Assembly (NCBI GenBank): GCA_902781515.1
Contig: CACZJU010000013.1
Span: 1 to 64,000, forward strand
Length of the DNA: 64,000 nucleotides
Direction: 5' to 3'
Origin: an uncultured Bacteroidales bacterium
GTDB taxonomy: Bacteria; Bacteroidota; Bacteroidia; Bacteroidales; Bacteroidaceae
Positions 1 to 64,000 of this stretch are shown piece after piece. The position numbers and the translations under genes are program-made. The number at the start of each line of letters is the position of its first letter. Position 1 is the first letter of the stretch. Below the pieces are notes generated by a model. The model did not search any database. It saw only the letters and a list, made by a program, of their open reading frames with translations, and had not been told where the DNA came from.

Positions 1-47
1 AGTCTCAAACAACCTCGTTTCAGAGGTCTGTTTCTCATTTGCGAGTG

Positions 48-79
48 CAAAGGTACGGACTTTTTACAAACTGACCAAA
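48..79 (-). promoter_or_regulatory. Bacteroidetes-type promoter for a gene left of the window
   Basis: On the minus strand TTTG (79-76) is followed after 20 nt by TACCTTTG (55-48), a full match to the Bacteroidetes housekeeping consensus TTTG-N19-21-TAnnTTTG. It reads leftward, so its gene begins before base 1. Confidence 0.7.
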
Positions 80-340
80 TATTCTGAGAACTTTTTTCAA
101 AGATATTTCTGGCAATTTTTTGTAACACGCTGATTATGTGCATTATCGCCGAAAAAATTTTTTCAGTAAAATCCAATCAAATGACATAAAACGGCCCAAA
201 ATCGCTAAGAATGTCGCAAAAAGCATTGAAAAAGCAGGAGAAAACAATCGTTTTATCAAACACCTTATGAATCAGTCAAATACCATATTCTATATAAATA
301 TATAAAGGTACACGCGCGCGAGGACTAAGAAAACACAAAA
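80..340. other. Intergenic stretch with no recognised gene
   Basis: This AT-rich stretch lies between the leftward promoter and the terminator of the beta-galactosidase gene. I see no open frame with family signatures, no tRNA shape and no tandem repeat in it. Confidence 0.5.
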
Positions 341-368
341 AGCCTCCTCGCATGAGTACGAGGAGGCT
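341..368 (-). terminator. Rho-independent terminator of the beta-galactosidase gene
   Basis: A perfect 10-bp stem (AGCCTCCTCG 341-350 with CGAGGAGGCT 359-368) has an 8-nt loop. On the minus strand it is followed by a T-rich run, 25 nt past the stop codon of the gene ending at 394. Confidence 0.85.
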
Positions 369-393
369 TTGTATGTATGAAATACGTCGTGAA

Positions 394-3552
<3,159 letters not shown>

Positions 3553-3578
3553 TTAAGGTTTTAATGTATTGTCAGCGA

Positions 3579-3586
3579 CAAAGATA
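3579..3586 (-). promoter_or_regulatory. Possible -7 element for the GH2 gene
   Basis: TATCTTTG on the minus strand matches TAnnTTTG and lies 39 nt upstream of the start at 3540. No good TTTG box is seen at the expected -33 spacing, so the call is tentative. Confidence 0.4.
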
Positions 3587-3608
3587 ACAAATATTCAAGA
3601 ATATTTCG

Positions 3609-3616
3609 TAACTTTG
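3609..3616 (+). promoter_or_regulatory. Possible -7 element for the membrane-protein operon
   Basis: TAACTTTG matches TAnnTTTG and lies 20 nt before the ATG at 3636. The -33 position lacks a clear TTTG. Confidence 0.45.
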
Positions 3617-3635
3617 GCGAAAATATAGCAAAAAA

Positions 3636-5531
3636 ATGATGAATTACGCAAAGAAAATATTCACCCCTCTGACAATACTGCTGGTATTGGTTGTCATGGG
3701 GGCATTAATTCTCAGTTCAGAAAGCGAAGTGCTGTATCGCATGCAGGAACTGTCGCTATGGCTACCCACGAAATATTTCTTCCACACCTCAACAATCTAT
3801 CCGGGTGGAACACTCACATGGGGTGCAGCCTTCATGACACAGTTCTTCTACTACCCCACCCTTGGCATCGGACTTATGGTTGCGGCATGGGCTGCCATCT
3901 GTGCACTTGTGTGCCACATATTCCGACTGAAAGGTGTGTGGCAACTGGTATCGCTACTGATTCCCATGGCTCTGATGGCGGCCTTGGTACAGACAGGCTA
4001 CTGGATATACTACCAAAAGCTGCAAGGACATCCTTGGGTGCCCACACTGGCAGTTCTCCTGTCATTACTGTTGGCGCTGCCATACAGACACATCCGCGAC
4101 GTGCGTATCCGTTTGCCATATATGGCTCTGGTGGGAATACTCGGCTATCCGCTGATGGGTGCCTGGTGGGCATTGACCTTGGCACTTATGATGCTGCCCG
4201 TAAAGTGGAAAATGAACCGCTTTGAAATCATCACCGTCGTTCTTGGTATTGTGCTGATAATTGCAGTACCTGTAATCATGGTACAACAGTTCTATGGACA
4301 AGTGGAGATAAGTCAAGTTTATCTGGCTGGAATGCCGTGTTTCCGCTACGGAGATACAGACTGCACCCAATACCGACTCCCATATTATGCTCTGGCATTA
4401 GCCTTTATGGTATGTGGCGTAGGACGCGCCCAAAGTTCTATTTCAAAAGAAAAAGCCCCCAGTACTAAACTTTCCACTATCAACTATTTCATTGTAATCG
4501 CGCTGCTGGCAGTTGCTGCCTACGGAGTGAACATGAGGTGGGAACGCGATACGAACTTCCGAAAGGAAGTGGCAATGAACAATGCCATCGAACGACTCGA
4601 CTGGGAAGGAGTGCTGCGAACCATGATTAGCCAGGAAATGGGAGAAGTAATGCCTCCCACACGAGTGATGGTGATGATGAAAAATCTGGCTTTGTTCCGA
4701 CTGGGACGCGCTGGTGACGAAATGTTCCGCTATCCCGAAGGAGCCGAACAGCAACACGCACCCTGGACAGTACGCATGACGCAAGTGGGCGGCAAACTGC
4801 TCTACTACCACTACGGCAAGGAAGGATTCTGCTATCGCTGGTGTATGGAAGACGGTGTAGAGTTCGGATGGAGCGTGGATGTTATGAAATATATGACCAA
4901 AACCAGTCTCATTACCCACGACTGGGACGTAGCACAGAAATACATCAACATACTTAGCAAAACGATATATCATAAGGAATGGGCTGAAAAGTACGCCAAA
5001 TACGTGCGCCATCCCGAACTGATGGCTCAGGATGAGGAAATGAAGCCCATCATACCGATGGCAGAGTTCCCCGACCGTCTGGATGGTGACAACACACTGG
5101 TGGAGATGTATCTTCTGAAGACATTCTCTGGAGGTTTTGGCGCCGACCCTGGTTATCAGGAAATGACCTTACTATGCTCGCTCATAATGAAGGACATAGA
5201 GCTTTTCTGGCCGCGTTTCCGTCAGTATCTCAATATGCACCAAAAAGAACCCGGATTCCGTGTACCACGCTACTATCAGGAAGCAGCATATCTATACTCC
5301 ATGCTGGAACCCAACCGTCCCAGCGACCTGTGGCCAGACCTCACGAATGAAGAAGCTGCCAAGCGCATTCCGTTCGATGAAAGCATACGTAACTCTTACC
5401 AGAAGTTTATGGACTTCAACACTCAGTGCGGCTCTATGTCGGAGGAACAAAAGAAAGTGGCGTTCCAACCTCAGTTTGGCGACACTTTCTACTATTTCTA
5501 CTTCCTCCGTCGTAACCAGAAGACGAACTAA
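3636..5531 (+). CDS. Multi-pass membrane protein, DUF6057-like
   Basis: The 631-residue protein has a hydrophobic N-terminal half with repeated membrane segments between about residues 8 and 285. Its C-terminal half, from about 300, is soluble, helix-rich and Trp/Tyr-rich. I see no catalytic motif. The layout resembles the Bacteroidales family DUF6057, for which I know no function; that assignment rests on memory of the family, not on a search. It is the first gene of a same-strand run. The next gene, a haem-motif lipoprotein, starts 34 nt later, which suggests a shared envelope role. Confidence 0.6.
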   Translation: MMNYAKKIFTPLTILLVLVVMGALILSSESEVLYRMQELSLWLPTKYFFHTSTIYPGGTLTWGAAFMTQFFYYPTLGIGLMVAAWAAICALVCHIFRLKGVWQLVSLLIPMALMAALVQTGYWIYYQKLQGHPWVPTLAVLLSLLLALPYRHIRDVRIRLPYMALVGILGYPLMGAWWALTLALMMLPVKWKMNRFEIITVVLGIVLIIAVPVIMVQQFYGQVEISQVYLAGMPCFRYGDTDCTQYRLPYYALALAFMVCGVGRAQSSISKEKAPSTKLSTINYFIVIALLAVAAYGVNMRWERDTNFRKEVAMNNAIERLDWEGVLRTMISQEMGEVMPPTRVMVMMKNLALFRLGRAGDEMFRYPEGAEQQHAPWTVRMTQVGGKLLYYHYGKEGFCYRWCMEDGVEFGWSVDVMKYMTKTSLITHDWDVAQKYINILSKTIYHKEWAEKYAKYVRHPELMAQDEEMKPIIPMAEFPDRLDGDNTLVEMYLLKTFSGGFGADPGYQEMTLLCSLIMKDIELFWPRFRQYLNMHQKEPGFRVPRYYQEAAYLYSMLEPNRPSDLWPDLTNEEAAKRIPFDESIRNSYQKFMDFNTQCGSMSEEQKKVAFQPQFGDTFYYFYFLRRNQKTN

Positions 5532-5565
5532 TATTGAAAATTAAAAATTGAAGATTGAAAGAGGT

Positions 5566-7059
5566 ATGAGAGACAGACAAATAAGATTTATCATTTATTA
5601 TTTATTATTTATCTGTGTTGTCAGTTGCTCGAAGCCAAAGGCTCCAACGCAATACAGCGATGACGAGCGTCTGCCACAGATATTCCCTGAGTATCAAGAC
5701 GTGACAGTGCCCTGCAACATTGCCCCACTAACCTTTGCCATTGAGGAAGAGGGAACGAACTTCATCACTCGACTGACAGCCAACGGCAACGAATGGATTT
5801 ACGAAGGTGACGAGGTATGCCCCACTCCCAAGCAGTGGAAGAAGATGGTTTGCCCCGAAACCTCAATAATGGCGGAGGTGTTTATTGAAAAGAACGGCAA
5901 ATGGACTCGCAAGGCGCCCTTCGCCATTCACGTTTCGTCAGACAGCATTGACCCATACATCTCTTACCGACTGATTGCCCCCTCGTATGTTACCTATGAG
6001 GACCTCACCATAAATCAGCGCTGTCTCGAAAACTATGACGAAAGCCTCATCTATGGCAATATGTCCAACAGCACGGAAACAGATGGACAATGCATCAACT
6101 GCCACGCTTATCAGAAGTATAACCCCAACCGCATGCAATTCCACGTACGCCAGTATCTCGGTGGAACAATAATCACCTACGACGGGAAGGTGGAACGCAT
6201 TGATATGAAGACGGGACGTACAGTATCAGCCGGTGTGTACCCAACATGGCACCCGACGGAACCGCTCATCGCATACTCTACAAACCATACAGGACAATCG
6301 TTCCACACTAACGACAATCAGAAAGTGGAAGTACAGGACACCCACAGCGACCTTATGCTCTACGATGTTATGAGCCACGAAGTAATGCCGCTGGAGCGTG
6401 ACACCAACGACCTTGACTGCTTCCCATTCTGGAGCCCCGACGGAAAGTATCTCTACTATTGCTCTGCACACTACGTAAAGCGCGATACAGCAGAAGCCGT
6501 TAGCAAGGAATTCGATATGATTCAGAACTATAAGAAGGTGAAATACAATCTCTATCGCCGTCCGTTTACTCTTGATTCTCGTTCGTTTGGCGAACGCGAG
6601 ATGATATTCGATGCTGCTGCAGATTCCATGTCAGCTACCCTGCCACGAATATCTCCTGACGGTCGCTGGCTGTTGTTTACTATGGGAGGACATGGTGTGT
6701 TCCACATCTGGCACAAAGATGCCGACCTCTATCTACTCGACCTTCAGTCAGGCAACTGCCAACCGGCAAAGGTTCTAAACAGCGACAATGTGGAGAGTTA
6801 TCATTCGTGGAGCAGCAACGGACGCTGGGTCATCTTCAGTAGCCGTCGTACAGATGGCAATTTCACACGTCCATACATAGCCCACTTCGATGGCAAGGGC
6901 AATTTCACTAAACCTTTCGAATTGCCACAAAGCAACCCACGCTATCACCACGAACTTATGCGTTCGTACAACATACCTGAATTCATGACAGGACCTGTGA
7001 CCATCAGTCCACAGAGTTTTGCAAGCGCCGTTCGTAAAGACAGCATTAAAGCGAAATAA
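5566..7059 (+). CDS. Lipoprotein with PD40/TolB-like propeller and one haem-c motif
   Basis: I chose the ATG at 5566 because the frame upstream is open only from a TTG. The protein begins with a lipoprotein signal ending in VVSC. A single CINCH (CxxCH) motif near residue 180 is the signature for covalent haem c attachment. After it come at least four PD40-type blade motifs, for example SPDGKYLYY, SPDGRWLLF and SSNGRWVIF, as in TolB-like beta-propellers. It is therefore probably an envelope-anchored haem-binding propeller protein. Its partner and electron donor cannot be read from sequence. It sits between a membrane protein and a GH2 enzyme on the same strand. Confidence 0.7.
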   Translation: MRDRQIRFIIYYLLFICVVSCSKPKAPTQYSDDERLPQIFPEYQDVTVPCNIAPLTFAIEEEGTNFITRLTANGNEWIYEGDEVCPTPKQWKKMVCPETSIMAEVFIEKNGKWTRKAPFAIHVSSDSIDPYISYRLIAPSYVTYEDLTINQRCLENYDESLIYGNMSNSTETDGQCINCHAYQKYNPNRMQFHVRQYLGGTIITYDGKVERIDMKTGRTVSAGVYPTWHPTEPLIAYSTNHTGQSFHTNDNQKVEVQDTHSDLMLYDVMSHEVMPLERDTNDLDCFPFWSPDGKYLYYCSAHYVKRDTAEAVSKEFDMIQNYKKVKYNLYRRPFTLDSRSFGEREMIFDAAADSMSATLPRISPDGRWLLFTMGGHGVFHIWHKDADLYLLDLQSGNCQPAKVLNSDNVESYHSWSSNGRWVIFSSRRTDGNFTRPYIAHFDGKGNFTKPFELPQSNPRYHHELMRSYNIPEFMTGPVTISPQSFASAVRKDSIKAK

Positions 7060-7090
7060 ATTTAGGATTAAAGATTAAGGATTAGAGATT

Positions 7091-9604
7091 ATGAAGCGCC
7101 TAATAGCAATATTTTTCCTATTTGCCCCTACAGTCCCATTATTTTCTCAGTACAAAGAAGTCAAGCAACAAGGCTCTGGCGTAAACCGTCCATACACCGA
7201 AATACCATCTGACGAAGGAGAAGCCGCTAATGGTAAGTTATTCAACTTCGACTGGCGTTTCCAACTGGGTAATCCGTCTGGTGCAGAAAAAACTGACTTC
7301 GATGATTCCGGATGGCAGGCTCTGGACTTGCCTCACGATTTTCAGTTCCACCAGCCATGGGACGAGAAAGCAGGTGGAGCACGTGGTTTCAAAGGACAAT
7401 GCGAAGGTTGGTACAGAAAAACATTCTATGCTCCTGCTGAATGGCAAGGATTGCGTGTGTTGCTCGATTTCGAGGGATTGATGTACTACGGCGACGTATA
7501 TCTCAATGGCAAACAAGTAGCATCGTCGGAATATGGCTATCTGGGATTTGAAGCCGACCTCTCGCGCCAGCTAAACTACGGAGGCAACAATGTAGTTGCA
7601 GTATATGCCAATTCTGGCAAATCGAATGCCAGTCGTTGGTACACCGGCGCTGGACTTTTCCGCGACGTACACCTAAGACTACAAAACCCTACTCATATAT
7701 CGCGTCACGGCATCTATGTAACCTCCACAGTTTCCTCAAAGGGAGAAGGTGAAGTGAAGGTTACTGTTGATGTTAGCGGTTTCCCTCATGGTTCTGCTCC
7801 CCAAGCCAAGACTACCATATCTGCTACTATTAGGGATAAAGAAGGGCGTACGCTCGGCAGTTCCACTGCAGAAGTGCCTTCCCTCACCAAGCATTCACGC
7901 GACGAGATTTCCCTTCCCACTATCACCGTATCGAATCCTACTCTTTGGGACCTCGATAATCCATACCTATATAATATAGATGTAGAAGTATTCGTTGATT
8001 CGATGCTCGTTGATAAGCAGAGTGACAGATTCGGCATTCGCACAATAGAGTACAGCCCAAAGTTCGGCTTCAAGTTGAATGGCCGTAAGGTATTCCTCAA
8101 GGGCATTGCAAACCACCACGATATGGGTGCATTGGGAGTAGCCTCGTTCGATGATGCCATACGTCGCCAGTTTGCCGTAATGAAACAGTTTGGCTTCAAT
8201 TCCATGCGTTGCAGTCACAATCCCTACTCCCCCGCTCTAACGCGCATTGCCGACGAGATGGGACTGCTCATCGTTGATGAATTAATAGACAAATGGAGCG
8301 ATGATGAATACTGGGGTGGACGCAAACCATTCTCCACACTGTGGCCTTCACTTATTGCAGAATGGATAACTCGCGACCGAAACTGTCCAAGCGTAGTAAT
8401 GTGGAGTCTGGGCAATGAATTACAGATTCGCGACAACTGGAGCGGTTACAAAACCAACGACTGGGGTATCACCACGTATCGTCTGTTTGATGTTATGGTA
8501 AAGCGCTACGATGCCACACGTCCGACCACTGTAGCACAGTTCCCTGCACGTGCCGGTGCTATACGCGAAGAAAAGGAATTCAAGACCTATATGGCACCAC
8601 CAGAACTGGCTCTTGCAACAGAGGTCAGCTCGTTCAACTATCAATGGGATTGCTACCCCAAATATTTCGAACACGCGCCCAACATGATTCTCTATCAAAG
8701 TGAAGCCGTAACTAATCAGATGCAGGCTCCATTCTATGGTATGGACCGCAACCGCACCGTAGGCCTTGCCTACTGGGGAGCTATAGAATACTGGGGCGAA
8801 TCGAACAAATGGCCTAAGAAAGGATGGAACTATTCGTTCTTCCGCCACACTCTATGGCCTAATCCTCAAGCATATCTCATTCGCGGAGCATTCCGTCCGG
8901 AAGAACCCGTGGTACACATTGGAGTGCTCACTGGAGCCGAGAACCTCAGTTGGAATGCAATAAATGTCGGACAGAAGACATACGTTGATACTTGGAACTT
9001 CCCAATTGACTCGCAACAACAAGTTTCCGTATTTACCAACTGCGAAAAAGTGGAGCTCTTCATAGAAGACGAGGGTCTAAAGGCTAAAGGCAAAAGCCGT
9101 AGTTTGGGACGTCTGAAGAACGATACAACAGATGTGTTCAAACGCGGCATTATCAAATGGAACAAAATCCCCTATGGAAAGGGAGGAAGCCTCACTGCTG
9201 TTGCCTATAACGGTGGTAAAGAAGTAGCTCGCCACCGCATCGAGACTGCAGACAAGGCCGTACGTCTAATTATTGAGGAAGAAAAGATAATCAATCCTCA
9301 CACCTTCAATTCAAATGGCATGAGCCTTCGCTATCTGACGGTAAAGGCTGTGGATAAGAAGGGACGCACTGTGCCTACGTTCGATGAGGAACTAACGGTT
9401 ACTGTCGAAGGGGCTGCAACACTGCAGGCAATAGATAACGGCGACCACTATACAGACTATCTCTTCCGTCCCACCGACAACACCAAACGAATGCAGGGAG
9501 GAAAAATGCAAGTTATATTGCGTTCAAAGCGTGAGTCTGGCTCAATTACTGTACGTGCCACATCGCCCAATCTACGCGCAGTACTGCGATTAAAGAGTGA
9601 ATAA
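7091..9604 (+). CDS. Secreted GH2 glycoside hydrolase (beta-galactosidase-like, DUF4982 type)
   Basis: The 837-residue protein carries a signal peptide (MKRLIAIFFLFAPTVPLFSQ). Its domains are a GH2 jelly roll (about 60-195), an Ig-like domain (about 200-315), a TIM barrel (about 320-620), a DUF4982-like segment and a C-terminal Ig-like domain. The predicted acid/base is Glu443 in SLGNE and the nucleophile Glu538 in YQSEA. GH2 proteins of this architecture include beta-galactosidases and beta-glucuronidases; I favour beta-galactosidase. It is last in a run with the two preceding genes, 31 nt downstream, the gap being a 7-nt repeat array. A short stretch of the same repeat type is translated as GLKAKGKSR near residue 665. 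Confidence 0.88.
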   Translation: MKRLIAIFFLFAPTVPLFSQYKEVKQQGSGVNRPYTEIPSDEGEAANGKLFNFDWRFQLGNPSGAEKTDFDDSGWQALDLPHDFQFHQPWDEKAGGARGFKGQCEGWYRKTFYAPAEWQGLRVLLDFEGLMYYGDVYLNGKQVASSEYGYLGFEADLSRQLNYGGNNVVAVYANSGKSNASRWYTGAGLFRDVHLRLQNPTHISRHGIYVTSTVSSKGEGEVKVTVDVSGFPHGSAPQAKTTISATIRDKEGRTLGSSTAEVPSLTKHSRDEISLPTITVSNPTLWDLDNPYLYNIDVEVFVDSMLVDKQSDRFGIRTIEYSPKFGFKLNGRKVFLKGIANHHDMGALGVASFDDAIRRQFAVMKQFGFNSMRCSHNPYSPALTRIADEMGLLIVDELIDKWSDDEYWGGRKPFSTLWPSLIAEWITRDRNCPSVVMWSLGNELQIRDNWSGYKTNDWGITTYRLFDVMVKRYDATRPTTVAQFPARAGAIREEKEFKTYMAPPELALATEVSSFNYQWDCYPKYFEHAPNMILYQSEAVTNQMQAPFYGMDRNRTVGLAYWGAIEYWGESNKWPKKGWNYSFFRHTLWPNPQAYLIRGAFRPEEPVVHIGVLTGAENLSWNAINVGQKTYVDTWNFPIDSQQQVSVFTNCEKVELFIEDEGLKAKGKSRSLGRLKNDTTDVFKRGIIKWNKIPYGKGGSLTAVAYNGGKEVARHRIETADKAVRLIIEEEKIINPHTFNSNGMSLRYLTVKAVDKKGRTVPTFDEELTVTVEGAATLQAIDNGDHYTDYLFRPTDNTKRMQGGKMQVILRSKRESGSITVRATSPNLRAVLRLKSE

Positions 9605-9624
9605 ACTATTGAAAGGTCTCTTTT

Positions 9625-10104
9625 TTATTTCTCAATAAGAGCGACTGCATAAGCCGAAATACCTTCTTCGCGTCCTGTAAAGCCAAGCCACTCTGTTGTA
9701 GTGGCCTTGATGGAAACACAGTCAGGATCAACCTGCATAACCTCTGCAAGACATTGTTGCATCGATGGAATATGGGGATTGAGCTTTGGACGCTGGGCAC
9801 ATATGGTAGCATCGATATTGCCAACCTTATAGCCACGCTCACCAATAAGCTCAATTACACGATGCAGGAGAATTTTGCTGTCGGCTCCACGATATTGCTG
9901 GTCTGAATCTGGAAAATGGTAACCAATGTCGCGCATATTCGCAGCTCCTAACAAAGCATCACATATAGCATGAATGAGTACATCGGCATCGGAATGTCCA
10001 AGAAGACCAAAGGTGTGAGGTACCTTTATGCCTCCCACCCAAAGGTCACGACCAGACACCAGTTGGTGAACATCGTAACCCATTCCTACGCGAATCTTAC
10101 TCAT
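9625..10104 (-). CDS. ispF: 2-C-methyl-D-erythritol 2,4-cyclodiphosphate synthase
   Basis: IspF catalyses ring closure to methylerythritol cyclodiphosphate in the non-mevalonate isoprenoid pathway, in the cytoplasm. The 159-residue length fits the family. The metal-binding DVH motif is at residues 11-13 (GMGYDVHQL), HSDADV follows near residue 56, and the C-terminal half keeps the family pattern TTEWLGFTGREEGI. Its ATG overlaps the porV stop by 4 nt, so it is translationally coupled to the T9SS genes. dxr, another gene of this pathway, is at 46 kb. Confidence 0.97.
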   Translation of the reverse strand: MSKIRVGMGYDVHQLVSGRDLWVGGIKVPHTFGLLGHSDADVLIHAICDALLGAANMRDIGYHFPDSDQQYRGADSKILLHRVIELIGERGYKVGNIDATICAQRPKLNPHIPSMQQCLAEVMQVDPDCVSIKATTTEWLGFTGREEGISAYAVALIEK

Positions 10105-11342
10105 CTCTTCCTTTTCTTACTACCACCGCCATTCTTCTTTCCGAACAGATCCTTCATACCGTCAAGGTCGAACGAAAGGGTAAATCGCATAGTCTGATCA
10201 AGAGGGTTCGACTGTGCAGTAGAGAATACATATGCGGCATCAATGGCAAAAACGCTCATCTTGAAACCTGCACCAGCTGTTACGTACTTACGGTTACCCT
10301 TATTTTCATGTTCGTGGTGATAACCGGCACGCACCATGAAACGATCGTTATAGTTGTATTCCATACCCACGCTCCACTGTATTTCCTGCATTTCTTCCTT
10401 GAATCCGTTGGGAGCGTCGTGAAGCGATTTAAAAATACCGCTTATGGGTGATACATCGTAGTATTCGCGTTGTACACGGTCGGTATATTCTTCATCGGCC
10501 TCACCATCACGCTGTTTGGGATATGTAGGCACAAGCAGTTTATTGGCATCAGCAGCAAGCGATAGGCGATTGTACTTATTGAAAGGTATGGTGAAATTAC
10601 ATCCAAGACGGAAGTTTGTAGGGATAAATTCTGAATTGTCATCACCACCATAACTTATCTTCGAACCAATGTTATTGATATTCAAGCCCCATCCAAACGA
10701 GCATTCACGGTTAGCCATCATGAAATAGCCCAGACGATACATTGCAATGTCTGCAGCAAAAGCCTTACCGGCCTTACTCTCTGCTGTATAGTCATAAGTA
10801 ATGTCACTGTAGATGAAACGCATTGCAACACCCATAGAGAAACATTTACTAAGCATTCGGCTATAGGCAACGTCCACAGCCATTTCATAAGGCTTGATTG
10901 TCATTGCATTTTCATCCTCTCCAAGATATACTTCGCCCAAAGAGAAGAAACGCAGAGAAGCAGAAAGGGCACTGTAGTCACCTATACGATAGAAACCGCT
11001 GACATTGGCAAGATTGATATCGTTGACCAATTTGCGCAACCAAGGAGTATATGAAGCACTTACACCGGCACGTGCCACATTGAAAGGATATTTGGCAGGG
11101 TTCCAGTACTGCGAATTGGCATCTGCCTCAGTAGCAACACCAAGGTCACCCATAGAACCGCCTCGTGCATCGGGGGCAATAGCCAACGATGTGACACTAT
11201 AGTTCACAGGGTTGAACATATTCTTCTTGTCCTGAGCCAGAGCGGAACCAATTGATAATTGATAATTGAAAATGGACAATTGGACTGCTCCGACGAGCAG
11301 AATCAACAGCAGATATAATCTTTTTTTGTTATTCATTATCAA
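10101..11342 (-). CDS. porV: Type IX secretion system outer-membrane protein PorV
   Basis: PorV is a FadL-like outer-membrane barrel that shuttles T9SS substrates from the translocon to the PorU attachment complex. The 413-residue protein has a signal sequence and the PorV N-terminal pattern NPVNYSVTSLAIAPDARGG, then alternating barrel strands to the end. The start could be the ATG at 11342 or the in-frame ATG at 11336. Part of the signal peptide (LSIFNYQLSI) is encoded by a 7-nt simple repeat. It lies 44 nt downstream of porU and overlaps ispF. Confidence 0.93.
   Translation of the reverse strand: MIMNNKKRLYLLLILLVGAVQLSIFNYQLSIGSALAQDKKNMFNPVNYSVTSLAIAPDARGGSMGDLGVATEADANSQYWNPAKYPFNVARAGVSASYTPWLRKLVNDINLANVSGFYRIGDYSALSASLRFFSLGEVYLGEDENAMTIKPYEMAVDVAYSRMLSKCFSMGVAMRFIYSDITYDYTAESKAGKAFAADIAMYRLGYFMMANRECSFGWGLNINNIGSKISYGGDDNSEFIPTNFRLGCNFTIPFNKYNRLSLAADANKLLVPTYPKQRDGEADEEYTDRVQREYYDVSPISGIFKSLHDAPNGFKEEMQEIQWSVGMEYNYNDRFMVRAGYHHEHENKGNRKYVTAGAGFKMSVFAIDAAYVFSTAQSNPLDQTMRFTLSFDLDGMKDLFGKKNGGGSKKRKR
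11262..11288 (-). repeat. 7-nt repeat array inside the porV signal-peptide coding region
   Basis: Units of the AATTGAT/AATTGAA type repeat with a 7-nt period. On the minus strand they are read as the hydrophobic stretch QLSIFNYQLSI of PorV. Confidence 0.8.
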
Positions 11343-11386
11343 TTATCATTTATCAATTATCCATTACATAAAACGTCAGGTTTATG

Positions 11387-14300
11387 TCAATTATTGCCAT
11401 GAATGACGATTTTTTGCGTTTTTGACGTTTTTTTACTATTCCCCTGACTCATCACAACCCTGTAAAAATATATGCCAGAACACAATCGGCCACCGCCTTG
11501 CATAGTCAGGTTCCAGGGAACAACTATTGTGCCGGAGGTACTGCCCGCAGTCAGCGAACGAGACCACATACGGCGACCTGCAAAGTCGAACACCTCAATT
11601 AGAACATCACAATCCGTACCCGGCATATTGTATGTGATTAGGAAATTGGTACTTGTTATTGCAGGATTCTGGCTTGACGCTACATGCATCATCGAGGGAC
11701 GCATGGCTGGGTCAACAACAAAGCTAAGTTGTGTTGACGATGAATTGTTGAGCACATCCCAAGCACGGAACTGTAGAGTATGATGTCCTTCAGAAAGTGC
11801 AGGAATGTTATAACCAACGGTTCCGTGTGTATAATCACCGAACTCCGGCGTGTAATAATCGTTGACGATATATGTCTGAGAAACATCACCATCAACAGTG
11901 AGAAGCATATCGTGACCAAGTCCCGAACCGCTGTAGCAGAGTCCGCTGGCATCTTCCAAATGTGCCACAAAGAAAGGAGTACTGTTGACATAGTCGCCAT
12001 CCTGGAAATTCTCCGTGTTCAAATATGCGAAGATTGTTGGACCTTGAGTATCATCGCTGATTGTTGGACTTACTCCTCCCACAAGGAAGGCCTCACTATA
12101 TCCGTTTGCCTCTGTTGTATTATTCTCGTCAATAGCATAGAACACCACGCGCCCCGACTGATCGCTGTAGTTAATATCTACAGGCATTACAAAAGATATA
12201 GTGAACTTACCATTCCTTACAGAATCCTGCCCTACAAAGAGCACCTTTTCACGATTCTCGAACTGGAAGGCTCCCTTGGAGGCGTTGTCATTATTCTTAC
12301 AGACAATAGTCTCAAGATTGTCATAGACACGAGATGAAAGCGAGCCTGTGAATCCATTGAGCAACTGACCGTCAGCATCCACAAGATGTCCGCTCATGCG
12401 CACACTCTCTCCTGCTCGCAGTTGCAGAGTCGTAGCATTGTCTTTAAGCGAGATTCCATTGATGCTGTCGAGAACTACACGATTGACGGGAGCTCCAAAC
12501 GTGAGGGCTGGATCACCCAACAAGGCATATTGCAATTTGTTCTCACGATGCGAGATTTCAATATTATTGTTGATGAGATAATTTTTGGCAAGACGTATGG
12601 CATCTCCTACACGATAGCGCCGCCCTGAAGCATCACATGCAAGCAGATAGTGCATAAACCAACGGTTCATTGAGAGATTCTCGTGAGCATACACAGTACG
12701 AGCTGTTCCATAGAAAGCCACCGCTGCCCCATCCTCGTTGAGAATAGCCGTTTCACCAATATTCTCAATCTGACCGTCGAAAGGCATAACATCACAGGCA
12801 GCAGTTATCCACAATGGCAGATGAGGACTCTTAAAATCAACAAAGTCCTGAAGCAAGAGAACATATTCGTGAGACATTGCATAGGTGCTTGCATGTCCTG
12901 TGTAGTTCATCACCAAAGCACCCTCTTTCATCTGGTCCTTAATGATTTTCTTTACCTTTGGATAGGTGTTGCTTGTAAGAGTGGTAACACGGTCATAGGC
13001 ATCCCACATTACCTTGCGAACCTCCATTTCAGGATTGTCTGTTTTAATGCGTTCGGCAATATCGTCAGCCATTTCAAGATGCTGATTGTTATCTCCGTCA
13101 TCGCCCAGAATACTAATAACGTTCTTCCAATCTCCGGCATTGCTGTTAGAGAGAAAATCTATTGTCTTATCAACAACTATACGAGCGTCGTTGGCTGAGG
13201 TTACAGGAAATCTTCCCACACCTATATCCACTTTGTCATTAAGGAGTCTATTACCCTCTCCATCATCGAGAAGTCCGAAATAGTCCTCCATAACGTAGCT
13301 TTGCGTAGCACTAAAGCTATTTTCGCTCTCGAAGCAGAGCAGATAATCATTGGGATTATAGTTGCGCCACCCAGTGCTTATCATTCGGTTATCCCAAGCA
13401 CAATCGCCAAAGAGCAACAGATAACGAGGTGCAACATCCATTGACTGAGCACGGTCGTACAGCATCTTCATCAAACGCCGATAAGCCGTAGCATCTGGAG
13501 TGCCGCTTGAAAACTCGTTGTAGATATGGTCGGCAGGCACGATTGCAACACGCAGACTATCATACTTAAGATGGGCTTCGGCAAGACGTTCGGCCTGTGA
13601 CGTCAGTTTTCCGCTGGCTGGCACGATTATCACCATATCTATGCTGTCGAGAGCATGCAGGTTCTGATTATCCACATTACCCACAACTGTTGGCTGAGGG
13701 AAAGCATACGAAGGGTCGAATGCCACATATCGGAGCGAGCCGTCGTCAACTGTTGCATCATAATAGACCTGACTACTTTGAGTACCATTAACCAAGGCCG
13801 CAGGCATATTGGGCTGTCCAATGCGCATCACCTTTACATTGCTACCAATAATGCGGAAAGCCGTTGGTTGGCTTGCTGATTGCGAAAAGGCGATGAAACC
13901 ATCGTTGCCAGTCGTAAGCAGTCGGTTGTAATGGAGTGCAAGATAATCGAGATGGGCATCGTTGCCTGAGGTTGTAGTCAGGCGAATAGTCCAGTCGGGG
14001 CCCGAAGACATAGAACTGACATCTATTGTACGCTCATTCTGCGTTGCGTAGATATACTGAGAAGTGGTTCCGAGTGTGGCATCGGCAAGTGCATTGCCAT
14101 TAACCATAGTAGAAAGCGTCGTCTTTGTCTCTGCTCCGGCTGTGAAGACAATAGTCAGTTGTTCACCTCCCGTGCTGTTCTTGGTACTCAGTTTATATAC
14201 GTGATTGTTGCCGTTTGCGTAGTTAGTGCCATCGTAGAGATTGCGTCCTCCGTGATACCACGCAAACTCGTCCTTCTCGTAAAGCACATGATCAACAGTA

Positions 14301-15124
14301 GTTGTGACAGCCTCTCCGACCGGTGTTTGTTCTGCCGTTACTGTCGCCAGCGTTGCAGGCTTATCGCCCTCTGTAAGAAAATAACAGGCCTTGGTGGCAT
14401 AAGGATTGAACACACGCTTGTTGTTCTGCCAATACACCAGTCCGTTGCCCCAAAAGAGCCACGTGTTGGCATCAGCTTTATAGAGCGGAACCTCCTGAAG
14501 GTCGTCATACTCGTTGTCAGGGTTTGAATATTCGGACAGACAATAACCGCCATGACCAAAAAGCCTGATATTATCAGGATTCGTGAAGCCCATCTTCTTC
14601 AGAGCAGTACGGGTAAGACGATACATTCCGTCTTCGGTAATGGCTATCTTCACCCACTTCCCTTCACTAAGCACGCTCTTGCGTGTATATCTCTCTGCGG
14701 AAGCGCCACCAGCACCCTTTGCCTTTAGACCTTTGTTTTTAGCCTTAGGGAGTATGGTAATACTGGCACTGACGAGTTTGCGGTATTGTGAGCCCTGACG
14801 AATAATAGGCACGAATGCAATGTCGAGATAGCCTTGCTTGCGGCTCACACTGACCGACGATGACACCTGCAGTTGTTCGGATATTGGTCGTCCGATACGT
14901 TCCAGGTGGCGTGTTTCTTCGGCTGTCAAGGGAGCCCATTCGGGATATTCAATGGCTACACTATAGTCATACAGACGATAGTCAGTTTCCAAAGGTACAA
15001 CCTCTGTATAAACTGGCAAAACAGAGTCTATGCGCAACTCATCCCAATCCAGCGTTGTGATGTTCTGCGCCTTTGCAAACCCGGCTATCAACAATAATAT
15101 GAATAATATACGTTTATCGCACAT
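11387..15124 (-). CDS. porU: Type IX secretion system C25 sortase PorU
   Basis: PorU is the cell-surface cysteine protease/transpeptidase that removes the C-terminal signal of T9SS cargo and attaches cargo to surface polysaccharide. From the ATG at 15124 the product is 1245 residues, a usual length. It has a signal peptide, an N-terminal beta domain, a gingipain-like C25 domain with His744 in NYTGHAS and Cys777 in TAACDVMPFD, then Ig-like modules and a T9SS-type tail (GIYFYRVV). The frame is open further upstream but lacks a signal sequence there, so MCDKRILF is preferred. The gene overlaps the end of the FAH-family gene by 11 nt and precedes porV. The segment KAKNKGLKAKG is encoded by 7-nt repeats. 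Confidence 0.93.
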   Translation of the reverse strand: MCDKRILFILLLIAGFAKAQNITTLDWDELRIDSVLPVYTEVVPLETDYRLYDYSVAIEYPEWAPLTAEETRHLERIGRPISEQLQVSSSVSVSRKQGYLDIAFVPIIRQGSQYRKLVSASITILPKAKNKGLKAKGAGGASAERYTRKSVLSEGKWVKIAITEDGMYRLTRTALKKMGFTNPDNIRLFGHGGYCLSEYSNPDNEYDDLQEVPLYKADANTWLFWGNGLVYWQNNKRVFNPYATKACYFLTEGDKPATLATVTAEQTPVGEAVTTTVDHVLYEKDEFAWYHGGRNLYDGTNYANGNNHVYKLSTKNSTGGEQLTIVFTAGAETKTTLSTMVNGNALADATLGTTSQYIYATQNERTIDVSSMSSGPDWTIRLTTTSGNDAHLDYLALHYNRLLTTGNDGFIAFSQSASQPTAFRIIGSNVKVMRIGQPNMPAALVNGTQSSQVYYDATVDDGSLRYVAFDPSYAFPQPTVVGNVDNQNLHALDSIDMVIIVPASGKLTSQAERLAEAHLKYDSLRVAIVPADHIYNEFSSGTPDATAYRRLMKMLYDRAQSMDVAPRYLLLFGDCAWDNRMISTGWRNYNPNDYLLCFESENSFSATQSYVMEDYFGLLDDGEGNRLLNDKVDIGVGRFPVTSANDARIVVDKTIDFLSNSNAGDWKNVISILGDDGDNNQHLEMADDIAERIKTDNPEMEVRKVMWDAYDRVTTLTSNTYPKVKKIIKDQMKEGALVMNYTGHASTYAMSHEYVLLLQDFVDFKSPHLPLWITAACDVMPFDGQIENIGETAILNEDGAAVAFYGTARTVYAHENLSMNRWFMHYLLACDASGRRYRVGDAIRLAKNYLINNNIEISHRENKLQYALLGDPALTFGAPVNRVVLDSINGISLKDNATTLQLRAGESVRMSGHLVDADGQLLNGFTGSLSSRVYDNLETIVCKNNDNASKGAFQFENREKVLFVGQDSVRNGKFTISFVMPVDINYSDQSGRVVFYAIDENNTTEANGYSEAFLVGGVSPTISDDTQGPTIFAYLNTENFQDGDYVNSTPFFVAHLEDASGLCYSGSGLGHDMLLTVDGDVSQTYIVNDYYTPEFGDYTHGTVGYNIPALSEGHHTLQFRAWDVLNNSSSTQLSFVVDPAMRPSMMHVASSQNPAITSTNFLITYNMPGTDCDVLIEVFDFAGRRMWSRSLTAGSTSGTIVVPWNLTMQGGGRLCSGIYFYRVVMSQGNSKKTSKTQKIVIHGNN

Positions 15125-15731
15125 TGAACTCCAATACTTTCTTTCCTTCGAGGTAGCCCTCCAGATGATCACCCTCTTTTACAGGTCCCACGCCAACAGG
15201 TGTTCCGGTATATATGAGATCACCCATCTTCAGGGTGAAGAACCGGCTGATGAAACTTACTATCTCGTCCACCTTGAACATCATGTCAGCAGTGTGTCCC
15301 CTCTGCACTGTCTCGCCATTACGGTCGAGGTGGAAGTGCAGGTTCTGCACATCAGGATAGTTTGCCAACGGCTGCATCTCACCTATCACCGCACTGCCGT
15401 CGAATCCCTTGCTCAACTCCCATGGAAGCCCTTTCGCACGCAACCTCTGTTGCAAATCGCGGGCCGTGAAATCTATGCCCACTGTCACCTGGTCGTAGTA
15501 CCTATGTGCCCAGCGCGGCGCAATACTGCGCCCAAGTCGGCAAATCCTGACCACCAGTTCCGTCTCATACTCGCATTGCTGCGTGTATTCGGGTATGAAA
15601 AACGGCTTTCCTCCCGTCAATAACGCAGAATCGGCCTTCGTGAATATTACGGGCTCCTCTATATTTAATAACGTACCATGAAGCTCTTTATTGTGCTCCA
15701 GATAGTTCATTCCAACTGCAAATATCTTCAT
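15114..15731 (-). CDS. Fumarylacetoacetate hydrolase family protein
   Basis: This 205-residue protein has the FAH fold signature, with the metal-binding pattern ETELVVR in the middle and GDLIYTGTPVGVGP near the C-terminus. Compact members of this size act on acylpyruvates or oxaloacetate tautomers; the substrate cannot be told from sequence. It is the first gene of the unit that continues with porU, porV and ispF, and its end overlaps porU. A TATTTTTG element (15747-15740, minus) lies just upstream as a possible -7 box. Confidence 0.85.
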   Translation of the reverse strand: MKIFAVGMNYLEHNKELHGTLLNIEEPVIFTKADSALLTGGKPFFIPEYTQQCEYETELVVRICRLGRSIAPRWAHRYYDQVTVGIDFTARDLQQRLRAKGLPWELSKGFDGSAVIGEMQPLANYPDVQNLHFHLDRNGETVQRGHTADMMFKVDEIVSFISRFFTLKMGDLIYTGTPVGVGPVKEGDHLEGYLEGKKVLEFNVR

Positions 15732-15780
15732 AGTGAGAGCAAAAATACAAAAATTATAGCAGACTTAACGGGTATTTTGC

Positions 15781-15788
15781 TAAATTTG
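15781..15788 (+). promoter_or_regulatory. Possible -7 element for the fucosidase gene
   Basis: TAAATTTG matches TAnnTTTG exactly and lies 24 nt before the ATG at 15813. The -33 region does not show a good TTTG. Confidence 0.45.
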
Positions 15789-15812
15789 TGGGGACAAACC
15801 AATAAATGAGAT

Positions 15813-17426
15813 ATGAGAAAGACCATTTTTTCCCTACTCTGCCTGATGACTCTGTCAGCACCGGCACAAGAGAGTTACCGCATTCCCGTAAGCGAAGAAC
15901 ACGAGCAAATGCTGAAAGGACAGTACGAACCCACATGGCAGTCGCTTGAGACGCACCAGACACCGGAATGGTTCCGCAATGCCAAGTTCGGCATCTGGGC
16001 TCATTGGGGTGCTCAGTGCGTGGAAGGAAGTGGCGACTGGATGGCTCGCGGCCTCTATCAAGAGGGTTCCGGACAGTACAAGCACCATGTCAACAACTAC
16101 GGTCATCCTTCGGAGTTCGGATACAAGGACATCCTGCCCCTGTTCAAGGCTGAAAAGTGGAATCCCGAAGCTCTGGTAGAGCGTTACAAACGCTGTGGTG
16201 CACAGTATTTCTTTGTGCTTGGCAATCACCACGACAACTACGACCTGTGGGATTCAAAATACCAGCCTTGGAACTCGAAGAACATTGGTCCCAAACGCGA
16301 CATTCTCGACGAATGGGCAAAAGCTGCAAAGAAAGCAGGTCTGCCATTGGGTATCTCGTTCCACGCCGACCATGCATGGACTTGGTTCGAGCCCTCACAA
16401 CGCTACGACCTTGAAGGCGATAAAGCAGGCGTTTGGTACGATGGTAACCTGACTAAGGAAGACGGCAAGGGCAAATGGTGGGAAGGTCTCGACCCACAGA
16501 TGCTCTATCAGCAGAACCACCCCATGAGCAAAGGCTCCTGGGACAATGGTGCCATTCATGGTCAGTGGGACTGGAGTCACGGAGCCTGTCCTCCATCAAA
16601 GGAGTTCGTCACCAACTTCTTCGACCGCACCATTGATGCCATAAACCGATACAATCCCGACCTGATATACTTCGACGTTACTGTTCTGCCCTTCTATCCC
16701 ATCAGCGATTGCGGAATGAAGATTGCAGCCCACATGTACAACAAGAATCCACGTGCCGTAGTGTTCGGAAAGATTCTCAACGACGACCAGAAGAAAGCAC
16801 TCACTTGGGACGTAGAGCGCGGAGCTCCGAACCAAATGATTGAACAGCCTTGGCAGACCTGCAACTGCATCGGCGGCTGGCACTACGACACAGGAATCTA
16901 TCGTCGCGGCTATCGCACAGCCCAGAATATGGTAAAGCAGCTTGTGGATATCGTGTCTAAGAACGGTAACCTGCTGCTCAACATCCCATTGCGTGCCGAC
17001 GGCACCTACGACGAGAAAGCAGCCCAGTTCCTCGACGAGCTGGAGGCTTGGATGAGCCAGAACGGCGAGAGCATCTTTGGTACACGTCCCTGGGTACGTT
17101 TCGGAGAAGGTCCTGTTGCCGAGAAACCCATCAGCATCAACGCCCAAGGCTTCAACGAAGGACAGTACAATGGAATGGACAGTCGCGATATTCGTTTCAA
17201 CCAGACAAAGAAGTACCTCTACGCGACCGCTATGGGCTGGCCCGAAGACGGTAAACTCACCATCAAGTCACTGGCAAAGGGCAATCCCGACTTCAAGAAG
17301 TCCATCACCAATGTCTATCTGCTTGGTCACGGAAAGCTGAAGGCTCGTCAGACCTCCGAAGGCCTCGTCGTAGAACTGCCGCAGCCCTGCAACCGCATTG
17401 CTCCAGTACTTCGCATCACCAAGTAA
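15813..17426 (+). CDS. Secreted GH29 alpha-L-fucosidase
   Basis: The enzyme hydrolyses terminal alpha-L-fucose, as found on host mucins and milk glycans. The 537-residue protein has a signal peptide (MRKTIFSLLCLMTLSAPAQ) and a GH29 barrel. Family motifs are FGIWAHWG (about 59-66), the NHHDNYDLWDS block (about 138-148) and NPDLIYFD, where Asp288 is the likely nucleophile. A short beta-sandwich follows. It is transcribed alone and ends at a bidirectional terminator shared with tsf. The general acid is not conserved strongly enough across GH29 to assign here. Confidence 0.92.
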   Translation: MRKTIFSLLCLMTLSAPAQESYRIPVSEEHEQMLKGQYEPTWQSLETHQTPEWFRNAKFGIWAHWGAQCVEGSGDWMARGLYQEGSGQYKHHVNNYGHPSEFGYKDILPLFKAEKWNPEALVERYKRCGAQYFFVLGNHHDNYDLWDSKYQPWNSKNIGPKRDILDEWAKAAKKAGLPLGISFHADHAWTWFEPSQRYDLEGDKAGVWYDGNLTKEDGKGKWWEGLDPQMLYQQNHPMSKGSWDNGAIHGQWDWSHGACPPSKEFVTNFFDRTIDAINRYNPDLIYFDVTVLPFYPISDCGMKIAAHMYNKNPRAVVFGKILNDDQKKALTWDVERGAPNQMIEQPWQTCNCIGGWHYDTGIYRRGYRTAQNMVKQLVDIVSKNGNLLLNIPLRADGTYDEKAAQFLDELEAWMSQNGESIFGTRPWVRFGEGPVAEKPISINAQGFNEGQYNGMDSRDIRFNQTKKYLYATAMGWPEDGKLTIKSLAKGNPDFKKSITNVYLLGHGKLKARQTSEGLVVELPQPCNRIAPVLRITK

Positions 17427-17451
17427 CAATAACTAAAGTTATAGAACAACA

Positions 17452-17482
17452 AAAAGCGACTGACGATTGGTCAGCCGCTTTT
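17452..17482. terminator. Bidirectional terminator between the fucosidase gene and tsf
   Basis: A 13-bp stem with one mismatch (AAAAGCGACTGAC 17452-17464 with GTCAGCCGCTTTT 17470-17482) has A- and T-rich flanks. It serves the convergent genes ending at 17426 and 17506. Confidence 0.85.
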
Positions 17483-17505
17483 ATTTATTATTCAAGAGCT
17501 CGCGA

Positions 17506-18498
17506 TTACTCGGCGCGGAGTGTGAAGCGCTTGAAGCCAAGAACGGTGAGGTCCTTGTCAACAGACTTCAGGTACTGCTCAACGGTCTGATTCTTGTCCC
17601 AGATGTACTCCTGACTGAGCAGGCAGTTCTCCTTCAGGAACTTGTTCAGACGACCCTTGGCAATGTTCTGAACCATAGCCTCGGGCAGGTTGGCAGCCTT
17701 CTCAGCGCTAACGGTAGCGATAATCTCCTTGGCGCGGGCAACATCCTCGGCTGTAATCCAGCCCTTACCCATGTTGCTCTCCATGTGATCCTCGCTATCA
17801 ACGTGTGCGGGGTTGATGCCGGCCTTGCGCAGGGCTGCCTCAACAGCCTTGTGAACCTGCTCTTCCTTTGTCTTCTCAACGGCAACGTTGTACTCGTTGT
17901 CCTTAACCTCCTGAGGAACACCGCTTTCGTCAACGGCTACGGGAGCTGCGCTGGCAATCTGCATTGCTACGTTCTTGCCCACTGTCTCGTCCTCAACAGC
18001 CTTGCTCAATGCAACCATTGTGCACAGGCCGTTGCGGTTCATGTGGTTGTAGGTGGCAATGGCAGCAGCCTCGATGGTCTGATAGCCGTCGAGTTCCATC
18101 TTCTCACCGGTGATACCGCTACGGGCAACAACAGCGTCCTGTACGGTACCCTCGCCCATAGGAAGTGCCTTCACCTCGTCGAGGGTCTTGCACTTGTTGG
18201 CAACGGCAGCGTCCAGAATCTCCTGTGTCAGAGCCACGAAGTCAGCGTTGTTGGCAACGAAGTCGGTTTCACACTTCAAGGCGATGATGGCACCGAAACC
18301 ATTGGCAGCCTTCACCAGCACGCAACCTTCGGCAGCGTCGCGGTCGCTACGCTTTGCAGCAACGGCAGCGCCCTTTTTGCGGAGGTATGCTACAGCACCG
18401 TCCATATCGTCGCTCTCGGCCAGAGCCTTCTTACAGTCGGCCAGACCAGCGCCCGTCATTTCGCGGAGCTTCTTGATATCATTCATTGTAACTTCCAT
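17506..18498 (-). CDS. tsf: Translation elongation factor Ts
   Basis: EF-Ts recycles EF-Tu by GDP/GTP exchange. The 330-residue protein has the N-terminal UBA-like region with the signature TGAGLADCKKAL, the central TDFVANNADFV motif and the C-terminal dimerisation domain. Translation may begin at 18498 or at the in-frame ATG at 18486 (MNDIKKLREMTGAG), which fits usual EF-Ts starts better. It is the last gene of the rplM-rpsI-rpsB-tsf run and is separated from rpsB by G-rich repeat elements. Confidence 0.97.
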   Translation of the reverse strand: MEVTMNDIKKLREMTGAGLADCKKALAESDDMDGAVAYLRKKGAAVAAKRSDRDAAEGCVLVKAANGFGAIIALKCETDFVANNADFVALTQEILDAAVANKCKTLDEVKALPMGEGTVQDAVVARSGITGEKMELDGYQTIEAAAIATYNHMNRNGLCTMVALSKAVEDETVGKNVAMQIASAAPVAVDESGVPQEVKDNEYNVAVEKTKEEQVHKAVEAALRKAGINPAHVDSEDHMESNMGKGWITAEDVARAKEIIATVSAEKAANLPEAMVQNIAKGRLNKFLKENCLLSQEYIWDKNQTVEQYLKSVDKDLTVLGFKRFTLRAE

Positions 18499-18507
18499 AA
18501 TATAGCC

Positions 18508-18624
18508 TCCCCCGGCCCCTCCGAAGGAAGGGTGTGCCCATTAGTTGGGGGAAGGGCACTCATATTGTTATTTATTGTATAACTTTACCTTATCGCCCCT
18601 TCCTGGGAAGGGGTTGGGGGTAGG
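18508..18624. repeat. G/C-run dispersed repeat elements between rpsB and tsf
   Basis: The gap holds two C-run/G-run blocks: one with GAAGGAAGGG (about 18508-18555) and one with GGGAAGGGGTTGGGGGTAGG (18605-18624). Similar sequence occurs inside the tamL signal-peptide region (32180-32200) and inside cca (43301-43408). It looks like a dispersed hairpin-forming repeat rather than a gene. Confidence 0.6.
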
Positions 18625-18626
18625 CC

Positions 18627-19421
18627 TTACTCGGCAGCCTCTTCTTCGGCCTCGGCAGCGGGAGCCTCTTCAGCCTCTTCGGCGTTGTCGTCCTTCTTGC
18701 TGGCAGCAGCGGCATCGGCGTCAGCCTTCTCCACCTTGCGCTCCTCGAGACCCTCGCTGATAGCAGCGCAGCAAGCGTCGAGAACAGCCTCGATACTCTT
18801 TGCAGAGTCGTCGTTTGCGGGGATTACGAAGTCAACGTTGTCGGGGTTAGAGTTAGTGTCAACCATAGCGAACACGGGGATACCCAGACGGTTAGCCTCG
18901 CGAACAGCAATCTGCTCCTTCAGCACGTCAACAACGAACAGTGCGCTGGGCAGACGGTTCAGGTCGGCGATAGAACCGAGGTTCTTCTCCAGCTTAGCGC
19001 GCTGGCGAGTAACCTGCAGCAGCTCGCGCTTAGAGAGGTTGCTATATGTGCCGTCAGCAATCAGCTTGTCGATGGTAGACATCTTCTTCACAGCCTTGCG
19101 GATTGTGGGGAAGTTAGTCAGCATACCACCGGGCCAGCGCTCGATTACATAAGGCATGTTAATAGATGTAGCCTTCTCGGCTATCACGGTCTTGGCCTGT
19201 TTCTTCGTAGCAACGAACAGGATCTTCTTGCCACTCTTGGCAATTTGCTTCAAGGCTTCAGCAGCCTCGTCAACCTTGGCAACAGTCTTGTGCAGGTCGA
19301 TAATATGAATGCCATTACGCTCCATGAAGATGTAAGGAGCCATAGCGGGATTCCACTTTCTCTTGAGGTGGCCAAAGTGACAGCCTGCCTCCAGAAGTTG
19401 GTCAAAATTTGTTCTTGACAT
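18627..19421 (-). CDS. rpsB: 30S ribosomal protein S2
   Basis: S2 is a late-assembling small-subunit protein. The 264-residue product begins with the family pattern LLEAGCHFGHLKRKWNP and contains RWPGGMLTNFPTI and GIPVFAMVDTNSNPD. The C-terminus carries an unusually acidic Ala/Glu-rich tail of about 35 residues. It follows rpsI after a 127-nt gap with a likely S2 leader structure and precedes tsf, the common order in bacteria. Confidence 0.98.
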   Translation of the reverse strand: MSRTNFDQLLEAGCHFGHLKRKWNPAMAPYIFMERNGIHIIDLHKTVAKVDEAAEALKQIAKSGKKILFVATKKQAKTVIAEKATSINMPYVIERWPGGMLTNFPTIRKAVKKMSTIDKLIADGTYSNLSKRELLQVTRQRAKLEKNLGSIADLNRLPSALFVVDVLKEQIAVREANRLGIPVFAMVDTNSNPDNVDFVIPANDDSAKSIEAVLDACCAAISEGLEERKVEKADADAAAASKKDDNAEEAEEAPAAEAEEEAAE

Positions 19422-19548
19422 AAATTCTTTCTTTAATAAATTGTTTACTTTCTTTTTTAATCTTTTTGTTAGATCAACTCGCGGGTAGTCCCCCGATTAA
19501 TAGGAGTCGAGCGAGTTTAGATACTAAACAGTTTGCAACGCAGTTGCA
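19422..19548 (-). promoter_or_regulatory. Candidate S2 (rpsB) leader RNA
   Basis: On the minus strand the gap holds a 7-bp stem AACTCGC (19517-19511) with GCGAGTT (19482-19476), enclosing a segment with GGGGGACTACCC. An upstream GCAAC...GTTGC hairpin (19547-19535) lies just past the rpsI stop. Autoregulatory leaders upstream of rpsB are known in bacteria; this assignment is from position and pairing only. Confidence 0.5.
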
Positions 19549-19935
19549 TTAACGCTTACTGAACTGGAAGCGACGACGAGCCTTTGGACGACCCGGCTTC
19601 TTACGCTCAACCTCACGGCTATCGCGAGTCATAAAGCCTTCGGCACGCAGTGCCTTCTTGTCCTCGGCGTTGATTTTCACCAGAGCGCGGGCAATAGCCA
19701 GACGCAGAGCCTGAGACTGACCAGTGTAGCCACCGCCAGTGAGGTTCACCTTGATGTCGTACTTCTCTGCGGCGTCAAGAGCTGCCAGAGGCTGCTTTAC
19801 AACGAACTGCAGGATGCTGCTGGGAAAATATTCTGTGATGTCACGCTTGTTGATGGTAATCTTACCCGAACCCTCAGTAACATAGATACGGGCAACGGCG
19901 CTCTTACGGCGACCAAGTGCATTAACTACTTCCAT
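19549..19935 (-). CDS. rpsI: 30S ribosomal protein S9
   Basis: The 128-residue protein matches S9 from start to end: ALGRRKSAVARIY at the N-terminus, GGGYTGQSQALRLAIARAL in the centre, and the basic tail KARRRFQFSKR that reaches the decoding centre tRNAs. It lies 9 nt after rplM, the usual rplM-rpsI pair. Confidence 0.98.
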   Translation of the reverse strand: MEVVNALGRRKSAVARIYVTEGSGKITINKRDITEYFPSSILQFVVKQPLAALDAAEKYDIKVNLTGGGYTGQSQALRLAIARALVKINAEDKKALRAEGFMTRDSREVERKKPGRPKARRRFQFSKR

Positions 19936-19944
19936 CTTTCCTTA

Positions 19945-20406
19945 TTATTTGTAGTTATTAATATCAATTGTCTTGGGGCTCTGAGCTTCGTGCTTGTGCT
20001 CGCTGCCTTCGTAAATGTAAAGATTTGCAATCAGGCGGTCTGCCAGCTTGTTCTTGGGCAGCATACCCTTCACAACCTTGCGGATGAGCTTCTCAGCACC
20101 GTTCTTCTTTGCAAGGATTGTTGCAGGAGTAGATTCCTTCTGACCACCGGGATAACCAGAGTAGCGCAGATATACGCGGTCGGTCATCTTCTGACCGGTC
20201 AGGGCAATCTTCTCGGCATTTACGATAATCACGTTGTCGCCGCAATCCACATGAGGTGTGAAGTTGGGCTTGTACTTACCTCTCAACATTTTTGCCACCT
20301 TAGTGCACAGACGGCCCAGCACCTGATCGGTAGCATCAACTACTACCCACTCCTTGGTTGCGGTCACCTTGTTCACGTTAGTGGTCTTCTGACTTAATGT
20401 GTCCAT
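19945..20406 (-). CDS. rplM: 50S ribosomal protein L13
   Basis: L13 is an early-assembly large-subunit protein. The 153-residue product has the L13 patterns VVDATDQVLGRL, VDCGDNVIIVNA and RYSGYPGG, and the length is normal. It is the first gene of the ribosomal run. A perfect Bacteroidetes promoter lies about 145 nt upstream, leaving a structured leader. Confidence 0.98.
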   Translation of the reverse strand: MDTLSQKTTNVNKVTATKEWVVVDATDQVLGRLCTKVAKMLRGKYKPNFTPHVDCGDNVIIVNAEKIALTGQKMTDRVYLRYSGYPGGQKESTPATILAKKNGAEKLIRKVVKGMLPKNKLADRLIANLYIYEGSEHKHEAQSPKTIDINNYK

Positions 20407-20543
20407 TTTTGTTTTTTGTTCGTTTACTACGTTTTACTTTTCTTTTCACTTTTCTGTGATTCACAAACCACTCGCCCAGGCCAATGGAAACGAGCTATTT
20501 ACACACAGATTTGGGCACTTTTTACGGCGCCCTGATAATAATC
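20407..20543 (-). promoter_or_regulatory. Candidate L13 leader RNA
   Basis: The predicted 5' UTR of rplM on the minus strand can fold with TCTGTG (20509-20504) pairing CACAGA (20458-20453). This encloses a CTCG/CGAG stem (20494-20491 with 20474-20471). A structured leader directly before rplM suggests autoregulation by L13. I did not fold it by computation. Confidence 0.5.
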
Positions 20544-20549
20544 GGCTTG

Positions 20550-20581
20550 CAAAAGTAGTGAAAATCGGGCGCATGACCAAA
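20550..20581 (-). promoter_or_regulatory. Promoter of the rplM-rpsI-rpsB-tsf run
   Basis: TTTG (20581-20578) is followed after 20 nt by TACTTTTG (20557-20550) on the minus strand. This is a full consensus match. The -33 box overlaps the left arm of the inverted repeat at 20579. Confidence 0.8.
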
Positions 20582-20704
20582 TATTATTGGCAAAAATTCT
20601 ATTTATGCAACAGAAATACATGTTCACGACATGATATTTATGATGCAGATATAGAATAAATGGCTGAAAAAGCCATATACAGCAACGCTGTGCCAATAAT
20701 ATTT
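20579..20704. repeat. 126-nt element bounded by 14-bp perfect inverted repeats
   Basis: AAATATTATTGGCA (20579-20592) is mirrored exactly by TGCCAATAATATTT (20691-20704). Inside is a small hairpin ATGGCT-GAAAA-AGCCAT (20660-20676). No open frame is evident. It may be a MITE-like insertion or a large hairpin next to the rplM promoter. Confidence 0.6.
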
Positions 20705-20730
20705 TGTCCTGCCCCGATGCATCCTACATT

Positions 20731-20794
20731 CTTGCTCCCCTTCGCTACGCAAGCGCTTAGCGATTACGAGACTGCGCAGCAGGCTCAAAGGTAC
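20731..20794. repeat. REP-like repeat blocks downstream of hepT
   Basis: A 24-nt imperfect inverted repeat beginning CTTGCTCC and ending CGCAAGC (20731-20754), and a block with GGCTCAAAGGTAC near 20782-20794, both recur in related form at 26.4-26.8 kb. They lie in the gap between hepT and rplM. Confidence 0.6.
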
Positions 20795-20808
20795 TGCACC
20801 GAACTTCC

Positions 20809-21195
20809 TTATTTCCCGTAGTCGAAATCTTGCTGTTCCCACGCATCCCAGTCAATATCAGAGAGATAGGACGCTATTTGGCTGGCAAGTGGTGCAAGGT
20901 CCTCATTTATAACCTTCCATACTTCACGAGAACTTATCTGGTAATAGTCGTGAACCAGCACATGACGCATCTTGATAATGTATGGCCATGGGGTTTCGCT
21001 ATGTTGTTTGCGAAATGGTTCTGAGAGTTTATATGCAGCTTCTCCTATGATTTCAATGTTTTTCACAACTGCAAAATACAAGACTTTATCCGTCGCAAGT
21101 TCGTCGGATGTTTTGCCATTTGTGAAGCTTAATATGTAGTTGATTGCCGTTTGAATATGTTCCAAGCGGCCGCGGTCTCTAACGGGCTCTCTCAT
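20809..21195 (-). CDS. hepT: HepT-like ribonuclease toxin (DUF86)
   Basis: HepT-family proteins are HEPN-fold RNases neutralised by a partner MntA nucleotidyltransferase, which AMPylates a tyrosine. This 128-residue protein is all-helical in pattern. It keeps the RX4HXY motif as Arg77, His82 and Tyr84 (RHVLVHDY), so the active site and the likely AMPylation site are intact. Its start overlaps the end of the partner gene by 17 nt. The family includes non-toxic members, so toxicity is inferred. Confidence 0.88.
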   Translation of the reverse strand: MREPVRDRGRLEHIQTAINYILSFTNGKTSDELATDKVLYFAVVKNIEIIGEAAYKLSEPFRKQHSETPWPYIIKMRHVLVHDYYQISSREVWKVINEDLAPLASQIASYLSDIDWDAWEQQDFDYGK

Positions 21196-21484
21196 AGATA
21201 AGTTTTTTATCGCGATTCGCAGATTTTACAGCAAACGGAAGTAATGTGCCCTCTTCTACAATATCGACTGGACGCTTTAATTTTTCTTCCAAATCGACAA
21301 TCATAGCAGCGTGTTTTAACAGACTAATACCATCCTCATCATAAGTGACGAGGATATCCACATCGCTGTCTGGCGTCTCTTCACCTCGGGCGTATGAACC
21401 AAATAGCCAAGCACGTACTACGGGTTGAGTCTCGAAATACTCGGCAATCTTTCGTGTCATAGTCTGTGTACTCATATTCTTCAC
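21179..21484 (-). CDS. mntA: MntA-like minimal nucleotidyltransferase antitoxin
   Basis: The 101-residue protein is a minimal nucleotidyltransferase with the GSX10DXD motif: Gly29-Ser30 (FGSYARGE) and Asp41/Asp43 (DSDVDIL). In the known MntA/HepT systems it AMPylates HepT and blocks its RNase. The ATG at 21475 (MSTQ) is an alternative start. It lies upstream of hepT with overlap and has its own consensus promoter. Confidence 0.88.
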   Translation of the reverse strand: MKNMSTQTMTRKIAEYFETQPVVRAWLFGSYARGEETPDSDVDILVTYDEDGISLLKHAAMIVDLEEKLKRPVDIVEEGTLLPFAVKSANRDKKLIYERAR

Positions 21485-21495
21485 TCCTTTCGCCG

Positions 21496-21527
21496 CAAAT
21501 TTACAGATATAATTTCATATTACCAAA
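21496..21527 (-). promoter_or_regulatory. Promoter of the mntA-hepT pair
   Basis: TTTG (21527-21524), a 20-nt spacer and TAAATTTG (21503-21496) on the minus strand give a full consensus match 12 nt upstream of the ATG at 21484, leaving almost no 5' UTR. Confidence 0.75.
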
Positions 21528-21611
21528 TTTTAGACAAGGCAATCACTATCTGCAGGCTCCAAGCCCGCTCCTAAACCGCATCCACCTCATGCGAACTTTT
21601 TCGGAAAAACG

Positions 21612-21647
21612 AGGCGCTCCCCGAACCGCGAAGGTTGGAGAGCGCCT
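21612..21647 (-). terminator. Terminator downstream of the T9SS-cargo/peptide pair
   Basis: AGGCGCTC (21612-21619) pairs with GAGCGCCT (21640-21647). On the minus strand the hairpin is followed by CGTTTTTCC, as in an intrinsic terminator. It closes the unit that ends with the small peptide at 21764. Confidence 0.7.
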
Positions 21648-21763
21648 ACTTAACTAACTTATTACGACTCCGGGCTGCCACTCAGGCAGGCTGTCTCGCG
21701 ACAGTTCCTGAGCATACCCTCGGTCTTTTCCTTTAACGGCTCATGCCGTTCATTCTTCTTTCA

Positions 21764-21934
21764 TTAATCAAACAAGTCCCATCCCTTGTCAGATTTAACA
21801 TCTCCGTATTCGTCATCATCTACGTTTTGAGCACCTTCAAATAAGGTTGTACCATTACCAATAGATTGGGCAATAAACCCGACCATATTTACAGCAACGA
21901 CATTAACTGATGGGCTAATATATGTCTTTTTCAT
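21764..21934 (-). CDS. Small acidic peptide, MKKxYIxP type (56 aa)
   Basis: From the ATG at 21934 the peptide is 56 residues and starts MKKTYISPSVNVVAV. A short hydrophobic middle follows, then an acidic end (NVDDDEYGD...GWDLFD). It is a paralogue of the 54-residue peptide at 58019-58183 by start pattern and composition, and both lie just 3' of a large T9SS cargo gene on the same strand. The gap here is 44 nt. I know no assigned function. The frame extends 10 codons upstream, but the MKK start aligns with the paralogue. Confidence 0.65.
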   Translation of the reverse strand: MKKTYISPSVNVVAVNMVGFIAQSIGNGTTLFEGAQNVDDDEYGDVKSDKGWDLFD

Positions 21935-21978
21935 AATTGCATCTACCATTTGACAATTTACCATTTACTATTTATCAC

Positions 21979-24900
21979 TCACTTTACTACAACTTTACGT
22001 CCATTCACGATATACAGACCCTTTTGAGCCTTCTGAACGCGCTGACCGGCGAGGTTGTAGATAGCCTCATTCTTGTTAAGGTTATCGTTAAGGTTTACAA
22101 TGCCTGTAGCCTCATCATCTATGAATATATCATTCTCAAAGAAGGCCTTAACGGGAGAGTCTGCATCTACAGTAAAGTAAGCACGGAAGCCCTGCAGTTT
22201 CTGTTTGCCATTGCCAGATGACTTCTTGATAGTGTTTGACTTCACATAGTAAGCATTCCCGGGAATAACAAACTCGCGTGCATAGTTACCTACGAAGTTC
22301 ACACCATTTTGACTAACAGTGGGAGTGGGATCGGGAACCTCAATCTCAACACCATAGAAGGTAAAGCTGCTCTTTGCAGATGAAACTCTCACCAGAACAG
22401 GCGTATTAGCTGTGATTGCAGGTGTTTCCATCGGAGTGAATGTTACACCAGTCTTATCGTCAGCAGAGAACTCAGATACCTCCACATCATCACCGAACTG
22501 TTCTTTCAGCGTAGCATTGTCAATATTGAAGGGAACCACGAAGGTTGACCATGTATCAGCTGCGATGTTACGTGTAAGGGTAACATCCACACCCTCAAGA
22601 GCAACTGGAGAATAAGCAACATCCTCATCGAGTTCGTATGCTCCTTCGCTACCGATGCTATAAAGACGGAAACGGTCCCAAGACATCCAGAAGTCTTTAT
22701 CGCTCGTAGTGTTGTCACCAACAATAGTGATTGTAGCATTACCAAAGGCTTTCTGTTCGAATACTACGTAGAAGTCGTTCCATCCACGATCGAATACACC
22801 ATTTTGGTTACCCATTGCTGTTAGAGCAACCTCCTCTGTTTCACCTGCATTGTTGGTCACCTGCATCTTATAAGAATCGATTCCATTCTGAGCGCGAGCA
22901 GTTACACTAAGGATATAGTTACCCTTTGCAAGTTTGATAGTCTGACTGGTAGTGAAACTCTTCACACCATTCTTATCAAAATAAGTGTTCGTCGTATTGC
23001 CATTAGCCTCGGTGTAGGCTTCGCCGTCTGCTGTCCAGAAGGATTCGCTCCAACCTGCAACATTTGAGCCATCAGCATTCGTGATAAGGTTCGTGCGAGC
23101 TTTACCCGGAACATTCTCAGCAATGGCATTGCTCTCGTATGCAGCACGGTTGGCGGTGTTAATGGCAGTTGTCTGAGTGGCAGCTTCAGCTGCGGTATTA
23201 ACAGTAGCATTCTTTGCGGTTGCCACAGCATCAATCTTTGTAGAGGTAGCATACGGAAGAGCCCAGGCCGTGATAGCATCTGCATATCCCTTAACACGCA
23301 CATATGAATCATATGCATCTTTTGCTTCTTTAAAGGCAGAAGTCGCTTCGTTCAAAGCCGTAGTCACAGAAGAATAAGAGTTGCCTGAAGCTTCAGGGTC
23401 AAGGGCGATAGCTTCAGACAAAGCTGTCAACTCATCTCCTGTAACATTGACATACGTTGTATTACGTGCATCGTATGCTGCATTAGCAGCAGCAATAGCT
23501 ACATTATAAGCCAACTTAGCTTCAACATCAGGACTATTCGTCTGCAGTGTATAGTCACCAAAGCTTGCCCAGCAATGATTTGCAGTAGCCACAACATTAA
23601 CGGCAATGTTAACAGTCGTCTCAGAATCCAACGTGAACTTTACATAGCGCCATTCCCAACCATAGCCATTACCATTGTTGGCATATGCACTGGCATCCTC
23701 ATTAAAGCTCGTTTCACCACTCTTGTTGATACCACGGGATGAGTTACTGCGTGGAAAGTCATTAACAGTTCCAAGTTCTGAATCATCTGAAGTGTCAGTA
23801 ACAACAAGACTTGTGGTAACATGTTCATCTGTTGCTTGACGAGCTGCTACCTTGAAGATATATTCACCTGCAGGTAGCAATACGTTCTGATTAAAATTGA
23901 TGCTCCAAGAATTAGCATTCCATCCCTGACCATTACTGTCGTTCTGGTTCTTATAATTACGTGTTGTGCCGCTCCAGTGTTCATTATTAAAGTTGGCAGC
24001 ACTTGTATTTGTTCCTGACGAAGTCCATGTATCACTTAGTTCAACGCTATAACTATAGTTTGTTGTTACATAAGTATATTCGGCTTCCTTCAAGTCCTGC
24101 AATGCACGAAGACCAGTCTTTGTGTTTGGTGTGGCCTCAGCGATAGCCTCATTTGTCATACCAAGGTTAGAAGCCTTAGTCTTCTCTGTCTCAAGAAGAG
24201 CATAATTAGGAGCTGCAGCCACGAAAGCGTCAATCAAGCTACGTAAGCGACCATTGATGTCTTCATAAGCATCAGGGGAAGTGGTGTCAAAAGTTTCATC
24301 AAGGGCAGCGTTAAGATCGGTCAACTCTTTACCGAGCACACCAGTATAAGTACTCTTTGCTGTTCCTGCTTCAGAAACGAGGCCATTATAAGTAGCTATA
24401 TAAGATGACAAGTCTAGAGGACCAGTATAAAGAAGGTTTCCAATCTGAATAATATGCCAGTTAGCACCATTAGCTGTGGCATTCATACCAATTTTCAGAG
24501 AATGAGTGGTGACTTCACAATCGAGCGTATATAAATCAAGTGTACCACCTGCAACTGAGCCCTGTGTTGCCAGCCCAACATCTTGTGTTGCATCATTAGC
24601 ATATAATTGAGCAACTATTGTTCCATCAGCAGGCTTGTCACCAGAAACTCCATTGGCATTAGAAGCCTCTGCCCACAATGTAACGCGATAGTTTCCGTTT
24701 TCAAGTCCAGTGATTGTTTGAGTTAAGCGATCGTTTTCGACAATATTTGTCGTACTTCCATTATATGTTTCGCGAAATTGAATACCCCACTGAACGGTTG
24801 TACCTGCTACATTCCAAGCCAAACTTGCCTTGTCGGTAAGGGCGAGAGGATTTTCTGAAGAAGCTTCATAGCTCGCACCAAGATAATAAAGACGGAAATT

Positions 24901-25968
24901 GTCACACTTGAACCAGCTATAAGAGGTAGCACCAATTTCCATAGAACCATTTGAAACGTATGCTACAGCAGTAGTAATATCCTTTCCAGTTCCTTTGTCG
25001 CTAGCGGAATCATACACCTTACCGTTGCCGCAATAAACCTGAATGTTCTGGTACTGGTCAGATGCTATCAGCGCGGTCAGTTTATAGTAACCATCGGGAA
25101 GGCCCTTTACAGATTGTGAAACCTTGTAAGGAGCAGTACCACCCCAAATGTTGAATACATAGCTGCCATCAACGCCGGTTGTAGCATAAGTAGCATTGCT
25201 ATTCGATTTTGCGCCCTTGTCAGAACCGCTTTGAATCGTCCAGCATGCAGGCGATGCTGTCTCAGTTCCATCATTCTCAAACGAATGGTTGCGAATCATA
25301 TCTGTCACATCTAAGGGACTGGCTGCAGTTATCGAAGAAGGATCAGAGACATACTCCAATTTAACATCGTCCAGCAAGAAGCTAAAATGCCTACTTCCTG
25401 CATCGCTTCCAGGATATAACATAGCAGCTTTAATGGTGAGGCTTGTGGCATCAGATGCTTTTACCAACATGACACTCCATTCATTCCACTTAGACGAAGT
25501 GCTTGTGATGCTATTGATTACAGCATCCTTTCCTTCTTCCTGTAGAGAGAGCGTAAATGTAGATGTCTGACTCGCAAAATTGGCCATCTTTACAGTCAAT
25601 TTATAGAGGCCGTTAGGAACATTTGCTGCGGCAATTGTCTGAGCAATAGAGAACTCTTTATTGGCATTCCAATTCTGGCGAACATAAAAATATTTATCAC
25701 CAGCACTTGGGTTAAAGCTTGAGCCTATACCCTGAATCTTTGAAGTCGAATTACCTATGCCAACCTGAGCATTGCTGGCTGAAGCGGGCAATACCGTCCA
25801 ACCAGTCACTCTGTCTGTTGCCCATCCACAAGTGGTAAGATCACTTGTTGCAGCATCCGTTTCAAAGGAAGGATTGGTGATGACAGATGTCTTATCCGTC
25901 CATTCTACGGCATAGGTGTTGACCCATGCAATGGTGCAAAGCACCGCGAAAAGTAGTTTTCTTTTCAT
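21979..25968 (-). CDS. Large secreted multidomain protein with T9SS sorting tail (1329 aa)
   Basis: The protein has a signal peptide (MKRKLLFAVLCTIAWVNTYA). Several related beta-sandwich modules follow, each opening with patterns like NPSFETD or RNHSFENDG and containing NGxYxLT, as in carbohydrate-binding jelly rolls. A helical FIVAR-like stretch rich in Ala lies around 810-890. It ends with a T9SS tail, EAIYNLAGQRVQKAQKGLYI then VNGRKVVVK. It is probably a surface-exposed glycan-binding or adhesive protein. I see no catalytic domain. Its tail is nearly the same as that of the protein at 58197. A consensus promoter lies about 295 nt upstream, so the 5' UTR is long. Confidence 0.75.
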   Translation of the reverse strand: MKRKLLFAVLCTIAWVNTYAVEWTDKTSVITNPSFETDAATSDLTTCGWATDRVTGWTVLPASASNAQVGIGNSTSKIQGIGSSFNPSAGDKYFYVRQNWNANKEFSIAQTIAAANVPNGLYKLTVKMANFASQTSTFTLSLQEEGKDAVINSITSTSSKWNEWSVMLVKASDATSLTIKAAMLYPGSDAGSRHFSFLLDDVKLEYVSDPSSITAASPLDVTDMIRNHSFENDGTETASPACWTIQSGSDKGAKSNSNATYATTGVDGSYVFNIWGGTAPYKVSQSVKGLPDGYYKLTALIASDQYQNIQVYCGNGKVYDSASDKGTGKDITTAVAYVSNGSMEIGATSYSWFKCDNFRLYYLGASYEASSENPLALTDKASLAWNVAGTTVQWGIQFRETYNGSTTNIVENDRLTQTITGLENGNYRVTLWAEASNANGVSGDKPADGTIVAQLYANDATQDVGLATQGSVAGGTLDLYTLDCEVTTHSLKIGMNATANGANWHIIQIGNLLYTGPLDLSSYIATYNGLVSEAGTAKSTYTGVLGKELTDLNAALDETFDTTSPDAYEDINGRLRSLIDAFVAAAPNYALLETEKTKASNLGMTNEAIAEATPNTKTGLRALQDLKEAEYTYVTTNYSYSVELSDTWTSSGTNTSAANFNNEHWSGTTRNYKNQNDSNGQGWNANSWSINFNQNVLLPAGEYIFKVAARQATDEHVTTSLVVTDTSDDSELGTVNDFPRSNSSRGINKSGETSFNEDASAYANNGNGYGWEWRYVKFTLDSETTVNIAVNVVATANHCWASFGDYTLQTNSPDVEAKLAYNVAIAAANAAYDARNTTYVNVTGDELTALSEAIALDPEASGNSYSSVTTALNEATSAFKEAKDAYDSYVRVKGYADAITAWALPYATSTKIDAVATAKNATVNTAAEAATQTTAINTANRAAYESNAIAENVPGKARTNLITNADGSNVAGWSESFWTADGEAYTEANGNTTNTYFDKNGVKSFTTSQTIKLAKGNYILSVTARAQNGIDSYKMQVTNNAGETEEVALTAMGNQNGVFDRGWNDFYVVFEQKAFGNATITIVGDNTTSDKDFWMSWDRFRLYSIGSEGAYELDEDVAYSPVALEGVDVTLTRNIAADTWSTFVVPFNIDNATLKEQFGDDVEVSEFSADDKTGVTFTPMETPAITANTPVLVRVSSAKSSFTFYGVEIEVPDPTPTVSQNGVNFVGNYAREFVIPGNAYYVKSNTIKKSSGNGKQKLQGFRAYFTVDADSPVKAFFENDIFIDDEATGIVNLNDNLNKNEAIYNLAGQRVQKAQKGLYIVNGRKVVVK

Positions 25969-26256
25969 TTTTGTTTGATTAAAACGTTAATTATGTTAGT
26001 TATTTCTTCGTCAGTTGGTAATGCGCACAAAAAAAGCGTAAGATATACAAACAGACCCACGCTATTGCGCAGGCGAAGTACATCATGCGGTCTTGTTTGG
26101 AATTTGAAATTTCTCAGGTTTCAAGTTACAAGTACGAGCATAACGCTATCGTCCGTTTTAATCGTAAGCATTGTAATTCAGCCCCTTACAGGAAGCGGTG
26201 CCCGCTGGCTTCCGCTCGTGCTTCACACGCATCTCTGCGCGCACTCCACACCAAAT
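25969..26256 (-). promoter_or_regulatory. Long 5' leader of the 1329-residue T9SS protein gene
   Basis: From the predicted promoter the transcript would carry nearly 290 nt before the ATG. Near its 3' part AGCGT and ACGCT flank about 19 nt and are followed by a run of seven T, a weak terminator-like shape that could act as an attenuator. I see no known riboswitch pattern. Confidence 0.35.
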
Positions 26257-26262
26257 CGGCTG

Positions 26263-26293
26263 CAAAGGTAGTGAAAACCGAGCGAAATACAAA
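26263..26293 (-). promoter_or_regulatory. Promoter of the 1329-residue T9SS protein gene
   Basis: TTTG (26293-26290), a 19-nt spacer and TACCTTTG (26270-26263) on the minus strand give a full consensus match. Confidence 0.7.
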
Positions 26294-26498
26294 ATAATGA
26301 ACATTTTTTTTAAGACAATGGCACGAAACAAGCTTGCTTGAGTTCTGAAATTGGCTTAAAAAACAAAGCCATAAGGCTTAATGGACGTCAGTCCGTTCAT
26401 TATTATGTATTGCCGAGGTGCATCCTAGACTCGAGACAGCAACGCTGGCTCAAGGTACATCCCCCCAGACTCAAAACTAGCAGTTTTCGGTACACAGT

Positions 26499-26670
26499 AT
26501 ACAGTATACAGTTTATATTTGCGTAGTGTGTGGGGGGCTTAGTATAGTATATAAATATTTATAATAATATATATAATATATAATAATATATTATATATAT
26601 TATTATAGTTACTTAAGGGCACTATTGCGGAGACGGGGGAGGTAATGCATTTTAAAACTGTATACTGTAT
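26499..26670. repeat. 16-bp inverted repeat flanking an AT-only core
   Basis: ATACAGTATACAGTTT (26499-26514) is mirrored exactly by AAACTGTATACTGTAT (26655-26670). Between them, about 26540-26610 is almost purely A/T with many TATATAAT units able to self-pair. Confidence 0.65.
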
Positions 26671-26686
26671 AACTGTATACAAGACA

Positions 26687-26743
26687 CATTAGTAATGCTT
26701 GGCGTGAAGCATTACTAATGTTTGGCACGATGCATTACTAATG
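26687..26743. repeat. 23-nt periodic repeat with CATTA(G/C)TAATG core, three cores
   Basis: Cores at 26687, 26710 and 26733 are exactly 23 nt apart. The first two extend to a perfect 14-bp inverted repeat (CATTAGTAATGCTT 26687-26700 and AAGCATTACTAATG 26707-26720, loop 6 nt). The same family forms the six-copy array at 57.8 kb. Confidence 0.8.
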
Positions 26744-26759
26744 CTCGTGGGCAAAGGTT

Positions 26760-26820
26760 CTTGCTCCGCTTCACTACGCAAGCGGCAGGCCGATTACTTG
26801 CTCCGCTTCACTACGCAAGC
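26760..26820. repeat. Two copies of a 24-nt inverted repeat (CTTGCTCC...CGCAAGC)
   Basis: Identical 24-nt copies occupy 26760-26783 and 26797-26820, 37 nt apart. A third copy with two changes is at 20731-20754. The ends CTTGC/GCAAG can pair, so this is a REP-like element. Confidence 0.75.
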
Positions 26821-26917
26821 CAGCAAGCTGGAGCGGACTTAACTTATGGCCGAAGGTTGGCGAACCTTTGGCGATAGGTTGGCGAACTTAAGGCGATAGG
26901 TTGGTGAACCTATGGGA

Positions 26918-28174
26918 TTAGCGGTACTGACCAGAGGTGATTTGCTCGATGGAGAGAGGACGATAGACGATGTTGTAGCCCCCACCCTGCGTGTTGCAGT
27001 GCGTCTCTTCTTCATAGAGGAAACCAATCTGGCGGTTGCGCTGGAGAGTCATGGTGCTGTAGGCCGAAGGAAGTTTCGTAACCTCGAACGGACCTTCCCA
27101 ATCCTTGGCAAGAGCCTCTGGAGTTTTATAGGCCGAGGCATCGGACAGTTCTTTCCAATATATACCTACGCGCGTGCGACCCGGTCCGAGTGGCAGACTC
27201 TGAAGAATGAGAGGAACGCGCTTCTTGTCGCTGGTGCGGCAGACATTCAGCACAAGGACCTCGCCGTTGCAGGCATTCTGGTTGGCCTCCACACCGTGAT
27301 TGTCCTTTCCGCTGAAGGCTTTCGTAGCCCAAGAGCCTTTGGCAGCCTTGCGGTCGGTGAAGGTGAAGATGTTATAGAGTCGTCCGCCCCAGGCACGGCT
27401 GCTTATGAGCACATTACCATCTGGAAGTTCCTCGCACTTAGGCTCGTCACCACCAGGCACTGGCGATACATCAACACCACCCAGGAACTGCCACGTCTGT
27501 CCGAAGTCATCAGAATAGATAACCCAGTTGGCATTCTCCTTATCGTTGCGCGAAACACCGGCGCAGTAGAGGCGGAAATATTTGCCCACCTTCACAAAAC
27601 GACTCTGGAAGATGCGTCCGCTGCCCACGAACCACGCCTTTATGACTCCGTACTTGCCGGCAGCAAGGGGCTGATAGATGGTCTCCTCACCAATGTAGTC
27701 AGGACCAGTCCACGTCTGACCGCCGTCGTCAGAGTAGAAACGAGCCATACCCTGATGGTGGTCGATGGTGCTGTAACCAAAGAGCGGACCGCCCGAACAA
27801 CTGAGCAGAAGCATACGGTTAGAGGTGCGGTCGGCAACAATGGCAGCATCGCCGTAACCAGCCTCCTGATGTCCTTTCGTAAGGTCGCCGTCGCCCATCA
27901 TCACGAGAGGTAGATAGAGGTTGCCCCACGTCTTGCCGTTGTCGAGGGACTGACGGAAATGGAGGTCGATACGACCCGCTCCAATGTCGCTACGGCAATA
28001 GCGATAGTCGCTCACGGCTACCAAAGCCCCTGTGCGTGTGGTGGCAATGGCAGGTATGCGGTAAGGAATGTCGCCTGTGGTGAGGGTACGGAATATCTCG
28101 CTCTGTGAGCGAGCTAAATTGATAATTGAAAATTGAAAATTGAAAATTAACAATAATAGGGCGATGCGTTTCAT
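26918..28174 (-). CDS. Secreted GH33 exo-alpha-sialidase
   Basis: Sialidase releases terminal sialic acid from host glycans. The 418-residue protein has the Arg-containing YRIP motif (YRIPAIAT, about 37) and three Asp-box repeats (SLDNGKTW, SDDGGQTW, SDDFGQTW) of the six-bladed propeller. The signal peptide core (LLLIFNFQFSIINLA) is encoded by the 7-nt repeat at 28113-28150, then the protein begins near SQSEIF. It lies downstream of hisS on the same strand, separated by a GGTTATG repeat array. Confidence 0.9.
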   Translation of the reverse strand: MKRIALLLLIFNFQFSIINLARSQSEIFRTLTTGDIPYRIPAIATTRTGALVAVSDYRYCRSDIGAGRIDLHFRQSLDNGKTWGNLYLPLVMMGDGDLTKGHQEAGYGDAAIVADRTSNRMLLLSCSGGPLFGYSTIDHHQGMARFYSDDGGQTWTGPDYIGEETIYQPLAAGKYGVIKAWFVGSGRIFQSRFVKVGKYFRLYCAGVSRNDKENANWVIYSDDFGQTWQFLGGVDVSPVPGGDEPKCEELPDGNVLISSRAWGGRLYNIFTFTDRKAAKGSWATKAFSGKDNHGVEANQNACNGEVLVLNVCRTSDKKRVPLILQSLPLGPGRTRVGIYWKELSDASAYKTPEALAKDWEGPFEVTKLPSAYSTMTLQRNRQIGFLYEEETHCNTQGGGYNIVYRPLSIEQITSGQYR

Positions 28175-28262
28175 GGTGGTTATGGGTTATGGGTTATGGG
28201 TTATGGGTTATGGGTTATAGGTTATGGGTTATAGGTTATGGGTTATGGGTTATGGGTTATGC
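28113..28262. repeat. Two adjacent 7-nt repeat arrays (AATTGAA and GGTTATG)
   Basis: AATTGAA-type units fill 28113-28150 and encode the sialidase signal-peptide core. GGTTATG/GGTTATA units fill about 28172-28262, over a dozen copies, and supply the last residues (HNP) and stop codon of hisS. Confidence 0.85.
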
Positions 28263-29566
28263 ATTGTCAAAAGCTCGATGAGTTCGGCGGGAGTGAGGAG
28301 CTGCTGCTCGCCGGTAGTCATGTTCTTGAGAGTCAGTTTGCCCTCAGCCATTTCGTTCTCGCCAACGATAGCCACGAAGGGCACCTGTTTCTGGTTGGCA
28401 TACTGCATCTGCTTCTTCATCTTTGTAGCATCGGGATATATCTCGCAACGGATTCTAGCCTGACGGGCCTGAGCGATGATGGGCATACAGTAGGCAGCCT
28501 CAGCCTCGCCGAAGTTGACGAACAGGAGCTGGGTGCTGGTGGTGACAGTCTCGGGATAGAGGTCAAGCTGGTTGAGTACATCGTAGATGCGGTCGGCACC
28601 AAACGAAATGCCAACGCCGCTGAGACCGGGCAGACCGAAGATGCCAGTGAGGTTGTCGTAACGACCGCCGCCGGTGATACTGCCAATCTCCACATCGAGG
28701 GCTTTCACCTCGAAGATGCAGCCGGTGTAGTAGTTGAGGCCGCGAGCGAGAGTGAGGTCAAGCTCCAATGGACAATTGACAATTGACAATTGATAATTAT
28801 TTATTACATATTCGACTTCGGAGATGCCGCGGAGGCCAGTTTCGCTGGAGGCGAGGACCTGACGCATGGTGGCGAGTTTCTCGTCGTTGGTGCCGCTAAG
28901 CTGGATGATGGGCTGCAGCTTTTCGATTGCTTCCTCGGGCAGACCACACTCACGCAGCTCGGCATTCACATTGTCGAGGCCAATCTTGTCGAGCTTGTCG
29001 ATGGCTACGGTGATGTCCACAATCTTATCGGCCTGACCTATGATTTCGGCAATACCGGTAAGAATCTTGCGGTTGTTAATCTTGATGCACACACGAATGC
29101 CAAAGCGACGGAACACCTCATCCACAATCTGCATCAGCTCTACCTCGTTGAGGAGCGAATCGCTGCCCACAACGTCAGCGTCGCACTGGTAGAACTCGCG
29201 ATAACGACCTTTCTGCGGACGGTCGGCACGCCATACAGGCTGAATCTGGAAACGACGGAAAGGCAGACTGAGTTCCTCGCGGTGCTGCACCACATAACGT
29301 GCGAAAGGCACGGTGAGGTCGTAGCGCAGACCCTTCTCGGCAGGTTCGGCAGCCTTGGCGCCGCTGTTCTGAATGCGGAACAGCAGTTTGTCGCCTTCCT
29401 CGCCGTACTTGCCCATCAAGGTAGAGAGGTTCTCCATAGCCGGAGTCTCTATCTGCTGGAAGCCATATAAGGCATAGACGCTACGAATGGTGTCGAAAAT
29501 ATAGTTGCGACGGGCCATCTCCACCGGACCGAAGTCGCGAGTGCCCTTGGGTATGCTGGGTTTCAT
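28250..29566 (-). CDS. hisS: Histidyl-tRNA synthetase
   Basis: This class II synthetase charges tRNA-His. The 438-residue protein has motif 2 ([20 protein letters not shown]), the histidine-binding [10 protein letters not shown] motif, the GGGRYDNL loop and a C-terminal anticodon-binding domain. Residues about 257-266 (NYQLSIVNC) just before [10 protein letters not shown] are encoded by four GACAATT/GATAATT units, a simple repeat within an essential enzyme. The C-terminus (MHNP) runs into the GGTTATG array. Catalytic motifs are intact, so it should be functional. Confidence 0.97.
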
Positions 29567-29577
29567 GCTGACTAATT

Positions 29578-29618
29578 AAGAATTAAGAATTAAGAGTTAA
29601 GAGTTAAGAATTAAAAGT
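29578..29618. repeat. 7-nt repeat array upstream of hisS
   Basis: TTAAGAA/TTAAGAG units repeat with a 7-nt period between the hisS start and TATCTTTG (29631-29624, minus), a possible -7 box. Confidence 0.75.
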
Positions 29619-29719
29619 TTTTGCAAAGATAGTAATAAATTCACAATTCACAATGCACAATTCACAATTATCCGTAAAACCTCAATAACCTATCACCTAT
29701 AACCTATAACCTCTCACCA

Positions 29720-32260
29720 TTAGAACGGATAACCGACGGCGAGGTGGAAGCCGAGCGAATCCCAGAACTTCCGCATGTTGTAATAGCCAGAGCGACCTGT
29801 GTCGTATGGAGCATGAATACCAATGCCGACGTCGAAACGGATGACAAGGAAGTCGAGGTCGTAACGGAAGCCGAAGCCCGTGCCAAGAGCAATCTCCTTA
29901 CCCATTGTCTTTGCATTCAAACTGCCGCCCGGACGGTTGGCATCGGACTTCATCAACCACACATTACCTGCATCAACGAAGATGGCACCTCCGAGGTCGC
30001 TGACCAATGGGAAACGATATTCGAGATTGGCCTCCAGCTTCAGGTCGCCAATCTGGTCGAGATAACTGTATTTGGAGTTGGCAGGATGATAGCTTCCCGG
30101 ACCGATGGTGCGCACACCAAAGGCACGGATGCTGTTTGCGCCGCCTATGGTGAAGAGGTCGCCGTAGGGAGCAATACGACTGTTGCCGTAGCTGTAGATG
30201 ACGCCTGCAAACAATCGACCTGCCACATAGGTTCGCGTCTGTCCGATACGATAGCGCTGGGAGTACTCAGCAGTAAACTTCAAGTACTGGGCAAAGGGCA
30301 CTCCGAAGAGGTGCTTGTTCTGTTGCGTCAAAGGCTTGCCACCAAGGCGATATACCACGCTGGTGAGGTTACCGGCCTCCTTCAGCGAGAAGGTGATGCG
30401 GCGCTGATGGTAGCGGCTGGCAGGATTGGTGAGCGTGACGGTGTACTGCGCCGATGGCACGAACTGATTACGCAGAGAAGCATAGAGAGCCGGATTGTAC
30501 TTGATGATGGAGTCGAACTTGGCAGTGGTGTGGAGCTGTTTCTCGTAGTCGAGACGGAATGGAACAATCTCGTGCAGCACACGCGGCTTGCGTTGATAGG
30601 TATGAGCCACACGAGCTCCGAAGCTGACACGACTGAAATAGCCCGAACGGTTTATCCAGTCGGCACTGAGCTTATACGTCGTAGTTGCCTTCGCCCTGCG
30701 GTTGAAGAATTTTCCCAATCCCAGCAGAAGCAGACGGGGATAGGTGAGATTCATCGATGCTCCCCACTCGAAGGAGTTCATGACACTCCGCTTGTCGTGA
30801 GCATTGGCACCCGTCATCCATTCGTAAGAGCCATAGGCTTCGAGGCTCAGAGTCTCTGCACCGCGGAATACATTCTGCTTCGACATAGTGAAACTGACAC
30901 CTGGTCCCACCAATCCGTTGCTCTTGCCTGCAATGTTGCCTTTGAACTCGGCATTGTAGGGTTTATCGAGACGGGCCGTAATCTCAACGTCCAGTGTATC
31001 GCAAGTGGCAGTAGTGTCACGAGGAATGTAGCGCATGTTCAACTGTGAGAAAATGCCCATTCCCAGCAGATTGTTCTGCACATCGTTCTGCGTACTCTGA
31101 TTATAGAGACTGCCGCGACGATAGGAGATGAAGCGACGTATGGCACGCATCTTCAGCGGCGTATGTCCTTTCTCACCAGTATAGGCCATAGTAACACTGC
31201 GGCGACCTATGGTGTCCACAAGCTCCTGCTTACCGTATTCATAAACATTGATACGGGTGCGACCCATGTAGTATTGCCTACGGGCATTGTCGGGCATTGC
31301 GGGCGAGGGAATCGCCTGCAGTTGGACATATTGCGGACGGATAATAGTATCTGCCCTATAGACAATGTGTTCGGGACGGAAATAGTAGTAACCGTTGTCG
31401 CGGAAGAGGTTGCTCAGTCGTTTTCGTTCATCATCGAGGTTTGTCACGCTGAACGGATTGCCCTTGTGCAGGAAAGTCCAACGCATATTGTTCCGCAGCA
31501 GAGAATCGGCCCTCTCCGGGAAATCGAGATATGCTATACTGTCGAGATGGAACAGTACGCCCGGATGAACCTGATAGTGGAGCTTTGCCTTTCGGGGATG
31601 GCGCTGAGCCACAGTGTCAACGGAAACCGTCCCACGGAAATATCCGAAGTTGTGGAGGGTGTTCTGTGCCACCTGACTGCGAATGCGGGGATTCACCGTT
31701 GTCAGTGTCACCGGTGTTGCTGCAAAGGTGTTGAACATCCACTTTCCGAAACGTTTCTGACTGTAGAGATACTTGTTGTAAGTCCACAAGCCCACTGCCA
31801 AAGGCTGACGGTGATACGACGAGCCCATGAGCGAATTGTTGGGTTTATAAGCCAGCACGCCCTCCACCTCGCTCTTGGCTATAGCATAGGCCTCTTTATC
31901 CAACTTGGGATTAGAGGCTAAGGGCAAAGGGCTAAGGGTTGAAGGGTTGTTATTGTCTTTTGCCTTTTGCCTTTCGTCTTGAGCCGCCCCTTTCAGGTAG
32001 TCGGAAACAGTGGTGTAGGCATCGGCAATGGCTGTAATGACGCCCGTGGTGTCTGCCTTCGCCTTCTTCGGCTGCTTGGGCATACGGTCGTAATCGACGC
32101 GCTTTATTCCAGTGTACAAAGTCTCGCCCTCTGCCAGATTCTTCGTCTCACTGCACGAGAAAAGGAGAAAACAGAGTAACCCCACCCCCAATCCCCTCCC
32201 GAGGGCGGGGAGTTTTTTTGCAATAATATTATGTAGGTATCTCCTTAACTCCATAATCAT
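29720..32260 (-). CDS. tamL: TamL: BamA-family outer-membrane lipoprotein
   Basis: TamL is the Bacteroidetes lipoprotein version of the BamA/TamA barrel and works with TamB in outer-membrane biogenesis. The 846-residue protein has a lipobox ending in LFSC (Cys36), POTRA-like repeats, and a C-terminal Omp85 barrel with GGANSIRAFG and the terminal strand ending GYPF. Its ATG overlaps the tamB stop by 4 nt. The signal region LPALGRGLGVGLL is read from a G-run dispersed repeat, and residues about 95-115 (PSTLSPLPLASNP) from 7-nt repeats. Confidence 0.88.
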   Translation of the reverse strand: MIMELRRYLHNIIAKKLPALGRGLGVGLLCFLLFSCSETKNLAEGETLYTGIKRVDYDRMPKQPKKAKADTTGVITAIADAYTTVSDYLKGAAQDERQKAKDNNNPSTLSPLPLASNPKLDKEAYAIAKSEVEGVLAYKPNNSLMGSSYHRQPLAVGLWTYNKYLYSQKRFGKWMFNTFAATPVTLTTVNPRIRSQVAQNTLHNFGYFRGTVSVDTVAQRHPRKAKLHYQVHPGVLFHLDSIAYLDFPERADSLLRNNMRWTFLHKGNPFSVTNLDDERKRLSNLFRDNGYYYFRPEHIVYRADTIIRPQYVQLQAIPSPAMPDNARRQYYMGRTRINVYEYGKQELVDTIGRRSVTMAYTGEKGHTPLKMRAIRRFISYRRGSLYNQSTQNDVQNNLLGMGIFSQLNMRYIPRDTTATCDTLDVEITARLDKPYNAEFKGNIAGKSNGLVGPGVSFTMSKQNVFRGAETLSLEAYGSYEWMTGANAHDKRSVMNSFEWGASMNLTYPRLLLLGLGKFFNRRAKATTTYKLSADWINRSGYFSRVSFGARVAHTYQRKPRVLHEIVPFRLDYEKQLHTTAKFDSIIKYNPALYASLRNQFVPSAQYTVTLTNPASRYHQRRITFSLKEAGNLTSVVYRLGGKPLTQQNKHLFGVPFAQYLKFTAEYSQRYRIGQTRTYVAGRLFAGVIYSYGNSRIAPYGDLFTIGGANSIRAFGVRTIGPGSYHPANSKYSYLDQIGDLKLEANLEYRFPLVSDLGGAIFVDAGNVWLMKSDANRPGGSLNAKTMGKEIALGTGFGFRYDLDFLVIRFDVGIGIHAPYDTGRSGYYNMRKFWDSLGFHLAVGYPF
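32180..32214 (-). repeat. G-run repeat element inside the tamL signal-peptide region
   Basis: On the minus strand a C-run/G-run hairpin is followed by GGGAGGGGATTGGGGGT. It closely resembles the rpsB-tsf element at 18605-18624, here translated as part of the lipoprotein signal. Confidence 0.7.
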
Positions 32261-35200
32261 TTATTGTTGGGGTGTTTCTCCTCCCGGGGGTCTTTCTTCC
32301 TAAAAATAAACAACTCACCAAGTCGGGTGCTCTTGCGGCGCAGGACTATACCTGCTCCCATCTCCATGACCTCACCTTCGAGCAACGACTCCGTATCGCG
32401 GTCGTAATAGACACGAACATAGCGTGTGGCACTCTTGTCGAGACGATATTCAACAGAAACGTTGTTGATGATGCTCTGCCCATTGTTCACAGCATCGCTG
32501 CCCGAACTAACCTTTCCTCCTACAATCAGACTTATGCGGTTGCCCCAGAAGCGTTTAGCAAAACTGAAGCTGTAGTCGGTTTGTGTACTTCCGCTTGCCG
32601 ATTCCGTATTGTCGATTCCGAAGTTAAGGTCGATGGTTGAGAGGGCACGATTGGAAATTGCCGAAATCTGACTTTGCAGGAACGAGTTCAGAGCGTTCGT
32701 AGCACTGAAACCACTTGTTCCGTTACCGTTCTCCGTCAGGTACATTCCCGTAGCAAGCATTGTAACCGCCACCTTTCCGCGCTCTTCGGCATTCATCGTT
32801 GCCAACTGGTTGGAGATGGTCAAATCGGACGGTGCTGCAATGGTGAACTCCAGTCCCATGTCGCTGAGAGTCTGAGTAACATCAAGTCCCACATCGAAAT
32901 TCACGCTGCGCGGCACATCGTTCTCATAGACGGTGGTCTTCACACGTTCACTGGCACTTACGTTGAGTCTCGGATTCGTTATATCACCCATAAATTCCAC
33001 ATAACTGCCGCTGGTAATCTGGAAGTTCTTCAGCGACACCACCATCAGGGTGTAGTTCATGAGACCGCTGACGATAGTGTAGCGTCCGTATAGCTTCAGA
33101 CCGTCCTGCGTGCTATACGAAAGGCTCAGGTCTCCCCCACCCTCAAGGTCTATGTGGTTGGTTCCGTCGGCACTAAGCAGACAATGCGCCTGGGCTGCCT
33201 GCTCTATACCTATATCCATCAGTACATCGATGTTCTGTGGCGATTTGCGTTCTTCCTCAACGGTCAAAGTATCACCAAAATCGACAAACGTCACCAGTTC
33301 CGACAGTTGGTCGTCGGCAGTCAGGGGCGAGTCGGTGAGCACATAAGAGACATTGGTATTACCAAGAACATCGAGTTTTCCACGAAGAATCATATCGTCG
33401 AGCGTACCTGTCAGTCGTGCACCGAGGTCAACATACACCTTTCCGTAAGCAACGGCATGGGGAGCTTTGGGAGCGTTGATGAGTTCGAAATCGTGAGCCG
33501 ACAGGGACAGAGCCAGTCGTATGCGGTCGAAGTCGCGGAAGTTGATATTTCCATCGAGCACCAACGGGTTCTTGCCAGTGGAATAGGCCTCTATGCGTTT
33601 GAAGTCGAGGAAACTGTTCTTCACACCTATAGTATCGTCGGGGAAGCGCAGATGCAGGCTGTACATATCGCTGTTGAGGTGCATGGAATCTGTCATCAGC
33701 GCACCGTCAAGAACAGGGTTCGAGACCTTGCCCGTAACACTCATCTCACCCGTGAAGTATCCTGCCAGTTCAAGTGTCTTGTTCGGGATGAAACCGTTTG
33801 CCAACGACAGCGGTAGTCGCATCAGTGCTGCCTGTGCGTCTATCGTGCCCTCGCCCTTTGGGTCGTAGGTTCCTGCCAGAGTTGCCACCTCGTAGCCATT
33901 GAGCGACATTATACCATCAACATAATGCGTACCGTCGGCATTAGGCAGATACAGAGCATTCAGTCCCACATTTCCCAGCACGGCCTCCTCGTACGACATC
34001 TTCTGTACTCCAGCGTCCACAAGCACACTCACTGACTTCTCGTCCTGTACCAAGTGGAAGTCGCCTGCTAGCGTACCACCAATCTGCGGGAAGTAAGGAA
34101 TGACGGCACTCAGTTCGCCAAGATTGAAGTCGTGAACCGACAGGGTTACGTCCTGCAGGGCTTCTTCGTTGGGCGTGGTGTATAGCTTGAAACCCGTACC
34201 GTCGTCTGCCAACAAATCCACATCGGCCTCAACCCGACGGTCATCGTGGAGGGTGATGTAGTTGTCGCCATTCAACGAGAAACGACGGTAGGCGATAATC
34301 GGATTCAGAGGATTGAGATGCAGACGGTACCCATCGTCCTCAAGGAACAGGTTGGCTCCTACATCTAAGCCCTTGCGCCCTTTGGCATCAAAGAAAGTGA
34401 CAGCTGCATTCGCTCCCGTCTGTGTGAGTTCTGCCAACAACTCCGACTCGAACACCACTTGCTTGTTGCGAGGTCCGTTGCGCACTCGTCCGTTGAAGCG
34501 CACCACATCCGTTGTGTCCTGATGAATGCGGAACTGAATGGTATCGAGTTGTATGGAGCCTGTGTTCAAAGCGTGTACATATCCGCTGCCGTTAAGTCCG
34601 TCGAACGGGTTGCTGTCGAGGTCTATACGCATTCGTCCGAACTTGTAGCCCATCGACTGAATGATGTGGGCGAGGGTGTTGTCCGGACCGCTCTGCAGAT
34701 GCAGAGTTGCTATTGGCAGCATACTCTTCAGCGTGTCCTGCGCAAGATTATGCTCGGCAAACTGTCGTTCAAGTTCTTTCGTCAGGGTCGTAATGTTGCC
34801 GAGAAGCTTATCTAACGGCTCTGTTGATGAAAGGTCCAGCGCGAGGTCGCCAGAAGTGGCTTTTGCCCACAAAGTATCGGGCCGTAGGAGCAGGTCGATG
34901 TTGATGTCTGTAGGATAGAAAGTAGTATCTTCGAATGCCAGTTCTATAGCCTCTACCCTTCCCTTCAGCTCATGACTGTCGCGAAGGTTCGAACTGCCGT
35001 TTGCTGCCATCTGCATCGAAACCTTCATGGGCTTATCCGAAAGTCCCAGAGCATAAAGGTCGATGTGTGTTGCTCCAAGAGTGAAGTCGGCTGCCTGCAG
35101 ACCCTTGTCGAGTTGTAGTGTAGCACAAGCATCAGCCGTCAGCAGTTGGTTGTTGCTCATCAGATTCAGGTTGGCGATTCCATTTCTGGCATCAGCCGTC

Positions 35201-36723
35201 AGGCGCACATTGTTAAGGTTGTAATGCCCATACTCCAGATGGTCAACAGCAACTTCGGCACGGGCCACAGCACGTCGCGAGAGCAGGTCGAGCCCTCTGC
35301 CGCTGACCTTTGCCCTTGCTGTCACATTGTACAGAGAATCCTTTGGCAGGAAGTTGTGGAGATTGAGGTCGCGAATGTCCACATCGGCTTGATAAGCCTC
35401 GCTCTTGGCATTGTACTTTCCCTTCACATGTCCGCGCCCTTTTCCCTGCCACAGACGCAGGTCGCCGCTATACTGCTGATTGTGAATGTGCGCGTCGCCC
35501 TTCACCTTCATGCTTGGCAACTGGAATGTCGGAGCGAGCCCAAGGAAACGACGGACTCGACTCAGGTCGTGAGTGACTACATCAAGCTCAACATCGGCTC
35601 CCAGACTGTCCACATTCAGCACATTGGTGACACTGCCCGTTACTTGTGCTTCTGCTACAGGGATGGCTGCCAGTCGGCATTCATCGACTGCGAGACTATC
35701 CACATTGCCACGCATACGGGCCTTGAGTGTCACAGGCGGAGCTTCAGGTATAATCTGTTGTATTTCCTTTGGGAGATAGGGACCTGCCACAGACAACAAG
35801 TCGGCACGACCTATTGAAGCATCAAGGTCGGCATCCATGTGCCCTCGCTTACGAGGTGTCAGTGCCGTCCAGTCCATATTCACACGTCCTTCGATACTGC
35901 TGTCGGGAGTTTTCAGATTCAGTTCCGACAACTGGATATGGGTGTCGTCAACGAGCAGGTTCTCAGCCTTTAGACAAATGTCGCGCAGAGCCATTTCGCT
36001 ACCCTGAATATTGCACAGTAGCGAATCAGCATCAAGCACCAGACGGTCCACTTCATAGACATTATCGCGCAGGTTCACATTGCCGCCTTTCACCACAAGC
36101 TCGCGCACTCCTCCCCTAACCAACAGAGAATCGCCAACGGTGTGGAAAGCCACTCGTGTTCTTCTCAAAGCAATATCGCCAAGTCCTATTGTCCAGAGGA
36201 TTGGGGCTGACTCTGTGGTATCGATAACGGTGGTGTCGCGCATTGCAATGTCCACGTCGCAGTCGTCGAGTTCCACGCCTGTCAGCTCGGCTCTTTGCCT
36301 ACGCAGATGAACCATATCCGACGAAAGATGAAGCCGTCCCAGACTTCCCTTCACCCTTGTGGTGGCAATGAGGTCGCGAGTGTCTATCACACCTTCGCAC
36401 AAGTCCACAGCATCCACTCCCAAGCGCCAATTGAGGATGTGTGTGAAGTTGAGGTCCACAATAGCACTCCGCACTGCTACAATGGTATCTGGAGGAGTGG
36501 TAACGCAGAGACCTTCCAATTCCAAATCGAGCGGGAAACTGATACCGAGACGTTGCAAGCGCACATCGAGACCTGTCTGTTCCGAAGCATAGGCTGCAAC
36601 ACGTGCTACCGCCCACCTCTGGACGGGGGGCAGATATATCGCTGCCACCAACATCACCACCAGCAGCAGAGGGCACAGCACCACGCCTCCAATCCAGAAG
36701 GCTATTTTCTTTCTGCGTCGCAT
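32257..36723 (-). CDS. tamB: TamB: translocation/assembly module inner-membrane-anchored protein
   Basis: TamB-type AsmA-like proteins span the periplasm as a long beta-groove and act with a TamA/TamL barrel, probably in phospholipid or outer-membrane protein transport. The 1488-residue protein has one N-terminal membrane segment (about 8-30, IAFWIGGVVLCPLLLVVM) and a long beta-repeat body. The C-terminal DUF490 region includes LYGRYTIVSGLMNYTL and a final stretch with NRISLIVGGKVSSG. It overlaps tamL by 4 nt, supporting a joint complex. Confidence 0.9.
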   Translation of the reverse strand: MRRRKKIAFWIGGVVLCPLLLVVMLVAAIYLPPVQRWAVARVAAYASEQTGLDVRLQRLGISFPLDLELEGLCVTTPPDTIVAVRSAIVDLNFTHILNWRLGVDAVDLCEGVIDTRDLIATTRVKGSLGRLHLSSDMVHLRRQRAELTGVELDDCDVDIAMRDTTVIDTTESAPILWTIGLGDIALRRTRVAFHTVGDSLLVRGGVRELVVKGGNVNLRDNVYEVDRLVLDADSLLCNIQGSEMALRDICLKAENLLVDDTHIQLSELNLKTPDSSIEGRVNMDWTALTPRKRGHMDADLDASIGRADLLSVAGPYLPKEIQQIIPEAPPVTLKARMRGNVDSLAVDECRLAAIPVAEAQVTGSVTNVLNVDSLGADVELDVVTHDLSRVRRFLGLAPTFQLPSMKVKGDAHIHNQQYSGDLRLWQGKGRGHVKGKYNAKSEAYQADVDIRDLNLHNFLPKDSLYNVTARAKVSGRGLDLLSRRAVARAEVAVDHLEYGHYNLNNVRLTADARNGIANLNLMSNNQLLTADACATLQLDKGLQAADFTLGATHIDLYALGLSDKPMKVSMQMAANGSSNLRDSHELKGRVEAIELAFEDTTFYPTDINIDLLLRPDTLWAKATSGDLALDLSSTEPLDKLLGNITTLTKELERQFAEHNLAQDTLKSMLPIATLHLQSGPDNTLAHIIQSMGYKFGRMRIDLDSNPFDGLNGSGYVHALNTGSIQLDTIQFRIHQDTTDVVRFNGRVRNGPRNKQVVFESELLAELTQTGANAAVTFFDAKGRKGLDVGANLFLEDDGYRLHLNPLNPIIAYRRFSLNGDNYITLHDDRRVEADVDLLADDGTGFKLYTTPNEEALQDVTLSVHDFNLGELSAVIPYFPQIGGTLAGDFHLVQDEKSVSVLVDAGVQKMSYEEAVLGNVGLNALYLPNADGTHYVDGIMSLNGYEVATLAGTYDPKGEGTIDAQAALMRLPLSLANGFIPNKTLELAGYFTGEMSVTGKVSNPVLDGALMTDSMHLNSDMYSLHLRFPDDTIGVKNSFLDFKRIEAYSTGKNPLVLDGNINFRDFDRIRLALSLSAHDFELINAPKAPHAVAYGKVYVDLGARLTGTLDDMILRGKLDVLGNTNVSYVLTDSPLTADDQLSELVTFVDFGDTLTVEEERKSPQNIDVLMDIGIEQAAQAHCLLSADGTNHIDLEGGGDLSLSYSTQDGLKLYGRYTIVSGLMNYTLMVVSLKNFQITSGSYVEFMGDITNPRLNVSASERVKTTVYENDVPRSVNFDVGLDVTQTLSDMGLEFTIAAPSDLTISNQLATMNAEERGKVAVTMLATGMYLTENGNGTSGFSATNALNSFLQSQISAISNRALSTIDLNFGIDNTESASGSTQTDYSFSFAKRFWGNRISLIVGGKVSSGSDAVNNGQSIINNVSVEYRLDKSATRYVRVYYDRDTESLLEGEVMEMGAGIVLRRKSTRLGELFIFRKKDPREEKHPNNK

Positions 36724-36806
36724 TTAACGCACAAAGTTAGTGCAAACAGATGAACAAGACAAATGAAAAGATAAATATATTAAACTTTTTTATGTCTATG
36801 GGTTTC

Positions 36807-36834
36807 TAAATATGATGAATTTTAGTTAATTTTG
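36807..36834 (+). promoter_or_regulatory. Likely promoter of the CotH/lamin-tail gene
   Basis: TAATTTTG (36827-36834) matches TAnnTTTG. Twenty nt upstream is TTTC (36803-36806), a 3-of-4 match to the -33 box. The ATG is 20 nt downstream. Confidence 0.5.
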
Positions 36835-36854
36835 CCGCGCAAAACATTATAATC

Positions 36855-39800
36855 ATGAAAATTCGTACCTTTTTACTGTCATTGGCAGCAGTTGCAACAC
36901 TTCACGTCGGTGCTGCCGATTGGATAGACGTCACAAGTAAATACATCAAGAATCCAACGTTCAACGGTAACGACATTACTACTGGATGGATGGGCACCGG
37001 CTTCGGAGCGGCAAATCCTATGGAAAATGCCGAGCACTACAACAAGTCCTACGACACTTGGCAACTGATAGACAATCCCATGAAGGGACACTATCGCCTG
37101 AGCCTCAATGCCTTCTACCGTATGGGAACTTCGTCAAACGACTGGAATCTGTACAGTTCAGGTGACTACGCTGACCACCAGTATGCCATGCTCTATGCTA
37201 ACGATGTTGAGGAGCCTATCGTTCCAGCTTCGAGTGCGGCCTTGGAACAGAGTTTGGGCGGACAGTCAGCTCGCGTGGGTTCGTGGATGGATGGAGGCTA
37301 CAAATACATCCCAAACAATATGTATGCTGCCTACCTCTGGTTCCAGGCAGGATACTACCACAACGAGCTGGAGTTCGACATAGAAGACCCTAACGAAGGA
37401 CTCGTTATCGGAATAAAAAAACCATATGGAAATTCGGAGGACTGGACCTGTCTCGACGACTGGAAACTGGAATGGTGGGGCGACATGATATACGTCAGCA
37501 GCATCAACCTGAGCAAGACATCGGCTAACATGGTTGTGGGCGAACGCCTTCAGCTCTCAGCAACGGTACTTCCCTCCAATGCCATTCTCAACAACGTGGA
37601 ATGGAGCAGCAACAACAGCGAGGTTGCTTCGGTGACAGCCGACGGTAAGATTACGGCTCTCAGCACAGGACAGGCAACAATCACGGCATGGGCTGTTGAC
37701 GGCAGCAACAAAATGGCCTCGTGCACAGTCACCGTTACCAATAACGATGCCACCTCTGGTAGCATTGTAATCACCGAAATACAGTCTGCCAACATCGACC
37801 AGATTCTCGATCCATCGTGGAACTACGGCGGATGGGTGGAGCTCTATAATCCCACCTCTATTGGAGTGTCGCTGAAGGGCTGCTGGCTGAGCGACGATGC
37901 TGAGAATCTGTGCAAGGCACACATCACTCAGCCTATGGCAATACCTGCTAAAGGATACTTAAACCTTTGGTTCGACCATCACGATAAATACTGTGAGTCT
38001 CAGGTAAATATGAAGCTCGATGTTGAGGGAGATACCATATTCATCAGCGACCCGAATGGTAAGCTCTTGGCTATGCAAGCGTACCCCCAAGCCGTCAGTC
38101 GTTGCTCCTATGCCCGCAAGACTTTGTCAGGCAACGAATGGGGGTGGTCTTCGACTCCTACACCCGAAGCTTCGAACTCCGGAATGAAGTATGCTACCAC
38201 CCAACTGGCAGCTCCCGTAGTTGACCAACCCTCGCAAGTTTTCAGCTCACAGCTTACCGTCTGCGTCAACATTCCACAGGGCGCAACTCTGCGCTACACC
38301 ACCAACGGACGCACCCCGACGGAGACGAATTCGGAAATATCAACCACAGGACTGTTCTACCCCTCCGTGACCACCAGGTATCGCTTCCGCCTGTTTGCCG
38401 ACGGCAAGCTGCCAAGTCCTGTCACCACTCGTACATATATCTACGAGGATAAGGACTTCTCTCTGCCAATCATCAGCGTGGTTGGCAACGGCTACGACCT
38501 GTTTGGTGATGACTACGGAATATTTGCCAAAGGCAATGGCAACGGACGTCCGGGCAACGGACAGTCATCGCCCTGTAACTGGAACATGGACTGGGACCGT
38601 GCAGCGAACTTTGAATACATCGACAACAAACAGATGGCAATCAATCAGGAGGTGCTGATAGAGCGCTGCGGAGGATGGAGCCGTGCGTGGGCACCATATT
38701 CCTTCAAGCTGAAGGCCAACAAACTGCTGGAGGGACAGAACACACTGCCCTATCAGTTCTTTGCCGACAAACCTTATCTCAAGCACAAGACACTGCAGAT
38801 ACGAAACGGAGGTAACGACACCGGTTGCCGCATCAAAGACCCTGCCCTGCAGGAGATCATAGCACGCTCTGGCCTCAACATCGACTATCAGGCCTATCAG
38901 CCCGTGATGCACTATCTTAATGGTTCGTATGCTGGCGTCATCAACATGCGCGAGCCCAACAACAAGCATTTCGTGTATGCCAACTACGGACTCGACGACG
39001 ATGAGATTGACCAGTTCGAGATGTCGCCCGACTCGGGCTACATCCAGAAATGCGGCACCTATGAGAGTATGCAGCGCTGGAAGGACCTCGCAGCAGAATG
39101 TGGTACCAGTGATGAGGCTTACGAAGAGCTTTGCAAGATGGTGGACATCGACGAGTACTGCAATTACATGGCAATACAGTTCTATCTCTCCAATTGGGAC
39201 TGGCCACAGAACAACGTGAAGGGCTGGAAACCAATCATGGAGGGCGGTAAGTTCCGCTTCGTTCTCTTTGACCTCGACGGTTCGTTCAACAACGACGGTT
39301 CGTTTGCAAACTTCGAGAGCAAGCAGACGTACACATTCGACAAACTCTACGGTGAACCATATGAGTATATCACTAAGGAAATTGAGTTCGTGACGGTATT
39401 CCTCGACATGCTCAACAACGAGAAATTCCGCCGTCAGTTCATCGATTCATACTGCCTCATAACAGGCTCTGTGTTCGAACCTACACGCTGCCAGAGCATC
39501 ATCAACGAACTGGCAAGTCGCGTTTCTAATTCACAGATCATCAACACTGAGTTCTACGGCAGTGGCACTTCTCCATGGAGCACTGCCAACGATTTGATTG
39601 GGATACTCTCCAGCTCGCGACAGACAACCATGATGAACGTCATGAAAAACTACAGCCGCATGCAGCTCAGCAACGCCACTCCGCAGAAAGTTACTCTCAG
39701 CACCAACCTGCCAGAAGCACGCCTGACGGTCAACGGTCTGCCTGTGCCCACCAACAAATTCTCGGGCCAGCTCTTTGCTCCCGTGACTTTCGGCACAGAT

Positions 39801-41258
39801 GCTCCTGCAGGCTACAAGTTCGTGGGATGGAAGATGCTCGAAGGCAGCAACCTTGAGAAGAACTTCCTTATTCCAGAAGAGAGCCAGTGGCTGTACTACG
39901 ACAAGGGTTCGCTCGACGGCACCAACTGGCAATCAGCCGACTACGATGCCTCTTCATGGTCGTCGGGCAAGGCTCCACTTGGATATTTCGTGGGCGGCGA
40001 ACGTTACACCAACACTTATCTCGACTACGGCGGCAATACCAGCAACAAATATCCCACCTACTACTTCCGCAAGACCATCAATTTGACAGAGGCTCCGGGC
40101 GAGAGCGACATATTTACCCTCAACTACATCATCGACGACGGACTCATCATCTACGTCAACGGAACTGAGGCTGGGCGCTACAACATGCCCTCGGGCGATG
40201 TTTCCTTCAACACTATGGCAACGACATATGCTCACGACAACCCCGACAGAGGCAGCATGACTCTGCCCACATCGCTCTTCCATAGCGGAAGTAACACTAT
40301 CGCCGTAGAGGTTCACAACAACGCTGCAAACAGCTCCGACGCATATTGGGAAGCCAGCATCACTCAATCCGTTCCCAAGGGCGACTACGCCTCCACCGAA
40401 CAGACAATGGAGATGCCCGAGGGCGATATGACGCTGGTGGCTGTCTATGAGACCATGACCGACGAGGAACGCCAGCAGGCAGGTCTCTCCTCTGCCCCTG
40501 TCATCATCAATGAGGTAAGTGCAGGCAACAGCATCTACATCAACGAATACGGCAAGAAGGACGACTGGATTGAGCTCTACAACACCACCGACCAGGACAT
40601 CGACCTCGAAGGTATGTTCCTGACCGACCGCAGTGCCAAGCCCGAGAAATACAAGATAACGGGTACTGGTGCCAATGGAGGCAAGGCCAGCACCATCATC
40701 CCAGCCCACGGCTACAAGATAATCTGGTGCAGCAAGCGCGATACCAAGACTCAGCTTCATGCCAACTTCAAGCTCGACAACGAGGACGGCACCGTCATCC
40801 GACTCATGGCAAAGGACCGCTCGTGGGCCGACAGCCTCGTCTATTGTGCACATAACGGCGACCAAACCTTCGGACGCTATCCCGACGGTGGCACACAGAC
40901 CTATCTGATGCATCTGCCCACCATCGACAAGTCGAACCGCATCGACTCCTATACCAGCACATGGAAATACACTCCCGAGCAAGACCCAGAAACATCCCTG
41001 CGCAGCCTTGCCAGCCGTTCTGCAGGCATGAGCATAGCCTACAGCGGCGAACAGTTGCTCATAAAGAGCGAGGACAGTCAAAATGTCACCGTCTGCGTTT
41101 ATACGCCTTCCGGAGCCCTCGTCCTGCGTCAGCCCCTGCAGTTGGTTGAGAGCGTCCACGAGCGTGTTTCCGTAGCCACCCTGCCAGCAGGCATCTATGT
41201 TGCCCGCGCCACCGACAGCGAAGGCAACGAATGTGCCACCAAGTTCATCAAGCACTAA
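36855..41258 (+). CDS. Secreted CotH-kinase/lamin-tail protein with T9SS tail (1467 aa)
   Basis: Domains in order: signal peptide (to about VGAADW), an N-terminal beta-sandwich, a Big2 Ig-like domain (about 215-297, with NLSKTSANMVVGERLQL), a lamin-tail domain (about 298-420, GSIVITEIQ), a chitobiase-like domain (RYTTNGRTPT), a CotH kinase-like domain (about 540-870, with FYLSNWDWPQNN and FVLFDLDGSFN), a jelly-roll segment, a second lamin-tail domain (about 1215-1340) and a T9SS sorting tail. CotH domains are atypical protein kinases, but activity here is only inferred. It is exported via T9SS, whose PorU/PorV are encoded at 10-15 kb. A small lipoprotein gene follows 12 nt later. Confidence 0.85.
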   Translation: MKIRTFLLSLAAVATLHVGAADWIDVTSKYIKNPTFNGNDITTGWMGTGFGAANPMENAEHYNKSYDTWQLIDNPMKGHYRLSLNAFYRMGTSSNDWNLYSSGDYADHQYAMLYANDVEEPIVPASSAALEQSLGGQSARVGSWMDGGYKYIPNNMYAAYLWFQAGYYHNELEFDIEDPNEGLVIGIKKPYGNSEDWTCLDDWKLEWWGDMIYVSSINLSKTSANMVVGERLQLSATVLPSNAILNNVEWSSNNSEVASVTADGKITALSTGQATITAWAVDGSNKMASCTVTVTNNDATSGSIVITEIQSANIDQILDPSWNYGGWVELYNPTSIGVSLKGCWLSDDAENLCKAHITQPMAIPAKGYLNLWFDHHDKYCESQVNMKLDVEGDTIFISDPNGKLLAMQAYPQAVSRCSYARKTLSGNEWGWSSTPTPEASNSGMKYATTQLAAPVVDQPSQVFSSQLTVCVNIPQGATLRYTTNGRTPTETNSEISTTGLFYPSVTTRYRFRLFADGKLPSPVTTRTYIYEDKDFSLPIISVVGNGYDLFGDDYGIFAKGNGNGRPGNGQSSPCNWNMDWDRAANFEYIDNKQMAINQEVLIERCGGWSRAWAPYSFKLKANKLLEGQNTLPYQFFADKPYLKHKTLQIRNGGNDTGCRIKDPALQEIIARSGLNIDYQAYQPVMHYLNGSYAGVINMREPNNKHFVYANYGLDDDEIDQFEMSPDSGYIQKCGTYESMQRWKDLAAECGTSDEAYEELCKMVDIDEYCNYMAIQFYLSNWDWPQNNVKGWKPIMEGGKFRFVLFDLDGSFNNDGSFANFESKQTYTFDKLYGEPYEYITKEIEFVTVFLDMLNNEKFRRQFIDSYCLITGSVFEPTRCQSIINELASRVSNSQIINTEFYGSGTSPWSTANDLIGILSSSRQTTMMNVMKNYSRMQLSNATPQKVTLSTNLPEARLTVNGLPVPTNKFSGQLFAPVTFGTDAPAGYKFVGWKMLEGSNLEKNFLIPEESQWLYYDKGSLDGTNWQSADYDASSWSSGKAPLGYFVGGERYTNTYLDYGGNTSNKYPTYYFRKTINLTEAPGESDIFTLNYIIDDGLIIYVNGTEAGRYNMPSGDVSFNTMATTYAHDNPDRGSMTLPTSLFHSGSNTIAVEVHNNAANSSDAYWEASITQSVPKGDYASTEQTMEMPEGDMTLVAVYETMTDEERQQAGLSSAPVIINEVSAGNSIYINEYGKKDDWIELYNTTDQDIDLEGMFLTDRSAKPEKYKITGTGANGGKASTIIPAHGYKIIWCSKRDTKTQLHANFKLDNEDGTVIRLMAKDRSWADSLVYCAHNGDQTFGRYPDGGTQTYLMHLPTIDKSNRIDSYTSTWKYTPEQDPETSLRSLASRSAGMSIAYSGEQLLIKSEDSQNVTVCVYTPSGALVLRQPLQLVESVHERVSVATLPAGIYVARATDSEGNECATKFIKH

Positions 41259-41270
41259 AAACTATACGAT

Positions 41271-41807
41271 ATGAAAAGAATCATTCTCGCAATCGCAGCA
41301 GGACTCATTCTCGCCAGTTGCAACGTCAAGGAAAGAAAGCAGCAGACCGATTCCACTGCTGAAAACACAAAGGCCGTAGCAGCAGCCGAAGGCAAGGAAG
41401 CCCCCGACTTCACACTACCCTCCTCCGAAGGCATGACCCTCTCGCTCTCCGACCTGCGCGGACAATACGTGGTGCTCGACTTCTGGGGCACATGGTGCAA
41501 ATGGTGCGTCAAAGGCATTCCCGACATGAAGGCCTACTACGAGAAATACCACGGGATGTTCGAAATCCTCAGTATCGATGTAGGCGACGATGAAGAAACA
41601 TGGCGACAGGCAATCGAGAGCTACGATATGGAATGGCAGCACGTCATCACCGACGAGGATAGTGCCGACCAGCTACAGCAGCTCTACAACATCGAGGGCT
41701 ATCCCACCAAGATTGTAGTCGACCCCATGGGCATCATCACCAAAATCACCGTCGGCGAAGACCCCGCCTTCTACACCTACCTCGACGACCTCTTCTCCAA
41801 GAAATAA
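41271..41807 (+). CDS. TlpA/ResA-like thioredoxin-fold lipoprotein
   Basis: The 178-residue protein has a lipoprotein signal (LILASC, Cys17) and a thioredoxin-like fold with the active site WCKWC (Cys76 and Cys79) and the cis-Pro region EGYPTKIV. It probably reduces disulfides or cytochrome cysteines on the periplasmic side of the membrane. It follows the CotH gene by 12 nt and is probably co-transcribed, ending before the terminator at 41862. Confidence 0.9.
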   Translation: MKRIILAIAAGLILASCNVKERKQQTDSTAENTKAVAAAEGKEAPDFTLPSSEGMTLSLSDLRGQYVVLDFWGTWCKWCVKGIPDMKAYYEKYHGMFEILSIDVGDDEETWRQAIESYDMEWQHVITDEDSADQLQQLYNIEGYPTKIVVDPMGIITKITVGEDPAFYTYLDDLFSKK

Positions 41808-41861
41808 CCAAACATCACATTATTATTTATCATTTATTATTTAATATTTATAATTTAAAAC

Positions 41862-41891
41862 GAAAGAGACGACCGGGTGGTCGTCTCTTTC
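41862..41891. terminator. Bidirectional terminator
   Basis: A perfect 13-bp stem, GAAAGAGACGACC (41862-41874) with GGTCGTCTCTTTC (41879-41891), has a 4-nt loop between the convergent genes ending at 41807 and 41946. Confidence 0.85.
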
Positions 41892-41945
41892 TTACATTCA
41901 CTTCTTACCTTTTTACTTAGAGGAAAGGGGCTATGCCCCTTGTCC

Positions 41946-42146
41946 TCACTCAGTCTGGTCGTCACCACCACCGCCGGTGTCACCGCCTTCGCCGGAAACC
42001 TTTTCGCTGACGGCAGTACGCATGTCCTTGCGCGACTTGGCCTGCAGCTCACGTGTGGCAACCTGCTCGAAATGCTCCTTCAGCAACGCTACCTCGCGGC
42101 TATTCACTCTTACATTCTCATTCCCAACTATAAAATCTCGTATCAT
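41946..42146 (-). CDS. Small hypothetical protein (66 aa)
   Basis: The product starts MIRDFIVGNENVRVNSREV, has a charged helical middle and ends in a Gly/Asp-rich tail (GGDTGGGGDDQTE). I do not recognise the family. A TAAATTTG element (42175-42168, minus) lies 22 nt upstream and a strong terminator lies downstream, so it looks like a free-standing short gene. The Gly/Asp-rich tail is reminiscent of tails on Bacteroidales HU-like proteins, but there is no HU domain here. Confidence 0.55.
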   Translation of the reverse strand: MIRDFIVGNENVRVNSREVALLKEHFEQVATRELQAKSRKDMRTAVSEKVSGEGGDTGGGGDDQTE

Positions 42147-42640
42147 ACCATATTATTTTCTTTGCTGCAAATTTACAAAAATAATTTGAAAATCCCTTGC
42201 CTTTTAATCCTAATAATTATAACACGCCGTTGTGGTCACGATGGTCATGGTCAAAATGGTCATTTTCGATTTCGGAAACGCGGTCATTGCTCACTATATA
42301 TAAATAGAATATTTATATTATAGTGGAGAGTTTTGACAATGTTTGTTTTCGATTTTGACAAATGACAAATGACCAAAATGACCGCCCCCCGCCGAAATTT
42401 TTATAAATATTAAAATATTTATAAATCCGCTTTCAGGCGCAATGACAATGTTGTAACTTCGCAGTGTGAAAGGAGATAGGACAAGTGGCTGCCGCGGCAG
42501 GTTAACTTAACTTATCCGGAGAAGTTAACTTAACCTGTGGCCATAAGTTCTTTAAGTCGCTACGCTTGGTTAAAGCGACCAAGGTCGAGCGCTAGAACCC
42601 TGAATAATTAAAGTAAAAAAGTAAAAAGTAAAAAGTAAAA
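42147..42640. other. Intergenic region with TGGTCA/TGACCA cluster
   Basis: No gene is recognised. 42228-42262 carries repeated TGGTCA hexamers and 42357-42386 carries repeated TGACCA/TGACAA in the opposite sense, either side of an AT-rich core. Around 42497-42545 GTTAACTTAACTTAT-type motifs occur twice in mirrored form. Confidence 0.5.
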
Positions 42641-42674
42641 GTAAAGCTCCCGGCACCGAAGGTGGTGCGGGGAG
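42611..42674. terminator. 7-nt repeat (GTAAAAA) followed by a terminator-like hairpin
   Basis: GTAAAAA units run 42611-42645. The hairpin CTCCCGGCACC (42647-42657) with GGTGCGGGGAG (42664-42674), one mismatch, lies next to T-rich sequence on both strands and probably terminates the cca transcript, which ends at 42707. Confidence 0.6.
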
Positions 42675-42706
42675 TTTTTGTGTGTTTGAAGGTAATTCTG
42701 TTTTTG

Positions 42707-44251
42707 TTAGGTGAGGGGAGAGAGGCCGAGGGTGGAGGCATATTGGAGCATGTAAGCCCTGGCATCGTCGTGAGTATTGGGGATGCGACTCTCCCAGATG
42801 GCATCCTTGACGGCCTGCTTCAGCAGGCCGATTTCGCGACAGGGCTGCAGACCGAAGGTTTCCATTATCTCCTCGCCAGTGATGGGGTTCTGCCACGTGC
42901 GGTAGTTGTCGCGAGCCTGAAGGTCGGCAAGTTTCTCACGCACAAGCTGGAAGTTCTGGAGGAAGCGTTGCTTGCGTTCGGCATTCTTACTGGTGATGTC
43001 GGCCTCGCAGAGTTGCATGAGGTCGTCGATGTCCTCTCCAGCCTCGAACAGGAGACGACGTACGGCAGAATCGGTAACCTCGTCGTCGGCAATGGCAATG
43101 GGTCGCATGTGCAGTCCCACGAGTTTCTCTACATAGTGAAGACGTTCGTCGAGGGGCAGTTTCATACGACGGAAGATAGGTGCCACCATTTTCTGTCCGA
43201 TGTAGTTATGGTTGTGGAAAGTCCAGCCAGCCTGTGGTTCCCATCGTTTTGAGCGCGGTTTTCCTATGTCGTGAAGGAGCGCGGCCCAACGCAGCCAAAG
43301 CCCATTTCCCCGCTCTTCCCCAAGGGAAGAGAGCTTGCTTTCTGACTTACAACTTTTCTCAGGGGACTCTCCCTCTTCCTTTGGGGGAGAGGGCTGGGGA
43401 GAGAGGCTTATATTGTCAAGCACTTCGAGGGTATGGTAGAAGTTGTTTTTATGGGCTCGACCATTGCGAACCTCCACACAGTCGAGGGCTGCCAACTCGG
43501 GAAAGATGATGGGCAGAAGTCCTGCGCGAGAGAGTTCCACAAAACCTATTGAAGGTTGTGGAGAAAGCATTATCTTATTGAGTTCGTCGATGATGCGTTC
43601 CTGTGAAATTATCTTTATTCGTTCGGCATTGCGCACAAGAGCCTCCTGTGTCTCGTCCTCGATCTGGAAACGCAACTGAGTGGCGAAACGGACGCAGCGC
43701 ATCATACGCAGAGGGTCGTCGGAGAAGGTAATATCGGGGTCGAGAGGAGTGGCAATGAGTCGGTCCTCCATATCGAGGAGACCATCGAAGCGGTCGATGA
43801 GTTCACCAAAGCGTTCCTTGTTGAGACAGACGGCAAGGGCATTGATTGTGAAATCGCGACGGTCGAGGTCATCCTCCAGTGTACCGTCTTCGACAACAGG
43901 CTTGCGGCTGTCGTGACTATAGCTCTCGCGCCTTGCTCCTACGAATTCAATTTCTATAGTTGAGAGTTTAGAGTTTAGAGTTGAGAGTTTCAGTTGTGCC
44001 GTACCGAAGTTCTTGAAGACGGAGAGGTGAGCACCACGCCCCAACTTCTTCTTCAACGCCTGAGCGAGGTCGATACCACTACCTACCACCACACAATCGA
44101 TATCCTTCGAGGGACGTTCGAGGAAGAGGTCGCGGACATAGCCGCCAACGACGTAGCATTCCACGCCAAGCTCGTCGGCAGTCTCCCCTATCTGATGAAA
44201 GATTGGTGCCGACAGCAATTGCTGCATCTCTTCTCTGCTAATGTCCCTCAC
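42707..44251 (-). CDS. cca: CCA-adding tRNA nucleotidyltransferase with HD domain
   Basis: This class II nucleotidyltransferase adds or repairs tRNA 3' CCA. The 514-residue protein has VVGGYVRDLFLERPSKDIDC with the catalytic DxD (Asp50/Asp52), the RRDFTINALA and RMMRCVRFA motifs, and an HD domain (ALLHDIGKP, His327/Asp328). Two segments look inserted and low in complexity: about 88-98 (KLSTLNSKLST), encoded by 7-nt repeats, and about 282-317, encoded by a G-run dispersed repeat just before the HD motif. Both stay in frame, so function is probably kept. It starts 10 nt after the lipoprotein gene. Confidence 0.93.
   Translation of the reverse strand: MRDISREEMQQLLSAPIFHQIGETADELGVECYVVGGYVRDLFLERPSKDIDCVVVGSGIDLAQALKKKLGRGAHLSVFKNFGTAQLKLSTLNSKLSTIEIEFVGARRESYSHDSRKPVVEDGTLEDDLDRRDFTINALAVCLNKERFGELIDRFDGLLDMEDRLIATPLDPDITFSDDPLRMMRCVRFATQLRFQIEDETQEALVRNAERIKIISQERIIDELNKIMLSPQPSIGFVELSRAGLLPIIFPELAALDCVEVRNGRAHKNNFYHTLEVLDNISLSPQPSPPKEEGESPEKSCKSESKLSSLGEERGNGLWLRWAALLHDIGKPRSKRWEPQAGWTFHNHNYIGQKMVAPIFRRMKLPLDERLHYVEKLVGLHMRPIAIADDEVTDSAVRRLLFEAGEDIDDLMQLCEADITSKNAERKQRFLQNFQLVREKLADLQARDNYRTWQNPITGEEIMETFGLQPCREIGLLKQAVKDAIWESRIPNTHDDARAYMLQYASTLGLSPLT
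43301..43408 (-). repeat. In-frame G-run repeat element inside cca
   Basis: About 108 nt read as a Pro/Ser/Lys/Glu-rich segment (SLSPQPSPPKEEGESPEK and on). It contains GGGGGAGAGGGCTGGGGAGA on the plus strand and its partial complements, resembling the repeats at 18.5 and 32.2 kb. Family CCA enzymes run from the helix HTLEVLDN almost straight to the WLRWAALLHD motif. Confidence 0.75.
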
Positions 44252-44253
44252 AG

Positions 44254-44284
44254 CTTAATTTTCAATTTTCAATTTTCAATTTCT
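44254..44284. repeat. 7-nt repeat supplying the C-terminus of the small lipoprotein
   Basis: AATTTTC/TTAATTT units on the plus strand (AATTGAA on minus) encode KLKIEN and the TAA stop. Confidence 0.75.
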
Positions 44285-44579
44285 CCAGATCGTGCTGGAG
44301 TTTGCGGCGATAGAACTCCGACTTCAAGGTGTCGTCCTGAGCAAGTTGGAATTCCACACTATCGAGCAGAAGAATAGCTTCGCGACGAGCAGCAAGAGCC
44401 GTAGGATAGTTGGTGCGCAGACTCATGATGGAGTCACGAGCGGCAGCGTATTCGCCACGTTCGTAGGCTGCACGCGCCTCGGTGAGCATCATCTGCCCCA
44501 TCTCATCGGCAGAGGGCTTCTTCTGTGTACAAGCTACTGCACACGCACACGCAAACAATATAATAATGTAGTGTCTCAT
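44262..44579 (-). CDS. Small lipoprotein (105 aa), tetratricopeptide-like helix pair
   Basis: From the ATG at 44579 the protein starts MRHYIIILFACACAVACTQK with a lipobox (AVAC, Cys17). The mature part has a TPR-like stretch (ARAAYERGEYAAARDSI) and an aspartate/leucine-rich helix. The last residues (KLKIEN) and the stop come from AATTGAA repeats. The frame is open upstream, but that part overlaps rseP. It starts 1 nt after the rseP stop and is followed by cca. Function unknown. Confidence 0.75.
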   Translation of the reverse strand: MRHYIIILFACACAVACTQKKPSADEMGQMMLTEARAAYERGEYAAARDSIMSLRTNYPTALAARREAILLLDSVEFQLAQDDTLKSEFYRRKLQHDLEKLKIEN

Positions 44580-44580
44580 A

Positions 44581-45999
44581 TCAGAACAACCAAGGAAGCA
44601 GGAAACGACGGATATCGTTGCCCAAAGCCAGTACCATGAGAGCAATGATGATGCCCATACCGATGTATTCGAACCACACCTGAGCGCGTTCGCTGGGCTG
44701 ACGGCCCGTAACGGCTTCGTAGAGCAGTATAACCACATGACCGCCATCGAGACCCGGAATAGGCAGAATGTTCATGACGGCAAGGATGATGCTGATGAGA
44801 GCTGTGAGATGCCAGAAGCGAATCCAATCCCATGCCTTGGGGAAGATGTCTGCCATAGTGAAGAATGAACCCACCTGCTTGGCACCTTTTGCTGTGGCAA
44901 CGTAGCGCAGGTTATCGACATAGCTAACCAGCGTGTGCCATCCATACTGCAAACCTGCTGGAATGCTGGAGAGCAGTGAGTAGCTGATGTGCTGAGTTTC
45001 GTAGTCAACCATATCGAGGTCGCGCAACACTCCCATGCGATACTCCTCGTCGAGCTGCAGCACTGCTGTGTCGGGCTGGGCAGCATCAACATTCTGGAAC
45101 ACGATGGTCATACGGCGCTGACGCACACTGTCGGCATGGGTGCACGACTTGAGCGACAGCACATCCTGCTTACGCAGGAACAGCGAGTCGTAGTCGCTCC
45201 AATACTGAATGGCTGTTCCATCTACTGCCAGCAGACGGGCACCATCGCGCATTCCTGCCTTGTAGGCAGCACCGTCCTTTGTGGCTTCCTTAACCTTGCT
45301 GTAAGCCAATGGCTGTATGAATGGAGGCTGCATCTCCATGAGGTCGAGCAGGTCGGGAGCATCTTCGGGCATCACCACCTTCACTTCTTCTCCGTCTCGC
45401 AACACGGTTACCTCACTGGCTTTGGAGAGGTCTTGCATGATTGCCGGCGACCAACCTTTGATTTCCTCGCCGTCGAACTTCACGGGAATGTCACCATTGC
45501 GGAAACCTATGACCTGTGCCTCCTGATTATAGACAAAGCCGTTGGTAATGTTGCGCATGGGCAGACGGTCCTCGCCCACGAAGTACATAAGACCGCAATA
45601 GATTATCATGGCAGTGATGAGGTTCATGAGCACGCCGCCCACCATGATTAAGAAACGTTTCCATACAGGCTGCGAACGGAACTCGTCGGGCTTGGCTTCC
45701 TGCTTGAGTTGCTCGGTATCGAGACTCTCGTCAACCATTCCCGATATCTTCACATAGCCGCCGAGTGGTATCCAACCAATGCCGTATTCCGTTTCGTTTT
45801 TCTTGAAACGGGGGAAGAGGCGTGTGAACCACTTATCGCGAGTGCTGAAAAGATGGAATTTATAATCGAAGAACATGAAGAACTTCTCGACACGCACCTT
45901 GAAGAGTTTCGAGAAGCCGAAATGACCGCCCTCGTGGAGGACGATGAGAAGGGACAGACTGACAAGCAGCTGCATCCATTGTACGAATGATATATTCAT
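44581..45999 (-). CDS. rseP: Site-2 protease RseP (zinc metalloprotease)
   Basis: RseP-type intramembrane proteases cut anti-sigma factors and remnant signal peptides. The 472-residue protein has the zinc motif HEGGH (about residues 22-26) in the first membrane segment, a PDZ-like region (AAYKAGMRDGARLLAVDG) and the C-terminal NILPIPGLDGG motif that supplies the third zinc ligand. It lies 63 nt downstream of dxr, the gap being a GTTTACG repeat array, and just upstream of a small lipoprotein gene. Confidence 0.95.
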   Translation of the reverse strand: MNISFVQWMQLLVSLSLLIVLHEGGHFGFSKLFKVRVEKFFMFFDYKFHLFSTRDKWFTRLFPRFKKNETEYGIGWIPLGGYVKISGMVDESLDTEQLKQEAKPDEFRSQPVWKRFLIMVGGVLMNLITAMIIYCGLMYFVGEDRLPMRNITNGFVYNQEAQVIGFRNGDIPVKFDGEEIKGWSPAIMQDLSKASEVTVLRDGEEVKVVMPEDAPDLLDLMEMQPPFIQPLAYSKVKEATKDGAAYKAGMRDGARLLAVDGTAIQYWSDYDSLFLRKQDVLSLKSCTHADSVRQRRMTIVFQNVDAAQPDTAVLQLDEEYRMGVLRDLDMVDYETQHISYSLLSSIPAGLQYGWHTLVSYVDNLRYVATAKGAKQVGSFFTMADIFPKAWDWIRFWHLTALISIILAVMNILPIPGLDGGHVVILLYEAVTGRQPSERAQVWFEYIGMGIIIALMVLALGNDIRRFLLPWLF

Positions 46000-46007
46000 G
46001 TAGAGTT

Positions 46008-46066
46008 TACAATTTACGGTTTACGGTTTACGGTTTACAGTTTACAGTTTACGGTTTAGGGTTTAG
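46008..46066. repeat. GTTTACG 7-nt repeat array between dxr and rseP
   Basis: About eight GTTTACG/GTTTACA/GTTTAGG units fill the gap between the two genes and reach the end of dxr. Confidence 0.8.
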
Positions 46067-47211
46067 TGGTTTAGGAGGGATAGGGCACGGCGACGGGCCT
46101 CGGCATCAACGGCAAAATAGTCGTCGAGCGAGGGATTGGCGATGAATGTCGTGCTCGCGATGGTCTGCTCAATGATTTCGGGCATCTGCAGGAATGAGCA
46201 ACGCTCCTGACGGAAGGCCAGATTCACCACCTCGTTGGCAGCATTCAGTACACAAGGTACCGTACCGCCACGCTGCAGAGCCTCGAAGGCCAGAGCCAGA
46301 CAACGGAACTTGTCAAGGTCGGGAGCCTCGAAGGTCAGGTCAGTCATGTGATACCAGTCGAGACGGTCGAAAGAGCTGGCAAGTCGCTGCGGATAGCTGA
46401 AGGCCAACTGTATGGGCACACGCATATCGGGCACTCCCAACTGGGCCTTTACGGCTCCGTCGCGATATTGCACCGCCGAATGAACGACGCTCTGCGGATG
46501 TACCACCACCTGTATGTCGGCAGCCTCAACGCCAAACAGCCACTTTGCCTCAATGACCTCGAAGCCCTTGTTCATCATAGTGGCAGAGTCGATGGTTATC
46601 TTGGCTCCCATATCCCAGTTGGGGTGTTTGAGCGCCATTGCCGGAGTAACGGTCTTCAGTTCGTCCATCGTGAACTTACGGAAGGGACCGCCAGAGGCTG
46701 TAAGGATTATCTTCTCTATCTCGCTCTGCTCTCCCATCAGGCATTGGAAGATGGCAGAGTGTTCGCTATCGACAGGCAGTATTGCCGCATGATTCTCGTA
46801 AGCCAGTTGGGTGACGAGTTCTCCTGCCACCACCAGCGTCTCCTTGTTTGCCAAGGCTATCTGCTTATGGCTGCGTATGGCAGCAACAGTGGGACGAAGA
46901 CCGGCAAAGCCCACAAGAGCTGTGAGCACGATATCCACCTCCCCGTTCTGCACCACCTGCTCCAGAGCATCGGCTCCTGCATAGACCTGAATAGGAAGGT
47001 CGTTGAGGGCTTCGCTGACGCGTCCATAGAGGCTTTCGCCAGCTATCACCACCTGTGCCGGTCGGAAGCGGCGTGCCTGCTCTATCAGCAGGTCGGCCTG
47101 ACTGTTTGCCGTCAGCACATAGGCTTCATAGAGGTCGGGATGCTCGGCTATCACCTGCAAAGCCTGTGTACCGATGCTACCTGTTGACCCAAGTATCGCT
47201 ATTTTCTTCAT
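46063..47211 (-). CDS. dxr: 1-deoxy-D-xylulose 5-phosphate reductoisomerase
   Basis: Dxr makes methylerythritol phosphate with NADPH, the first committed step of the non-mevalonate pathway that ispF at 9.6 kb continues. The 382-residue protein has the nucleotide-binding GSTGSIGTQAL, the ANKETLVVAGE motif, VDSEHSAIFQ with metal ligands, and the loop TASGGPFRK. Length is standard. It sits between rimM and rseP, an arrangement common in Bacteroidetes. Confidence 0.97.
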   Translation of the reverse strand: MKKIAILGSTGSIGTQALQVIAEHPDLYEAYVLTANSQADLLIEQARRFRPAQVVIAGESLYGRVSEALNDLPIQVYAGADALEQVVQNGEVDIVLTALVGFAGLRPTVAAIRSHKQIALANKETLVVAGELVTQLAYENHAAILPVDSEHSAIFQCLMGEQSEIEKIILTASGGPFRKFTMDELKTVTPAMALKHPNWDMGAKITIDSATMMNKGFEVIEAKWLFGVEAADIQVVVHPQSVVHSAVQYRDGAVKAQLGVPDMRVPIQLAFSYPQRLASSFDRLDWYHMTDLTFEAPDLDKFRCLALAFEALQRGGTVPCVLNAANEVVNLAFRQERCSFLQMPEIIEQTIASTTFIANPSLDDYFAVDAEARRRALSLLNH

Positions 47212-47221
47212 TAAAAAATAT

Positions 47222-47262
47222 TTCTCCGCTTAATTCTTAACTCTTCATCCTTAATTCTTAAT
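47222..47262. repeat. 7-nt repeat array between rimM and dxr
   Basis: TTAATTC/TTAACTC units with a 7-nt period fill the gap between the two genes. Confidence 0.7.
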
Positions 47263-47769
47263 TCATAGATCCATCAGTCCATCGGGCAAGTGCATGTGAA
47301 TAACACGTCCTTCGTGGTCGATATCGCTGATGAAAGATTCTACAGCAGGAATAAGCATTCCCGATTCCAATTCGAAGAGGACATTGACTGTCGATTCATC
47401 GACTCGTGCTATCACGCCCAAATCGCCAGCCTTATCATCTACAACACGGAAGCCTTCGAAATAGCCCCAAGTGTAGTCGCTGTCATCGTCATCCGGTGTC
47501 AGGGAGTATGGGAAATACACTTCGGCTCCAACAATATCCTGAATATCTTCGATAGAATCCTTCCCTTCGAACTTCAGCAGAGCAGAATGCTCACCACGGA
47601 AGCGGTATTCCTCCAAGAAGAAGGGCACCAGAATGCCGTCAATCATGAGCACCAAGTAATCGGCATCAACACGGTCCCACACATCGGTAGTGAAGGAGAA
47701 CGATACTTCCCCCTTTACGCCATGCGGCTTACCAAGTTGCCCAATCTTAAATACCTCTTCTTCCTTCAT
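47263..47769 (-). CDS. rimM: 16S rRNA processing protein RimM
   Basis: RimM assists maturation of the 30S head and binds S19. The 168-residue product has the N-terminal beta-barrel pattern IGQLGKPHGVKGEVSF and the C-terminal PRC-barrel with AGDLGVIARV and a closing LPDGLMDL. It follows murA almost directly (2 nt gap). Confidence 0.95.
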   Translation of the reverse strand: MKEEEVFKIGQLGKPHGVKGEVSFSFTTDVWDRVDADYLVLMIDGILVPFFLEEYRFRGEHSALLKFEGKDSIEDIQDIVGAEVYFPYSLTPDDDDSDYTWGYFEGFRVVDDKAGDLGVIARVDESTVNVLFELESGMLIPAVESFISDIDHEGRVIHMHLPDGLMDL

Positions 47770-47771
47770 CC

Positions 47772-49082
47772 TTAACCCTTCACTCTGGTAATGTGTGCAC
47801 CAAGGGCATTCAGACGGCCCTCGATGTTCTGATAACCACGGTCTATCTGACCGATATTATCAATCTGACTGATACCCTGAGCCGACATTGCAGCAATAAG
47901 CAGGGCAATACCGGCACGAATGTCGGGACTGGTCATACGTCCTCCGTGCAAAGGCATGCGTTTGTCGTGACCGACAACCACAGCACGGTGAGGGTCGCAC
48001 AGGATTATCTGGGCTCCCATGTCGATGAGTTTATCGACGAAGAACAAGCGGCTTTCGAACATCTTCTGATGTATGAGCACAGAGCCTTTTGCCTGTGTGG
48101 CAACTACCAACAGCACACTAAGGAGGTCGGGAGTGAGACCAGGCCAAGGAGCATCGGCGAGTGTCATGAACGAACCGTCGATGAAGGAATCTATCTCATA
48201 GTGTTCCTGTTCGGGGATGAATATGTCGTCGCCTTCGTGACGCACCTCAATACCCAGTCGGCGGAAAGTATAGGGGATGATGCCAAGCTGGTCGTAACCG
48301 GTGTTCTTGATACGGACACCACTTCCACACATTGCTGCCATTCCGATGAACGACCCCACCTCAATCATATCGGGCAGGATGGTGTGCTCTGCTCCGTGCA
48401 AAGAGGTTACGCCCTCTATCGTAAGGCGGTTGCTGGCAATGCCGGAAATCTTGGCTCCCATGTTGTTGAGCAACAGGCATAGCTGCTGGAGATAAGGCTC
48501 ACAGGCAGCATTGTAAATGGTGGTAGTGCCTTGGGCAAATACGGCTGCCATGATAATGTTGGCAGTACCAGTCACCGATGCCTCGTCGAGCAACATGTAT
48601 GAACCCTTCAGTCCCTCAGTCTTGATGTCGAACACTCCACGTTTCTTGTCGTAGATGAAATCGGCTCCCAACTTCTTGAATCCAAGGAAGTGGGTATCCA
48701 AACGACGACGACCTATCTGGTCGCCTCCGGGACGCGAGACACATGCCGAGCCATAGCGTGCCAACAACGGACCGAGAAACATGACGCTGCCCCTAAGATG
48801 TGAGCAACGTGTAAGGAACTCGTCGCTGCGCAGATAGTCGAGGTTTACATTGTCGGCCTGGAACGTATAGTCGCCAGGAGCATTGGTACTTATCCTCACC
48901 CCTATCTCGCTGAGCAACTGTATCTGATTGTTGACGTCGGCAATGTTAGGAATGTTCTTGATGCGCACAGGCTCACTGGTAAGCAACGTGGCACACAAGA
49001 CCTGTAATGCCTCGTTCTTTGCTCCCTGCGGCTGAATTTCGCCCTGCAGCTTGTGACCACCTTCTATAATAAATGATGCCAT
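47772..49082 (-). CDS. murA: UDP-N-acetylglucosamine 1-carboxyvinyltransferase MurA
   Basis: MurA adds enolpyruvate from PEP to UDP-GlcNAc, the first committed step of peptidoglycan synthesis. The 436-residue protein has Lys22-Asn23 (GAKNEAL) and the active-site loop RPGGDQIGRRRLDTH. The residue that is Cys115 in E. coli MurA, the site of fosfomycin alkylation, is Asp121 here. Cys-to-Asp enzymes are known to be active and fosfomycin-insensitive in other bacteria. It lies between the DUF4290 gene and rimM. Confidence 0.96.
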   Translation of the reverse strand: MASFIIEGGHKLQGEIQPQGAKNEALQVLCATLLTSEPVRIKNIPNIADVNNQIQLLSEIGVRISTNAPGDYTFQADNVNLDYLRSDEFLTRCSHLRGSVMFLGPLLARYGSACVSRPGGDQIGRRRLDTHFLGFKKLGADFIYDKKRGVFDIKTEGLKGSYMLLDEASVTGTANIIMAAVFAQGTTTIYNAACEPYLQQLCLLLNNMGAKISGIASNRLTIEGVTSLHGAEHTILPDMIEVGSFIGMAAMCGSGVRIKNTGYDQLGIIPYTFRRLGIEVRHEGDDIFIPEQEHYEIDSFIDGSFMTLADAPWPGLTPDLLSVLLVVATQAKGSVLIHQKMFESRLFFVDKLIDMGAQIILCDPHRAVVVGHDKRMPLHGGRMTSPDIRAGIALLIAAMSAQGISQIDNIGQIDRGYQNIEGRLNALGAHITRVKG

Positions 49083-49105
49083 TTATATGTCAAATGTAAA
49101 ATGTC

Positions 49106-49690
49106 TTACTTTTTCTTCTTTTTCTTTCCGTCCTGACGCGGTAGTGACTGCACAGGTGCAAAATGGAAGTTATCGAGGTCGAGACTGACACGTCCCTTGG
49201 TGTAGCGCTCGATGTCGGCTGCCACCTTTGCCTCGTCCATAGCATCACGGTTCCACGTAAACAGACTCTGTTTCATCTGGTTTGCCACCAGTTGCAGCAT
49301 TGCATCACGCTCTTCGCCCTCCGGCATTTCGGCCAACTGGCGCAGCGACTCCTCAAGCAGGTAGCCATACTGGCGCTGCCCAATCTTCTTCATTGGATAA
49401 TGCAGAGGTGTGGGTTTCTCGGCCTCCTCACCCAACTTTGTTATGGGATAGGGATAATCTACATCCAAACGATAATCGCTGATGTAGGCGATGTGGTCCC
49501 AGATGCGATGGGTAAAGTCGGGCTGATCGCGCAACTGTGATTGCATGCTTGTCATTATTCCGACAATAGCTTCGGCACAGCGCTGACGCTCAGCACGGTC
49601 CTCGATGCCTATGGCATACTGTATCATATCCTGAACACCACGCCCATATTCGGGCATCTTCAGGTGTTCGCGTTGGGTGTTGTATTTCAT
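49106..49690 (-). CDS. DUF4290 family protein
   Basis: The 194-residue protein starts MKYNTQREHLKMPEYGRGV and ends in a run of lysines (KKKKKK). It matches the Bacteroidetes family DUF4290, commonly found next to murA as here. I know no function. The sequence is helical and charged, without signal peptide, so it is probably cytoplasmic; the Lys tail could contact RNA or membrane. Confidence 0.85.
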   Translation of the reverse strand: MKYNTQREHLKMPEYGRGVQDMIQYAIGIEDRAERQRCAEAIVGIMTSMQSQLRDQPDFTHRIWDHIAYISDYRLDVDYPYPITKLGEEAEKPTPLHYPMKKIGQRQYGYLLEESLRQLAEMPEGEERDAMLQLVANQMKQSLFTWNRDAMDEAKVAADIERYTKGRVSLDLDNFHFAPVQSLPRQDGKKKKKK

Positions 49691-49742
49691 ATTTTAAAGG
49701 GAGTTAAAGGGGAGTTAAAGGGGAGTTATAGGGGAGTTAAAG
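49691..49742. repeat. 11-nt tandem repeat downstream of tsaB
   Basis: AGTTAAAGGGG-type units repeat four to five times between the tsaB stop and the DUF4290 gene start. Confidence 0.75.
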
Positions 49743-50435
49743 GGACAATACATTTTTTGGTTTGACAGCTACGAAATCCTTCAGATAGAAGGGCTCACTA
49801 TATGCTACATCAACAAACTCCTCACGCACGAAACGGCGCTCGGCAAGTGGGAACATATACTTGGCCTGCGGATGTATGTTGGCAATGAAGCGTGCATTGG
49901 GATGCTTGATGACATCACGCAGTTTGTCGCTACCGTCGCCAAAGAAATAGACAGGACCGCGTGAGAGATACTCGGCATAAGTATCACCGTCAACCACATC
50001 GGCCTGAATGTCCCGGACTGGTTTCAACGCACGATTGAATACTGCGCTATAGACCTCCATACGACGGGCATCGATGGTGGGAATTAGCAGAGCATCATCT
50101 TCCACCTCTTCGTGGAACAGCAATACGGGCACCGACATTATTTCCAGTGTGGGCAGAGCTATCAGGGGCACTCCGTAACCATAGGCAACACCCTTTGCCA
50201 TCGAATAGCCTATGCGCAGTCCGGTGTAACTGCCCGGTCCTTCGCTGACGGCTACTGCATCAATGGGAATAGCATGACTGTTGGCAAAAGACAAAGCCTC
50301 CTCCACAAACACTCCACATTTGGTGCCGTGGTTGGGACCGTCGAAATCTGCCTGGTCGAATATGCACGCTCCGTTGTCGCTCAACGCAACGGAACATACC
50401 TTTGTACTTGTCTCTATATGTAATATGCAGGACAT
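49737..50435 (-). CDS. tsaB: tRNA threonylcarbamoyladenosine biosynthesis protein TsaB
   Basis: TsaB is the non-catalytic ASKHA partner of TsaD in making t6A37 of tRNA. The protein starts MSCILHIETSTKVCSVALS, and SEGPGSYTGLRIG near residue 70 is the family hallmark. The ATG at 50435 was chosen because the frame upstream is open only from a TTG at 50456 and the -7 box lies at 50461-50454. It is divergent from the yicC gene. Confidence 0.95.
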   Translation of the reverse strand: MSCILHIETSTKVCSVALSDNGACIFDQADFDGPNHGTKCGVFVEEALSFANSHAIPIDAVAVSEGPGSYTGLRIGYSMAKGVAYGYGVPLIALPTLEIMSVPVLLFHEEVEDDALLIPTIDARRMEVYSAVFNRALKPVRDIQADVVDGDTYAEYLSRGPVYFFGDGSDKLRDVIKHPNARFIANIHPQAKYMFPLAERRFVREEFVDVAYSEPFYLKDFVAVKPKNVLSL

Positions 50436-50453
50436 TTCTCGCAATTTATTGCG

Positions 50454-50461
50454 CAAAGATA
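50454..50461 (-). promoter_or_regulatory. -7 element of tsaB
   Basis: TATCTTTG on the minus strand matches TAnnTTTG 18 nt upstream of the tsaB ATG and supports that start choice. Confidence 0.55.
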
Positions 50462-50474
50462 CAAAATAATTTGT

Positions 50475-50482
50475 ATTTTTGC
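50475..50482 (+). promoter_or_regulatory. -7 element of the yicC-gmk-nadD run
   Basis: TATTTTTG matches TAnnTTTG 23 nt before the ATG at 50506. It lies back to back with the tsaB element. Confidence 0.5.
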
Positions 50483-50505
50483 ACCATAATCACTGAAATA
50501 ACAAC

Positions 50506-51384
50506 ATGATACTATCAATGACTGGATACGGCAAATGCAGTGTCGTATACAACGGGAAGAAAATTACAGCGGAGATAAAGTCGCTGAACAGTAAAGCATT
50601 AGACCTTTCTACACGCATTATTCCTTCATATAGAGAGAAGGAAATGGAAATCCGCAATATGATTGCCACAGCGCTTGAAAGAGGCAAAGTGGAATTCAAT
50701 TTGTGGACGGAAAAGGATGAAGCCTCTATGGCTGCTCCCATCAATGGTGCTGTGGCTGAAGGCTATCGCAAACAAATTCGTCACATCTGCGGACAATACG
50801 GTATTAACGAACCCGAAAACTGGTGGGGACTGTTGTTGCGACTGCCCGACGTGCTAAGTCGTGACGAAGCTGTCGGCGAACTCTCCGAAGAGGAATGGAC
50901 TGTAGTGCGCAGTACTGTGGAGCAGGCCATCGGTCAACTCATGGACTTCCGCAAGCAGGAGGGTTTGGCTCTGCAAAAGAAGTTCGAGGAGAAACTTGAC
51001 AACATAGCCAGCCTAATGCACGATATCGAGCCGTTCGAACAGGGACGTGTAGAGAAGATTCGTCAGCGCATTATCGATAATCTGGAGAAGCTGAAAGGTG
51101 TGGAATATGACCGCAATCGTCTGGAGCAGGAGATGATTTATTACATTGAGAAGCTGGACATCAACGAGGAGAAGCAGCGACTGACCAACCATCTGCAATA
51201 CTTCCGCCAGACAATGGCCGACGGACACGGACAAGGCAAGAAACTGGGCTTCATTGCTCAGGAGATGGGACGCGAGATAAATACCACCGGCTCAAAATCC
51301 AACGAAGCAGAAATGCAGAACATCGTCGTTCGCATGAAGGACGAACTGGAACAAATCAAGGAACAAGTCTTAAACGTAATGTAA
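50506..51384 (+). CDS. yicC: YicC/YloC family endoribonuclease
   Basis: YicC-family proteins are RNA-cleaving enzymes. The 292-residue product starts with the family signature MILSMTGYGK and ends with the DUF1732 region containing EMGREINTTGSKSN and metal-binding acidic residues. It is followed after 1 nt by gmk, the classical yicC-gmk pair. Confidence 0.93.
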   Translation: MILSMTGYGKCSVVYNGKKITAEIKSLNSKALDLSTRIIPSYREKEMEIRNMIATALERGKVEFNLWTEKDEASMAAPINGAVAEGYRKQIRHICGQYGINEPENWWGLLLRLPDVLSRDEAVGELSEEEWTVVRSTVEQAIGQLMDFRKQEGLALQKKFEEKLDNIASLMHDIEPFEQGRVEKIRQRIIDNLEKLKGVEYDRNRLEQEMIYYIEKLDINEEKQRLTNHLQYFRQTMADGHGQGKKLGFIAQEMGREINTTGSKSNEAEMQNIVVRMKDELEQIKEQVLNVM

Positions 51385-51385
51385 T

Positions 51386-51964
51386 ATGCAAGGCCGTTTA
51401 CTTATTTTCTCAGCACCTTCGGGCAGCGGAAAGAGTACCATAGTACAGTATCTGATGCAGGAACATCCGGAATTCAATCTGGCTTTCAGCATCAGTGCCA
51501 CCAGTCGTCCACCACGAGGTATGGAACAAAACGGAGTGGAATATTTCTTCATCTCACCCCAGGAGTTCAAGGAAAAGATTGAAAACGACGAGTTCCTGGA
51601 ATACGAAGAGGTGTATCAGGACCGTTTCTACGGCACTCTCAAGAGTCAGGTGGAACGACAGCTTGAAGCCGGACAGAACGTAGTGTTCGATGTTGATGTC
51701 AAGGGCGGTTGCAACATCAAGGAGTTCTATGGCGACAGAGCAATGAGCATCTTCATCCAACCACCATCGGTCGATGAACTGCGCCGCCGACTGGTAGCCC
51801 GTGCCACCGACGATGCCGAACAGATAGAACGTCGTCTTGCAAAGGCCGAAGAGGAGATGTCGTATGCTCCACGCTTCGACAAGATTCTTGTCAACGACGA
51901 CCTCGAAACAGCAAAAGCCGAAGCCGTCTCTCTCCTCCGCTCCTTCCTTACCCCCAATCTCTAA
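51386..51964 (+). CDS. gmk: Guanylate kinase
   Basis: Gmk phosphorylates GMP to GDP. The 192-residue protein has the P-loop APSGSGKSTIV (about 8-18), the GMP-binding SATSRPPRGMEQNGVEYFF segment and the lid. Its stop codon lies at the beginning of a CTCTAAA repeat array that separates it from the next gene. Confidence 0.97.
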   Translation: MQGRLLIFSAPSGSGKSTIVQYLMQEHPEFNLAFSISATSRPPRGMEQNGVEYFFISPQEFKEKIENDEFLEYEEVYQDRFYGTLKSQVERQLEAGQNVVFDVDVKGGCNIKEFYGDRAMSIFIQPPSVDELRRRLVARATDDAEQIERRLAKAEEEMSYAPRFDKILVNDDLETAKAEAVSLLRSFLTPNL

Positions 51965-51999
51965 ACTCTAAACTCTAAACTCTAAACTCTAAACTTTAA
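51959..51999. repeat. CTCTAAA 7-nt repeat array at the gmk stop codon
   Basis: About six CTCTAAA units run from the gmk stop to the base before the next ATG at 52000. Confidence 0.85.
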
Positions 52000-52182
52000 A
52001 TGTCCAACCTTCGTCTCACCGGTTTTCTCATTCTTGGTCTCGCATTGACCATGGGCATCATCATGTGGGCAATGCATGAGAAACAATGGGCTACCGTACT
52101 CTTCGTGCTGGCAGCATTGCAGGCAATCATCATCGTCCTCAACTGGAACAAGGAGAGGCAACGCAAACACTTCCACAAATGA
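52000..52182 (+). CDS. Small two-helix membrane protein (60 aa)
   Basis: The protein has two hydrophobic segments (about 6-24 and 31-47) and a basic tail (NKERQRKHFHK). Its stop overlaps the nadD ATG by 4 nt, so it is translated within the operon and is unlikely to be spurious. I do not recognise the family. Confidence 0.7.
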   Translation: MSNLRLTGFLILGLALTMGIIMWAMHEKQWATVLFVLAALQAIIIVLNWNKERQRKHFHK

Positions 52183-52754
52183 GAGTAGGAGTCTTCGGCG
52201 GTTCGTTCAACCCAATTCACACTGGACACATCAACCTCGGCCTGTCGCTATGCAAGCAGGGGAAGGTGGACGAGTTGTGGTTTGTGGTGTCCCCACTCAA
52301 TCCGCTGAAGCAATCATGCACCGACCTGTTGGCCGACGAAGCACGACTGCATCTTGCACAACTGGCTGTTGAGACTCATCCTCAGTTGCATGTCTGCGAC
52401 ATAGAGATGCACCTGCCTCGTCCCTCATACATGGTTGACACACTCTCTGAACTGCGCAAGCAAAATCCCAACGATGAACTAGTGTTGGTGATTGGTGCCG
52501 ACAACTGGCTTCGCTTTCCACAATGGCGCAGCAGTCAGGAGATAATGCGCCATCACCGTCTGCTTATCTATCCTCGTCCGGGCTACGACATTGATGCCTC
52601 TACCCTACCCTCTGGCGTACAGATGGTAAAGACTCAGCTCTTCGACATTAGCAGCACACAGATACGTCAGGCCATAGCTGCCGGCAACTATCACGGTCGT
52701 GGTCTCAATCCTCGCGTTTGGAAAGAAATAAAACAAAACAAATACTACCTATGA
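52179..52754 (+). CDS. nadD: Nicotinate-nucleotide adenylyltransferase
   Basis: NadD makes deamido-NAD from nicotinate mononucleotide and ATP. From the ATG at 52179 the 191-residue protein starts MRVGVFGGSFNPIHTGH, the nucleotidyltransferase HxGH motif, and ends with ISSTQIRQAI. The frame is open 31 codons further upstream, but that part does not match the family. ATGA overlaps link it to the genes on both sides. Confidence 0.96.
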   Translation: MRVGVFGGSFNPIHTGHINLGLSLCKQGKVDELWFVVSPLNPLKQSCTDLLADEARLHLAQLAVETHPQLHVCDIEMHLPRPSYMVDTLSELRKQNPNDELVLVIGADNWLRFPQWRSSQEIMRHHRLLIYPRPGYDIDASTLPSGVQMVKTQLFDISSTQIRQAIAAGNYHGRGLNPRVWKEIKQNKYYL

Positions 52755-53455
52755 AACGATTATTCCTCATTCTTTTAATCTTCAATTTTCCGCTCGAACT
52801 TGTTCGCTTGCTGAGCTCAGCGGGGCAAGAATTTTCAATTTTCAATTCAGCTTCAGCTCAACGTACGCCTTTGGAGAAATACGAGATAGCACCTGCGCCC
52901 TTCGAGCATGTGTACATCGACCATGTCCGTCTTAATCCCAGTCGTACTGTCACCATTGGCGACAACCAGTATCTGGGACAGGTGAACCGCGACCATCAGT
53001 TCTACGGATATGGTATGTTTGTCAACGGCGACGGTTCTACCATCACAGGTAAGTTCCGCGATAGTGAACTACTCTTTGGCATTACCATGACTCAGACTGC
53101 AGCTGTGGTTGGCAACATCAAGAATCATGCTTCATACAGCCTGACGAACGGCAGACTCGAATACATCACCGTCAATGGTGAACAAAGGAAGATAGACCCT
53201 CGCGAGACACTCGACTACGGGTTCGTAAGCATGAAGTACGACAATGGCGACCAGTATGTGGGTGAGGTTTATCAGCGCAAGCGTCACGGCTTCGGTATAT
53301 ATTATTATAGGAATGGCGACTCTTGGTTCGGAGAGTACGACAACGATATCCGTTCTGGCTTCGGAGTCTTGTTCACAGTCGAAGGCACCCTTCACATCGG
53401 CGAATGGAAAGGCGAGGATGAAGTTCGCGTTATCCAAATAAAAAAGCGCAAGTAA
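52751..53455 (+). CDS. Secreted MORN-repeat protein
   Basis: From the ATG at 52751 the 234-residue protein has a signal sequence and then MORN repeats: YGYGMFVNGDG, YDNGDQYVGEVYQRKRHGFG, YRNGDSWFGEYDND and a final GEWKGEDE. MORN repeats usually bind lipids or proteins. The signal region is composite: a 7-nt repeat (FSIFN) flanks a segment LELVRLLSSAGQ read from another repeat. It overlaps nadD by 4 nt and converges on the PAP2 gene. Confidence 0.8.
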   Translation: MKRLFLILLIFNFPLELVRLLSSAGQEFSIFNSASAQRTPLEKYEIAPAPFEHVYIDHVRLNPSRTVTIGDNQYLGQVNRDHQFYGYGMFVNGDGSTITGKFRDSELLFGITMTQTAAVVGNIKNHASYSLTNGRLEYITVNGEQRKIDPRETLDYGFVSMKYDNGDQYVGEVYQRKRHGFGIYYYRNGDSWFGEYDNDIRSGFGVLFTVEGTLHIGEWKGEDEVRVIQIKKRK

Positions 53456-53468
53456 AATAACTTAGGAA

Positions 53469-54302
53469 TTAACGGAGGACGAGGCTGCAGGAGAAACCTG
53501 CGGCCTTTTCTTCTTGAAGATAGAAGGGCGAAGCAACCACAAGAGGTTTGTTCTGCTTGCGAGCCTTGCGGGCTTGGTCACGACGATCGATACCGAAACA
53601 GCGTTTCCACACCGGCAACAACCAGTAACCGGCATTGGCACAAAGAATACCCGTACCGGCTCCCGCCATCACATCACCGACCCAATGACGTTTGTTGTAA
53701 ACACGCAGGTAAGCAGTAGTGGCAGCAACTGCGTATGCTGCAGCTCCATAGCCCCAACCATATTCTATACGCATGAGTTCTGCACCAGTGAAAGCAGTAG
53801 CTGTGTGACCTGAGAAGAAAGAGTTACGTTTGCCTGAATCGGGACGCTGTTCCTTTACGGTGTACTTCACGGTGTTTGTGACACCTGCCATCAGGATGTT
53901 GGCAGTCAGTGAAGCAATGGCACGGTCGCGGAAGTTGTGCTTTGCCTTCACACCAGGCACGAAGCCAAGCACGAGATGTGCCCCAGTGGGAACATATTGC
54001 AGATACTCGTCGGCCTTGCACTTCTTCCAGTTGGGATTCATATTGTCGCGAGCACGCTGTTCGAGCCAGTCGATGGGACTTTGTTCAGCCAATCCCCATG
54101 TTCCAATACCTATCAGTAAGGCAGGAGCCACCAGTTGCTTCGCATTGAAGCGATGCTCAGTGCTGACGTCGTCTGTCTTCACGACAAGCGTGTCGCCAGC
54201 CGCCTTCAGCGAATGAGAAAATGAGAAAATGAGAAAATGAGAAAGTATTATTACACGCTTCCTCCAAATCCAATTTCTCAATATATTATTACCATTTTTC
54301 AT
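53469..54302 (-). CDS. PAP2-family phosphatase, secreted or envelope
   Basis: The 277-residue protein carries the three-part acid phosphatase signature: KEQRPDSGKRNSFFSGH (C1 and C2 with the SGH histidine) and RVYNKRHWVGD (C3). Enzymes of this type dephosphorylate undecaprenyl or lipid A phosphates, or act as acid phosphatases; which one is not decidable here. The N-terminal signal (HFLIFSFSHSL) is encoded by an 8-nt repeat. It follows the 808-residue outer-membrane protein gene by 19 nt. Confidence 0.88.
   Translation of the reverse strand: MKNGNNILRNWIWRKRVIILSHFLIFSFSHSLKAAGDTLVVKTDDVSTEHRFNAKQLVAPALLIGIGTWGLAEQSPIDWLEQRARDNMNPNWKKCKADEYLQYVPTGAHLVLGFVPGVKAKHNFRDRAIASLTANILMAGVTNTVKYTVKEQRPDSGKRNSFFSGHTATAFTGAELMRIEYGWGYGAAAYAVAATTAYLRVYNKRHWVGDVMAGAGTGILCANAGYWLLPVWKRCFGIDRRDQARKARKQNKPLVVASPFYLQEEKAAGFSCSLVLR
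54212..54245 (-). repeat. 8-nt repeat (ATGAGAAA) in the PAP2 gene signal region
   Basis: Four ATGAGAAA units on the plus strand are read on minus as FLIFSFSHS. Confidence 0.8.
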
Positions 54303-54321
54303 TCTTTCATTTTTTCATTTC

Positions 54322-56748
54322 TCAAAGTTCCACCTTCAGCGTGCCGATGATGCCACGAGGTATGGTCAGCGTCATGTTCGGACCGCGACTGTCGGCACCA
54401 CGAACGCCTTCGGGGAAGCACATCTCGGTGTACACATTACCAAAGTCATAGATATTGTAGCACATCAGGGCAAGACTCATGGGATGCCCCTTCAGCGTCC
54501 AGCAGAAGCGGGCATGAAGGTCTATATCGAACAGAGCACTCTCTCGACTGCCGAAGTTGCCGTTCGTAGGATTTATGCCTCGCGAAGGATAGGGACGCAT
54601 TGCCATCTGTGTGTCGCCAGCCGTTGTGGTACTGGTTGCCGTATTGAAGAACACAAACGGCTGTCCGTCGGTCCAACGCAGATTGAAGCCGAACTGAAAC
54701 CACTTTGTCACGTTGTATGCCAGATATATGCGGCAGACGTAGGCCTTGTCCTGATCCAGTCGGCCCACAGCCTTGTATTTGCCATTCGGATTTCCTATAG
54801 TGTTCTGGGTGTTGGGGTTAGCAGTCGATTCGCTCAGCACTCCGATGTTGTTCGCTGCAGGTCCGTTGCCAAGAGCCGACAGTCCCACGCCCATCATCGA
54901 CTGCCACGAAAGGCTGAACACCACCTTGCGGCCTGTATAGGTGTAGCGTGATGTCTGCGACATATAGTACGGAGTATTGTTGAAGAAACTACCTCCCATC
55001 ATAGAAGTCGGTGTGTAGCCCACCACATAGCAATGTTCACCTGGCGTAAGGAAATAGTAGTCGTTGGCATCGGTGAAGCCGTTCGCTGCTGCCCCACCCT
55101 CGAACTGTGTCATCCAAGTGTGGTAGTATTTTTTGAAAGTCTGCAGCAGGGCTATCTCATGACGACCGAAACGCAGGCGTATCGGCAGGTCGAATGTCAT
55201 GTATGCCGGCTGTGCCAGATGCTTGTCGTATTTATGATACCGTCCGCCAGTGGTGGTCAGCAAGGTGTTTGTACCGGAGAAATAGACATTGGCATTCATG
55301 TAATCACGACTCATGAAGCGAATGTCCTCGATGTTGTAGCTCACACGGTCGTGAGCCACAGCCAGTCCCAACTGGAACCAGCGTGCAGGACGCCAATCGA
55401 GGGAGAAGCGAGCCTGAGCGTTAGGAGTTATCTTCGTACGGTCGCGCAGCACCATGCCATCGAGTGTGAAGCCAAGTGAACCTGACAGGGAGAAGCGCGG
55501 CGAGAAGCTGTGGCGGGCCTCAACCCCTACCCTATTCTCCAAGAGTCCTGATGCGAAGGCGCGGCTCGTCCAGTCGTAGCGATAGAGCGGCGTGGCTGTG
55601 GGCGCAAGCATGTGCTGCATATACACCTCGTTGCTGAACGAACGTGCTGTGGGATTGAAACTCAACAGCGAGTTGTAGCCCTCGGCCTTCAGTCGCAACC
55701 ATTTCTTCAGTCCTCGCTCGTAGTTGACAAACCACGTTAGTTCCTGCGTGCGGCCGTCTGCCATCCAAGGTTCCAGCGACTCGCCGTCCTGGTCTATGAT
55801 GTTACGACTGAATTCTCTGTCATCGTGCTTAGTGATGTTTGCAGCCCATGTGATGCCTGTTGTCAGTCCGCCCTTACTTCCGAAGAGCGAAGCGCTGTAG
55901 GTGTTCAGTTGCATCACCTCGTTGGGATTGAAGTAGAACTCCGAACCGTAGTTGTCCTTACCCGAGAAGTTAACGTAGTAACCTGCACGGTCCAATCGCG
56001 AGCCAGTGGGCAACTGACCGTCCATCTGCACCTTGTAATAGTCGGCAGCATAGCGCGGCTGTGAGGGTATGAGACCATTCTGGTTGTAGTTGGGATACAT
56101 CTGCTCTCCCACGCTGGCATAGAGGTGCTGACGATAATGGTGTCCATTCTTGTCTTGGATGGTATATGCCACATCTGCCGTTCCTTGTCCGCGCTGATAC
56201 TGGCGGCGATGTATCGTCTGCTTGTCGTATGCGCCCTCTGTTCCCGTCCCATGGAAGATATGCACTATGGAAGCCGTACCGCGTGATATACCTCCTATGC
56301 CACCTCGGTTCCACGATACAGAGGCATAGTCCGGAGCAAGGGTATCGAGTTCGAAGCGCAGTTCGGAGTTTATGGAATTGAGACGAAGGTCGTAGTTCTC
56401 CATGTTGGGAACATAGCTTGTGGAGCCTGCTGTGAAACGGTTGTCAACACGGAACCCATCGATGTAGAAACGGTTCCAGCGATAGGAGTTACCATCGACG
56501 GAGAACATCAACTGTCCCGACTCGTCCCATTGTCCAAGGTGAAGACCCTGATAGACCGTGCGATCACTAAGTGCATCGAGCCAGTGTGCCAAATGTCCCT
56601 GATGATAGTAGTCGCGGAAGAACGAAGCCCGAACCGAATCACTCTGAGCATATAAAGAATGAAAAAATGAAAGAATGAAAAAATGAAAAAGCATGGCTAC
56701 ACGCTTCCCCAAATACCTTTTCCTTATTATATTATTACAATTTTTCAT
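54322..56748 (-). CDS. Outer-membrane beta-barrel protein, TonB-dependent receptor-like (808 aa)
   Basis: The protein has a signal peptide (HFFILSFFHSLYAQ) encoded largely by an 8-nt repeat. A plug-like first part (YIDGFRVDNRF, about 90) is followed by a long run of alternating barrel strands rich in Tyr/Trp, ending in GTLKVEL. No N-terminal carboxypeptidase-like domain is present. It resembles TonB-dependent transporters, but I see no clear TonB box, so transport is inferred. It stands between the 56769 barrel gene and the PAP2 gene on the same strand. Confidence 0.65.
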   Translation of the reverse strand: MKNCNNIIRKRYLGKRVAMLFHFFILSFFHSLYAQSDSVRASFFRDYYHQGHLAHWLDALSDRTVYQGLHLGQWDESGQLMFSVDGNSYRWNRFYIDGFRVDNRFTAGSTSYVPNMENYDLRLNSINSELRFELDTLAPDYASVSWNRGGIGGISRGTASIVHIFHGTGTEGAYDKQTIHRRQYQRGQGTADVAYTIQDKNGHHYRQHLYASVGEQMYPNYNQNGLIPSQPRYAADYYKVQMDGQLPTGSRLDRAGYYVNFSGKDNYGSEFYFNPNEVMQLNTYSASLFGSKGGLTTGITWAANITKHDDREFSRNIIDQDGESLEPWMADGRTQELTWFVNYERGLKKWLRLKAEGYNSLLSFNPTARSFSNEVYMQHMLAPTATPLYRYDWTSRAFASGLLENRVGVEARHSFSPRFSLSGSLGFTLDGMVLRDRTKITPNAQARFSLDWRPARWFQLGLAVAHDRVSYNIEDIRFMSRDYMNANVYFSGTNTLLTTTGGRYHKYDKHLAQPAYMTFDLPIRLRFGRHEIALLQTFKKYYHTWMTQFEGGAAANGFTDANDYYFLTPGEHCYVVGYTPTSMMGGSFFNNTPYYMSQTSRYTYTGRKVVFSLSWQSMMGVGLSALGNGPAANNIGVLSESTANPNTQNTIGNPNGKYKAVGRLDQDKAYVCRIYLAYNVTKWFQFGFNLRWTDGQPFVFFNTATSTTTAGDTQMAMRPYPSRGINPTNGNFGSRESALFDIDLHARFCWTLKGHPMSLALMCYNIYDFGNVYTEMCFPEGVRGADSRGPNMTLTIPRGIIGTLKVEL
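56654..56692 (-). repeat. 8-nt repeat (AATGAAAA) in the signal region of the 808-residue protein
   Basis: AATGAAAA/AATGAAAG units with an 8-nt period encode HFFILSFFHS on the minus strand. Confidence 0.8.
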
Positions 56749-56768
56749 TCCTTTATTCTTTCATTCTT

Positions 56769-57698
56769 TCATTTCTTCATTTTTCTCAGTATGTCAATGT
56801 TGTACGCAACGCCAAGACGGGCCTGCTGGTAGGGATAGTCGCGCACTCCATACTGGTAGGCAGCCACAATCTCCCATGCCTTTATCTTATACGATAGGTT
56901 CGTCTTCAGCGTCATAGGACAGTCGTGAGCCGTAGGACCGCCGTTGCCGGCATTGTGTTCCCAACCGTTGTAGCCGCTGAAGGTTTGGGACAGACTGAAA
57001 TAGCGGTTCTCCCACTTCAACATCACGCCGTATTGTATGGCATCGTCCTGTCGTCCGTTGTCGGTCTGCCAACAGAGGAAACCTGTGGAGGCTGCCACGC
57101 GCAGACGATGTTGCCACTTGCTCTTGCCCAGTGCAAAGGACTTTGCCACCGAAGTATCGAAGAAATATCCCGGACAATCGTAGTAGCGGGCAATGTAGAA
57201 ACCGCCGCCCGAGGCTGTCTTCAATGCTGCACGCAGGGTAATGTCGGGACGATACTTCTTCTCTGTCAATATCTGTGCGTCTATGCTCACATACACATCG
57301 CCACCCAGACTACCCTTACGGGCTTCCTGCTGATTGGCGGCCTGTATTCGACAGGTTGCGATGTTCTCGTCGGAGTTCTTGTACCACTCCACCACAGGCA
57401 TCCACAGCGTGAAGTTTGCACGTCGTGTCCACAATGGCACATTCACCTTCAGCGCCACATCCTCGGTATGGTCGCCACGGTTGCCGTGAAAGTAGTCACC
57501 TGTCAGCTCTATGCGCAAGTCGCCACTTACCCTTCCGTCAAGAATATCGGGCACGGGGAAGGCGTTTGGACCGAAGTAATAAGGGGAAATAAGCGTGACA
57601 TCGCGCAGTACAGGCTTGTCGAGCGCCGTCTGCGCCACCAAGCCCATAGCCATTGCCAAGCCACACACTAACATTGCTATCCGTCTCATCTTCCTCAT
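56769..57698 (-). CDS. Putative outer-membrane barrel protein (309 aa)
   Basis: From the ATG at 57698 (MRKMRRIAML) or at 57689 (MRRIAML) the protein has a signal peptide ending GLVAQ. About twelve amphipathic strands follow, with a Tyr-rich end (VAYNIDILRKMKK). I do not recognise a named family. The promoter TTTG-N20-TATCTTCG at 57707-57738 supports these starts over the longer upstream frame. The next gene starts 20 nt downstream, so it is likely the first gene of a unit with the 808-residue barrel and the PAP2 protein. Confidence 0.65.
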   Translation of the reverse strand: MRKMRRIAMLVCGLAMAMGLVAQTALDKPVLRDVTLISPYYFGPNAFPVPDILDGRVSGDLRIELTGDYFHGNRGDHTEDVALKVNVPLWTRRANFTLWMPVVEWYKNSDENIATCRIQAANQQEARKGSLGGDVYVSIDAQILTEKKYRPDITLRAALKTASGGGFYIARYYDCPGYFFDTSVAKSFALGKSKWQHRLRVAASTGFLCWQTDNGRQDDAIQYGVMLKWENRYFSLSQTFSGYNGWEHNAGNGGPTAHDCPMTLKTNLSYKIKAWEIVAAYQYGVRDYPYQQARLGVAYNIDILRKMKK

Positions 57699-57706
57699 TT
57701 TGACCG

Positions 57707-57738
57707 CGAAGATACATAAAATAATAATGGTACACAAA
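57707..57738 (-). promoter_or_regulatory. Promoter of the 56769 gene
   Basis: TTTG (57738-57735), a 20-nt spacer and TATCTTCG (57714-57707) on the minus strand match the consensus with one change. Confidence 0.6.
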
Positions 57739-57766
57739 CTTGCGGCCCACAAACTTCCTTATCACG

Positions 57767-57890
57767 CACTAATAGTCTTCCGCCGAAGCATTAGTAATCT
57801 TCCGACGAGTGCATTAGTAATCTTCCGTGCCATACATTAGTAATGCGTCGAGCGATGCATTAGTAGTGCGTTATGCAAGACACTAATAGT
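57767..57890. repeat. Six-copy tandem repeat of 23-nt period, CATTAGTAAT core
   Basis: Cores begin at 57767, 57789, 57812, 57835, 57858 and 57881, with spacings 22, 23, 23, 23 and 23. Each is CATTAGTAAT or a close variant (CACTAATAGT at both ends), followed by about 13 less conserved bases, often CTTCCG. The same core and period occur at 26687-26743. Confidence 0.88.
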
Positions 57891-57903
57891 ATAATTCCAA
57901 ACT

Positions 57904-57943
57904 CACTATAGTGAAATGGGAAAAACACTATATTGAAATGGGA
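57904..57943. repeat. Direct repeat CACTATA(G/T)TGAAATGGGA
   Basis: Two copies of an 18-nt sequence (57904-57921 and 57926-57943) are 22 nt apart and differ at one base. They lie between the 23-nt array and the small peptide gene. Confidence 0.75.
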
Positions 57944-57965
57944 GGGGCAATATTAATGCACGAAA

Positions 57966-57992
57966 CAGCCCGACAGGGATACTGCCGGGCTG
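57966..57992 (-). terminator. Hairpin downstream of the 54-residue peptide gene
   Basis: CAGCCCG-A-CAG pairs with CTG-C-CGGGCTG (57966-57976 with 57982-57992), one mismatch. On the minus strand it is followed by TTTCG. It is a probable terminator of the T9SS-cargo/peptide unit. Confidence 0.6.
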
Positions 57993-58018
57993 CCACTATA
58001 TCGAGCGCTTAACGCTTC

Positions 58019-58183
58019 TTAATAATCTTCTTCGTCATCCCAATCAAACGCCGATTGACGAACACCGAATTCGTCTGAACTTGTAATAGATTGGTTTTTA
58101 TCTAATACAGCCGAAAGAGCCATCATTTCTGTTGTGGCAACATTAACGACCTTAGCTTGAGGAATAATATATATCTTTTTCAT
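58019..58183 (-). CDS. Small acidic peptide, MKKxYIxP type (54 aa)
   Basis: The peptide begins MKKIYIIPQAKVVNVATTE, has a hydrophobic MMALSAVL and an acidic aromatic end (AFDWDDEEDY). It shares start pattern, size and acidic end with the peptide at 21764-21934. It lies 13 nt downstream of a T9SS cargo gene on the same strand, the same arrangement. It has no typical signal peptide and no Gly-Gly leader. I know no function; it could be a precursor, a chaperone-like partner or a regulator. Confidence 0.65.
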   Translation of the reverse strand: MKKIYIIPQAKVVNVATTEMMALSAVLDKNQSITSSDEFGVRQSAFDWDDEEDY

Positions 58184-58196
58184 AGTCCTGCCCTCC

Positions 58197-60146
58197 TTAC
58201 TTTACAACCATTTTCTTACCATTCACAATGTACAGACCACGAACGGGCTTCTCCACACGCTGACCAGCGAGGTTATAAATAGCCTCTTTTTCAATTTTCA
58301 ATTTTCCATTTTCAATTGAATTTATTCCAGTTTCCTCATCATCACCAAAAGAGAAAACAAGCTGACGTATATCAGCAGGGAGTTCCACCTCTAAGTATGC
58401 CTTGTTGCTTGGTATTGTCACTTGGGTCGGGTCAAATGCTGCGAATGTGAGTGGGTCACTATTCTTCACCATACCGAAATAGGTATAGCCAGATTCTGGA
58501 GTAAACGTACCACCATCGGTATTTACCCGAAGTAAGTTACCTTCGAGATCTGAACCACTTTCGTCAGAGACTGGAATGTAATAAGTTGAGCCTGCTGTAC
58601 CAGCTAGTAACAGACCAGTATTGGCAGGAACAACCTGAGAAGCGGCTTCTGTAAATCTTACCATATCATTATCATTCACCTTGTGAACCAACGTTGCCTT
58701 GTATGCCGTCAAGCCATCAGGCAAATCACCCAAATCCAAATTCCAAGGACTTGCAAACGTCGCAAATCCATTTTCATCAATTTGCACCGGAGCGTTCTTT
58801 ACCGTTGTCGATGTGATGGTCATTTTCGGCAGATTAGTAACATAACTTCCACTATTTGCACCATCATTATGATAGCGACATGTATTTCCACCTGAACTTA
58901 ATGCATACCAAGACAAATAAGATCCTGTACCTGCGGTCGTTTGTTTTATACCTATCTGTAGATTTCCACCATTATAGTTATATGGCGTATCGAATTCTAT
59001 CTCCATCTCACCACCACTTACAGAAATAGCGGCACTGTTGAAAACCTTTACCCCCCAGTTAGAAGTAAGAGAAGTACTATAGGTAGTATTGCTAACTTCA
59101 TTCAAGTATACCTCAAACGTTGCCTTTCCAAAGGTCTTGCTTGATGTTGAAGAATAGAATGTGAGTTTTGTTATCTGTCGACCAGAAACCGCACTGAGGC
59201 TTGAAGAAGGTATGATAAACTGAGATCTGAGCAACTGAGACGCCGAACTACCATAGAAAGGCACATAAGCATTTGTGCTTGTTGTCATGTTAATATCAGT
59301 TTCAAATTCAGCACGTGGTACAAAACTAATCATATCTGTCCATTCGCTATAATGACCACCACCATAGTCTGCACGGATAGCAGCATAATAGGTAGTACCT
59401 TCGTCTAAACCTGATAAAGTATAAGGATTAGCTGTAATATTAAGAGTCGTTCCGTCAGTTCCAGGGGTAAAACTTGAGCTAGTTGAATAAGCAAATTGCC
59501 AAGCAGTCTCACTGTTACCTGCAGACCAACTAAAAGTGGCAGAGTTCTCGGTATAAGAACTAATTGAAAAATTTGTAGGGGTCTTGTAAGGGTTTATGGC
59601 TGAGACGTAAATATCATCAATATACAGGTGGCACGAAGCCGCAGTTGCCGTATATTTAATGGCTATATGTTTCGTTCCTGTTTCGAATGAATAACTGCAT
59701 AATGTATAACCGCCTTTATAGGATATTTCTTCTTCCCAATCAAAATCAGAGATTGATGGATTTTCTTTTGTTGAATGACCAACATAAAAGGTTGTGGTAT
59801 AATTGCTTGATAAAGATCTATAATAAAAAGAAACATCTATACCCGTAGGCGAAGGGGTCAATTCTGGTGAAATAAGATATTGGGGAGTATAATCAGAACT
59901 TGCTGAAAAGCGAAAGCAATATGATCCTGTACGATATATTGAGCTTATAATACCCGTATAACCAGAATAAATATTTGATGTTGTCCAGCCTTCACCTGCA
60001 AGGTTGTTATTCTCAAAACCATAGCTATAAGGAAGTGTTTTCCCATCAGCGAATGCAGAAGTTGCCCCCCCCAGGATGAAGGTGAGGAGGAGGGTGAGCC
60101 GAGTGAGGAGGCTGCGACCCGAGTTAAAAAGTCTAAAGTGTTTCAT
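58197..60146 (-). CDS. Secreted choice-of-anchor/FN3 protein with T9SS tail (649 aa)
   Basis: The protein has a signal peptide (to about SAFA) and a MAM-like choice-of-anchor J domain (about 38-185, ending LYIDDIYVSAI). A fibronectin type III domain (about 190-275) and another beta domain follow, then a T9SS sorting tail (EAIYNLAGQRVEKPVRGLYI). The linker before the tail (ENGKLKIEK) is encoded by 7-nt repeats. The signal-peptide region contains a run of eight G. It is probably a surface adhesin or glycan-binding protein. A consensus promoter lies about 90 nt upstream and a small peptide gene 13 nt downstream. Confidence 0.8.
   Translation of the reverse strand: MKHFRLFNSGRSLLTRLTLLLTFILGGATSAFADGKTLPYSYGFENNNLAGEGWTTSNIYSGYTGIISSIYRTGSYCFRFSASSDYTPQYLISPELTPSPTGIDVSFYYRSLSSNYTTTFYVGHSTKENPSISDFDWEEEISYKGGYTLCSYSFETGTKHIAIKYTATAASCHLYIDDIYVSAINPYKTPTNFSISSYTENSATFSWSAGNSETAWQFAYSTSSSFTPGTDGTTLNITANPYTLSGLDEGTTYYAAIRADYGGGHYSEWTDMISFVPRAEFETDINMTTSTNAYVPFYGSSASQLLRSQFIIPSSSLSAVSGRQITKLTFYSSTSSKTFGKATFEVYLNEVSNTTYSTSLTSNWGVKVFNSAAISVSGGEMEIEFDTPYNYNGGNLQIGIKQTTAGTGSYLSWYALSSGGNTCRYHNDGANSGSYVTNLPKMTITSTTVKNAPVQIDENGFATFASPWNLDLGDLPDGLTAYKATLVHKVNDNDMVRFTEAASQVVPANTGLLLAGTAGSTYYIPVSDESGSDLEGNLLRVNTDGGTFTPESGYTYFGMVKNSDPLTFAAFDPTQVTIPSNKAYLEVELPADIRQLVFSFGDDEETGINSIENGKLKIEKEAIYNLAGQRVEKPVRGLYIVNGKKMVVK
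60065..60072 (-). repeat. Homopolymer run of eight G in the signal-peptide coding region
   Basis: Eight consecutive C on the plus strand encode the Gly-Gly of FILGGATSA. A one-base slip would shift the frame near residue 28. Confidence 0.85.
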
Positions 60147-60237
60147 AATCTTTTTTACCTTTATATTTATTAGTCTTTATTCCCTAATTTACTCAAAAGT
60201 ACCTATATCTTAGCGTGTTACGCCTTCTTTCGCACTG

Positions 60238-60269
60238 CAAATTTACAACATATTTCTCTAACTGCCAAA
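60238..60269 (-). promoter_or_regulatory. Promoter of the 649-residue T9SS protein gene
   Basis: TTTG (60269-60266), a 20-nt spacer and TAAATTTG (60245-60238) on the minus strand give a full consensus match. Confidence 0.75.
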
Positions 60270-60276
60270 TTTTGTC

Positions 60277-61434
60277 TTATTCGAGGACTTTGGTGAGCTT
60301 GACGTTGACATAGGTGCCGAGGTCCTCACCAGCTTGAGTGAAGCGGATGTCGGGCATGGTGGCAGTCTTCAGGGAGAAACCGTCGGCAACGGCTGTTGCC
60401 TCTTCACCAATGGGGTCGATGAAGGTTACAGTCTTCTTTGTGAAGTTGAACGAAGGCATCAGTATGTCTCCCTTCTTGGTAAGAGTGAGAGAAGCATCGT
60501 AGGAGCAGTCGCCAGCAAAGATGAAGTTCTGATATTCGGCATCCTGATGGAGCACGATGAAGACATAACCCTGACTGACTCCGTCGAGTGTCTGTCCGTT
60601 GGAGATGCGGAGAGAACCGTCGCTGCCCATAGCCACAGGAATGGGATAGGTGGGATTGAGGCCCTTGAGGTAGATGTAGCTCTTGGTGTTCTCTGCCTCT
60701 ATCTCTATGCGCTGTTTCTCGGTTCGAGTAACGGTCTTGAGACCATCAGAGATGGTGTGAGTATAGGTGATATCGTACTGACCAGCTACAGAACGCTTGC
60801 CGAACTGACGGAACTTTATGGTCTTGCTGCCCTGACTGCTCTTGATGGTGACATTACCCTCACGAGCACCACCAGTATCGTTGGTGTGCAGATGAAGTTG
60901 ATAACCGTCCTCCACTTCCTCGCCGTCCATCCAATCAGGCTTGGTTACGGTGTAATCAAAGTCGAGAGTGGCAGGAATGACGATGGTGGTATCTTCGTCG
61001 GAAGCCGAATAGCTGGTAGCTCCACGCACCATCCACACTGCCCCACTCTGAATAAGGGACAGACGTACGCTGTCGCGACTGGAACGAAGAGTTACGATTG
61101 CGTTACGACCATCGAGCTGGGTATTGCGCTCAACGACAACCTTCACTTTGTTGCTATCAACAGAGACTGTGCACCAGTCCTTATTCGTCGAAGCTGTTAT
61201 CTCCTCGGGACAACTAACCTCAACCATACTACTGTCGGCCTTGGGACCGAACACCAAATCGGCACTAACGACTTTCAGATAGCCATTACCTTGACTGACG
61301 AAACCCACTACGGGATCATCGTCACCACAGGAAGCAAATAGAATTAAGAATGAAGAGTTAAGAATTAAGAATAGCAATACTCTCCACGCACTCACGCGCC
61401 TTCCTATATATATATTATTGTATCTCATTTTCAT
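60277..61434 (-). CDS. BACON-domain lipoprotein, SusD-operon associated
   Basis: The 385-residue protein has a lipobox (LFASC) and BACON-type repeats (about 55-130, LKVVSADLVFGPKADSSM; and about 135-215), domains thought to bind glycans or mucin. A C-terminal beta region follows. It is the last gene of the run from susD. Its first 30 residues (NNIYIGRRV...WRVLLFLILNSSFLIL) are nearly identical to those of the gene at 62839, at DNA level too, and include a 7-nt repeat. Confidence 0.8.
   Translation of the reverse strand: MKMRYNNIYIGRRVSAWRVLLFLILNSSFLILFASCGDDDPVVGFVSQGNGYLKVVSADLVFGPKADSSMVEVSCPEEITASTNKDWCTVSVDSNKVKVVVERNTQLDGRNAIVTLRSSRDSVRLSLIQSGAVWMVRGATSYSASDEDTTIVIPATLDFDYTVTKPDWMDGEEVEDGYQLHLHTNDTGGAREGNVTIKSSQGSKTIKFRQFGKRSVAGQYDITYTHTISDGLKTVTRTEKQRIEIEAENTKSYIYLKGLNPTYPIPVAMGSDGSLRISNGQTLDGVSQGYVFIVLHQDAEYQNFIFAGDCSYDASLTLTKKGDILMPSFNFTKKTVTFIDPIGEEATAVADGFSLKTATMPDIRFTQAGEDLGTYVNVKLTKVLE
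61341..61375 (-). repeat. 7-nt repeat in the BACON lipoprotein signal region
   Basis: AGAATTA/AGAATGA/AGAGTTA units encode LILNSSFLI on the minus strand. The unit that would create a TAA stop in this frame is changed to read TCA. Confidence 0.8.
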
Positions 61435-61468
61435 TTCCTTTAGCCTTTTGCCATTTGCCTTTAGCCTT

Positions 61469-62803
61469 TTACAACTTTAGCGCGAACCACTTCTCGGCGT
61501 CGGCAACACTTACTGCCTTCACGTATTGCGGATTTTGTATATTGTCGAACTGCATCTGGAACGGAGTATTGTTACGGATGAAGTCGAGCATGGGAGTGAA
61601 CTGTGGATAGTTGTTGGTGTAGAGACCGCCGTCGAGAATGCGGATGTCTATTACCATATTATCCTCATCTGCCACCATCATGTCCAGTCCGTAACGAAGC
61701 TCGTACCACACACCCACCATAGATGTACTGGTGCTCCAACCGATAACCATGCGCTGAGCATCGTCCTCGATGTTCTGTTTGTTCATACCGATGTAAATAT
61801 CATCGACATTCTCGTTGTTCTCCTTCGTGGTACGCTGAATGGCGGTCTTAACGATTTCGCGCAACTCGTCGCACATATCGTACTTAGCATCGGTGGTGCC
61901 ATAGATGAAGTGCCACTGAGTGACTGTGCCGCAGAACTGCTCGAGAGGTGTGGGCAGAGGCAACTGCATACGACCGTCGGGAGAAGTAAGGTCGTGGGAT
62001 GTGGTGTCGAAAGTCAACTCCGATTCCGTAACTCCTGCAATAGTGATGGGCTGATAGAAACGGATGCCCGTGGGAGTGTAGATGTAAGGAATGTCCTTGT
62101 CTGCACCATCTTCGGTATATTGGAAGTGACTGCTCATGACCGTGACATTCACCGACTTTCCATCTACTACAGCACGCTTGCGAGGAATGCTGCTCAGAGT
62201 GGTTCGCATCTGAATGACATCGTTGATGTAGGTGCTGGCACTCTCCTGAAGAGGATAGAGACGAAGCAGGTTGCCATACTTGCGACCGCGAAGCACAATC
62301 TCGTCGTCAGAAGCCGAAACAAACATGAACTCATAGTCGGTGGCAAGACCTTCGGAATTGGTACCGGAGGGTTGCGACCAATAGTGCATGAGTGGATTGT
62401 AGGTGTCGAAGGTGAGCATAACACCCTGACCTGCAATAACATGATATTCGGACTTTACCACCTGACCGGCAGCATACTTCTTCTTGTCGCCCTTGGCATT
62501 ATCGATGAGCATCTCAGAGGACAGCTCCACCTCATCGCCAACGAAGCGTGCCGTATAGGCAATGCCTCCCAACACCAAGTCGCTGGGATAGAAGTCCATA
62601 GCCCATCCATCGCTCTTCGACGTAAGAAGGGCCCTATACTTTTCGATGGCTTGCTGCTGACGTTCGGCAGGCGATGCCCCGAACACATTGTCCTCGTGGG
62701 GCGAGCATGCCATAAAAATGAAAAGTGAAAAGTGAAAAGTGAAAAACAGCAATACTCTCCACGCCTTCACACTCTTTCCTATATATATATTATCCTTTCT
62801 CAT
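61469..62803 (-). CDS. DUF4302 lipoprotein, SusD-operon associated
   Basis: The 444-residue protein begins MRKDNIYIGKSVKAWRVLLF, then a repeat-encoded hydrophobic stretch and a lipobox (FMAC). The mature start matches the DUF4302 pattern FGASPAERQQQAIEKYRALL with GWAMDFYP. These proteins occur downstream of SusC/SusD pairs in Bacteroidales; their job is not established, and glycan or peptide binding at the surface is plausible. It lies between the metallohydrolase and BACON lipoprotein genes. Confidence 0.8.
   Translation of the reverse strand: MRKDNIYIGKSVKAWRVLLFFTFHFSLFIFMACSPHEDNVFGASPAERQQQAIEKYRALLTSKSDGWAMDFYPSDLVLGGIAYTARFVGDEVELSSEMLIDNAKGDKKKYAAGQVVKSEYHVIAGQGVMLTFDTYNPLMHYWSQPSGTNSEGLATDYEFMFVSASDDEIVLRGRKYGNLLRLYPLQESASTYINDVIQMRTTLSSIPRKRAVVDGKSVNVTVMSSHFQYTEDGADKDIPYIYTPTGIRFYQPITIAGVTESELTFDTTSHDLTSPDGRMQLPLPTPLEQFCGTVTQWHFIYGTTDAKYDMCDELREIVKTAIQRTTKENNENVDDIYIGMNKQNIEDDAQRMVIGWSTSTSMVGVWYELRYGLDMMVADEDNMVIDIRILDGGLYTNNYPQFTPMLDFIRNNTPFQMQFDNIQNPQYVKAVSVADAEKWFALKL
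62713..62746 (-). repeat. 7-nt repeat (GTGAAAA) in the DUF4302 lipoprotein signal region
   Basis: ATGAAAA/GTGAAAA units encode FFTFHFSLFIF on the minus strand. Confidence 0.8.
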
Positions 62804-62838
62804 TTTCTCATTCTCTCATTATCTCATTTTCCGATAGC

Positions 62839-63759
62839 CTAATTCACGCTGTCAATATCAATCTTGCCTGCTACAACATCGTTGATGCGACGTTGCAGTA
62901 CATCGCGCATTTCGTCGATATCGATGTCCCAAGCCGTTTGCATATACTTACGGATGATGTTTAACTTGCGAGTGATGATGGCCTCGCCCTCTTCGCCTGC
63001 CAGCTTCATCTTCGAAGTCCACTGGGCTTGAGTGTAGATGAGGTAGTAGGACAGAGTTTCGGCAAAGTCCTCGTTGTACTCACTCATGGCATAGGCCGTG
63101 ATGAAACCAGCAGCCAACGCATCGGATTCGTACTTATTTGACCAGTCACCTGTGATGTAGCTGCCATCCGATATGGTGCGGAACTCCGTATCGTACTCCT
63201 TGTTCTGCGTGAGGATGTGCGTGAACTCGTGGTGCATAATCTGGAAATAGGTGTTGAGGGTGCTGCGGTCGTTCTTGAAGAAGTTGACGGCATAGAGCGT
63301 AACCTTCATACCATTCTCGGCAGTACCCATGACAACGGTACCCTTCTTGTTGTGGGCATTTGAACCAACCAACTGGATTATCTTAGGCACATACTTACGA
63401 GTGAACTTGATGCCTGCCACCTCGTCGTAGGCCTGCAGCCAACAGTAGAGCACAGTGTGAGCCACCTTGATGGAGTTCTCCGTTGTAGCCGGCACAAGTG
63501 AATACTGATAGTCGGTTTCCTTGTCCTCAAGACAATACTTCAAGTCTATGTTATAAGGCATAACATAGTTCTCGTAGAGCCAGTTGTCGAATGGCTTGCT
63601 TGATGAAGGGTTGTCCTGGAAGATGCTGGTCTTGCTCAGCTCCTCTTCGGAGCAGGACGTATATAAAATTAAGAATGAAGAGTTAAGAATTAAGAATAGC
63701 AACACTCTCCACGCTTTCACTCGCCTTCCAATATATATATTATTGTATCTCATTTTCAT
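62839..63759 (-). CDS. Substrate import-associated zinc metallohydrolase lipoprotein
   Basis: The 306-residue protein has a lipobox (YTSC, about Cys36) and the zinc motif HEFTH (His177-His181) within FQIMHHEFTHILTQ. A downstream region typical of these SusD-linked lipoproteins (ALAAGFITAYAMSEYNEDFAE) supplies a likely third ligand. It probably acts on an imported peptide or glycan substrate at the outer membrane. It starts 34 nt after the susD stop, the gap being a 7-nt repeat array (CTTTTGC type). Confidence 0.87.
   Translation of the reverse strand: MKMRYNNIYIGRRVKAWRVLLFLILNSSFLILYTSCSEEELSKTSIFQDNPSSSKPFDNWLYENYVMPYNIDLKYCLEDKETDYQYSLVPATTENSIKVAHTVLYCWLQAYDEVAGIKFTRKYVPKIIQLVGSNAHNKKGTVVMGTAENGMKVTLYAVNFFKNDRSTLNTYFQIMHHEFTHILTQNKEYDTEFRTISDGSYITGDWSNKYESDALAAGFITAYAMSEYNEDFAETLSYYLIYTQAQWTSKMKLAGEEGEAIITRKLNIIRKYMQTAWDIDIDEMRDVLQRRINDVVAGKIDIDSVN
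63665..63700 (-). repeat. 7-nt repeat in the metallohydrolase lipoprotein signal region
   Basis: The sequence is nearly the same as 61341-61375 and encodes LILNSSFLI. Confidence 0.8.
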
Positions 63760-63765
63760 TTCCTT

Positions 63766-63795
63766 TTGCCTTTAGCCTTTTGCCCTTTGCCTATT
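63766..63795. repeat. 7-nt repeat array between susD and the metallohydrolase gene
   Basis: CCTTTTG/CCTTTAG units with a 7-nt period fill the gap and reach the susD stop. The same unit type fills 61438-61468 between the DUF4302 and BACON genes. Confidence 0.75.
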
Positions 63796-64000
63796 AATTC
63801 CTCGGATTAGCCTGGATGCCGGCAGTGATTACGTGCGAGGGCAACTGAATGGCACGACGCGGGTCGTTCTTCGTAAGTGTATCGAATACTGTTATATAAC
63901 TCTCGTCCTTGACATTACGACGATAGATTTCTATGCCGTAACGCTTGACATCGAACCAACGCAGACCCTCGTGGAGACAGGTTACACGACGAGCATGAAG
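63794..64000 (-). CDS. RagB/SusD-family nutrient uptake lipoprotein, C-terminal end only
   Basis: The last 68 residues before the stop at 63794 read EGLRWFDVKRYGI and then DPRRAIQLPSHVITAGIQAN. These are the characteristic closing motifs of SusD/RagB proteins, which bind glycans or peptides over a SusC transporter. The gene continues beyond the right edge. It heads the run of three lipoprotein genes to its left. Confidence 0.9.
   Translation of the reverse strand, partial: LHARRVTCLHEGLRWFDVKRYGIEIYRRNVKDESYITVFDTLTKNDPRRAIQLPSHVITAGIQANPRN

Follow-up and report, generated by a model that had tools for sequence, protein, structure and literature searches.

Genes for small acidic peptides behind genes for T9SS-tailed surface proteins with a common pre-CTD domain in an uncultured Bacteroidales bacterium

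Two loci with a cargo gene and a peptide gene

The window (the whole analysed stretch of 64,000 nt, from the start of contig CACZJU010000013.1) contains two loci where the gene of a large protein, here called cargo, with a tail like that of type IX secretion system (T9SS) substrates is followed on the same strand by a very short gene. The features of locus 1 are:

58019 to 58183, minus strand: peptide gene 1, 54 codons plus stop, MKKIYIIPQAKVV...DWDDEEDY; matches the peptide profile, which contains this copy
58192 to 58198, minus strand: strong Shine-Dalgarno site AAGGAGG, overlapping the stop codon of cargo 1 (TAAGGAGG), 9-15 nt upstream of the ATG of the peptide gene
58197 to 60146, minus strand: cargo 1, 649 aa, with signal sequence, fn3 domain (aa 189-270), pre-CTD domain and T9SS-like tail
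58290 to 58838, minus strand: pre-CTD domain of cargo 1, profile match 1.2e-39 (the profile contains this copy)
58200 to 58283, minus strand: T9SS-like tail of cargo 1, last 28 aa, IYNLAGQRV..GLYIVNGKKMVVK
57966 to 57992, minus strand: stem-loop rich in G+C immediately 3' of peptide gene 1, a possible terminator that the terminator scan did not call

Locus 2 has the corresponding parts:

21764 to 21934, minus strand: peptide gene 2, 56 codons plus stop, MKKTYISPSVNVV...GWDLFD; matches the peptide profile, which contains this copy
21979 to 25968, minus strand: cargo 2, 1329 aa, with signal sequence, pre-CTD domain and T9SS-like tail
22066 to 22596, minus strand: pre-CTD domain of cargo 2, profile match 3.6e-33 (the profile contains this copy)
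21982 to 22065, minus strand: T9SS-like tail of cargo 2, last 28 aa
21610 to 21623, minus strand: stem-loop resembling a terminator, with TTTTT, located 3' of peptide gene 2

The four ORFs, and the gaps of 13 nt (locus 1) and 44 nt (locus 2) between each cargo gene and the peptide gene 3' of it, are exactly as described in the initial annotation, and the near-identical sorting tail that it noted, EAIYNLAGQRV..GLYIVNG, ends both cargos. Both also begin with a Sec-type signal sequence, as judged by eye. For peptide gene 2 translation could also begin 10 codons further upstream, at an in-frame ATG; homology favours the start at 21934. No Pfam domain was found above cut-off in cargo 2. The pre-CTD domain is an unnamed region of about 150 aa that directly precedes the sorting tail in many tailed surface proteins of Prevotella-like gut bacteria; a profile built from 13 other cargos detected it at 5e-27 in cargo 1 and at 7e-17 in cargo 2. 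Four terminator-like sites, both strands counted, were observed 3' of peptide gene 2, where 0.4 were expected from shuffled sequences.

The presence of a sortase gene in the same window shows that the organism possesses a T9SS:

11387 to 15172, minus strand: porU, T9SS sortase, 1261 aa; NF033707 at 1012.7 bits, cut-off 420

A tail profile trained on peptide-less tails only matched two of the 54 window ORFs of at least 200 codons, namely cargos 1 and 2. Such tails numbered 615 in 54 PorU-positive genomes versus 14 in 27 PorU-negative ones (p 8.5e-11), ten of these 14 being from one 84%-complete genome. The NCBIfam model for the T9SS type A sorting domain, TIGR04183, does match PorU of this window and gave no match for cargo 1 or 2 at E<=1. 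The putative description of the two cargos as T9SS-tailed rests on the tail motif and its co-occurrence with PorU. A structure model of the last 159 aa of a cargo was poor (pLDDT 68) and had no PDB match at E<=0.001, and the pre-CTD domain gave two matches against PDB, at E 0.45 and 0.56 only.

Association of the peptide with the pre-CTD domain

From the two loci it had been proposed that cargo and peptide form a recurrent pair, and this holds well beyond the window. The DNA pattern MKKxY(x)xP has 10 matches in the 2.46-Mb genome from which the window derives, and its reversed form has none; nine of the matches are peptides of 52-74 aa, all nine directly behind a T9SS-tailed gene, and the tenth is a 280-aa ORF. 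The peptide profile retrieved 12 peptides from this genome, 12/12 behind tailed genes, and the same was found for 13/13 peptides of a named set (tails judged by eye). For 62 assessable peptides in 17 further genomes the tail profile matched the nearest 5' ORF in 41 cases and any 5' ORF in 42, while 17 of the 62 pattern peptides had neither tail nor domain on their 5' side. The enrichment of T9SS cargo beside such peptides is thus present in other genomes (13/13 and 42/62). Cargo and peptide genes are adjacent and share their orientation; the median gap between them was 18-33 nt in four sets, and some pairs overlap by 4 nt. A further pair lies in the genome G173, at G173:C1:1275016-1275201.

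The recurrence of a tailed gene 5' of the peptide does not mean that the tail defines the partner. The own genome has 31 genes with the same T9SS tail, 14 of which have a 52-77 aa peptide of the MKKxYIxP type directly 3', and in four other genomes the peptide is absent from 43 of 60 tail sites. Since 17/31 tailed genes of the own genome lack it, T9SS cargo in general is ruled out as the peptide partner, and the initial proposal stands for a part of the tailed proteins only.

The pre-CTD domain separates this part from the rest. Using the profile trained on 13 other cargos, the domain was found in 31/31 peptide-linked cargos versus 8/57 unlinked ones (Fisher p = 1.1e-16; tailed genes, three fragments below 150 aa dropped). 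Of the tail-bearing 5' neighbours of peptides in 16 genomes of the family and in G111, a genome from another family, 41/42 carry the domain, and a count over 11 genomes placed at least 52 of 74 peptides no more than 900 nt 3' of a domain encoded on the same strand, where about 0.16 would be expected (weaker domain matches omitted). The peptide accompanies the domain across genera and in a second family. A search that started from the domain gave a similar picture: G111 has 25 domain sites, five with a peptide already known, and when the 15 best-scoring of the remaining 20 were read, 14/15 were followed by a peptide, with spacings from -4 to 62 nt. Among 119 genomes from 118 families, the two with at least 20 domains also have the highest peptide-pattern counts (10 and 6), followed by G080 with 3 (pattern count alone). 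One remote family, in which a single domain was found, has the peptide KKQYEKP...LLSGS 6 nt behind that domain; at five further domain loci in other families no peptide was seen (0/5). The domain was present in 12/12 PorU-positive and 0/26 PorU-negative genomes, 19 of the latter being at least 90% complete. The own genome has 21 copies of the domain, of which seven are without a peptide; these score lower, which is partly by construction because the profile contains the 14 linked copies. As far as sequence comparison can tell, the peptide-linked cargo class is set by the pre-CTD domain and not by the tail.

An association of this kind might also arise if cargo 3' ends were copied between loci and spread domain, tail and peptide together, with no functional link between them. 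Several near-identical paralogous pairs within genomes are in line with this, as is the recurrence of the tail-linker stretch at high identity in many genomes of the genus: the search for locus 1 gave matches in 104/139 genus genomes, and among the matches listed there was no full-length ortholog, those outside the own copy being short pieces, many on the tail linker. Copying alone is nevertheless improbable, since the pairs are kept despite divergence (peptide identity mostly 20-35%), under purifying selection, and in another family (14/15 sites read). In addition, none of the 49 domain-less tailed genes tested has a peptide, despite sharing the same 3' end.

Properties of the peptide family

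The peptides have a basic, extended N-terminal half, MKKxYIxPxxxVVxV followed by MLAxS, and an acidic Trp-containing tail. In the family the most informative positions are 1-3, 5, 6, 8, 21 and 24, with low information content after residue 24, the net charge changes from about +2 in the first 25 residues to -6 beyond, and Trp occurs within the last 20 residues in 49/60 peptides. Identity to the first sequence is mostly 20-35%. Comparison of 60 peptides with Pfam and NCBIfam gave no family (nine families with one member each, best E 0.027), and no match with PDB sequences was found at E<=1. No Sec signal or lipobox is evident by eye, and the AlphaFold2 model of the peptide predicts no fold (pTM 0.24).

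The missing family in these databases would suit ORFs that are conserved but spurious, or an RNA element that follows the cargo gene, with no peptide being made. This is hardly credible in view of a third-position excess in most of 15 peptide pairs, a pooled pN of 0.10 against a pS of 0.28 (pN/pS ~0.36), residues conserved across families and strong Shine-Dalgarno sites. One of the 15 pairs had a dN/dS of 1.33, and the pairs are partly non-independent. That the peptides evolve under purifying selection is supported by these values, which argues for their translation.

Similar peptides are found in PorU-negative relatives, just 5' of lipoprotein-like genes, some of them fimbrillin-like (two of eight scanned were Mfa_like_1 above cut-off). 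The peptide family is therefore wider than the T9SS, as related peptides occur also in genomes with no PorU match. The arrangement resembles operons of the Mfa1/FimA type in that the same kind of peptide accompanies a surface-protein gene, but the order is reversed in T9SS genomes, where the cargo gene comes first. The pre-CTD domain was also considered as a fimbrillin-like domain, and this was rejected: it has no profile similarity to seven lipoproteins of these relatives, which form a thin alignment of seven. A longer, weak relative of the peptide, L233 (E 0.056), lies 18 nt before a gene that by eye is radical SAM-like.

The precursors of RiPPs consist of a conserved leader-like N-terminal part and a variable C-terminal part, and the peptides may be built in a similar way. 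Residues 1-24 might be a leader for a common exporter or protease, and the acidic Trp-containing remainder a released or displayed product, produced along with the surface protein that would carry or receive it. The fall in information content after residue 24, the switch in charge, the frequent Trp, the same peptide start in genomes without T9SS and the position of L233 would all fit. However, inspection by eye of the surroundings of the two window peptides revealed no modification or export gene, constraint on the C-terminal half is close to that on the N-terminal one (pN/pS 0.38 and 0.32), and the radical SAM case is a single weak match, so that we regard a leader-core precursor as unlikely.

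The short gaps and 4-nt overlaps suggest that translation of the peptide is coupled to that of the cargo. Of nine tested peptides in the own genome, seven have a Shine-Dalgarno match of at least 7 nt, while 1/35 window genes has one of at least 6 nt; such sites are rare in the class to which the organism belongs (PMC9976891). A peptide translated with the cargo could report its synthesis, or a block in its secretion, and tune the expression of surface proteins. The strong sites of the own genome might then respond to bS21-poor ribosomes (PMC9976891), and the pairing of the peptides with two unrelated surface-protein classes is in line with such a role. We consider a regulator quite improbable, however, since no nucleic-acid-binding signature was seen, and one paralogue per cargo, tied to a cargo domain, suits a partner better. 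The strong Shine-Dalgarno sites are moreover a trait of the own clade, with 4/45 tail-linked family peptides having at least 6 nt, and universal control of the peptides by such sites is ruled out for this reason.

Possible role of the peptide and comparison with known systems

Taken together, the data point to an undescribed two-part system of a surface cargo and a tiny acidic peptide gene. No description of such pairs was found in the freely accessible journal articles searched, also with literal peptide starts. The pairing is read directly from the sequences; as to how the peptide acts, we infer that it is a co-encoded cognate partner of the T9SS cargo class defined by the pre-CTD domain, a tentative reading to which we give a probability of about 0.4. 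The two genes would form one transcription unit, and synthesis of the peptide would coincide with the exit of the cargo's C-terminal domain from the ribosome. Its basic N-terminal half may bind the pre-CTD domain or the export machinery, and its acidic tail may give the complex solubility or specificity. The peptide would most likely hold, escort or time the cargo before or during Sec/T9SS export. As the peptide has no evident Sec signal and the cargo is exported, contact would have to come early or by another route. Among 14 pairs of the own genome the peptides co-vary weakly with the domain (Mantel r 0.25, p 0.015) and more with the N-terminal 40 aa of the cargo (r 0.45).

It is tempting to speculate further that the pre-CTD domain, which is probably rich in beta structure, and the tail make up a bipartite export signal and a new T9SS sorting class in which each cargo requires its own peptide, translated right after it, for being held, secreted or anchored, although this is doubtful. 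If true, the pairs (14 in the own genome, at least 19 in G111) would be a main route of surface building, and in relatives without T9SS the lipoprotein-linked peptides would represent an adaptation of this helper to pili.

A cognate partner could be compared to dedicated secretion chaperones or to the PorP/SprF partners of type B cargo. Type B T9SS cargos are described in PMC10202324 as defined by the C-terminus and as having a dedicated PorP/SprF partner usually in the same cluster (SprB-SprF; PG1035). The likeness lies in a cargo class with a C-terminal definition and a co-encoded partner. PorP/SprF are outer-membrane beta-barrels, whereas the partner here is an acidic peptide of 42-77 aa with no evident signal, the window peptides (54 and 56 aa) being no PorP-family beta-barrels and without NCBIfam match; the tail of the cargo belongs to the short GLYIVNGKK type. 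Type III secretion chaperones are also small, acidic and cargo-adjacent, as the peptides are, but they are larger folded dimers that bind N-terminal regions, while the peptides have about 55 aa and no fold in the model, and it is a C-terminal domain with which they are associated.

The rumen and the gut of many humans commonly harbour Prevotella-like bacteria, whose surface is in large part uncharacterised. A co-encoded peptide that goes with one particular cargo domain would offer a direct experimental handle on the export or assembly of a class of surface proteins, and two families without a Pfam or NCBIfam model, the pre-CTD domain and the peptide, are supplied here. Should the peptide turn out to regulate or to be secreted, it would still be an unusual design for each of 14 to about 20 cargos in one genome to have a partner of its own.

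In the KLIKK proteases of Tannerella and their potempins, too, a T9SS cargo has a small partner encoded with it. As inhibitors of proteases, potempins are larger and are secreted or lipoproteins, whereas the peptides have no evident signal or lipobox, and no protease Pfam match was found in the 14 linked cargos of the own genome. Catalytic Pfam domains of any kind occur in 0/14 linked versus 5/13 scanned unlinked cargos of this genome (13 of 17 scanned, without L311, L318, L320 and L321). In other genomes (17 linked cargos compared; families listed 25/31 and 25/28) the families listed for unlinked cargos include GH2, GH16, GH20, GH95, C10 and M6. A limitation of the peptide to non-enzymatic cargo is weakened by linked cargos with M60 and NAGLU_C in these genomes.

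Cargo-peptide pairs and the secretion system

The initial annotation had described two pairs of a cargo gene (a large protein with a T9SS-like C-terminal tail) and a short acidic peptide gene on the same strand, and the window coordinates bear this out exactly:

58197-60146, minus strand: cargo 1, paired with peptide gene 1 (gap 13 nt)
58019-58183, minus strand: peptide gene 1, 3' of cargo 1
21979-25968, minus strand: cargo 2, paired with peptide gene 2 (gap 44 nt)
21764-21934, minus strand: peptide gene 2, 3' of cargo 2
11387-15172, minus strand: porU, T9SS sortase (NF033707, 1012.7 bits), in the same window as both pairs

The porU gene indicates that the organism has a T9SS. The NCBIfam T9SS tail model gave no match at E ≤ 1 for either window cargo, and the tail was therefore assessed through its co-occurrence with PorU. 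A family set of 81 genomes was scanned at DNA level for G-x-Y-I-x-N-G-x-K, which gave 615 matches in the 54 with PorU over cut-off (PorU+) versus 14 in the 27 without (PorU-), 10 of these 14 coming from a single 84%-complete genome, G183. C-terminal domains (CTDs) of T9SS cargo are described as beta-sandwich folds of 70-100 residues (PMC11285876).

A terminator-like stem-loop lies 3' of peptide gene 2, and just beyond that gene two overlapping small genes (20809-21484, minus strand) look by eye like an MNT nucleotidyltransferase and HEPN-type toxin-antitoxin pair. Three consecutive lipoprotein-like genes at 60277-63759 (minus strand), the last an LP_HExxH_w_tonB metallohydrolase lipoprotein, have unusual and almost identical N-termini, MKMRYNNIYIGRRV(S/K)AWRVLLFLILNSSFLIL with the variant MRKDNIYIGKSVKAWRVLLFFTFHFSLFIF. 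At 58283-58330 a near-repeat, ATTGAAAATGGAAAATTGAAAATTG, codes for the linker preceding the T9SS tail. Other tailed genes of the genus have it at the corresponding position, and many genus genomes contain matches of about 85-100% over ~30 nt; similar repeats seem, by eye, to code for parts of signal sequences.

In the organism's own genome the MKKxY(x)xP DNA pattern has 10 matches (reversed control 0), of which nine are peptides of 52-74 aa, every one directly behind a tailed gene, and the remaining one sits within a 280-aa ORF. The tail pattern occurs at 32 places; with C11:8119 excluded, a possibly broken gene whose frame differs from the other tails, a peptide lies 1-105 nt behind 14 of 31 tailed genes and none behind 17. 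Twelve peptides, all 12 behind tailed genes, were recovered at E ≤ 5 by a profile that combined the two window peptides with 13 of other organisms. Own cargos without a peptide (unlinked; L313, L316, L319, L322, L324) include papain-type, C10 and M6 peptidases, GH43 and other glycosidases.

In named genomes the pattern scan yielded 15 stretches. Thirteen come from Bacteroidales, and all of these encode peptides of 45-71 aa located 8-180 nt behind a tailed gene (tails judged by eye); those from Ulvibacterium and Treponema were rejected as chance matches of 19 and 11 codons. The peptide pattern is commoner with PorU, at 113 matches in the 54 PorU+ versus 13 in the 27 PorU- family genomes.

The pre-CTD domain as determinant

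Alignment of the linked cargos revealed a common segment before the tail, here called the pre-CTD domain, with the motifs (Y/W)xTxxLPF, GxxAY, PA(N/G)T(P/G), NxLxG, YxL, FY, (R/K)AYL and TGI. A profile trained on 13 named cargos minus their last 30 residues matches 14/14 linked own cargos and 17/17 linked cargos of genomes G132, G181 and G184, versus 2/17 own and 6/40 other unlinked cargos (four genomes overall, G137 included; pooled Fisher p = 1.1e-16, three fragments left out). At the level of gene neighbourhood, the presence of the peptide is shown to depend on this domain and not on the tail.

Neighbours were also compared for every peptide-pattern match of 16 genomes with at least three such matches in the family and order searches, including G111 from another family, and for one of three matches of G132; G139 and G178, with three matches each, were omitted. 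The 80 distinct ORFs were reduced to 66 of peptide size, one recurrent unrelated ORF type having been removed, and 62 had 5' sequence. With a tail profile trained on 16 own-genome tails without peptide, the 5' neighbour carries the tail in 41 or 42 of the 62, the domain in 44, both in 41 and neither in 17, the last including L161-L163 (one PorU- genome) and L114 and L126 near a contig end. In G111, 5 of 25 domain sites adjoin pattern-found peptides and, by coordinates, 5/6 pattern peptides adjoin domain sites; among the best-scoring 15 of the remaining 20 sites, a peptide lies at -4 to 62 nt behind 14.

In an order-wide set of 119 genomes from 118 families, 7 genomes carry the domain, with 21 copies in the own genome, 25 in G111 and one or two in each of five others. 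At the six domain loci of these five, a KKQYEKP...LLSGS peptide lies 6 nt behind one and no peptide was seen behind the remaining five. The domain was found in 12/12 PorU+ genomes tested and in G183, and in 0/26 PorU- genomes, 19 of which are at least 90% complete. A PDB search with the domain gave best matches of E 0.45 and 0.56, and no listed Pfam match of the linked own cargos falls within the segment.

Read 5' to 3', the domain comes first, the tail and stop codon next and, after a short gap or an overlap, the peptide. The two genes are probably co-transcribed and translationally coupled, and the peptide may bind the pre-CTD domain and hold, escort or time cargo export. We tentatively favour the peptide as a cognate partner of the domain acting in this way (probability roughly 0.42), since a single peptide for each cargo, tied to one domain, is expected of a cognate partner and not of a global regulator. 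Against a cognate partner stand the weak co-variation and the domain copies that lack a peptide, which accompanies 14/21 copies in the own genome.

According to a T9SS review (PMC10202324), type B cargo has PorP/SprF as cognate partners, usually encoded in the same cluster; the word "chaperone" does not occur in that review. In Paraprevotella, trypsin is recruited by a T9SS-exported surface protein (PMC9477747). Searches of open-licence papers listed no description of T9SS cargo with a small peptide as its partner.

Peptide features and translation

The 60 members have a median length of 56 aa (range 42-74), with M1, K2, K3, Y5 and P8 near-invariant, a V/V/hydrophobic stretch at positions 12-15 and (M/I)(I/L)(A/C)xS at 20-24. 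A variable acidic part follows residue 24, with Trp within the last 20 residues in 49/60, and the charge is about +2 over the first 25 residues and -6 beyond. No signal sequence is evident in these members, which also speaks against a cognate partner in export. An AlphaFold2 model has an extended N-terminus (pLDDT about 80) and a short helix at 17-26, without a fold (pTM 0.24).

In 15 close peptide pairs, one of which comes from a PorU- genome and some of which are not independent of each other, pooled pN is 0.10 and pS 0.28; the exceptions are one pair with dN/dS 1.33 and two with zero synonymous changes. Both the N- and C-terminal halves are constrained, and the peptides are therefore very probably translated.

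A Shine-Dalgarno match of at least 7 nt precedes 7/9 pattern-found own peptides (e.g. window 58192-58198), and one of at least 6 nt precedes 1/35 window genes used as comparison set. Since just 4/45 tail-linked peptides of other genomes have at least 6 nt, a strong site is an own-clade trait. It deserves attention because such sites are rare in Bacteroidia, whose ribosomes are reported mostly to fail to recognise them, and is possibly linked to bS21-dependent translation (PMC9976891).

Related peptides outside the T9SS

The peptide profile gave 38 matches at E ≤ 1, about half weaker than 0.01, in 12 of 27 PorU- genomes. At 12 of the 30 loci listed, a gene with a lipoprotein-like start begins 3-62 nt 3' of the peptide (L224, L226, L228, L229, L231, L232, L234, L239, L240, L244, L246, L251), and at 4, all in the incomplete G183, the peptide follows a tailed gene. 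Two of eight such lipoprotein-like proteins scanned are Mfa_like_1 fimbrillins over cut-off. Two loci of PorU+ genomes, L121 and L150, have the peptide behind a gene with, by eye, a fimbrillin-resembling end. At L224, L234 and L251 the upstream gene has a GYGYGYG-type tail. Judged from these matches, the N-terminal motif is more widespread than the domain pairing, which within our sample is restricted to T9SS genomes; that related peptides exist without the domain is a further point against a cognate partner.

The weak matches at L233 (G148) and at L241, L248 and L252 (G171) are longer ORFs that contain Cys and start MVMKNTYVKPEMQVEEF...YVAAC or MKKIYEKPAMQAEAF...CADC. A radical SAM-like gene begins 18 nt after L233, and on these weak matches the MK..Y..P start may therefore be a leader that the peptides have in common with RiPP-like precursors.
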